DNA of 37,741 nucleotides from a virus. Made by a program: the position numbers and the translations under genes. Where the stretch lies: the IMG/VR virus record IMGVR_UViG_3300025141_000296, positions 1-37,741 of that record, one strand, 5' to 3'. Position 1 is the stretch's first letter. Every line of letters starts with the position of its first letter. Shown here piece by piece: positions 1 through 37,741 of the stretch. The notes under the pieces were generated by a model. It was not told the origin of the DNA. It made no database searches and saw only the letters and a list, made by a program, of their open reading frames with translations.

Positions 1-2
1 AG

Positions 3-428
3 GAAATTATAGAACCTGTATATAGGTTGTATGGGTTTAATGAAGATGAGAAAGAATTTGTATTTAGTTTATTTAAAAAAAATATGGATAATGACTTAGA
101 CCACGAATTTAATGAAGTAATAATACCTTCACCGTTTCCATTTAAAACTGGTAATTTTAATGCTGGTGGTACTCATAGGGTAGGTGAACTTGATGGGGTT
201 TATAAGAAGGATATAGAAGAGGTTTTTGGTCCACCTACATGGGACCAAGGTAGTGGTGATAATAAAGTACAGGTTGAGTGGGTGATTAAGTTCCCTGATG
301 GCACTATAGGCACTATCTATGATTATAAACAATATGACGTGGACCCTGATGATGTTGATTACTGGAGTATTGGTGGTAGAACAGGTTTAGAGGCATATTA
401 TGTTAAAAAAGCGATGGGTTTAATCTAA
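3..428 (+). CDS. Unidentified protein, 3' part only (5' end outside window)
   Basis: The reading frame is open to the left edge, so the gene starts outside the window. A TTG at 27 lies in frame but has no special claim to be the start, because the codons before it continue the protein (EIIEPVYRLYGF...). The segment 'VYRLYGFNEDE' resembles the V-Y-x-L-Y-G-L-x-x-E-E motif near the C-terminus of Eco57I-type DNA methyltransferase/restriction proteins. The similarity is short and only suggestive. The rest is a compact domain with EVFGPPTW, GSGDNKVQVEW, FPDGTIGTIYDYK and WSIGG motifs. I recall a similar layout in uncharacterised phage proteins, where it has no known function. The next gene follows after 38 nt on the same strand. 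I do not assign a function. Confidence 0.75.
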   Translation, partial: EIIEPVYRLYGFNEDEKEFVFSLFKKNMDNDLDHEFNEVIIPSPFPFKTGNFNAGGTHRVGELDGVYKKDIEEVFGPPTWDQGSGDNKVQVEWVIKFPDGTIGTIYDYKQYDVDPDDVDYWSIGGRTGLEAYYVKKAMGLI

Positions 429-466
429 CCCTTTTCCTTAATTATTTTTTTACTTATACTTAGAAT

Positions 467-1246
467 ATGGAAATCACAAGAGAACTAGCAAAATTTAATA
501 ACATAAAATTTCATGACAAGGAACACAAGTACTACCTTAATGGTAAAGAAATGTCATCCGTTACAAAACTTATAGGAAAGTATAAACAACCTTTCGATAG
601 TGCTTATTGGTCAGATAAGAAAGCACAGGAAAGAGGCATTCTAAAGGAAGAAATCCTCAAAGAATGGAAATATAAAGCTGATTTTTCAACACAGAAGGGT
701 TCAGCTTTTCATGCCTTTGCTGAAAGTTATTTATTCAATAAAATATTTCCATTCCCAGAAGAAGAAATGACTGAAGTTTTAGGTGGTACAGAAAACATGT
801 TAGAGTGTAGAGCCGCTGTTAAAACTATTATAGAGTTGTTTAAGAAGTTTTACGACGATTCTTATGATAAACTAATACCTGTTAGAGCTGAAGTGGTAGT
901 TGGGGACGAACAACTAGGTTTATGTGGTATGATTGACCAATTGTTTTGGAATGAGAAGTCTGGTAAACTAGAAATATGGGATTGGAAGACTAATAAGCAG
1001 ATAAAGAAAAATAATAAGTGGCAGCAATTTAAAGACCCAATAAGTCATTTAGATGTGTGTGAACTTAATACATACTCTCTACAACTTTCAACATACAAAT
1101 ACATAGTTGAGAGGAATACAAATCTTAAACTGGGTGATTCTTATATTGTTTGGATTAATGAGAAGAATGACAAGTATGAAGTTTTTAAATGTCATGATTT
1201 CAAAGAAGAAGTTACTAATATTTTATCAAAAAATCTCTTAAAGTAA
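467..1246 (+). CDS. PD-(D/E)XK nuclease, RecB/Cas4-like exonuclease family
   Basis: A 259-residue protein with the motif series of the RecB/Cas4-like branch of the PD-(D/E)XK nucleases. GSAFHAF gives the motif I histidine (H82). GLCGMIDQLF gives the metal-binding aspartate D157. The core D-W-K is D172/K174 in IWDWKTNK. QLSTYKY (Q206, Y210) is the C-terminal Q-x(3)-Y motif. Such enzymes bind two metal ions and degrade or trim DNA ends, and in phages they serve recombination or host DNA breakdown. The family is read from the sequence. The specific role is inference. No helicase domain is present, so it is a stand-alone nuclease. The ATG at 467 follows an A/T-rich leader without a clear Shine-Dalgarno site. 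Its stop overlaps the end of the convergent primase gene by 9 bp. Confidence 0.9.
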   Translation: MEITRELAKFNNIKFHDKEHKYYLNGKEMSSVTKLIGKYKQPFDSAYWSDKKAQERGILKEEILKEWKYKADFSTQKGSAFHAFAESYLFNKIFPFPEEEMTEVLGGTENMLECRAAVKTIIELFKKFYDDSYDKLIPVRAEVVVGDEQLGLCGMIDQLFWNEKSGKLEIWDWKTNKQIKKNNKWQQFKDPISHLDVCELNTYSLQLSTYKYIVERNTNLKLGDSYIVWINEKNDKYEVFKCHDFKEEVTNILSKNLLK

Positions 1247-2149
1247 GGTAATTTCTTCAAAACCTCCGATACCGTTTAACTCGGCCACATCTTTATCTTT
1301 TGGCATTTTTATTAATCTTACTTTACCATTAAGTCTACCCCCATCTAATTTTCTATATAAGTTTTCCGCATCAGCCCAAGCGTCACCATCTAAACAAATA
1401 ATAACATTAGATTTACATTTATCATAAAGAGTAGACCATAATTTATCTGATACTGTTTTACCCAGAATAGGTATAGAGTTTTCTAAAAATAACATATCAA
1501 ATACACCCTCCACTAAGTAAATGTCTTTTTCCCAATCTATCTTAGATTCGTTAAATATTATTTCCTCTTTTGGGTACTCGGGATTTTTGTATTTCATTTT
1601 ATGGTTTATATAAGACCTTGCAACAAAATAATTAATCTTATCATCACCATCAAAAGAAGGGATTACTATTCTACCTCTATAAACCCCCTGAGTGGTATAA
1701 CCCATAGAATGTTTAATCATCATTTCATGTGTTACGTTTCTCTTTAATAGATAATTTATAGCCTCTCTATATGGTATAGTTAATTTATTTCCCTTTTCAA
1801 ATGATATATAATCATCTGGTAATACGATTTTATCATAGGTTTTACTTTTTGGTTTAAATTCTTCTGGGCTAATAAGTTTCCAAGTTTGTCTTTGTTTCTT
1901 ATTTCCCCATTTCCAAAATAACTTATTTAAATAACCATGAGTTTCGTGGGTCTCAGAACAAGACCAACATTTATACACACCCTTTAAATAATTAACTTCT
2001 AAATTTCCTTTACCGTCACCCCTATCTAAACCTTTTATATCAGAACATACTGGACAGTCAAACGATATTTGTCCTTTATTATAATAATGGTTGTGATGGT
2101 CTCCTAAAATGTCAGTTAATAATTCAACTATAAGTTCTGATTCTTCCAT
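1238..2149 (-). CDS. DnaG-type DNA primase (zinc ribbon plus TOPRIM)
   Basis: A 303-residue primase. The N-terminus has a zinc ribbon of two pairs, C32-P-V-C35 and C61-W-S-C64, which in this family binds the template trinucleotide. The TOPRIM fold spans about 207-290. Its catalytic glutamate is E214 in YLVEGVFD, and its DxD pair is D254/D256 in ICLDGDAW, which chelates the metal for RNA primer synthesis. A lysine/aspartate-rich strand, MPKDKDVAEL, follows. It is much shorter than bacterial DnaG (about 600 residues) and close to stand-alone phage primases. No helicase-type Walker motif is visible, so a separate helicase is expected elsewhere. It is the last gene of the minus-strand run, 35 nt after the RuvC-like gene, and its stop lies inside the end of the convergent nuclease gene. 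Confidence 0.93.
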   Translation of the reverse strand: MEESELIVELLTDILGDHHNHYYNKGQISFDCPVCSDIKGLDRGDGKGNLEVNYLKGVYKCWSCSETHETHGYLNKLFWKWGNKKQRQTWKLISPEEFKPKSKTYDKIVLPDDYISFEKGNKLTIPYREAINYLLKRNVTHEMMIKHSMGYTTQGVYRGRIVIPSFDGDDKINYFVARSYINHKMKYKNPEYPKEEIIFNESKIDWEKDIYLVEGVFDMLFLENSIPILGKTVSDKLWSTLYDKCKSNVIICLDGDAWADAENLYRKLDGGRLNGKVRLIKMPKDKDVAELNGIGGFEEITLL

Positions 2150-2184
2150 AGATTAAATTTAATAAAGAATCTATAACTTATCAA

Positions 2185-2781
2185 TTACCAGAGTTTGTTT
2201 TTTTGCATATACCCTAATACACACGCATAAGCGTCAGTCATATCAAAATTTTCTTTTTTAAGTGTATTATTCCTGGTGTATGTCCAAGAAATGTGTGGTT
2301 GTTGGTCGGAAACTTTTTGCCAAATGATTTGTTTTTTGTCACACCCCTTTTCGTAACCACCAAATAAAACTTTTTTACCTTTTTTATTTTCAACAAACAA
2401 TGAAGGAAAAGCAAATTTTCTAGACTCGTATGTAGATATTAATTCTGGTATAACACCTAACACATCATGAATAGTTTTCATAATAAAAGCGTTATATCTC
2501 ATTAATATAGAAACTGTAAATATGTTATTTGAATTTAGTAGTGGTTCTTCTATTATGACCTTAGTGATTCCAATTCCTTTGTATTTTTCTAACACCTCTC
2601 TAAACGATTCTGATTTAAGTAATAATTGTTCAGTTTTAGATTCTGGGAGCGGTTTTAATTTAGGTGAAAAATGAGTTAATTCTAATAGTTCGTGTGAAGC
2701 ATAGTCAAATAATGCCCATCCTATTGTTTTAGTAGATACATCCAACCCTAACACCTTAGGTGTATTTTTTACTTTTGTCAT
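2185..2781 (-). CDS. ruvC: RuvC-like Holliday junction resolvase
   Basis: A 198-residue protein with an RNase H-like fold of the RuvC type. The first strand, VLGLDVSTKTIGWALFD, carries catalytic D14. KVIIEEPLL carries E78/E79. The C-terminal helix, FDMTDAYACVLGY, carries D180 and D183. Spacing and length fit phage RuvC resolvases, which cut four-way or branched DNA symmetrically during recombination and before packaging. It would take the place of the unrelated T4 endonuclease VII. Its position directly after a run of virion genes suggests late expression, when branched replicating DNA must be resolved for packaging. That is inference from context. It starts 11 nt after the stop of the 409-residue structural gene, so it is very probably co-transcribed. 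Confidence 0.9.
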   Translation of the reverse strand: MTKVKNTPKVLGLDVSTKTIGWALFDYASHELLELTHFSPKLKPLPESKTEQLLLKSESFREVLEKYKGIGITKVIIEEPLLNSNNIFTVSILMRYNAFIMKTIHDVLGVIPELISTYESRKFAFPSLFVENKKGKKVLFGGYEKGCDKKQIIWQKVSDQQPHISWTYTRNNTLKKENFDMTDAYACVLGYMQKNKLW

Positions 2782-2792
2782 GACAAAAATAT

Positions 2793-4022
2793 CTAGTACT
2801 TAAACTTTAAAGTAAAGGTTTGGGTGGAACTAACTGCTTTTGCTATGGGTCTATCTGGTTTTGCTATAGCTAATAAATTATCTTGTGTATCATAAAGACC
2901 TACTTCTGTTATATAGGCACTATAGTCTTGGCCCCCACCTGTTAAGGAAAACACCCCAGGTACGGTAGTTAAGGCTCCTCCAGCACCATTTTGTAGTTCT
3001 GGTGCGGCTGTAACATTTTCTGTAGAATAGAATTCATCAGCTGACGCTACACAATCTACACTTAAAAGCCATTCTTTTTCAAATGTAAAGTACTCACACC
3101 TAGCAGAAGTAGATGATGTAAATGTAACCTGTGTCATTGCAGATGCTGGTCCCGTATCACCTCCTTGTGACCCATAAGGGTAACCCGTAGCACCACTTGA
3201 TGCTCCCGAGAAAAAGAACCACCGTACAACCTCTGGGTCTGTTAAAACTAAAAATCCTTTATCCAAATATGCTATACCAACTGGTTTATCTCCACTTTCA
3301 GTAATATTAACTGGTGGTTTTCTAGTAGAAGCATTTATGCTCATGTTATAATAAGTTGTATTACCATTCTCGTAACCTGCTGGTGGGTCAGATGGTTCAG
3401 TACCTGCAGCATATGCCCACGTTGTTGGTACACCATCACTCCAATTACTACAACAACTATCACTAGGTGTGGTATAATTACCATCATTATTAGTAACACT
3501 ATCTGTAAAAAGAAAAGCTACATTTGTACTTGGTTTTTCAACACCCGCGGTACCTGCATTGACAGAATGTCCAAATCCAGCAGCGTATGGGTGATTATCA
3601 GAAGACCAATTTGCTGAGTCAATGTAACTACTATATATACTAATGGAACCACCTGCTCCGGGCGTAGTTAAAGAAGCTGTTGAAGTATATCCTGTTGGTA
3701 CTACTAAATGTATACTTCTACCATCTATAAGTTCTCCGTAATTATTTTTATCGATTTTAACAATAATAACATCACTTTGATTTAATCCACTAAAATATGA
3801 ATTATTTGGTATTGATGGCCATGTATTACCACTAAAATCTGTTACTGGTAATTTAAACGAACTATACAAGTTAGAATATTGTCTACCGTTATTAGGGTCT
3901 CTTTGTGCTCTTGTAAAAGTTAAGCTAGACCCACTACAAGTTTGGTACCCATTCCCACTGAATGGTATAACATTATTTTCTATTTTTTTGGAACCGTTAG
4001 GTATTGTTTTAAGTATTGGCAT
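2793..4022 (-). CDS. Putative virion/tail structural protein with 'TEVGLYD' C-terminal domain
   Basis: A 409-residue protein rich in Ser, Thr, Gly and Asn, without signal peptide or membrane segment, as is usual for phage fibre or baseplate proteins. Residues about 247-268 read VGIAYLDKGFLVLTDPEVVR, a hydrophobic strand pair. The C-terminus has ITEVGLYDTQDNLLAIAKPD followed by a short amphipathic strand ending FTLKFKY. The same block ends the 880-residue protein at 7643-10285 (VTEVGLFD...LMAIAK...FVLKIDF), so the two share a C-terminal domain. I know this motif from tail-fibre and baseplate-attached proteins of many tailed phages, where it probably mediates attachment or trimer closure. The exact role is unknown. 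The gene begins 1 nt after the stop of the 135-residue gene (TAATATG), consistent with coupled translation. Confidence 0.7.
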   Translation of the reverse strand: MPILKTIPNGSKKIENNVIPFSGNGYQTCSGSSLTFTRAQRDPNNGRQYSNLYSSFKLPVTDFSGNTWPSIPNNSYFSGLNQSDVIIVKIDKNNYGELIDGRSIHLVVPTGYTSTASLTTPGAGGSISIYSSYIDSANWSSDNHPYAAGFGHSVNAGTAGVEKPSTNVAFLFTDSVTNNDGNYTTPSDSCCSNWSDGVPTTWAYAAGTEPSDPPAGYENGNTTYYNMSINASTRKPPVNITESGDKPVGIAYLDKGFLVLTDPEVVRWFFFSGASSGATGYPYGSQGGDTGPASAMTQVTFTSSTSARCEYFTFEKEWLLSVDCVASADEFYSTENVTAAPELQNGAGGALTTVPGVFSLTGGGQDYSAYITEVGLYDTQDNLLAIAKPDRPIAKAVSSTQTFTLKFKY

Positions 4023-4023
4023 A

Positions 4024-4431
4024 TTAACAGAATTTATCTACATTAGGGTTATCTACAGAAACATATCTTAGGGTATCTCTCCCTGCAAATGTCAGGCCTA
4101 AAACTGTCTGTACACTAACTGGATTAGATTGTTTTGTAGTTTTCTTTAATGTTTGTTGTTTATTATTTATTATATCTTCTGTAAGTACAAAAAATAATTT
4201 ACTATGTGGTAAAGTAGTTGTAGTTAAAGAAGTGTAATTAGAACTCTTTTTTATGCATTGTCTTTCACCTGCATATGCTCCCACATTTTTAACTGTAGGT
4301 AAAGGGGTGTCGTCTTGGTATTTGAATGGGTTTGCATAATTACTAAGTAATGGTTGTGGTGACATATTACTGTGTGTTAAAGGTGCTCCCTTAACAAAAT
4401 TTTCAAACTGATTATTACTATTTAATGCCAT
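4024..4431 (-). CDS. Small hypothetical protein within the structural operon
   Basis: A 135-residue protein that I do not recognise. It is polar (Ser/Thr/Asn-rich), begins MALNSNNQFENFVKGAP and ends with a lone cysteine (NVDKFC). No membrane segment, signal peptide or catalytic motif is visible. A mid-region, SKLFFVLTEDIINNK, suggests a short strand-helix unit. It lies between two structural genes with gaps of 17 nt upstream and 1 nt downstream, which supports a real gene and a virion or assembly role. Start choice: the ATG at 4431 follows an A/T-only leader, like its neighbours. Confidence 0.6.
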   Translation of the reverse strand: MALNSNNQFENFVKGAPLTHSNMSPQPLLSNYANPFKYQDDTPLPTVKNVGAYAGERQCIKKSSNYTSLTTTTLPHSKLFFVLTEDIINNKQQTLKKTTKQSNPVSVQTVLGLTFAGRDTLRYVSVDNPNVDKFC

Positions 4432-4448
4432 ATTAAAAAATTTTTATT

Positions 4449-6581
4449 TTATTGTATTATAGTACCTCCAGCTAGCACTTTTCTAAATATTCGTTTACCA
4501 CTATCTTTATCACCAGTAGTACTTACTTGTGTTGGGTCGGAAGTATACGCATTTATGTTCTCACCATCTTCACCATAGAACCTTGGTTTTCTATCATTAT
4601 AACTACTAGAACCTACAGGTATTGTTCTATCGTATATTCTCCAATATGGCACATTAGGGTCACTACTAGAGAAGTTACTAAACCCAGAATACCCAATACT
4701 TTGTTGTGCTGCACGTTTATTATAAACTATAGTAACTTTACATGTAGCTGCTAAAGCTTGTGGGTTATCTTCAGAATGTATTTTAAATTCCATTGGTATC
4801 TTAATATTGAAGTCGTCTAACTGTGATACACCAACCGTACCAGTTCTAGCACTATACTGACTTGTGATTGTTGGGAAACTTGCACTACCTATATTATAAT
4901 TTTGGTAAAGAGCTCTAAAGAATTCATCCCCCGTTATCATCATTCTACCAAACCAGTTATAATAGTGTTTACCTTGTTTAACATCTGACGAATTTAATGA
5001 ATATAACGCTTGTATGGAAGGGGTTGTCTCCCCATCTACACCAAGTTTATACCCTGTTTTAGTTACATTTGTATATTCAAGGTTAGTACCTAATAAACTA
5101 AAAGTATCTAATGCATTATCTGTATATGTTGATTGATGGTATTCAGGTATGTTACTGGTTGCCCATTTAAATCTATTCAAATTAATAACTTCTTTAACTG
5201 TGGTGGCTCTTGATTCTTTTATTGGATAATAGAAGTTGGATAATTGTGTACTGTTTATAGAATTAGAAAATGATTGTTCGTATTCGTGTATTAATTTATC
5301 GGCAGATGTCTTTGTTTTACCATCACTTGTTATTCTTGGTGCTGAAGGTGGTGGAGTAAATCCATATTTTAAAGCAGGCAATACTGTAGTAACTACTTGG
5401 TAAGTTGATTTGGTCTCACTATCTTGTTCATCATATCCTTTTACTGGTACTTGGGTACTTGATGTACTGGTTACAGTACTGTCGACTTCTGGTGCATTTT
5501 CAAACTCTACAGGGTGTACAAAACCTAAGAAATATTTTTTTGTATCATAATTAATTTTCTTACTATAATTTGCAAATGCTGATGGGTAGCTTTTATAACC
5601 ACCACTAGCGGATGTCTCTGAAGACCCCCACGCTACTCCGCGACCTAAAACTAAATAACCAAATTCTGTGGTAGTAAATCCAATACCAGCTCCACCCGCT
5701 CCTTTTTTTCCATTGTCACCATGAGAAAAAGCCAAAGTAAATGGGGATATAGAAACACCATCATTATTTCCTTTTATATTATATAATAATCCGGAATTAT
5801 ATCCTTTTTGGTCAGTATTATAGGTGGGTGAGTTACAGTTATTAGATTCCAAACCTAATCTCCCAGTTATGGCAGCAGCATTATTCATATAAGTCTGATT
5901 AGATGAGGTGATTGACACCCTTTCTTCTACTAATCCTAAATTAGAATAATTAACTTTAATACAATCCCAAAAATCTACAAACTGACCTCTATGTTTATTC
6001 CCTATCAATTCTAAAGCTGTTTTTATAGTTTCTTTCTTCCATGTACCTGAAGATACACTAGAATTAGCACTAAAGGATTCTAAAAATGTGTCTTGGAAAT
6101 TTGTGTACGTGGAACTCGCTCCCCCACCTAAACTTTTGTATAGTAAGGCGTGGTCTTCCGCGTATAAATGAGCTAAAAGTTTACAAAGAACATAATAATC
6201 ATGTATGTAAACCTCTACTTCTGAATTAGAGTAATATGTCTTAGTTCCGGTTAAATCTTTATCTATACCAACCACAACTTGTGCTTTTTTCTCCCCGGGG
6301 TCTAACTCTGTAGTTACTTGGTGAATCTTAGATGACATTTTAAAACCGTCATTCACACCACTTGCACAGTCTGTATGGTTACCAGTCACGTCAGGTAACA
6401 AACCACCTTGTGAGGTTACAGTATGTCCCGTATTTGTAGGCAATCTATAATCAATGTCACCGTCTGACAACCCAAATTTAACTATTCTATTTTTTAAATC
6501 TCCGCTTAAAACTACACCTCTTCCATAATTGGTTAGGTGTACGTCTAAATAAACTGAAGATGCTGATGATACGTATCCCAT
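4449..6581 (-). CDS. Structural protein, family A N-terminal domain (710 aa)
   Basis: A 710-residue virion protein candidate. Residues 1-50 form a domain shared with the next two upstream genes (6644-7642 and 7643-10285). It has a short start (MGYV), an LT-N/D-YGR core and an IVKFGLSDGDIDYR block. After it the protein is Ser/Thr/Asn/Gly-rich and low in charge, as in beta-rich fibre proteins, and has no similarity I can name. The C-terminal part holds a YYNWFGRMMITGDEFF segment and ends RIFRKVLAGGTIIQ. The shared N-terminus probably docks these proteins to the same site of the tail or baseplate, with differing distal parts. That is inference. A 62-nt A/T-only gap separates it from the gene upstream. 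Confidence 0.7.
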   Translation of the reverse strand: MGYVSSASSVYLDVHLTNYGRGVVLSGDLKNRIVKFGLSDGDIDYRLPTNTGHTVTSQGGLLPDVTGNHTDCASGVNDGFKMSSKIHQVTTELDPGEKKAQVVVGIDKDLTGTKTYYSNSEVEVYIHDYYVLCKLLAHLYAEDHALLYKSLGGGASSTYTNFQDTFLESFSANSSVSSGTWKKETIKTALELIGNKHRGQFVDFWDCIKVNYSNLGLVEERVSITSSNQTYMNNAAAITGRLGLESNNCNSPTYNTDQKGYNSGLLYNIKGNNDGVSISPFTLAFSHGDNGKKGAGGAGIGFTTTEFGYLVLGRGVAWGSSETSASGGYKSYPSAFANYSKKINYDTKKYFLGFVHPVEFENAPEVDSTVTSTSSTQVPVKGYDEQDSETKSTYQVVTTVLPALKYGFTPPPSAPRITSDGKTKTSADKLIHEYEQSFSNSINSTQLSNFYYPIKESRATTVKEVINLNRFKWATSNIPEYHQSTYTDNALDTFSLLGTNLEYTNVTKTGYKLGVDGETTPSIQALYSLNSSDVKQGKHYYNWFGRMMITGDEFFRALYQNYNIGSASFPTITSQYSARTGTVGVSQLDDFNIKIPMEFKIHSEDNPQALAATCKVTIVYNKRAAQQSIGYSGFSNFSSSDPNVPYWRIYDRTIPVGSSSYNDRKPRFYGEDGENINAYTSDPTQVSTTGDKDSGKRIFRKVLAGGTIIQ

Positions 6582-6643
6582 GTTTTATATTATTCTTATT
6601 ATATAATTATTATAACTATTAGTTTTTATTAGTAAATGAATTT

Positions 6644-7642
6644 TTAATATCCGCTTCTACCACCACTTCTACTATTTTTTACTATATTATTAGTATTTCT
6701 AATGTTTTTACTCATATTGTTACCTACAGTATCTATTAAATTCTTATTATCCCCATTACTTTTAGAGATTAAATTTTCACACAATCTAACATTAAGGTTA
6801 GTCTTAGGATAAACTTTCTTATTAGCTGGACATATAAATGTCCCTTTTGCTTTTGGTTTTACCTTATATCCGTCACACCTACAACCCAAAGTTATCATCA
6901 TTTTCTTTATCTTATTATGTATTACATTTGTAATTTTACCTCTAAAACCTCCATTTGTTTCCTCTATGCCTTTAGTGTAACACTTTACAACCCAACAAAA
7001 ATCATCACAATTTATATCACCCTCTCCTGTAAAATCACCAACCCTAAAATTATCATCAGATTCAAAGTCTCTAGGATTTAAAGTGTAATTATACATTTGT
7101 ACCACATCCGTGTAAGTTGGGTATCCTGGTTTTATAGATTTATTATCCATAATTTCATCCGAATATATTCCAAATTGTGCACATTTACATCCGTATTCAT
7201 TTAACCCTAAACTAGTTACATCAAAATCAGAACTAAAACAATATTTACCTTCTAAATCCTCTTGTGTTGTATACCACAAATTACCCTTTCTCAATGGATT
7301 AAACAAAACAGTAGAACCGTCCGTAGTAGGTCCCTGCAAAATTCCTAAGTCACAAACTTCTAAACCGTACCTACCCCTTATATCAGGATAGGTGTCAAAA
7401 CATGTCCCTGATAAAGCTTCCATATTTGGGCTGTTCAATACAGACTGTTCATAACAAGGACCATATGTTTGTGTGGTGGTGTTAGCGGTAAATCTTCTAT
7501 AATCTATATCTTCATCCCTTAAACCAAATTTAACTATTTGGTTAATTAGTTCTCCACCCGCATTACCAACTAATATTGATTTGCCGTAATCTGTTAAACT
7601 TACAGTTAACGTATTGCTATTTGCGGTTAGGACAAAACCCAT
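6644..7642 (-). CDS. Structural protein, family A N-terminal domain, with dockerin-like calcium loop
   Basis: A 332-residue protein. Residues 1-49 carry the family A domain (SLTDYGKSIL, IVKFGLRDEDIDYR). The middle is cysteine-rich. Residues 202-220 read as one half of a type I dockerin or EF-hand calcium loop: D203, T205, E207, D209 to I210-N211, and D214 at loop position 12, followed by a short hydrophobic helix (FCWVVKC). The motif is direct sequence evidence. Calcium binding is inference. Further pairs include GCKC (151-154) and CRC (254-256). The last 40 residues are Asn/Ser/Gly/Arg-rich and look disordered. It starts immediately after the stop of the 880-residue gene (TAAATG), so translation is probably coupled. 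It may be an adaptor or fibre-base protein. Confidence 0.7.
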   Translation of the reverse strand: MGFVLTANSNTLTVSLTDYGKSILVGNAGGELINQIVKFGLRDEDIDYRRFTANTTTQTYGPCYEQSVLNSPNMEALSGTCFDTYPDIRGRYGLEVCDLGILQGPTTDGSTVLFNPLRKGNLWYTTQEDLEGKYCFSSDFDVTSLGLNEYGCKCAQFGIYSDEIMDNKSIKPGYPTYTDVVQMYNYTLNPRDFESDDNFRVGDFTGEGDINCDDFCWVVKCYTKGIEETNGGFRGKITNVIHNKIKKMMITLGCRCDGYKVKPKAKGTFICPANKKVYPKTNLNVRLCENLISKSNGDNKNLIDTVGNNMSKNIRNTNNIVKNSRSGGRSGY

Positions 7643-10285
7643 TTAAAAATCTATTTTTAAAACAAATTGTTCTGCTCCTTGTCTCTTGTGTGGACTCTGA
7701 AATTTAGCTATAGCCATTAAATCCGGATTACCATCTTTATTATCAAATAAACCTACTTCTGTTACAAATACATTAGATGGGTAGGTTCCATTATCGTCAA
7801 AATATTTTTGATATGTCGGGTTTAGTGAACTTCCGTTACCGGTAGGTGAGTTTCCAAACTGAGTACTTGCAAGATTTATATTATATTTCATCTCATATAT
7901 TGTTGCCATTATATCAGTTTCTAAAACACCGTTAAATAAATATTCATCCCCAAATTGTAATAATTGTGGACCTGTAAGGTAAGTAACATTACTAGTACTA
8001 GTAGATGTTGGTATTGTTATGTAATCGTTAAGATTATAAGCTACCCCATCATTCATTAATGATTTAGTTAAAAAGAATTTAGTGTCCGCACTACTTAAAA
8101 CACACCCACTCAATGGTATGTATGACGTAGATGTGCTCGCTGTTATATATGGGCTACCACTACCACCTATCTGGTCCGTCACTTCTACTCTTTTCCATAA
8201 ATGAGCTTTTGGGTCTTCTCCAGGTTGTGTTACCTGATAAATTAAATGCATTTTATTAGCTTGCCATCCTGTACCACCAGTAATACCTCCTTGGGTCAGT
8301 GGGTTAAGACCGAATGAAGATTGTAAATCAAAAGGTTTTAGGAATGGGAATTCATTACCGAAATTAATCTCTAAATCAACCGGTTCACTAAAAGCTTGAT
8401 TTTTTGTAGAGGTATAGTAGTTACAGTGTAGTCCCGTTGTGAGTCCACTATTACTTTCTAATAAATAAGTTACATATATATTTTCCTCAATGGTGGTGTT
8501 ATTATAAACACCTATATTAGATGTTGTTCCAACACAGTTTGTTCCCGCAGGAATTTTAGTTATTTTTGGAGCTGGAAGTGTCCAACTTCTATTAGATTTA
8601 TAAGTCATTGCCGCGACTAACTCCTCATCATGTATTGTTACAATTTTTAAATCAGGAAATACTTTACCGACAGGATTAGGACCTACTTTAGTTTGACCTA
8701 AATTAGTACTTTGTGGTCCTGCGTTATCATCCCATAAATAATAATATCTTAACCCATCATCATTCATGTTAGGATTAACTGAAGATTGCATAACCCATGG
8801 TTGTGATGGAAAAACATCAAATCCAGGTGGGTCTGTATAAAAACACTGTCCATATTCAGTAGCACCACTAGGACACCCTTGTACAGCATCATTTACATAT
8901 TTTTTATGCCACATTAACCAAGGCATACATAATCTAAAGTTTTTAGCTTTTCCAAACTCATCCTTTGCCACTACATCTTCATTCATAGCGAACTTTTCAC
9001 CATAAAAATTAGAAATGGTTTGATTTGTGTAGTGTAATACAGCTATGGTTTTTTGTCTAGATGGTGGAACCGCTACTTTATTTTTATAAGAATCATAGTA
9101 CCAAGACGAACTAGTAATAGAAGAATCATATGTATCAGGTATAGTTCCTGTATCTACTTGTCCATTATTACTCCTATAACCCAAATACTCTTTTGTTCCA
9201 GTATATCCACTAGAACCATAATAATCTACCGATTCATAATTACTATTTACACTGTCTACACCTGCTACTTGTTCGGTCCAAGGAATATTCATATTCCATA
9301 CTTTTACATCTTTAACAGAAATATCACAATTATTTTCAAAAGATAATGAACCTGGCGACCAATAAGGTATGGGTGTAGAAGCTCCAAAATAAGTTAACAT
9401 AGGATTTGTAGAATTTGCGGAGTATGTTCCTCCTGTCACATTTGGGTACACTTTTACACAAGCGTATGTTGGTGCGGTAGGTGTACCGGTATAGTTACCT
9501 ATAAAAGTACCTCCTCCGGCTCCAGAAAAACGCATAACGTCTGGTAATTCTCTATCTACGGTATAAAAGAGTGGTTTTTTTGTAGTTCCTGACCATGCGG
9601 TATTGGTTATACCTGAGCTAGTATTTCCACCTACAATTTGATAAAATAGCATTGCGGATGGAGATGTACAAGGTACATCATAACAAGGAGGGACCGCGGT
9701 GGTACCAGTAGACCCACTATAGAATTGGTAATTTATTCCTAGTATGTCACCGACGACAGGCACATAAGCCTGGGTTCCACCTGAAAAGGCTTGGTTTACA
9801 AATGTATGAGCAGATAAAAGAGTTATTACACTCCCTCCTGTCATAGCAGAAACTGGAAATCTTAGATTAGCATTTAAAGTATAACCAGAACCAGTAAAAG
9901 CAGAAAAACTACATGTGGTTGCTGTATTTCCTTCATATAACCCTCTTTGACTCGCTCTATTAAAAATTTCCTCGTATGTGTGAGCAGCTTGTGCAGCACC
10001 AAAGGTTTGATTTGGTGATGTTTGGGCAAGTGGTACTGGGTACTTAACGTGTGCTTTATTTTTTTCGGGTATTGCGTTTAAATTTTGTGCATTAAAATTA
10101 GCTTGTTGTATCTCAATTCCACTAACGAGGCCAGGTAATCTACCGTTACAGTCATAACAATACTCACTATCCCCTAACTGAAATAGTTCTATATTTAACC
10201 TACCTTGTGATAATTTTTTTCTTCCAGCATCTGTTAGTTTTACGGAAATAATCCCTTGTGTTGTGTCTTTTAATATATAACTCAT
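7643..10285 (-). CDS. Large structural protein with both family A N-terminus and TEVGLYD C-terminus (880 aa)
   Basis: An 880-residue virion protein candidate. The N-terminus (MSYILKD, VKLTDAGRKKLSQGRLN, FQLGDSEYCYD) matches the family A domain of the next two genes downstream. The C-terminus (FVTEVGLFD, LMAIAKFQ, FVLKIDF) matches the end of the 409-residue protein at 2793-4022. It is thus the only member holding both ends, and the others look like partial versions of this architecture. The 750 residues between are Thr/Ser/Gly/Asn/Tyr-rich, without recognised domains. A segment EKFAMNEDVVAKDEFGKAKN and LCMPWLMWHKK stands out as more conserved-looking. It is probably a fibre, spike or baseplate-periphery component. 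It starts 47 nt after the gene upstream with an A-rich leader. Confidence 0.72.
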   Translation of the reverse strand: MSYILKDTTQGIISVKLTDAGRKKLSQGRLNIELFQLGDSEYCYDCNGRLPGLVSGIEIQQANFNAQNLNAIPEKNKAHVKYPVPLAQTSPNQTFGAAQAAHTYEEIFNRASQRGLYEGNTATTCSFSAFTGSGYTLNANLRFPVSAMTGGSVITLLSAHTFVNQAFSGGTQAYVPVVGDILGINYQFYSGSTGTTAVPPCYDVPCTSPSAMLFYQIVGGNTSSGITNTAWSGTTKKPLFYTVDRELPDVMRFSGAGGGTFIGNYTGTPTAPTYACVKVYPNVTGGTYSANSTNPMLTYFGASTPIPYWSPGSLSFENNCDISVKDVKVWNMNIPWTEQVAGVDSVNSNYESVDYYGSSGYTGTKEYLGYRSNNGQVDTGTIPDTYDSSITSSSWYYDSYKNKVAVPPSRQKTIAVLHYTNQTISNFYGEKFAMNEDVVAKDEFGKAKNFRLCMPWLMWHKKYVNDAVQGCPSGATEYGQCFYTDPPGFDVFPSQPWVMQSSVNPNMNDDGLRYYYLWDDNAGPQSTNLGQTKVGPNPVGKVFPDLKIVTIHDEELVAAMTYKSNRSWTLPAPKITKIPAGTNCVGTTSNIGVYNNTTIEENIYVTYLLESNSGLTTGLHCNYYTSTKNQAFSEPVDLEINFGNEFPFLKPFDLQSSFGLNPLTQGGITGGTGWQANKMHLIYQVTQPGEDPKAHLWKRVEVTDQIGGSGSPYITASTSTSYIPLSGCVLSSADTKFFLTKSLMNDGVAYNLNDYITIPTSTSTSNVTYLTGPQLLQFGDEYLFNGVLETDIMATIYEMKYNINLASTQFGNSPTGNGSSLNPTYQKYFDDNGTYPSNVFVTEVGLFDNKDGNPDLMAIAKFQSPHKRQGAEQFVLKIDF

Positions 10286-10332
10286 AATTTTTTTGTTTTA
10301 TTATAAATATTATCTACCATCTTTTATTGCTA

Positions 10333-13300
10333 TTATAAACCACTTCCTATTCCTCCCAAAGGTCTTGACGTATATGGTGAATAAAATGTTGTTTTATCCA
10401 TAGTAAACGATATGTATTTACTACTTCTTTCTGTTTTTATTTCTTTACCATTTAATAAAGGGTAGTATCTCCTACTTTCTAAATTATATGAATAAGTACC
10501 AGGGTTAGGCACAGTTACAAAAAATGTTGTATTTACAGTACCATCTTCTGTTGTTTTAAAGGTGGTTAATTCCTCTTGTACTATATTTCCGTCACTATCA
10601 TAAACAACTAACTTAATCTCTTCTTTCAACCCTAATTTCTTACTTAATCCAACCTTTATTCTTGGTTCTTTTGTACTAGCCAACCCAACTAAATTATATT
10701 GTGTTATATAATACATTACAATACTATCAGCAGAAGTAAAGTCGGGTGCCCCACCTACTGTATATGTTAAAAATTGTATTTTGCTTTCACCAACCCGTAC
10801 AAAATCTACATTTTCTGTTAACATTTGGCCATTAAGGGCAAGAGAAATAGTACCAACAGCTGGATAATCTAAATTAATATAATAATTTGCAGCATCTTTA
10901 TACATAATAGTTTCGGAATTTGTATTAAGTGTCCCAACAGTTATATTTTGATAATGATAACTTTTATTGGTGCTTCTGGGGTATATGACTTGAACGATAT
11001 CTCCATTAATTACTGTTTGTGGCTTAAGTATTAATCTATTATCACTAAAATAATATTCCCCCTTAACCCAAGTTAATGCACCTGGATATGAGTTATCGGG
11101 TTGGCTATCAGATTGTGCTAACAACAAACCATTAACATATACCTGAATATTTGCAGTTTGAGGTGGGTAGGGTAAAGTTAAAGCTGAATAAGTAAATGCA
11201 CTTTTTACTCCGCTATGAGAAGGTACTCCATCTACAATAGTTTTTTTAGTTGTAAAAAGTAATTGTATATTTTTATTATTTTTAAAATTAATACCTACAT
11301 TGTTTAGAATTGGTTCTCCAGGTGGTTCTACTACTACCATATAATAGTCTTTACCTTTATTAAAAGAAACACCATTTGTATTATCAGTTGTATCTACCCA
11401 TACAGGGTCTTTAGTTGTTTTATCTTTAAAAATAAATGAAGGTTTAACTATATACTGCCAAGAACTTCCTGTTGGTAGTCCGGATAAAGGTATGTTTGTT
11501 GTAGCACTTAGGGCTATTCCTTTTTTTCTAAGTTGTAATGAAGAAATCTCACTCATGGTATTAAAAAGGTAACTATAGTTTGGTTTTATGTTGAAGTTGC
11601 TTTGTTCGTGGTCGTACGTGTGTACATCTAATTTTAAATAACTCTGATTTAATAGTAGGTCTGATGTATCACCTGAGGTGTATGCAGTAATGATGGGTGT
11701 ATTTCCACTGTATCCTGATAAATTTATAATTTTAATATCCTCTATCTTGGTGGAATACTTAGATAGTCCCCCTAAAACAGTTATAGGTTCTTTAAATGTT
11801 TGTATAGTTGCTGTCAATCGTGGTTTTACTAATGGTATAGTAAGTTCCGACTCACATCTGGGGTTATAGTCACAATTTTTTGTTTCTCTTATATTATTAT
11901 TACCAAATAATTGTAATAAAGATTTAGAGTCCTGATTATCTGGGTTATACTCAACCGTTTGTGTTAATGTTATTGCTGAAGAATTAGCTATAAGTTGTGG
12001 ATTACCTAGTGACATATTATAGTTAGCTCCTGTACCAGTAAAGCCCATACCGTATACCATTCCAAACGGTTGATTTACCATATATCCTACTCTAGTTCCT
12101 CCTAAAAATCTTTGTAATTCTGTACCTGTTACCCAATCAGGAGCACTGTGTGTTGAGCCTGACCATGTGGAACTATCATTTAAATTAAAATTAATTTCAT
12201 ATAAGGCGTTAAACGGGTTATCATCACCACTATCCAATGTTGCATTTGTAGATGTAGCAATACTATTATCACCCATAGTATCCGTCATCTTTATATTAAA
12301 ATACTCTCCCTGTGACCCACTTCTAGTAACCCTTACCTTTAAACACCCTTGAGTTATAATACTACTTTCACAGTCCCATGGGCTACAATGTGTCCCACTA
12401 ATTAAATCTCTAGCCCCATTTGTTAATACAATAGAATCAAATTCTTTATATGTTGTTGTTATAAATTGTTGTTCTCCTTCTGATAAGGTAGCTTCATAAT
12501 CTGAAATTAGTTGTAGAAGTATTTGGTTATATATCTCCATAAAAATTGCAGTTCCACTTAATATTTCAAAAATGCCATCATGCGAACCTCCTCCTTCATC
12601 TGTTTGTCCGTCTCCACCATCTACCGTTTCATCACCATCTTCAGAGCCTCCAACTAATGTGTTATATTCTTCTGGATATTCATGTTGGAATTGAGATATG
12701 GCTGATTGTTTAGCCTCTGCCACTAATGCTTGTATAGCATCGTCATCAGACTCTTCCGGATTTCCTTGAATTATAGTCTCTCCATAAGCATCTCTTTGGA
12801 AAGCTCTTGCGTTTTGTCCTCTATTAAAACTTACTGTCGCACCACTACATGTTATAAAATCAAGTGTTAGATAATGAGTAGCCCCACTTTCTCCATAGGT
12901 TCCATAATTGTCTCTAAAGTAAGCAAGTACAATTGATGCTGTACTTTGTGTATTACCACTACCTCTCATAAAAATATCATGGGTATAATCCAAATAACTA
13001 CATGGTGATATATAACTAGCTTGTTGTGGGTCCCCAGAAATACTCGAACCACCTAATTTAACCGTACTCTGAAGATAATTAGTTTGTCTTCCAGCGTCAC
13101 AATATTCTTCAGCAGTTTGAACTTCATTTGCAGCATTCGTAACCCAAAAAGTACCATCTTGTTCAATCATTTTCATCTCAAAAGTTGTTGGTTTTTGAGT
13201 TATGATTTCAGATGATACTGGGTCACCTTTGGCATCTCTGTCCGCGGTTGGATTAAATGTAATCCACCCATAGTCATTAACTGTGGTCCCAGTTGTTGTT

Positions 13301-14322
13301 TCCCAGACAAAAAACTTATTAAGATATCTATGATAATAATATGTACCTCTAAAGTTAGCTGCTTGTGCGTTTCCAGCTGCAATGGTAGCACCAGTTAAAT
13401 CATAAGCAGTAAGTGCTACAATAGGGTCTGTATTAGGTCCTCTCGGACCACAATTCCATCCTTCTTGACAATCGCTTGACCCACTAACTCCTAAATACCA
13501 GTTTCTATTGGTGTCTGTTGTTCTTCCTGTATTTGGGTTCGATATTGGGTAGTCTAAAATACCGGTAGTACTATCTCCAGTAAAAAACCAATGACCATTT
13601 GTGTCTAAAACATGCCCCCAGTTATATAATCCAGTTGTGTAAATATCAGCGGTGTGACCCACATAATAATCACCCGCCGCAAAGTGAGAGTTCTTAGTCC
13701 AGTTTGATGTTATTGCTGAAAATGGTGTAGCTGTAGATGCTGATTTAGTATAACTAGTTGCCGTACATACACTATCTGTTACTAAAAACTTTCTAACTAA
13801 ACTTTCTTGCCTACCAATGGTTAGTGTGTACTCACCATTAGGTAATTTTTTAAATACTTGTGGTGTTACTGTATCTGCAGTACTAACAAGTTTGGATTCA
13901 AATAGTGTACCATTTCTATATAATGAATAATTTAATGTAGTCGCTGACTGATTGAAATTGTATAAAGAAGATGTTGATGCATTCTGTACCGTAACTTCAC
14001 AAAACAAATTAGGATTTGTTACACATGAATATGAAGTAACTGAAGCATTAAATGTTGGTAGTGTGTAAGCGGATATAGCAACAACAGTACTTCCAGTTAC
14101 TGAAGCAGAATCAGTTATTGTAGCTTCATAGACTCCCTCTGCTAAATTATATAGGTCCCATTGAGTTGAGGTGAATCCATTGGAGATATAATTTAGGTTT
14201 GCTCCACTCCAACTAACGGTATAAGGGCCTGAACCACCACTTACATTCACAACATCTATTTCACCAAGAGTTTGTCCTGATGTTGTAGGTGTTACATTAT
14301 ATTCACTAAGAAATATACTCAT
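10333..14322 (-). CDS. Giant virion protein with SprB-like N-terminal repeat and fibre-like C-terminal repeats (1329 aa)
   Basis: A 1329-residue protein, the largest in the window. Residues about 5-85 form a beta-sandwich of the SprB-repeat type: GGSGPYTVSWSGA, then LYNLAEGVYEATITDSASV. This family is characteristic of Bacteroidota adhesins. A second Ig-like unit follows (about 87-185, with LPNGEYTLTIG). An acidic Gly-rich linker lies near 557-580. Near the C-terminus two units with the pattern V-x-V/L-N-G-x-x-L ... G/D-x-I/V-x-x-x-Y (about 1057-1116 and 1152-1210) resemble the repeat units of phage tail fibres. No enzymatic motif was seen. It is probably an extended surface-exposed tail or baseplate protein. 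Gaps to both neighbours are short (20 and 47 nt), so it belongs to the same operon. Confidence 0.72.
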   Translation of the reverse strand: MSIFLSEYNVTPTTSGQTLGEIDVVNVSGGSGPYTVSWSGANLNYISNGFTSTQWDLYNLAEGVYEATITDSASVTGSTVVAISAYTLPTFNASVTSYSCVTNPNLFCEVTVQNASTSSLYNFNQSATTLNYSLYRNGTLFESKLVSTADTVTPQVFKKLPNGEYTLTIGRQESLVRKFLVTDSVCTATSYTKSASTATPFSAITSNWTKNSHFAAGDYYVGHTADIYTTGLYNWGHVLDTNGHWFFTGDSTTGILDYPISNPNTGRTTDTNRNWYLGVSGSSDCQEGWNCGPRGPNTDPIVALTAYDLTGATIAAGNAQAANFRGTYYYHRYLNKFFVWETTTGTTVNDYGWITFNPTADRDAKGDPVSSEIITQKPTTFEMKMIEQDGTFWVTNAANEVQTAEEYCDAGRQTNYLQSTVKLGGSSISGDPQQASYISPCSYLDYTHDIFMRGSGNTQSTASIVLAYFRDNYGTYGESGATHYLTLDFITCSGATVSFNRGQNARAFQRDAYGETIIQGNPEESDDDAIQALVAEAKQSAISQFQHEYPEEYNTLVGGSEDGDETVDGGDGQTDEGGGSHDGIFEILSGTAIFMEIYNQILLQLISDYEATLSEGEQQFITTTYKEFDSIVLTNGARDLISGTHCSPWDCESSIITQGCLKVRVTRSGSQGEYFNIKMTDTMGDNSIATSTNATLDSGDDNPFNALYEINFNLNDSSTWSGSTHSAPDWVTGTELQRFLGGTRVGYMVNQPFGMVYGMGFTGTGANYNMSLGNPQLIANSSAITLTQTVEYNPDNQDSKSLLQLFGNNNIRETKNCDYNPRCESELTIPLVKPRLTATIQTFKEPITVLGGLSKYSTKIEDIKIINLSGYSGNTPIITAYTSGDTSDLLLNQSYLKLDVHTYDHEQSNFNIKPNYSYLFNTMSEISSLQLRKKGIALSATTNIPLSGLPTGSSWQYIVKPSFIFKDKTTKDPVWVDTTDNTNGVSFNKGKDYYMVVVEPPGEPILNNVGINFKNNKNIQLLFTTKKTIVDGVPSHSGVKSAFTYSALTLPYPPQTANIQVYVNGLLLAQSDSQPDNSYPGALTWVKGEYYFSDNRLILKPQTVINGDIVQVIYPRSTNKSYHYQNITVGTLNTNSETIMYKDAANYYINLDYPAVGTISLALNGQMLTENVDFVRVGESKIQFLTYTVGGAPDFTSADSIVMYYITQYNLVGLASTKEPRIKVGLSKKLGLKEEIKLVVYDSDGNIVQEELTTFKTTEDGTVNTTFFVTVPNPGTYSYNLESRRYYPLLNGKEIKTERSSKYISFTMDKTTFYSPYTSRPLGGIGSGL

Positions 14323-14342
14323 TTTATATATTTATTTTTCTT

Positions 14343-17300
14343 TTATTCATCTCTATCACTACCATTATCGGATAAAATCTCGTCATCATCTTCAATATCT
14401 GTGTGTTTATACCCAACCATAGGTACTCCATTGTGGATGTGGTAAAACCCTACATAATAGTCACCTGTTGGTAGTTTAAATCTTTCCCCACTTGTATATA
14501 AGTTATCCTTATCACCATTACATGAATTAGTAAAAACTTTGGGTTTACAACTATTATTGATTTCCCCACAATATAACATTGCTTTTTCTTCACAATCATC
14601 ACAATCTGTTATGGTGGTATCTGTTATTATTTTAGTTGTACCATAAAATGGGTCTAATAACACACTACCTCTAGTATCTTCACAAACACAATAAAACTTA
14701 CACCTAAACCCATCATCAGATTTAAATTGTGTTATAGGTGCAGACCTAGATGATTTTAAGATAATAGGTTGATTGTCTATTAATATTTCCTCATCTACAT
14801 TATCAATTTGTTCTTTTATTGTTATTTCACTCTCTACCAACTCAACTTTATTAGATAATGTAGGTGTAAAACAAGGGGTGTATAAGTTTTCTTCTGGTGT
14901 TACCACAACAAAATGCTCAGTGTTTACTCCTTTTGCGTTAGATATAATATTTTTTATAACATAACTATGACTTAATTGTGGGAACTTATAATTACATGTT
15001 ATGGAATCTTGTTGGTCATATCGTGGTAAATTAAATACTTGTACCCCAGATTTCCATTCAATTAAATCGGTATTATTGGGTAAATAGTAATCAATTAATT
15101 GATTTGTCTCTAATTGTGTTTTCCAATTATTTGTAGGTTTAGTAGAATTTATATTTAAAAGAAGTCTATCACTATCTTTAGGGTTGTCTATAAAAATTAA
15201 ACCACCAAATGTCTGTGAGTTGACTCTTGGGGGCGTTATAGGAGAATAGTTTTTATCTATTATATATAAAGACCCTAAGGAGCTTTTAGTTTCTAATTGA
15301 CCTTCTACATTTATATATTTTTCTCCTTTGGCTAGTTTTTGTGGGTTTGCGAATAATTTCTTTTGTAAATTAGTAGTAGTCCCAGTGTTTGGGTTATATT
15401 TGGTTACTCTGTAAAACGGTGATTCTATGGGGTTACCAGATAAATCTAATTTATGTCCTAGATTTAACATTAGGTCTGCATTACCCCCACTAACTTTTGA
15501 TGTTGCAGAAAAAGTAGTATTATATTTTAGTGTTACAGTCTCACCACTTAGAAGTGTTATAAGGCCAGTATTTAAAGTTATTGGTAACCTAGCATTAAAA
15601 ACAGTATTAGCTGTAGAAGCAGAAGCGTAACAATTACTAAACCCACTCATATTATTTTGAATTATATTAGTTTGATTTAATAAAAATAAATTACTTCCTG
15701 GGTTGGTAAGTGGACTTGCTCCTACAGAAGTATTTAGTAGGTTACTAGTGTTACCACTATTATCTTGTTTTTCTAAAAATACTTCAAACTCAAACTCATT
15801 AATTCCTGTGGATGGATTGATTCCGTATATACCGGGAAAATAAACTCCGTTTGTATCTTCCAAAACTGTTGCTCCTTCAGTAAGACCATGTTCAATAATA
15901 GATGAATTTATTAGTCTTTTTAATTCATACTCAGTATTAGGATATCCAATAGTGGCTGTGCTTCCAGATATATAATTAGAACTTATATATTCACACCATT
16001 TTGTATCTTTATATTTAACATCTAAATAAGCGTTATACTGAAACTTATATGTTCCTCCAGATAAACATTTATACATCAAATAATTTTTAGGGTCTCCACT
16101 TTGAATAATTACCGCTCCCGAACCTGAGGAAGTTCCAGTTTGTCCAGATAAACTTTGCCAAGAATAAAAAGGTACCCAATTTGGGGAAGATACCCCAACA
16201 AATGGTCTATGTTCTATTCTATTAATATTTGTGATTGGTATGGATATACCAGTATCGGGGAAGGTAGTTGCGGTATATCCTCCACCAGAAAAATAAATAT
16301 CATAACTATTATTACCAGTTATTCCACCAGAAGTATACCCAGTATATTGTGTACCCCCACTAAACGACTCTCTGAATGTAGAATATGTAGTACCAAAATA
16401 ATCATTTCTTAAATCTAATATAGGTGAAGAATACTTTTTTTCACAAGTCCAACATTTAGCTAAATTTCTTAGTTTTTGTTCTTCTCTACATACTTTTATA
16501 CATTCTCCATCTTCAGAGTTTACAATAATATCTATTAATTTTTCACTATTACTATTTGTATACTTACATTTACATTGTTTATTGCCATACTTTATTTTTT
16601 CTTGGTACCCATTCACAACTGTCTCTTTACTAGGACAAATAGTAAGACTTTCTAACCTACCATTTGGTCGGTTTTTAATTCTTATATCATTAAAGAAATC
16701 ACTGTCTGTTCTTCTAATCCACTCATTTATACTGTTATAAGTTCTAACTTTTGTGTCTACTAAACCATCACTATTCTTTTGTTGGTATTCTTCTCTATTT
16801 GCGATTTGGTTTTCTTTTAGTGATTGTTCAAAATTATCTAAATGTTCTTCAGAATAAAATTTCAATTCTACACACCTTCCTAAATCACTAAAAAACTTAT
16901 TATTACGTAATTCAGATGCCCAGCTTAATGGGTATTTTTTTAATCCACCCTCAAAATATGGTGAACTTTCTGTGATTTCATTATCAATGACTCTTCTAGA
17001 TACGTTATATGGTAATTCCTTTGTACTATCAACCAAAAAATCACCCATATTAAATTTGTAATTTTCATCATTTTTTATAATGAAAACTTCTGAAGAAGAT
17101 ATATAATAATCTCTATGGTCTTGTGATAAACCATTAAAATAGTCAACATAACTAAATTTAACTTGGCCTATTTCTAAGTCTTTAGTGTCCATATTAATAT
17201 AACTTGTGGGTGCCTTCGTCAAAGTTCTTATTCTTCTAGGTTCTACTAATGTTACTGTTTCTATTTTTCCAGTTTTATCTTTTTTGTATTTTCTTATTAA

Positions 17301-17990
17301 ATTATTTTTTTTAACCTTTGGTATTTTAAGAAATAGTTGGGTAACTGGTCCGGTGGTACTAAAAGCTCTTAGGTCTACATCAAACCCTAATTTATCTATT
17401 AGTTTTGTGAGTGTTGGTCTTGCTTTTTCTCTACTATCCACAGCAATACTATTAATCCCTTTTAAATCTTTAACACCTGGTAAAACCATTTCTAATTCAT
17501 GGGTGATGTCTTTTACTAATACTCTATTTAATCTATTTAAAGCTGGTGTTTTTGTGGTTGAGAATAGTTCCTTTGTCGTTAATAATGATTTTTGTTTTGA
17601 ATTTCCTACTTGTTTTAGACTTAGTGTTCTATTATTTTCTTTATTTAATCTTAAAATAAAATCAGACGTAAATGATGTCCTATCTGGTTTAAATTCCCCT
17701 AATTTAAAGTCTTCTTTTTTAAAATATAAAAAACCTTCTATTAAACTTTTTCCTTTATATTTTAGATAAAGTTGTACTGGTCGTGATACATCATAATCCA
17801 TTGTTATAAAAATATTCTTGTTTAGGTTACGTTTGCCGTAATTACCGGTTGCATAAACTTTAATTTGTAGTGTTTCCATAACACTTCTCAAATCTATTTG
17901 TTTAGAATAGTTTACACTCTCAGACTCAGCTTTAGCATCTTTACCTGTCTTTGGGTTGGTTGTGGTATTTTTATTAGGATATAATGCCAT
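14343..17990 (-). CDS. Giant structural protein with cysteine clusters and 'YHIHNG-PMVG' C-terminus (1215 aa)
   Basis: A 1215-residue protein of unknown fold. The first third is Lys-rich and beta-like (DLRSVMETLQIKVYATGNYG...). Residues about 460-525 hold a cysteine cluster (CKCKY, GECIKVC, KCWTCEKKY) that could bind zinc or form disulphides. A Gly/Ser/Thr-rich middle follows. Near the end lies a second cluster (CKFYCVC, TDCDDCEEK). The C-terminal block is LPTGDYYVGFYHIHNGVPMVGYKHTD (about 1173-1198, shown with positions because it is the key motif); its core is the YVGFYHIH and MVG signature. I recall this signature from uncharacterised structural proteins of marine phages. The final 15 residues are strongly acidic. 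It starts 3 nt after the stop of the 1185-residue gene. Virion assignment rests on context. Confidence 0.7.
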   Translation of the reverse strand: MALYPNKNTTTNPKTGKDAKAESESVNYSKQIDLRSVMETLQIKVYATGNYGKRNLNKNIFITMDYDVSRPVQLYLKYKGKSLIEGFLYFKKEDFKLGEFKPDRTSFTSDFILRLNKENNRTLSLKQVGNSKQKSLLTTKELFSTTKTPALNRLNRVLVKDITHELEMVLPGVKDLKGINSIAVDSREKARPTLTKLIDKLGFDVDLRAFSTTGPVTQLFLKIPKVKKNNLIRKYKKDKTGKIETVTLVEPRRIRTLTKAPTSYINMDTKDLEIGQVKFSYVDYFNGLSQDHRDYYISSSEVFIIKNDENYKFNMGDFLVDSTKELPYNVSRRVIDNEITESSPYFEGGLKKYPLSWASELRNNKFFSDLGRCVELKFYSEEHLDNFEQSLKENQIANREEYQQKNSDGLVDTKVRTYNSINEWIRRTDSDFFNDIRIKNRPNGRLESLTICPSKETVVNGYQEKIKYGNKQCKCKYTNSNSEKLIDIIVNSEDGECIKVCREEQKLRNLAKCWTCEKKYSSPILDLRNDYFGTTYSTFRESFSGGTQYTGYTSGGITGNNSYDIYFSGGGYTATTFPDTGISIPITNINRIEHRPFVGVSSPNWVPFYSWQSLSGQTGTSSGSGAVIIQSGDPKNYLMYKCLSGGTYKFQYNAYLDVKYKDTKWCEYISSNYISGSTATIGYPNTEYELKRLINSSIIEHGLTEGATVLEDTNGVYFPGIYGINPSTGINEFEFEVFLEKQDNSGNTSNLLNTSVGASPLTNPGSNLFLLNQTNIIQNNMSGFSNCYASASTANTVFNARLPITLNTGLITLLSGETVTLKYNTTFSATSKVSGGNADLMLNLGHKLDLSGNPIESPFYRVTKYNPNTGTTTNLQKKLFANPQKLAKGEKYINVEGQLETKSSLGSLYIIDKNYSPITPPRVNSQTFGGLIFIDNPKDSDRLLLNINSTKPTNNWKTQLETNQLIDYYLPNNTDLIEWKSGVQVFNLPRYDQQDSITCNYKFPQLSHSYVIKNIISNAKGVNTEHFVVVTPEENLYTPCFTPTLSNKVELVESEITIKEQIDNVDEEILIDNQPIILKSSRSAPITQFKSDDGFRCKFYCVCEDTRGSVLLDPFYGTTKIITDTTITDCDDCEEKAMLYCGEINNSCKPKVFTNSCNGDKDNLYTSGERFKLPTGDYYVGFYHIHNGVPMVGYKHTDIEDDDEILSDNGSDRDE

Positions 17991-17993
17991 TTA

Positions 17994-20900
17994 TTAATCT
18001 ACGTTTAAATTTATTGGGTTCTTGGTTTGTTTTCCATTTTCTAATCTAAAAGCGTATCCCCAAGGTTCTTTTTTATTTTTACTTAATGGTAATGCTCTTT
18101 TTATTCTAAACATGATATCATTATTCATTGTACTAAGTATATCATATGCTCCATTTATTGTGGAGTCATTACTTGCGAATTTTTCGGTAATTAAATTTAT
18201 AGAAGTGTTAACCCCTGGATTACTAGTGGTAGCTGAAACACCATTATGATATAAAAATGAAGGCCATACTGATTTACAAGTCCCACTAAATGGTCTCATT
18301 TTTAAAACCATGCTATCTTCCGGTAAACTACAACAAGTACATGGTTGTGAAATCGTAGTAGAGTCTACTGTGCTTATATCACTAGAGGTACTACCTGTAT
18401 TCTCACAACCATTAGAACATGTAGAACCAGTTCTCGGGTCAGTTACACCAACTACATTCCCACAACGTGAAGAAGCACAAGCTGCTTCCCTATTATAGGA
18501 ACAAGTCCCATCATTTCCAGTAGCTAGTGGGTTAAAGTTGTCAGCTCCTGGGTCTGTACACCCTAAAACTTGACCTGATTTAGTAAATCCTGGTAATGGA
18601 AAAGTAGGGTAGTGTTTATATACGAATTTATCTCTATGAAAAACTGAATTTTCTATCTTTAAACCTCCTTGCCATAATGTAGTTGCTGGAACTAGTTGTT
18701 CTATAAGTCTAATCCAATAGGTTCCTAGACTCTGTGCATAATCTACCATTTTCTGGTATGTATATTTATTATTTTCACCACAAGATTGTGCTAAATAATC
18801 TAAATATAATTTTTGTAGTAATGGATATCCACCTGTTTTTCCATCGTCTATTGTTTGTCTATTTCTTACATTAATAAATGTTTTCCAGAATTTATTTGTG
18901 AATTCTTTAAATGAATAATCTTTACCATTTATCAAAGTGACTGTTTCGTCCACCCCACCTTTTTGTGGATATGGTAAAGGTAAGGGACCACCACTAAAAG
19001 GACACCCACTTAACACAGATTGGTTCCAAAAATCATACGTTAAAGCTTGTCCAACATTTAAAAAAGCATCTACATTTTTAACATTTATAACATACCTTTC
19101 ATCGTGGGTATGATAAGAAGCGTATCTTATACCTTCAAAATTGTATTTCCTATCTTCATTTCTACTATCTATTTTAACCCAAGATTTTTTATCATCTACT
19201 ATTGGGGTTAAATCAAACCCCCATTTCATATATGGAAATTTTCTAAATCTTTCTAAATATGGTGCCCCTGGGTCATTAGAATTTACATTAGGTGGTAGAT
19301 TACCAAAAAACCCACCCCAACTAAATTGGTTAAACTTGGTCACCACATTTGGATTACATCCCGATAAAACTGAATTATCTAAGTCTATTATTATGTCTCC
19401 GTGGTGTTCTTCGGTTTCTTCAAACCATCCTGCACCTCTCTGAAAATAGTAGTTAGATGTTTCTCTCGGTGCTTTAGGATATCCTTGTTCATCGATTGGG
19501 TAGTCATCTCTTACAAAATTATGTGTCTGTGTAGTACTACTTAAAATTGTTTGACCGTAAGCTCCATAATTTGGGTCGAAAACGTATTGTTGTGTTGTTA
19601 CTACCCCACCAGATATATTTTTAAAATCACTATAAAATCCTTCTTTATCACAATAACACCCTAATTCTACTAAAAGTTCTTGTATTTCTTGTTGTGCGTC
19701 ATTAGTTGTGTTAGTAGTGCTGGTTTTATTGAGTTTCTTAAGTGATATGTTTTCTTCATTTATTCTACTCTCCTGTTCTAAATCTGCTGTATTACCGCGT
19801 GTACCGTTAACTGGAAATTGCGTTGTGTTTCGGAGTTTTGGGTCGCCGTTTGGACCCCCAAACCCTCTTTCACACCTTCCATCGACCGGGTCCCAGAACA
19901 TTCCTTGTGGACATGGTTGTGGTGGACCTCCAGGATTAGTTCCACTGTTTAATAAAGCAAAAAGTTTATGACAAACTTCGTCATCCTTTATCTCATTCTG
20001 ACAACCTACCTTAACCCAATTATCTGCTAAAACCACATACTCATTAAACTCAACTAACGCTTCAGGTGCACCTATAAATCTAAATAAAAATTCTATAGCT
20101 TTTCTAGTACCTTTAGATTTAAAAAGATACGCTGTATTCATTAAAATTCTTCTATAAATTTCTATATCTAACTCTGCTGGTGTTGAACCTATTGATTCAC
20201 CGGAATATACTGGTTCGTATCTATCTAATATTGTATCTAAAAATCTTTCTTTTGTTAGGGTTGATGGGGTTTTCCAACCTAACATTTTTGCAAAATTTCT
20301 AAGTAGCTGGTTTGGTACATTATTCTTAGAATCATAGGTTACATTATTCATATAAGCAATCCCATCAATAAATTTTTTAACGTCGTCAAAACTTCTACCG
20401 TAAATTTGTAAAGTTTTTTCTACTTTTCTATCACCACTATCAAAATCTTTTAAAGCTCCAGTTGTTAGAAATCTTGATACTAAATTTGTTTTATAATCAT
20501 CTAGTTCGTCTCCTAGGTCAACTAATCTCTGTAAATAATTTGTATATTTCTCTGTTGTAACATCTATATTCCATAAATCTTGTTTTTCCCAAATAATGTC
20601 TTCTTTTAAAGTAAAATTTTGTCCACCTTCTGTTTGTCGGGGTAAACTAATTTCGGCTTTATATTGGGGCACACTTTTTTGATTTAATAAGAATTTTTCT
20701 ACGTGTTCAAAATTATCAAATTGTGTTTGTGTTTCTAATCGATTAGGTTTTAAATAAAATTCAGTTGTAGTAGAGGTAGCTGTGGCCCCAAAAGGTGAAC
20801 CTGAAATGGTTAGAGTTAACCCTGTAGTGGTCTCATCTATAGGTGTATAATCAAGAATTTTATATTGTGTATTCCCACTACCACTAAAACTTAAAACATA

Positions 20901-21551
20901 TCTACTATATTCTGATGAAAAATTCCTTAATGGTGATATTTTACCAACTTGTGCCTTAACACTTATAGTATCTATGGTATCTGTTGTTGGGTCGTCTATT
21001 AAATAATTTGTTGTCAGTGACCCTTCTATTCCAATTTCACCATCAGTAGTAATTTCTATATCAAACGGATTAGATATATTAAATTTTGATATTGTAATAG
21101 TGGTTCTATCGTAGGTGGGGTCGTAGTTGATACTTTCTGCTGTATTACCCGTAGTATGGTAGATACTATTTACACCATTACAGTATAAAGCTGCTGGAAA
21201 AAAATTAACTATTTGTTGTGCTGCAACCCGTAACCTTTCTTTTAATGACCCATATAATACAAGGTTACTTATATCACTATAATCATAATTAAAATCTACT
21301 AATAAGCTATAATTTAAAGCTTGACGGGATAAGTTCGTATCCCCAGCATCCAATTGTTCTAAAGTTATAGGTCCTGAAAACCCACCTAAATCAAAAGATA
21401 TATTTCTTTTCGAATCAGAACTATCTGATATCGAGAAATTACCTAGTGTCATTTGAGGGGAACCATCCGTAATCTGCATTCCTACAAGATTATCACTGAA
21501 GGTTCCTCTACCATTACCTGGTGCTGGTGGATAATAGAACTTTTTTGCCAT
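17994..21551 (-). CDS. Large baseplate/tail protein with internal GCTDP module (1185 aa)
   Basis: An 1185-residue protein. Residues about 370-510 are helical and contain RFLTTGALKDFDSGD, FAKMLGW and AYLFKSKGTRKAIEFLFRFIGAPEAL. The SKGT-R-x-x-I-x-x-L-x-x-x-x-G pattern occurs in phage tail protein I-like and large baseplate proteins. A cysteine hairpin (about 542-567, with FWDPVDGRCERG) follows. Residues about 935-985 carry WIRLIEQLVPATTLWQGG, a block I associate with large phage structural proteins. Directly after it, at 997-1020, sits one GCTDPGADNFNP...GTCSY repeat of the type seen in Bacteroidota secreted proteins. Together these suggest a baseplate scaffold bearing an exposed adhesive module. 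Its first ATG overlaps the upstream stop by 1 nt (TAATG). Confidence 0.75.
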   Translation of the reverse strand: MAKKFYYPPAPGNGRGTFSDNLVGMQITDGSPQMTLGNFSISDSSDSKRNISFDLGGFSGPITLEQLDAGDTNLSRQALNYSLLVDFNYDYSDISNLVLYGSLKERLRVAAQQIVNFFPAALYCNGVNSIYHTTGNTAESINYDPTYDRTTITISKFNISNPFDIEITTDGEIGIEGSLTTNYLIDDPTTDTIDTISVKAQVGKISPLRNFSSEYSRYVLSFSGSGNTQYKILDYTPIDETTTGLTLTISGSPFGATATSTTTEFYLKPNRLETQTQFDNFEHVEKFLLNQKSVPQYKAEISLPRQTEGGQNFTLKEDIIWEKQDLWNIDVTTEKYTNYLQRLVDLGDELDDYKTNLVSRFLTTGALKDFDSGDRKVEKTLQIYGRSFDDVKKFIDGIAYMNNVTYDSKNNVPNQLLRNFAKMLGWKTPSTLTKERFLDTILDRYEPVYSGESIGSTPAELDIEIYRRILMNTAYLFKSKGTRKAIEFLFRFIGAPEALVEFNEYVVLADNWVKVGCQNEIKDDEVCHKLFALLNSGTNPGGPPQPCPQGMFWDPVDGRCERGFGGPNGDPKLRNTTQFPVNGTRGNTADLEQESRINEENISLKKLNKTSTTNTTNDAQQEIQELLVELGCYCDKEGFYSDFKNISGGVVTTQQYVFDPNYGAYGQTILSSTTQTHNFVRDDYPIDEQGYPKAPRETSNYYFQRGAGWFEETEEHHGDIIIDLDNSVLSGCNPNVVTKFNQFSWGGFFGNLPPNVNSNDPGAPYLERFRKFPYMKWGFDLTPIVDDKKSWVKIDSRNEDRKYNFEGIRYASYHTHDERYVINVKNVDAFLNVGQALTYDFWNQSVLSGCPFSGGPLPLPYPQKGGVDETVTLINGKDYSFKEFTNKFWKTFINVRNRQTIDDGKTGGYPLLQKLYLDYLAQSCGENNKYTYQKMVDYAQSLGTYWIRLIEQLVPATTLWQGGLKIENSVFHRDKFVYKHYPTFPLPGFTKSGQVLGCTDPGADNFNPLATGNDGTCSYNREAACASSRCGNVVGVTDPRTGSTCSNGCENTGSTSSDISTVDSTTISQPCTCCSLPEDSMVLKMRPFSGTCKSVWPSFLYHNGVSATTSNPGVNTSINLITEKFASNDSTINGAYDILSTMNNDIMFRIKRALPLSKNKKEPWGYAFRLENGKQTKNPINLNVD

Positions 21552-22495
21552 TACTGATTAATTATTGTACTAAATTGTTTACTAAAATCTATTGAGTTTC
21601 CTCTATCTTGTCTAACTTCAAATAATTGTTCATCAAACTCATCTCTTATTTCAAATAAATTATATTGTTTATAAATGTTATTAACACCAGATAAATCATA
21701 TAAAGTGTAAATTCCATCATCTATAGACTTAGTCTGATTACCATATAAGGCTATAGCCAACGTTTCAAAATCATGGTCTACCATCTCCACATCTAAAACT
21801 ATAGGATTAAAATAGGTATTAGTTGCTATAATATCTTGACCTGCATTCCCTATAAATGGAATAGCATTTGGTTGATTTGTTGGTGCACTTGTTGGAGATA
21901 ATGTACAAAATACCATGTTAGATGGTGAATCTGTATAAACATATCTTGATGATGTCTTGTTAGCGTTAGCGGAAGAATTAGGTTGTCTTTCACAATAGAA
22001 ACTTGACGTTACTACTCTAAAAAAGTTTGGTATTTTAGTACCGGTACCTCCTTGGGATGCCGCTTTATTTAGATACTCAATTCTATACCCCACCAAACCA
22101 TTATTTGTAAATCTATTTCTATAAGCAGTTGGGACTTGATTGATGTCAATCACAATACCCTTTACACTAGGTAGAGAAGACAGTATACCACAATCATATA
22201 TTTTTGTTCTAATTTCTATGGGTCTAATATATATGGTATATATTCCTTTATTAGCAAATATGTTTGATGGTAATGTTAGATTATATAATCCTCCTAAAAT
22301 TTCTGTACCTGAGTTAGCTCCATTTATAGATGTCGCTGCATTATGTACATATGGTTTTAACACTTGGGGTGCTGACAACCTACCTAACGTAAAAGTAGCT
22401 GTAGCGTCTCTAGTTGGTTGGTAATGGTACAGTATTTCTACATCTTCTGGTGAAACGTCTGCTGGTCTTTTTATTCCGTAATTTCCTAATGCCAT
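21551..22495 (-). CDS. Hypothetical structural protein (314 aa)
   Basis: A 314-residue protein with no domain I recognise. It begins MALGNYGIKRPADVSPEDVEILYHYQPTR, an N-terminal tail with alternating charge. The middle (GIYTIYIRPIEIRT, VKGIVIDINQVP, VGYRIEYLNK) looks like a beta-sandwich. The C-terminal segment, NLFEIRDEFDEQLFEVRQDRG, is a charged helix or strand repeat (EIRDEFD / EVRQDRG). No membrane segment or signal peptide. It lies between a cysteine-rich giant (5 nt gap) and the 1185-residue protein (1 nt overlap), so it is probably a connector or chaperone made in step with them. Function remains unknown. Confidence 0.65.
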   Translation of the reverse strand: MALGNYGIKRPADVSPEDVEILYHYQPTRDATATFTLGRLSAPQVLKPYVHNAATSINGANSGTEILGGLYNLTLPSNIFANKGIYTIYIRPIEIRTKIYDCGILSSLPSVKGIVIDINQVPTAYRNRFTNNGLVGYRIEYLNKAASQGGTGTKIPNFFRVVTSSFYCERQPNSSANANKTSSRYVYTDSPSNMVFCTLSPTSAPTNQPNAIPFIGNAGQDIIATNTYFNPIVLDVEMVDHDFETLAIALYGNQTKSIDDGIYTLYDLSGVNNIYKQYNLFEIRDEFDEQLFEVRQDRGNSIDFSKQFSTIINQ

Positions 22496-22500
22496 GTTTT

Positions 22501-25500
22501 TTAATCTTGTATTAAAATATTATAATAACCATAACCGTGAATATCTAATTCACCAATTGTGGTTATTTGAGATAACCTTTGTGGTCTCTCAAAAACAGAA
22601 ACCTTGCCTCTTTCAATAAATACATCGGAGCGCGTTTCTGGTTTTTGACAAACATTCATCAAAAACTCTTCTTTTGTTAATCTTGGTAAGCAGTCTTTTC
22701 TTCCTTCAGTTGGGTATATACAGGACCCATCGTCTATACAATCAAGAGAAACAAAATTTAGTGCCAATGGGTCTGTACAACAGTACGTATCCTCAATATC
22801 TGTACAACCGTCTTGTTGTGATGCTCCTTGTATTGGATTATAGTCTCCGTTACCACACCCTAAAGTTGTTAAAGTTCCATGGGTTGAGGTATCAATCTGT
22901 AATAGATTTATATCTGTAATCGCGTGTACAGTGGCTCCACAAGCATCATTAGGTAAGTTTGAAAGCGAGTTAGACCCGTACCAATTTCCATTCCACTTAA
23001 ATAAACCAAACAAATTATCTAAAGTAGGATTTTGTGTTACTTGTGTTTCGGACCAATTTGATGGGGAGGAAGTACTATGGTCCATAATAGCACCAATATT
23101 ATTGTTTTCAAATCGTCCCATTTTGCCATTTGATGGGAACATATCAAAATAAGTAATAATTAAATTACCAGTAAGTGGGTCAACCAAAATATCTCCTGTA
23201 GACTTACCTTGTTGTTGTGTAGCACCATCAACAGAAGGAAAAGCTGGATTTGGTAACATAAATAATTCTTGTGTAATACCTACTCCTATTGAAGGTGATG
23301 AAGTAGTGATATCAATTTGTAATACTTTTTCACCTGAAGAAATTAATGTCGTATCATCTTTTGCAACTAACCCATTACCTATAGTAAGGTCGATTGTTGG
23401 TATACCACTATGTGAGTCATATCCTCCTTGACATAATTCTGTAATATCTATATCTCTAACAAACGGTGGGTTAGTAAGTGGTACTGGTGAACCACCAACG
23501 GTTAAAGGGTTTGCGGTTAAATCTATTGCGTATTCTCTTATAATACCTAAAGGTGCACAATCTAAACCAGGTGTACATCCTGATGGGTAATTACTTTCCT
23601 TTATTTGTCCGTATGTTCCAGACATTGGGTCTTGGTCTACAACTTTACACGCGTATAACCATAAAAAATCTGCAGTATTTGCTATATCCCAAGATGCTGT
23701 ACCCCACGCCTGTGCTACATCACCTCCGAAAAATGTATCTCTATTAAAAGTTTCATCAAATTGTTCATCCTTAAATAAGAAATCCATATTATCTGGGTCT
23801 ACATCTGGGTCGTAACTATAAACGTTACCGTTATAATCATTTAAGAAAACAGCACATTCTTCTAGTGCTGCAGTTGCACAATAAGTATTACAATCACTTA
23901 AAGCGGTGCTACACGATGCAGCGTCGGTACAAGGACCAAATAAATCTGGGTCTAACCAATTATATGGTTGTACTTCTGCTGAAGCATAGATATCAATACA
24001 ACTATGTGTTGATGTTACTGGGTCCAGTTCACAAACATATCCACCTTCATAAGTACAACAACTAGTTATTGGGGTACATTGTTGATTTGCCGTTGGGTCA
24101 TAGTCTATTGCTGAAACACAATCTACACCTGGTGTACATCCTGGTGGGTAATTACTACAAAGTGATACACCCACACTGTTTGGACATAATTCTAAACCGC
24201 TAGGGCATTGAGCACTAACTAATGTTCCTACTGTTCCACAACTACCACCATCAGTACAACATCCTCTGTCCATACATTCTACATTTGTATATGTACAATT
24301 ATCACCACCAGGACAAGGCATATCTACATCTTTACCTTTTACCGTTAAAACATTATAAGGTGTTGGTGGACAAGACTCGTTATAATTATCAGCTGTTGGG
24401 TCGTCACATCCTGCATACTGACAACAATCATATTGTCCCCCACTTGTATTGGTTAGTGGTGATGTTGGTGTTCCTGGGAAATAACAACCATCAGCAGTTG
24501 CATCATAATTTTGTGCATCTAAATCTGTACAACCAATACGAAAACAACCGTCACCCCCTGTGTACCCACAATTAGGGTTTGGTGGTACTAACTGTGAACT
24601 ATTTGTACCGCCGGGTGGTGATATAATAGTGCCTGTACAATCTTGTGTGTAATTAACTACACAACCAATCGTACCTGCTGGCCAAGGTGTTGCTGGTCCT
24701 GAATTAAGGGTTGTACATACATTACTATCCCAACATGCACAATATTCACAACAACTCTTATCACCAGGGACAAAGATACCATTTACTATGCAACCTTCAT
24801 TGTTTAGAGAATCATAATTACATGCTGAAGTATCTGGACATCCAGGGTATACACAAATACTATTATTAGTTACGTTAGGACAACAGCAATTGGTTGTACA
24901 AGTAGCCAAATTAGGGTCACATGTAGCATAGTTATCACTACAAGGTCCCGGGCTAGAAAGAGTACCAATATAATTGTAAGCTAATGGGTCGGTACACCAT
25001 GGTATTGCGTTTATACAAGAACTGCAGTCAGAATGTATAGAAACTACAGGTTGTACATTACTACCAAAACTTTGGTTTTGTAAATCAACATATGGAACTT
25101 CACATGGACATGGTGAGTACCAAGCACCCTGACCCGCTATACCACACGAACATGCTGGTGGTGAATTACCACACGTACATTGTTGGGTTGCTGTATTGTC
25201 TATAAAAAACCCACTTACGTTGTTACCAAGTGGCCAAGAAAAATCAATACCAAATTCTACCGGACAAGTAGCTAAACCATCCCCAGTAGTACCATCCCAA
25301 TCATCCTCCGTATAAATAATTTCTATAACCTTTAAACAAGCAGTTATTTCACCTGTACCATTTAGGTCAATAACAATAAACTTACCAACACCCAAACATC
25401 CCGCAGCACCAATAGCTCCACCAGAACATCCCCCTACCGGTAAAAGACCATACAATTCACCACAACCCACACCACCACACCCACAAGGAGGTGATGGACA

Positions 25501-25731
25501 AGGATTAGCAGCAAATGGGTCTGTCATTAAAGAAGGGTCAAGAAGAAAACAACCAGTATCCATACCTCCCAACACACCTGAGGGTGCTGGTTGGGTTCCA
25601 CCCCAAACATCCATTGTTATACAACCTTGACTAACCCATCCTGGTGCTTTCATTTCTACAACAACAGCAATTCTATCCCCATTAGAGTTATATGGAAAAC
25701 TGGCTGGATATGGTCCTAAAAAATCTGGCAT
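22501..25731 (-). CDS. Giant cysteine-rich modular virion protein with GCTDP repeats and propeller-like region (1076 aa)
   Basis: A 1076-residue protein with about 78 cysteines by hand count (7%). Most lie in residues 37-630. Repeats of the form C-T/D-D-P-x-A-x-N-Y start at 246, 298, 401, 442 and 985, with a divergent copy at 531-552. The family is common in secreted Bacteroidota and algal proteins. Residues about 780-960 repeat 'hydrophobic strand, turn, W/Y-G' units (GDILVDPLTGNLIITYFD, GLFKWNGNWYG, LLQIDTSTHGTLTTLG), which resembles a beta-propeller. The C-terminus DVFIERGKVSVFERPQRL ... IGELDIHGYGYY looks like a docking tail, since it is charged and free of cysteines. No signal peptide is present, as expected for a virion protein. 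It is probably an exposed host-recognition protein. Confidence 0.75.
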   Translation of the reverse strand: MPDFLGPYPASFPYNSNGDRIAVVVEMKAPGWVSQGCITMDVWGGTQPAPSGVLGGMDTGCFLLDPSLMTDPFAANPCPSPPCGCGGVGCGELYGLLPVGGCSGGAIGAAGCLGVGKFIVIDLNGTGEITACLKVIEIIYTEDDWDGTTGDGLATCPVEFGIDFSWPLGNNVSGFFIDNTATQQCTCGNSPPACSCGIAGQGAWYSPCPCEVPYVDLQNQSFGSNVQPVVSIHSDCSSCINAIPWCTDPLAYNYIGTLSSPGPCSDNYATCDPNLATCTTNCCCPNVTNNSICVYPGCPDTSACNYDSLNNEGCIVNGIFVPGDKSCCEYCACWDSNVCTTLNSGPATPWPAGTIGCVVNYTQDCTGTIISPPGGTNSSQLVPPNPNCGYTGGDGCFRIGCTDLDAQNYDATADGCYFPGTPTSPLTNTSGGQYDCCQYAGCDDPTADNYNESCPPTPYNVLTVKGKDVDMPCPGGDNCTYTNVECMDRGCCTDGGSCGTVGTLVSAQCPSGLELCPNSVGVSLCSNYPPGCTPGVDCVSAIDYDPTANQQCTPITSCCTYEGGYVCELDPVTSTHSCIDIYASAEVQPYNWLDPDLFGPCTDAASCSTALSDCNTYCATAALEECAVFLNDYNGNVYSYDPDVDPDNMDFLFKDEQFDETFNRDTFFGGDVAQAWGTASWDIANTADFLWLYACKVVDQDPMSGTYGQIKESNYPSGCTPGLDCAPLGIIREYAIDLTANPLTVGGSPVPLTNPPFVRDIDITELCQGGYDSHSGIPTIDLTIGNGLVAKDDTTLISSGEKVLQIDITTSSPSIGVGITQELFMLPNPAFPSVDGATQQQGKSTGDILVDPLTGNLIITYFDMFPSNGKMGRFENNNIGAIMDHSTSSPSNWSETQVTQNPTLDNLFGLFKWNGNWYGSNSLSNLPNDACGATVHAITDINLLQIDTSTHGTLTTLGCGNGDYNPIQGASQQDGCTDIEDTYCCTDPLALNFVSLDCIDDGSCIYPTEGRKDCLPRLTKEEFLMNVCQKPETRSDVFIERGKVSVFERPQRLSQITTIGELDIHGYGYYNILIQD
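24382..24999 (-). repeat. Cluster of four GCTDPxAxNY-type protein repeats
   Basis: Within the 1076-residue protein, four copies begin at residues 245 (WCTDPLAYNY), 297 (GCPDTSACNY), 400 (GCTDLDAQNY) and 441 (GCDDPTADNY). A fifth lies apart at 984 (CCTDPLALNF, positions 22753-22782). Spacing is irregular (52, 103 and 41 residues), with other cysteine motifs between. Copies have diverged in codons, so this is an old protein-level repeat and not a recent DNA duplication. Confidence 0.75.
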
Positions 25732-25755
25732 TTTATTATATTTTATTTATTATTA

Positions 25756-28700
25756 TCATGGCGTACCACATGGTCTCCAACAACTATGAGGTACATCTGT
25801 CCTAGGAACTGTTGGTAATGTTGGTGGTGTTGCATTATATTGTGGAACTAAACAATTTAGTAAAGTACATGGATGAGTACCTTGACCTGGGTTGGTATAT
25901 GGAAAAGGAGCTCCTGGTTGCGCTTGATTCATATTCGGGTCTTCACACTCAGCAAGTACCCCTGGGTCAGAACAATCAATTTCATTTAGTGGCCACGGAA
26001 GTCCTGTTGGTGCGTTAGTAGTTGTATTATCACATACTGGTCTAGGGTCATACCAATATTTGTATTGGTCTGTAGCCTGGGATACAGCAGCAACAGCACC
26101 TATAACAACATCAAAGTGTTCATAAAAATCATTTGGGTTATATAGTTCTACAGGATAATCAGTATTATTTAAAGACTCTAAAGAAGTACAAGTTGTACAA
26201 CCACAACCTGTAGTTTGCCAATTATTAGATAATGGGTCTTGACACGCTTCTATACTGTAGTCATTACAACTCCAATCCTCTGCATTATTCCAAGTAATAT
26301 CAGTTCCAACATACCAATGGTAAGGATTTCCTGGGCTACCTAAATAAAGTTTATTATCGGGGTTTATCTGACCAGATGCGGTATCATTAACGGTAACTGG
26401 TGTACAAGTACCACCAATACAAACATGTACGGTTGGTACATGACACTCATCATTACACCCAATAGCATCAAATGTTGTAATTACACCACCACTATCAGTT
26501 TGTACAGCACCATTAACTAGTATGACATCAGAACAATAGTTAGTGTTTGGGGGTCCTGTTGTTGCATCTGTTTGAACACATATTCCAGACCCACTATCAC
26601 ATCCCCACGATAAACAGTTTTGTTCACAATCAACTTTATCGGTATACGCATTAGGGTCTGTACTATCTAATACTGCCATACAACGTTGTCCCCCAAATGA
26701 ACCAGCACCATAATTCGCGGATAGGTCAACAATCGTATTAGCTGCGTACATATCACACACACATTGCCAACTTAGAACACTTCCACAATTCTCTACGCAC
26801 TCAGTTGCGTTAGTGTATGGTGTGGAATGATTAGCTCCTGGAGGTTGTGAAGTACCTACAGATAATGCTGTACAAATTAAATTAACACACCACCAATCAA
26901 ACAGTTGATGGGTTCCTCCACAGGTAGCTTGACAAGTCGGTAAATCACCATAAAACCCACCACCCACAACTGGTTGACATGTAGATGTGGTAGCTGGTGC
27001 AGGGTCAGGAACACAATCATATCCAATTGTGGTATTTGTACAATTAGTAGTACAATCAACATATCCGGTTGGTCCACCATATATTGTTTCTCCGTTTGGT
27101 CCTGTACCGGCATTATAATAATTATGTGAGGGTGGTATCGGTGAACAAGTACCTTGTATTTCACACATCCATTGTATTTCCACACCTACTGGTGGGAGGC
27201 ACCCTATTGTACAATCCGCTAATGCGTTTGCTGTAGTTGGTGGAGTACCGACGTATGTCGCGTTATCATAATAAGCACCACTAGTTGGTAATATCTCTAA
27301 GCACAAACCTTGAATACAGTTATATCGTGATGGTAGTACTTCTATTTCTGTACATGAACCAAAACATAATCTCCAATGTGGAGAATTTACATCGTATCTA
27401 TTAGGTGCTGGTATTGTATCGTCTAATATTGAGATGGCGTAGAAACAACACCCGTCGTAACTAACATAATCACCTGGGTCATAACTTTCATTATCATCCC
27501 ACTCTCCTCTATCTGTATGAACAACTTGGGTACCATAACCACCTAAAAAATAGTATTGTGTGCCTTCACACAAATCACAAGCACCTTGTAATGCCATACC
27601 ACATTCTCTTGTTAAGAAATCTTCTTGTTCTAGTCCAGAGCCTGTAGTACTAAAAACGGTAACCCCATTTTCATGGTCTACTAATGTATAAACATCAGCA
27701 CCATTCGTGATAGTATAACCGGTAAACCCATCACCTGGTACACTATTATCAACATTATCAATAGTACCCCACAAATTTTCTACATAAGTACCATTAGGTA
27801 GTTGTACCTGGCCCCCAATATTAACAGTAGTTGGAGGCCCTATAGGTATACCATTTATAGCGGTAGTATTATAACCTGGTGGTAATCCTGGTGATGAAGA
27901 ACTACTATAAGATTGTAGAGATGATAACATACTATCTGTAATTCCTTGAATGGTATATGGTGTAGCTACGTAACTTGCGGTTACGTAAGAGTTTACTCCT
28001 AGGCCACCGTCTAGTGGTCCAAATTCAGAACCTTCATAATCCATACTTACTGGTGCACCACCACCTGGTGGTGTAAAGGTGTATGTTTGTGTTTGGTTAG
28101 GTACTGTGAACCAAATCTGGTCACCTGTTTGGAATGGTATTGTTATGTGATGTGATACTGATGTTATTCCCCACGGAGCTCGCATTTGTACAGTTACCGT
28201 AAAAGGACCTGAACTCATGTAAGAATGTGTGGTAGTTATTGTAGGAGCGTTAAGTAATGTGAGAGCAGTACCATCCCCCCAATCTACACTATATTCGATA
28301 CCCTCCAAATACTTATAGAACCCAAATTCAGTACTATTATTTAAACTTACAAGAAATGGGTTTACTGTATCTCCAGTAAGTAAAAAATTAGAAAAAGTAT
28401 CTTCTTGACCCATTTGCCCATCCCACATAGTATAATGGCCCATATCGTTAAAATCGTGGTCTAAAAATATAGTTAAAGTACTATCTTTACTTTCTCTTTG
28501 TGTTCTATTGCAGCATTCACAGTATTCGGTTGAGGTACTCGTTTGAGGGGATGGTGTTGTTTTTTTACTTAGAGGTCCAAGTTGTTTTTGTTGTGCCCCT
28601 GTTAGTGGGCATTGAGAACAGTATCTATTTTGTTCCTCAACACTCCAAGCATAAAATTCATCACAAGGACTTAAAATTAAACCGCAACAACTTTCCCCTG

Positions 28701-28905
28701 GATTAGGACAACAAACATTAATAGCACCATTAGCACAGTCTACACAAGCATCTATTTTATTTGTCATACTTAAATTAGTACAAGGTGTACAATCGTCTGG
28801 TAATGTAGGTCCACTATTTGTAATTTGTCTACTTGGTTTAGCACAACCTACTGAACTTATCCCAGGTATATGACCTGTCCATATTTTGTATTTATAAATG
28901 TCCAT
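25756..28905 (-). CDS. Giant cysteine-rich virion protein with PKD, carbohydrate-binding-like and C/C modules (1049 aa)
   Basis: A 1049-residue protein with about 62 cysteines by hand count. The order is as follows. N-terminal cysteine clusters span 21-132. A PKD-type domain spans about 195-258 (YSVDWGDGTAL with the WGDGT turn at 209-213, HSY at 227, then PFTVTVQM). A segment at about 465-514 matches the pattern of family 5/12 carbohydrate-binding modules (WDDNESYDPGDYVSYDG, then a closing W511). From 528 to about 835 come repeated modules 'W/Y-x-C-x(3-9)-C-x(n)-C-x(3)-C', as in WWCVNLIC ... ECVENC and YDCVPD ... CQATC. A Pro-rich, cysteine-containing C-terminus follows. These families bind sugars or mediate adhesion. 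A receptor-binding role is inference. The start overlaps the upstream stop by 1 nt (TAATG). Confidence 0.75.
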   Translation of the reverse strand: MDIYKYKIWTGHIPGISSVGCAKPSRQITNSGPTLPDDCTPCTNLSMTNKIDACVDCANGAINVCCPNPGESCCGLILSPCDEFYAWSVEEQNRYCSQCPLTGAQQKQLGPLSKKTTPSPQTSTSTEYCECCNRTQRESKDSTLTIFLDHDFNDMGHYTMWDGQMGQEDTFSNFLLTGDTVNPFLVSLNNSTEFGFYKYLEGIEYSVDWGDGTALTLLNAPTITTTHSYMSSGPFTVTVQMRAPWGITSVSHHITIPFQTGDQIWFTVPNQTQTYTFTPPGGGAPVSMDYEGSEFGPLDGGLGVNSYVTASYVATPYTIQGITDSMLSSLQSYSSSSSPGLPPGYNTTAINGIPIGPPTTVNIGGQVQLPNGTYVENLWGTIDNVDNSVPGDGFTGYTITNGADVYTLVDHENGVTVFSTTGSGLEQEDFLTRECGMALQGACDLCEGTQYYFLGGYGTQVVHTDRGEWDDNESYDPGDYVSYDGCCFYAISILDDTIPAPNRYDVNSPHWRLCFGSCTEIEVLPSRYNCIQGLCLEILPTSGAYYDNATYVGTPPTTANALADCTIGCLPPVGVEIQWMCEIQGTCSPIPPSHNYYNAGTGPNGETIYGGPTGYVDCTTNCTNTTIGYDCVPDPAPATTSTCQPVVGGGFYGDLPTCQATCGGTHQLFDWWCVNLICTALSVGTSQPPGANHSTPYTNATECVENCGSVLSWQCVCDMYAANTIVDLSANYGAGSFGGQRCMAVLDSTDPNAYTDKVDCEQNCLSWGCDSGSGICVQTDATTGPPNTNYCSDVILVNGAVQTDSGGVITTFDAIGCNDECHVPTVHVCIGGTCTPVTVNDTASGQINPDNKLYLGSPGNPYHWYVGTDITWNNAEDWSCNDYSIEACQDPLSNNWQTTGCGCTTCTSLESLNNTDYPVELYNPNDFYEHFDVVIGAVAAVSQATDQYKYWYDPRPVCDNTTTNAPTGLPWPLNEIDCSDPGVLAECEDPNMNQAQPGAPFPYTNPGQGTHPCTLLNCLVPQYNATPPTLPTVPRTDVPHSCWRPCGTP
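26440..27324 (-). repeat. Tandem cysteine modules (C-x-C ... C-x3-C) in the 1049-residue protein
   Basis: At least six consecutive units begin near residues 528, 579, 629, 671, 713 and 767, and a seventh starts near 828. Each starts with an aromatic residue just before a cysteine (YNC, WMC, YDC, WWC, WQC, WGC), has a second cysteine 2-13 residues on, and ends with C-x(3)-C after a variable Gly/Pro/Tyr-rich loop. Unit length varies from about 34 to 54 residues. Similar units occur in tandem in large Bacteroidota extracellular proteins. Confidence 0.7.
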
Positions 28906-29876
28906 TATGGGTTGATATATTCAAAGAATTTTATTGGGTTACTGAAATTAGGACTGTGTCCTACTTTAGGCCCTATGCCGTTATTAGCGGAATATAAAGT
29001 CATATCAAACGCATTAAACACGTATGTCTTTTTTAAAGGGTCTAATATTATTTGGTAATAGTTATAGTCTTCTGGTTTTAAATTATATAGAGGAGTACCA
29101 TTTGTTGCGTCTACTGGTTGTACTTTATTTATAAATTTATGTATCTTACCTGATTCTGCATTAAAAAACTTACAGCTCATATAAAATATATTATATTTTA
29201 CCAAATCTCTATTCTTTAACCATTGTATATAGTAGTTTTCTGTAGTTTTACCTATAGAACTTAATTCGAATAAAGAACCTTCTAACTTTTTATAAAAGTA
29301 TGGTCCTGTTAAATTTGGTGGTGTAGCATCTACACCTTCCATATAAGCGTCTAACCAGCTTAATGGGTCATAATTTGGATTCTCGACACCTGGACTTATT
29401 TCTGGAGTATTATCAATTTCAGCTAGATAACTATACGGACCATCAGTCAAAGATTTTCCATTGTTTATGGGTAAGATTATGGAAAAATAGAGTCTATGTG
29501 TTTGTAAGTTAGGACTATCGTAAAAATCAAATTTAAAGAAACTTTTTATAAAACTATTTTTTCTATCTACAATATCTGGGTGACTAATACCAACAACTGC
29601 ATAATCTGGTAAGTAGTCGTTTGGGTCACCTGTTGGTACTGTGATGGTTGCGAATTGCATATCATAAAAAATATGTTTATCTGGTAGTTCTGTGTCTGGA
29701 GAATACCTACTTGTTTCGAAATCTTGTATAATATTAACATTATCTTGCATTTCTGACCTTTCCCACAAATTAATAAGTTGTTCTACTCCTAGAGAGTCGT
29801 CAAAATCCATAGCAAAAGGTACTGTAACTCCTTTATCTAAATCGCTTTGTCTTATTTTAAATCTATTCACAGTCAT
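28905..29876 (-). CDS. Hypothetical structural protein (323 aa)
   Basis: A protein I do not recognise. I chose the ATG at 29876 (MTVNRFKIRQSDLDKG) because the frame's earlier ATG at 29897 would add seven atypical residues and lengthen the overlap with the upstream gene from 14 to 35 nt. The protein has no signal or membrane segment. Aromatic-rich segments (HRLYFSIILPINNG, YYIQWLKNRDLVKYNIFYMSCKFFN) suggest a compact globular fold, in contrast to the low-complexity fibre-like proteins downstream. It ends FSNPIKFFEYINP. Its size is near that of T4 gp8 (334 residues) and it also lies downstream of a gp6-like gene, but I see no convincing sequence match. It is probably a baseplate component by context. 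Confidence 0.7.
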   Translation of the reverse strand: MTVNRFKIRQSDLDKGVTVPFAMDFDDSLGVEQLINLWERSEMQDNVNIIQDFETSRYSPDTELPDKHIFYDMQFATITVPTGDPNDYLPDYAVVGISHPDIVDRKNSFIKSFFKFDFYDSPNLQTHRLYFSIILPINNGKSLTDGPYSYLAEIDNTPEISPGVENPNYDPLSWLDAYMEGVDATPPNLTGPYFYKKLEGSLFELSSIGKTTENYYIQWLKNRDLVKYNIFYMSCKFFNAESGKIHKFINKVQPVDATNGTPLYNLKPEDYNYYQIILDPLKKTYVFNAFDMTLYSANNGIGPKVGHSPNFSNPIKFFEYINP

Positions 29877-31647
29877 CGGCAGTAGGTAACACAACAAATG
29901 GTTGTGTTCTATAATCTATATCTATTATAATTGGTTTTATTTCAAAAATAATATTTTTATAAGGGTAGTGTACTCCATTTATAAAAGGGTAGTCAGTACC
30001 GTCTTTATCGGATTCGTAGAATCCTATTGGTAGTAATTCTCTCCACCTCCATAAGGATTCATTCAAAGAGAAATTAGAGTACTCTGGTACAAATTCATAA
30101 TTTTTATGTACCATAATAGTATTAGAATATGTTTTTATAGGTATTCTAGTGTGAGGTTTATAGTAATACCCACCCACAATTTCATCAGTTGCAGTTCCTG
30201 CTGCTAAATTACTATCTGGGTCTGGGTCGTAAAAAGAAGTACCATTTGTATCTATATTATTAAAAGTTAATTTATGATATGCTTCAGAAATTATTCTTTC
30301 TTTTAACTCCCATTCATTATATTCTACAAATGCACCTACAAAAGTATCTCCACTTTGTGGTAAATTGTATGGGGTACTTAAATTACTTTCCATAACATTA
30401 TTTGGGTATGGGTCAATTTTTCCATCAGGTACAAAATTCCAATCCCAACCTAAACCAACACAACTATTGCCTCTAATTTTCCAAATACCAGTTTCATTTA
30501 CTGCAAAAATACTAATATATAAATCTTTTAAAGGTCTTCCTAAATTATCTGAATAATCACTAACATCTAAATCATTAGTAAAGTTCCACATATAAGAAGG
30601 GTACTCATCTTTAACAACATGATGTTCTACCCCCGCAGATGGTGAATTATCATCTTGGAATGTCCTTGCTCTTTTAGAGTATATCCCCACTTCAAAAGCT
30701 GTTTTATCTAATGTATAATCTGTTGGTTTTGTTAGAATTTTATGAGAATGTACATAGTATTGTGATAGTGTTTCATTTATATGTTCGCGGTCTATTAATC
30801 TTTTAAATACCCCAACGTCACCATCAGTAACTACTTGATTATCATCATTTAATAATATGTTAAATATTTTACTTTCTGTATTAAAGTTTTCATCACCCAA
30901 TGAAAAGACAGGTTGTGGATTTCCTGGATATGCTGGACCACTAGCACCAGGCGGGTTAATCTGTAAAACCACATTAGTGTTTATGGCGTTAGGTGTTTGT
31001 TGAAGTACTATGTACTCTCCTGTTGATAGACCGTGGTCTACGGGGCATATAAATTTCACTGCACCTTTTCCTTGTATTGTTACGTTTTCAACATGGAACG
31101 GTATCCCATCTCCAGAATTAAAAGACACTCCTTTATTTAAAGCTCCAGTCGCTAATTCTGGTGGGTTATACTTTTCAAAATAATACTCCATTGTCCAATT
31201 TTGTATATTTTGATGTATGTAGGATGTATACATCACCCAATTATCTAAGTAGGAGTTTAACTCCACATAATTATGAAAAGAAGTTAAAGATGTGTATGTT
31301 ATAAAATCAAAAAATTGTATGGATGGATAACCACACGCTAAAGCTTCTTGGTCCGATAATGGTATCGGTTGGTAATAGAGGTTATAGGACATGAATGTTG
31401 GGTCGTATGTACAACCAGAAACAACATTACTTACCAACGGATTTACTTTACCATATAACCTATATATGTAACTTCCTTCTCGTTCTCTATTATACTGGTC
31501 TTGTAAATTAAGTACTAAACTTCTATCATTCTGAATTATATTTCTTGTAGTATTATTTAAAGCATAGGGAACCATTAGATTTTTATCTGGTGAGCCTATA
31601 TACCTTTGTGACCCTCTAACTATTCTCATTGTCTCTTGATATCCCAT
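29863..31647 (-). CDS. Hypothetical baseplate/structural protein (594 aa)
   Basis: A 594-residue protein of unknown family. The ATG at 31647 (MGYQETMRIVRG) is preferred over an in-frame TTG two codons earlier. It lies 6 nt after the stop of the 1154-residue gene. The protein is aromatic-rich, with no membrane segment. Notable segments are FICPVDHGLSTGEYIVLQQ (a turn-rich beta unit), LYISIFAVNETGIWKIRGN, GLGWDWNF, and the C-terminal IIFEIKPIIIDIDYRTQPFVVLP, an alternating strand that could close a beta-sheet. The wording of GLSTGEYIVL resembles beta-sandwich domains of fibre proteins but is too short to assign. Placement directly after the gp6-like and 1154-residue genes suggests a wedge or periphery role. 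Confidence 0.7.
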   Translation of the reverse strand: MGYQETMRIVRGSQRYIGSPDKNLMVPYALNNTTRNIIQNDRSLVLNLQDQYNREREGSYIYRLYGKVNPLVSNVVSGCTYDPTFMSYNLYYQPIPLSDQEALACGYPSIQFFDFITYTSLTSFHNYVELNSYLDNWVMYTSYIHQNIQNWTMEYYFEKYNPPELATGALNKGVSFNSGDGIPFHVENVTIQGKGAVKFICPVDHGLSTGEYIVLQQTPNAINTNVVLQINPPGASGPAYPGNPQPVFSLGDENFNTESKIFNILLNDDNQVVTDGDVGVFKRLIDREHINETLSQYYVHSHKILTKPTDYTLDKTAFEVGIYSKRARTFQDDNSPSAGVEHHVVKDEYPSYMWNFTNDLDVSDYSDNLGRPLKDLYISIFAVNETGIWKIRGNSCVGLGWDWNFVPDGKIDPYPNNVMESNLSTPYNLPQSGDTFVGAFVEYNEWELKERIISEAYHKLTFNNIDTNGTSFYDPDPDSNLAAGTATDEIVGGYYYKPHTRIPIKTYSNTIMVHKNYEFVPEYSNFSLNESLWRWRELLPIGFYESDKDGTDYPFINGVHYPYKNIIFEIKPIIIDIDYRTQPFVVLPTADDCE

Positions 31648-31653
31648 ATTCAA

Positions 31654-34600
31654 TTAATTTCCTACGACAAACATGTCTCCACCTTCATCTAATGCTGCTG
31701 ATACATATTTTTCATCAAATATGTCATAAGCTGTAGACCCAGGAACAAGACCAAAATAATAATGATATCCTAACCCTAGAGCTATATATCTCTCTGCTTG
31801 ATTATCATCAATAGGTGTTGTTTCTAATGGGTTATATGTTGTTCCACCAATAACTGCCTGCCAAGTCATTCGTTGTTGTATATTTCCAGAGCCTATTTCA
31901 CCTAGCTTTGTAATCCAATCCGCGTCTTCAAATTGGTTTTTTCCAAAACCTGACTGACTTGTATCAGATTTATCCCACACATAAAAAGGTACTACCTGAG
32001 AACTTTGGTCTAATAGTTCTACGATACACTCTCTCACGTCCACACCTGGTTGTAGTGAAGTGGTCCCACTTAGTAATTGTGGTACTAATGATACACTATC
32101 ATCATTTGAATTGGCCCCTCTCACACTAGTAGATGTATTTTCTGCGTACCATTGCCAGTCAGCTCCTCCAGCAGTCCATGCAGTCCAAAAATCTGGATAA
32201 AGTGATTGTGCTACACTAAAAGGTTGTCCACTTGGGAACATATTATTTCCTGGGGCTGGAGCTCCTGGAGCTGTAATACCACCAGGAAGTAAGTCTGGCC
32301 AATTCCACTCCCACATATTAGCGGAACCTCCTCCTGGATATGTTACTCCTCCAGGTGGGGAATAAGTCCAACCAAGTGTAACTACGTCATATATTGCGTT
32401 TGGTGTCCAAAAAGTTGGTGGTGTACCAAAAATTACCACTTCTATTTCTCCAGGGGTACTATAGGGTATAACACCAACTTCAGAGAATTGGGATATAATA
32501 GTGGCCATTCCACCATTAAGTTCTCTTCGTCTACCGGGCCCTGTTGCGTCTCTTTGGAATGGTGTTTTTAGATTAACGGCTTCAAAAATACCATCGTTAT
32601 AATTAACTATCTCATTAACGGCATCAAACATAAACTCACCTATAGGTTTAAAAGTAGTACCACCTATATCGTTAGCTATGGAACAACCTTCAGAATAACC
32701 ATCTTCATAACATATTTCAGCAATATTTTCTATTACCGGACCTAAATCCATTATTGTTGTTGGGAAATGTAAATTTCTAATATTACCACCTTCACATACT
32801 TCATCATTTTTTAAGGGGCTACTTCTGTCTCCAATAAAGGCACCATTATTATATGGTGATGACCTATAGTAAAACTCTTGGTCTGCTGAGTGGAAATATA
32901 CTACTTCTGCACAGTGTTTTACTTTATAACCGTTAGGAGCGCTTGATTTTGGTTTTAACTTAGCTTTAAATTGGAATAGGTATAGAAACCCTCCGATATA
33001 GTTGTTTGTCCAAAAATAATTCATTAATCCGTCACACATAGACCTAAGAAGAACTTCTCTTTTTCTCCAATCTGCTATATAAGCTACACCACTTTCACCA
33101 TCAAGAGAAAATAAATCTTGCATTGTATCATCACCAATAGGTAAAGAATAACATCCGTTGTCAAGATTTTTAGATGCCTTATTTGGTTTGCTACAATCCA
33201 TAAAATCGTTATTTTTTGTTCCTCTAGCCTTTGGTGTGTCATCCGCCCATGCGTCACACCCCATTGAATTTCCATGATTATTTGCTCCTCCACCACCTGC
33301 AGGGGAATAACATCCGCATTTTTCACATTCAGGATACTTAGTTACTCTCATAAATAAACAACCAAAGATTGCAACACAATCAGTGGTTGTTTCACTCATT
33401 GTACAAGGACAGGTGGGACAATCACAGTATATATATTCATTACTTTTTTTATACCAAAATCTGCATAGCTTACACACAATTCCTCTAAAGAAATTTTTAA
33501 TTTTATCTATAACCTTTCTAACAACCTTAATAAATGCACATAAAATAGATAATATCAGATATGTGATTGTGTAGAAAATTTGTTGTATCCTAGTAACAAA
33601 TTGGTTTATTACTATCGGGAAGTTTACATTTTTATTTGCTGTGTTCACAGGAAAAGACACTGCTTGGCCATCACAAGCTTTTTCTTCTCTAGGTATTATC
33701 TCTTTAACACCTATAAATCTATCTTTAAATCTTGCCTTCCAATGGTTATGGAATTGTGTTGGTGTATATACCTTACTATAACTAAACTCATAAAAGTAAT
33801 CTTTCGCTGCTAATATTTCTCCACCACTTATTGCTTGCGATGGGTAATCCCAATAGTCTATGGAAAAAGCGTATGAACTTGCTTGAGCGCCCGAATGGTG
33901 TCCATTTGGGCTACTATTATATTCTTTTATGTTTGGTACAAGATATGCCCCTCTTCTCCTTAATCTTGCGGTCCCTTTAGCCTCCAAAGGTTTAATTCTA
34001 AATCTATGTTTAGCTTTGGTAGGTATTCCGACTGATGGGTCTCTTGAGATTACTCTCTCACCAAATTCATTGGTTATAAGATAGTCTAAGCTCATAGGTA
34101 TGTTTATTAAAAACGCCCCATTATCATCTATATTAAAACCACCGTCTATATCAAATCTTTGTAGAACAGGAACAAGTTGTTCACCACTACCTGGATTGGC
34201 AGGGTCTTCTTCTTTTTTAAAAAATGGTGTAAACCTTATAGATTCTATCCTTCCTGGTGTTGGTGCTAGTCTACACAGTTCTCCTTGTTTGCCTCTTGGT
34301 TTACAGTTCTTATTAACTGACAGTTTTTCAGTGTCAGTCGCAACTGAACCCATGAATACAGCTGTAGGTTCTATTTCTACACCTACCTCTCTTAAATCAA
34401 AATCACTTCTTATAATTGAAGCACCACAACCAGCTTCTTCGTCACCCCATAGTGGTCTTATATCTATTGTTCTGGACATTGTAACTATCTGGGGTAATTC
34501 ATCTATATTCGGTGAGCTTTTAAATTTAGCTCCATTAAAATTAGAACTTGATTCTCCTTTACGTTTAAAGTCCTCCGGTGTCATAGAAAAACACCCAATA

Positions 34601-35118
34601 TCAGATAAATCTACATTTACAACTAAAGTTTGTTCTCCCACTGGAACCCCATATAACATAAAATCACCACTCGCGTTGGTTTTGGCAGTAAATTTATAGT
34701 ATTTTTCATACACATAAGAAACTTCTTGATTTAGTAATACCTGTGATAATTTAGGAAAACTTCCTGTGGGGATGTGTCCAGTATAACTTGGTGTTTGGGG
34801 TAATAGGTTATATCTAAACCCTTCTTTAGTTCTATATCCTTGTGTTTTATATGGATAAAGGGATTTGATTATTGGGTTTTCAGCGTCTTTATCATCCAAA
34901 GGTACAAATATAGAAACTTTTGCATTAGGAACACCAAAACCACCATTAGCTAACACCCTTCCAGCTACTACTCCAAAATTTGCACAGTCTTTCGGGTAGA
35001 CATCTGTTTGATAAAGATTCAAACTTAGAATCTCCAACATATCAAAATCCTGATTCAAATCAAATGTGACTTCCTTGTCTACACCAACCTGTGTTCTAAT
35101 TCTTAAGTTTTTTGGCAT
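31654..35118 (-). CDS. Large baseplate-associated protein with carboxypeptidase-regulatory-like domain and a membrane segment (1154 aa)
   Basis: An 1154-residue protein directly downstream of the gp6-like gene, the place where T4 encodes the large wedge protein gp7. I see no direct sequence match to gp7. Residues about 47-172 look like a carboxypeptidase-regulatory-like beta-sandwich (VAGRVLANGGFGVPNAKVSI, then TNASGDFMLYGVPVGEQTL). Residues 511-533 (IQQIFYTITYLILSILCAF...) form a strongly hydrophobic stretch, followed by a basic amphipathic segment and a cysteine cluster: C549, C552, C565, C567, C570, C572, C581, C587, C598, C601, C603. A membrane helix inside a virion protein is unusual. 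It could insert in the host envelope during infection, which is inference. The C-terminal third is Gly/Pro/Trp-rich. Intergenic spacing upstream is 73 nt. Confidence 0.75.
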   Translation of the reverse strand: MPKNLRIRTQVGVDKEVTFDLNQDFDMLEILSLNLYQTDVYPKDCANFGVVAGRVLANGGFGVPNAKVSIFVPLDDKDAENPIIKSLYPYKTQGYRTKEGFRYNLLPQTPSYTGHIPTGSFPKLSQVLLNQEVSYVYEKYYKFTAKTNASGDFMLYGVPVGEQTLVVNVDLSDIGCFSMTPEDFKRKGESSSNFNGAKFKSSPNIDELPQIVTMSRTIDIRPLWGDEEAGCGASIIRSDFDLREVGVEIEPTAVFMGSVATDTEKLSVNKNCKPRGKQGELCRLAPTPGRIESIRFTPFFKKEEDPANPGSGEQLVPVLQRFDIDGGFNIDDNGAFLINIPMSLDYLITNEFGERVISRDPSVGIPTKAKHRFRIKPLEAKGTARLRRRGAYLVPNIKEYNSSPNGHHSGAQASSYAFSIDYWDYPSQAISGGEILAAKDYFYEFSYSKVYTPTQFHNHWKARFKDRFIGVKEIIPREEKACDGQAVSFPVNTANKNVNFPIVINQFVTRIQQIFYTITYLILSILCAFIKVVRKVIDKIKNFFRGIVCKLCRFWYKKSNEYIYCDCPTCPCTMSETTTDCVAIFGCLFMRVTKYPECEKCGCYSPAGGGGANNHGNSMGCDAWADDTPKARGTKNNDFMDCSKPNKASKNLDNGCYSLPIGDDTMQDLFSLDGESGVAYIADWRKREVLLRSMCDGLMNYFWTNNYIGGFLYLFQFKAKLKPKSSAPNGYKVKHCAEVVYFHSADQEFYYRSSPYNNGAFIGDRSSPLKNDEVCEGGNIRNLHFPTTIMDLGPVIENIAEICYEDGYSEGCSIANDIGGTTFKPIGEFMFDAVNEIVNYNDGIFEAVNLKTPFQRDATGPGRRRELNGGMATIISQFSEVGVIPYSTPGEIEVVIFGTPPTFWTPNAIYDVVTLGWTYSPPGGVTYPGGGSANMWEWNWPDLLPGGITAPGAPAPGNNMFPSGQPFSVAQSLYPDFWTAWTAGGADWQWYAENTSTSVRGANSNDDSVSLVPQLLSGTTSLQPGVDVRECIVELLDQSSQVVPFYVWDKSDTSQSGFGKNQFEDADWITKLGEIGSGNIQQRMTWQAVIGGTTYNPLETTPIDDNQAERYIALGLGYHYYFGLVPGSTAYDIFDEKYVSAALDEGGDMFVVGN

Positions 35119-35191
35119 GAAATATCTTTATATCATAAATAGTTATTATTACAAAATTAAAAGTAGGTGTACGATTAAATTATGTAAATAA
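35119..35191 (-). promoter_or_regulatory. 73-nt A/T-rich intergenic gap with a weak Bacteroidota-type -7 match
   Basis: This is the longest gap in the minus-strand operon. On the minus strand it contains TAATTTTG (35159 down to 35152), which fits the TAnnTTTG -7 element of Bacteroidota promoters and lies about 33 nt before the ATG at 35118. No TTG appears at the expected -33 distance, and such a short motif arises easily in A/T-rich DNA. It may be an internal promoter or chance. No hairpin terminator is visible. Confidence 0.2.
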
Positions 35192-37033
35192 TTATGAGAT
35201 GTTTGCCCGAGTTAATTGTTTAACCCGCACACGAATGTCAGTGTCGGGATATCTGATTTGTGGCATCTCATCTGGCATAAAGAATATTGTCTGGTCAGTA
35301 ATAGCTAATTGTCTTTGGGTTCCACTTATTAATGGTTGACTTATTAACGAGTTTGAGTACCCGTTACCTACCTCATTGAATAGTCTTATGTCTACGACAT
35401 TTAAGACACCTGGTTGTTCTGAAACTTTACCATATAATTCACTTAAATTTATTGTAAGACCTAATTCGTTAGCGTCTATATCAAAAAATTCTTTTACACT
35501 GTTTATTGCGTTAGTAACTACCTGTCCTTGGTTGGTGTCATTTGCAATTACTAGGTCTATATCAAAACTTAAATCTATTACTTTAGCCGATGAAATTTCT
35601 ATATAATCATTCAACATTCTATAGTTAGAGAGATATTCAGCTATATTATTTTTTAGTGTGCTACTTACACTAGATGTTAGAGTTCCGTCTGGGTTATAGG
35701 ATAAGACACTTACTTTTACTTTATTCTCAACTTCAGTAACACCAACCTTTGCGGCTGCACCGAATTTGGAAGGCATTGTTCTTACTCTCGCTACATAATC
35801 ATTTATAGTGACAGCTCTATTTTGTGCTGCAAAATTAAATGACACATAATTTCTAACTTCCTCTGTAGACATTTGGTCATCACCACCCAACGCAGATGTC
35901 ACATTATTAACTTTTAAACTACTAAAAACACTAGTATTTATACTAGATACTGGACCAGAAACAACAAAATCTATAGTACCTAAAGAATTTATGGCTCCAG
36001 CACCTAAATTAGAAGCTTTACCACCACCAACTCTATATTGAACGAATAAGGTCCTGTTGCCTTCTACCATAGAACCTAATGATATATTATTTATAACTTT
36101 GTTGGGCTGTACTTTAATATTAAACTTTGCGAATTCGTTTAGTAGTTGTTGTGAGTCACTATTTCCACTACCGAACGTTAAAAAGAAAAACCCTTCTGGT
36201 GTATATTCTGTAACAAATCTATTATCTGTTAATATATATTTCCCTACTTTTAACCCTGGTTCATCTGCTGGTGTAGATGGGTCTATTTCAAAAACTTCTG
36301 ATTCTGCTAAAGCTTGCATCTCATACCATTTATTATCTTTTGCGGTTATAAATTCTAAAGTAGACGGTAATGTTGTATAACCAAGACCTTCTTTTTCTAT
36401 AATAGAGGTAACACCTAAAACATTTCTCTCTGGTAAAAATATTTTTAAAAATGGTTTATTATCAATATCTGTTATTTCTTTTTTAAATACTTTTGTTACA
36501 CCATTAACCACCACTTCTCTTTTGGTTATGGTATAATTTTGAATTATTCCGTTAGAGTTAAAATTTGGTACTTTTGTTCTGTTTGGTGTTCCCTCTACTG
36601 AGTATGGTGAGGAGAAGTCACAATCATCTAATAATTCAAAAACTTGACCTCCTCCCCTAACTTGAGAGTTTCTTCTCATAAACCCTAAGTATCTATAGTC
36701 CTCTTTATCACCTAGTGCTGGGACAATGATAGATAAATCACAGAGTGTTATTGATGGTCTGTTCCCTGGTATCTTTAAACCATAGGTCCTAGCGATATTA
36801 AATAAGGAGCTTCTTTCTTGAGCATATTGTAATACCGTTTCTTGTAAGGTTCTATCAATAGAGTAGTGTAAGTTATCTGCTATTGCCGCATTTAAGTCTA
36901 GGAATACTGAATATATTGACGCGTCGTTTGAATTTTTTATTAAATTAGGGTAATATGTGTTTGTTAATCGAAGTAGTTCGTTTCTTAACCCTAAAAAATC
37001 TCTTTCTGTGTATGCTATTTTTTTCTCTGCCAT
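35192..37033 (-). CDS. gp6: Baseplate wedge protein, T4 gp6 / phage J-like family
   Basis: A 613-residue protein close in size to T4 gp6 (660). The N-terminus MAEKKIAYTERDFLGLRNEL and the next 90 residues (NDASIYSVFLDLNAAIADNLHYSIDRTLQET, ARTYGLKIPG) follow the typical start of gp6/J-like proteins. The later part (MSTEEVRNYVSFNFAAQNRAVTINDYVARV, then VSVLSYNPDGT and a C-terminal domain with EQPGVLNVVDIRLFNEVG) is the conserved J-like region. In T4, gp6 dimers form the inner ring of the baseplate that joins the wedges and drives the shape change on contraction. The gene starts 1 nt after the stop of the gp25-like gene, and the pairing of the two supports the call. Confidence 0.9.
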   Translation of the reverse strand: MAEKKIAYTERDFLGLRNELLRLTNTYYPNLIKNSNDASIYSVFLDLNAAIADNLHYSIDRTLQETVLQYAQERSSLFNIARTYGLKIPGNRPSITLCDLSIIVPALGDKEDYRYLGFMRRNSQVRGGGQVFELLDDCDFSSPYSVEGTPNRTKVPNFNSNGIIQNYTITKREVVVNGVTKVFKKEITDIDNKPFLKIFLPERNVLGVTSIIEKEGLGYTTLPSTLEFITAKDNKWYEMQALAESEVFEIDPSTPADEPGLKVGKYILTDNRFVTEYTPEGFFFLTFGSGNSDSQQLLNEFAKFNIKVQPNKVINNISLGSMVEGNRTLFVQYRVGGGKASNLGAGAINSLGTIDFVVSGPVSSINTSVFSSLKVNNVTSALGGDDQMSTEEVRNYVSFNFAAQNRAVTINDYVARVRTMPSKFGAAAKVGVTEVENKVKVSVLSYNPDGTLTSSVSSTLKNNIAEYLSNYRMLNDYIEISSAKVIDLSFDIDLVIANDTNQGQVVTNAINSVKEFFDIDANELGLTINLSELYGKVSEQPGVLNVVDIRLFNEVGNGYSNSLISQPLISGTQRQLAITDQTIFFMPDEMPQIRYPDTDIRVRVKQLTRANIS

Positions 37034-37034
37034 A

Positions 37035-37541
37035 TTATAAATTTATAATTATAAAATCTCTAACACCAAAGACATCATCTTTTATACTATAATCTATAAA
37101 AATCTTTGCCGTATACTCTTCAGTACCATCCCCAGCTACTCTATATATTCTATCGTCTAAATCATTATCTAAAGTATTATCTCTACTAACTAAAGATGGA
37201 TGATTTGAAGCTTTAACTTCTGCTTCTTTTTCTCTAGCGTCTTCTAGACTTTGGATTTTTATTTCATTTACAATGATATTAGGTATATATTTTCCTATAA
37301 CATCTCTTAGTTCTGAATCTATAGCTTTATAAGTTGATTTGTCCATGGGTTCAAATATGTACTCATACAACCTTGTACCAAAATCAGGTAAAAAATACCT
37401 AGAACCTTTTCTAGTTAGTATAAGGTGTGTTAAATCAGTTTTAATTTCCTCTGCTGGTGTAGTGGTGGTTTTCAAAAAGAAACCACTCTCACTATCGTTA
37501 AAAGGAAAAGCTATACCATATCTTGTTGATGCTATTGTCAT
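37035..37541 (-). CDS. gp25: Baseplate wedge protein, T4 gp25 / GpW family
   Basis: A 168-residue protein, slightly longer than T4 gp25 (132). The core is LILTRKGSRYFLPDFGTRLYEYIFEPMD followed by a helix (YKAIDSELRDVIGKYIPNI) and strands (VNEIKIQSLED). The R-x-G-x-R-x-x-x-P-x-F-G-T-x-L segment is the signature of the gp25 family; here its key residues are R and G of RKGSR and the DFGTRL block. gp25 resembles tail-tube initiation and sheath-handshake proteins, and binds gp6 and gp53 in the wedge. The C-terminal extension (about 125-168, YTAKIFIDYSIKDDVFGVRDF) adds strands. Spacing to the gp6-like gene is 1 nt, and to the truncated gene upstream 24 nt. The call is secure for family. The partner list is from T4. 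Confidence 0.93.
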   Translation of the reverse strand: MTIASTRYGIAFPFNDSESGFFLKTTTTPAEEIKTDLTHLILTRKGSRYFLPDFGTRLYEYIFEPMDKSTYKAIDSELRDVIGKYIPNIIVNEIKIQSLEDAREKEAEVKASNHPSLVSRDNTLDNDLDDRIYRVAGDGTEEYTAKIFIDYSIKDDVFGVRDFIIINL

Positions 37542-37565
37542 ATCAAATAAATACTTTGGTTTAAA

Positions 37566-37741
37566 TTATCGTTCTACTTTCTGGAACATACCTTCCAACA
37601 CCTGTTCTATAGCTCCCATTACTTCGTATTGGTCACCACCCCAACTATCTTTATGACGTTCTATTAAACGTTCAACAACATATCTTAGGTCCTTTTCTAA
37701 TTTATTCCATTTATCGTCATCAGATGGTTGCCACGAAGTGT
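37566..37741 (-). CDS. Unidentified protein, C-terminal 57 residues only (start beyond window)
   Basis: A minus-strand frame is open from the right edge to a TAA at 37566-37568, giving at least 57 residues: charged and helical, with WNKLEKDLRYVVERLIERH, then SWGGDQYEVMGAIEQVLEGMF and a final QKVER. It ends 24 nt before the gp25-like start, which matches operon spacing elsewhere. The start codon lies outside the window. I cannot name the family. Its position before gp25 suggests a tail or baseplate assembly gene. Confidence 0.6.
   Translation of the reverse strand, partial: TSWQPSDDDKWNKLEKDLRYVVERLIERHKDSWGGDQYEVMGAIEQVLEGMFQKVER

Follow-up and report, generated by a model that had tools for sequence, protein, structure and literature searches.

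What does a protein this rich in cysteine do among the baseplate genes of a phage? The window examined here, a 37,741-base virus record from IMG/VR, carries on its minus strand an open reading frame (22501–25731, ATG start) encoding 1,076 amino acids, of which 78 (7.2%) are cysteines. An earlier note had described the product as a virion protein built from GCTDPxAxNY repeats and as a candidate recognition apparatus. Phages of marine Bacteroidota are abundant. We propose that the gene encodes a modular baseplate-operon adhesin, and consider it reasonably probable that this protein is a modular, C-terminally anchored receptor-binding decoration of a T4-type baseplate, the phage being most likely one of marine Bacteroidota.

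The focal protein and its operon

The baseplate setting described in the earlier note is borne out. The wedge proteins gp25 (37035–37541; PF04965, 4e-12; PHROG_261) and gp6/J (35192–37033; PHROG_219, 1e-17) are encoded upstream on the same minus strand, as in a T4-type baseplate operon, and this synteny recurs in about 15 relatives. Indeed, about 15 divergent phages share the gene order gp25, gp6, 31654, 29863, 28905, CYS2 (25756), focal gene, 21551, 17994 and 14343, many of the records surveyed being fragments that show only part of it. The immediate partner, CYS2 (25756–28905, minus strand), encodes 1,049 amino acids with 62 cysteines and a conserved start, M(D/E)IYKYKIWTG. On the other side, and directly downstream of the focal gene wherever the neighbourhood could be read, lies a gene for a conserved 314-residue protein (21551–22495, minus strand; 82.9% mean identity in the clade). 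It is followed by a further baseplate-operon gene (17994–21551, minus strand), whose product holds the best GCTDP copy of the window, a full-length unit at residues 997–1019 (18495–18563; 28.5 bits) that is present in seven of seven orthologs. Residues ~350–500 of this last protein look like gp7/P2 gpI by eye only (KGTRKAIEFLFRFIGAP), and no Pfam or PHROG match was obtained.

The focal gene is present in all eight members of the window clade. Its seven syntenic orthologs share 45–50% identity, and 43 of the 78 cysteines are invariant in the clade. Together with CYS2 (51% mean identity), the focal protein (54%) is the least conserved product of the operon, the four neighbours lying at 65–83%; within it, the C-terminal anchor is the most conserved part. 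Sequence searches with the protein or its alignment against Pfam, PHROGs, NCBIfam and the PDB gave no match, nor did a viral scan with its own peptides or tblastn searches of cultured phages with the focal, 17994 and 21551 proteins. By a crude hydrophobicity test the N-terminus is not hydrophobic, in agreement with the earlier statement that a signal peptide is absent, and no T9SS sorting domain (Por_Secre_tail or CHU_C) was matched in Pfam or NCBIfam.

Viral contigs yielded more than 120 stretches with exact matches to GCTDPxAxNY, and a 24-position HMM was built from 529 units of viral contigs outside the window lineage, none of them from the window. The consensus reads G-C-T-D-P-x-A-x-N-Y-[ND]-P-x-A-N-x-D-D-G-S-C, with its two cysteines 19 apart. 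The focal protein scored 28 bits (E 4e-9 in a search of 54 ORFs) versus a maximum of 7.9 bits per sequence, and 5.3 bits per copy, in 500 shuffles of the same protein, so the repeat family is real above background. It was not found as a family in our Pfam, NCBIfam and PHROGs searches, and a literature search for the GCTDP string returned no relevant paper.

One full and four half copies were recovered, all scoring above every shuffle. The half copies lie in the cysteine-rich region (residues 241–600; 23932–25011, minus strand), where the unit is reduced to its first half: residues 246–254 (CTDPLAYNY; 24970–24996; 9.0 bits), 297–309 (GCPDTSACNYDSL; 24805–24843; 7.6 bits), 400–413 (GCTDLDAQNYDATA; 24493–24534; 12.3 bits) and 441–453 (GCDDPTADNYNES; 24373–24411; 10.2 bits), all on the minus strand. 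The full copy (residues 985–1007, CTDPLALNFVSLDCIDDGSCIYP; 22711–22779, minus strand; 28.0 bits) stands directly before the anchor. Where five clear copies and one divergent copy had been reported previously, five thus stand above chance, but the divergent one (residues 541–549, 2.1 bits) is at noise level; likewise, the range of residues 240–560 given for the repeats holds the four half copies but leaves out the strongest and only complete one.

A conserved C-terminal module with changing partners

The end of the focal protein (residues 1014–1076; 22504–22692, minus strand) forms a conserved module that we propose to be a virion anchor. Its last ~60 residues read LTKEEFLMNV..ETRSDVFIERGKVSVFERPQRL...GELDIHGYGYYNI. 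Most tail fibres have the opposite polarity to that of the C-terminal anchor proposed here. Six close relatives were located through the 17994 protein and many more by way of gp6 and the anchor; the module was found in about 50 uncultured phages, and wherever the neighbourhood could be read the gene that bears it lies between the same two genes of the gp25/gp6 operon. No relatives of the focal protein, the anchor or the 21551 protein were found in cultured phages, where the anchor search gave only two insignificant matches in Gordonia phages (E 0.7).

At 23 loci the whole gene consists of the module alone, a stand-alone protein of 73–77 amino acids encoded between CYS2 and the 21551 homolog, and at about 20 others the module is the C-terminus of proteins of 225–1,156 amino acids. 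The anchor is the only part common to all relatives. The N-terminal region (residues 1–240; 25012–25731, minus strand) is variable and, like the propeller described below, specific to its clade: profiles of the window N-terminus and head found no match outside their own clade, the former also when run over the other anchor proteins. The N-termini that precede the module in other clades are unrelated, and a GCTDP repeat almost always forms the junction: of 20 distinct long proteins, 18 have a copy starting 33–59 residues ahead of the anchor, one has a degenerate copy and one has none. Reduced and enlarged versions also occur. One protein of 225 amino acids (L398, 9518–10192) consists of three GCTDP copies and the anchor and nothing else; the two most distant phages have a single cysteine-free protein of 276–314 amino acids that ends in the module; and in another relative (G039) CYS2, GCTDP repeats and anchor are fused in one protein of 1,156 amino acids (CYS2 part, E 1e-31).

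A tree was built on the adjacent 21551 protein from 48 anchor or compact loci, all syntenic. The anchor-only loci form one clade nested inside the long ones (one change, support 100/99), which indicates that the head was stripped once. In this clade the upstream CYS2 is enlarged to 2,440–2,991 amino acids with 7.4–8.6% cysteine, and the cysteine-rich mass therefore moves between the two genes. These patterns are consistent with an anchor that stays fixed, a joint made of GCTDP and heads that can be exchanged. A conserved module with an exchangeable distal part is the arrangement of receptor-binding and tail-fibre proteins, and the module would attach such a protein to the virion. Since the anchor was modelled with pLDDT below 50 (in the model of residues 595–1076) and matched no family, its proposed function is argued from genomics.

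The same observations can be read differently, with the protein as a structural part of the baseplate or tail whose cysteine-rich mass provides stability or spacing, for example as a sheath or whisker-like decoration, and takes no part in receptor binding. The invariant cysteines of the clade would suit such a role, as would the anchor-only version, which shows that some phages can do without the head. We nevertheless regard it as unlikely: in the anchor-only clade the cysteine-rich mass reappears in CYS2, no part of the protein evolves faster or is replaced more often than the head, and the propeller fold predicted for the head typically serves in binding.

Distribution and origin of the GCTDP repeat

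The repeat had been described as typical of secreted proteins of Bacteroidota, and this agrees with our searches. Among the 80 genome matches listed, counted by title, 64 are Bacteroidota MAGs (Flavobacteriales, Crocinitomicaceae, Saprospiraceae and others), the remainder coming from Neomarinimicrobiota, Poseidoniales, candidate phyla and others. Several of the repeat proteins carry T9SS sorting tags, and three repeat proteins (L246, L013 and L064) match the sorting domain. The repeat is likewise present in proteins of Synechococcus phages, whose hosts are not Bacteroidota; these proteins are annotated as virion structural or baseplate hub. Many aquatic microbes and their phages thus have the GCTDP module in common, in proteins exposed at the surface. 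In S-CAM1 (L368; NC_020837.1, 2420–5536) and S-CAM3 (L369; NC_031906.1, 3569–5119), GCTDP units go unremarked in the annotation of baseplate-hub or virion structural proteins. In addition, 31 GCTDP ORFs in viral contigs (L003–L122) match an iterated T9SS type A tag profile, although some of these contigs may be misclassified bacterial DNA.

It could accordingly be supposed that the focal protein is a captured host surface protein acting as mimic or decoy, in which the repeats themselves do the recognizing. The prevalence of the repeat in Bacteroidota proteins, many of them T9SS-tagged, speaks for this idea, as does a 232-kb relative that encodes a T9SS-tagged protein with 17 GCTDP copies. We judge it distinctly improbable, because the focal gene lacks both a signal peptide and a T9SS tag, its GC3 (0.188) equals that of its neighbours and of the phage, and it is old in the lineage and found throughout the clade; the acquisition of host adhesin DNA suggested earlier is thus not indicated, at least as a recent capture. 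Mimicry of Bacteroidota hosts specifically is not needed either, since the same repeat is present in cyanophage virion proteins. Finally, the copies further inside the protein are cut short and the complete one is a joint beside the anchor, conserved where the head is replaced between clades, which argues against the repeats as the recognition element. Recognition thus survives from the earlier note as the best reading of the operon, the predicted propeller and the conserved C-terminal module, but not by way of the repeats.

Like the PHROG_2155-type virion structural proteins of cyanophages (S-CAM3, S-CAM4, S-RIM44, ACG-2014j and S-H9-2), the focal protein has GCTDP repeats in a variable N-terminal part followed by a conserved C-terminal part, but the anchor domains are unrelated and the hosts differ. 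It shares the repeat unit with T9SS-secreted proteins of Flavobacteriales and Crocinitomicaceae, from which it differs in lacking signal peptide and tag. Tandem BACON domains in tail proteins of crAss-like phages offer another case in which a surface module of Bacteroidota type forms repeats in proteins associated with a phage tail (PMC6949934); BACON, however, is an Ig-like domain of gut phages, whereas GCTDP is a 24-residue, two-cysteine unit of mainly marine and aquatic phages.

The host of the window phage is most likely a marine Bacteroidota, as suggested by the T9SS-tagged protein of the 232-kb relative and by the nearest cultured gp6 proteins, which include those of Flavobacterium phages. 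The closest of these belongs to the Immutovirus baseplate (Flavobacterium phage immuto; 27% identity), although the annotated genes that follow gp6 there differ in size and order. The tagged protein of the 232-kb relative (IMGVR_UViG_3300030329_004647; L246, 6047–9415; PF18962, 3e-10) is a secreted protein encoded near tail-spike-type genes, and this phage seems to export a surface protein of its own through the host T9SS. In the window itself, the N-terminus of the 10333–14322 protein shows similarity to the SprB repeat, a unit of the gliding adhesin of Bacteroidota (E 0.0024), more weakly in the L205 ortholog; this similarity was rejected as falling below the Pfam cut-off.

The predicted propeller and the proposed apparatus

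A full-length AlphaFold model of the focal protein had a pLDDT of 32 and was discarded. An AF2 model of residues 595–1076, computed from a 32-row alignment, reached a pTM of 0.68, with pLDDT values of 80–93 over much of residues 622–978 (22798–23868, minus strand), which are all beta. Foldseek ranked BtuG-type surface lipoproteins of Bacteroides first (E 1e-4), and its matches, like those of VIA-align, were beta-propellers almost throughout; the VIA-align list has GH43 enzymes at the top (Z 13.7), nidogen at 12.2, and Kelch and LRP6 at 11–12; a BFVD fold search gave only weak, mixed matches. As little separates the best Z values and the TM-scores by query were low (0.2–0.3), we predict residues 622–978 to be a beta-propeller as a fold class, a call that does not extend to family, blade number or ligand. 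That the head is an enzyme, such as a GH43 glycoside hydrolase digesting host polysaccharide in the manner of a tail depolymerase, is the least probable alternative: GH43 enzymes do give the top Z (rmsd 3.8 Å over 243 residues), but at 6–13% identity and with no glycoside hydrolase match in Pfam, while the non-enzymatic propellers nidogen, LRP6 and Kelch follow within about 2 Z and Foldseek places the non-enzymatic BtuG lipoproteins first.

The propeller fold is used by the receptor-binding proteins of phi11 and PRD1 (PMC4901313). The focal protein, whose head is predicted only, would resemble S. aureus phage phi11 Gp45 and PRD1 P2 in carrying a propeller on a stalk attached to baseplate or virion (PMC4901313). 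Unlike in phi11, with its N-terminal helical stem, the conserved module is C-terminal and the stalk is cysteine-rich and bears GCTDP units, and the searches showed no relationship in sequence. Modular decorations that bind receptors are a known kind of phage device; the anchor and the joint proposed here are undescribed.

In the receptor-binding reading that we prefer, the C-terminal ~60 residues would attach the focal protein to the baseplate, probably against the 21551–22495 protein, which is a possible docking partner of the anchor. The GCTDP repeat would serve as a disulfide-stapled joint or stalk unit just before it, and the propeller and the N-terminal cysteine-rich region would point outward and bind the cell surface, CYS2 making up the remaining half of this apparatus. 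Since virions assemble in the cytoplasm, which is reducing, the cysteines would pair after lysis. More tentatively, and with greater doubt than the reading itself, the two genes may make up a C-terminally anchored host-recognition apparatus of no known family, widespread in uncultured marine phages, in which a 60-residue anchor receives exchanged heads, the cysteine-rich mass shuttles between neighbours, and GCTDP units reduced in the cell become disulfide-locked in oxidising seawater.

The whole looks like an exchangeable host-grabbing device, of which related viruses swap, shrink or enlarge all but the C-terminal clip. By one 60-residue signature the proposed recognition gene can be picked out in about 50 uncultured phages, among them those in which the head has been removed or moved to another gene, so that host-range prediction and head-exchange tests become possible. 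The GCTDP repeat, for its part, is a module common to secreted bacterial proteins and to virion proteins of cyanophages and, presumably, of Bacteroidota-type phages, and can be studied in both settings.

We note two further features around CYS2. The protein has repeats of its own (YxCV...C...C), its largest version reaching 2,991 amino acids (in L237), and a PKD-like stretch (E 0.0012) that was rejected as below the Pfam cut-off. In part of the anchor-only clade, an inserted gene of ~210 codons separates the giant CYS2 from the anchor-only gene (L236, 16342–16968; L237, 13932–14570).
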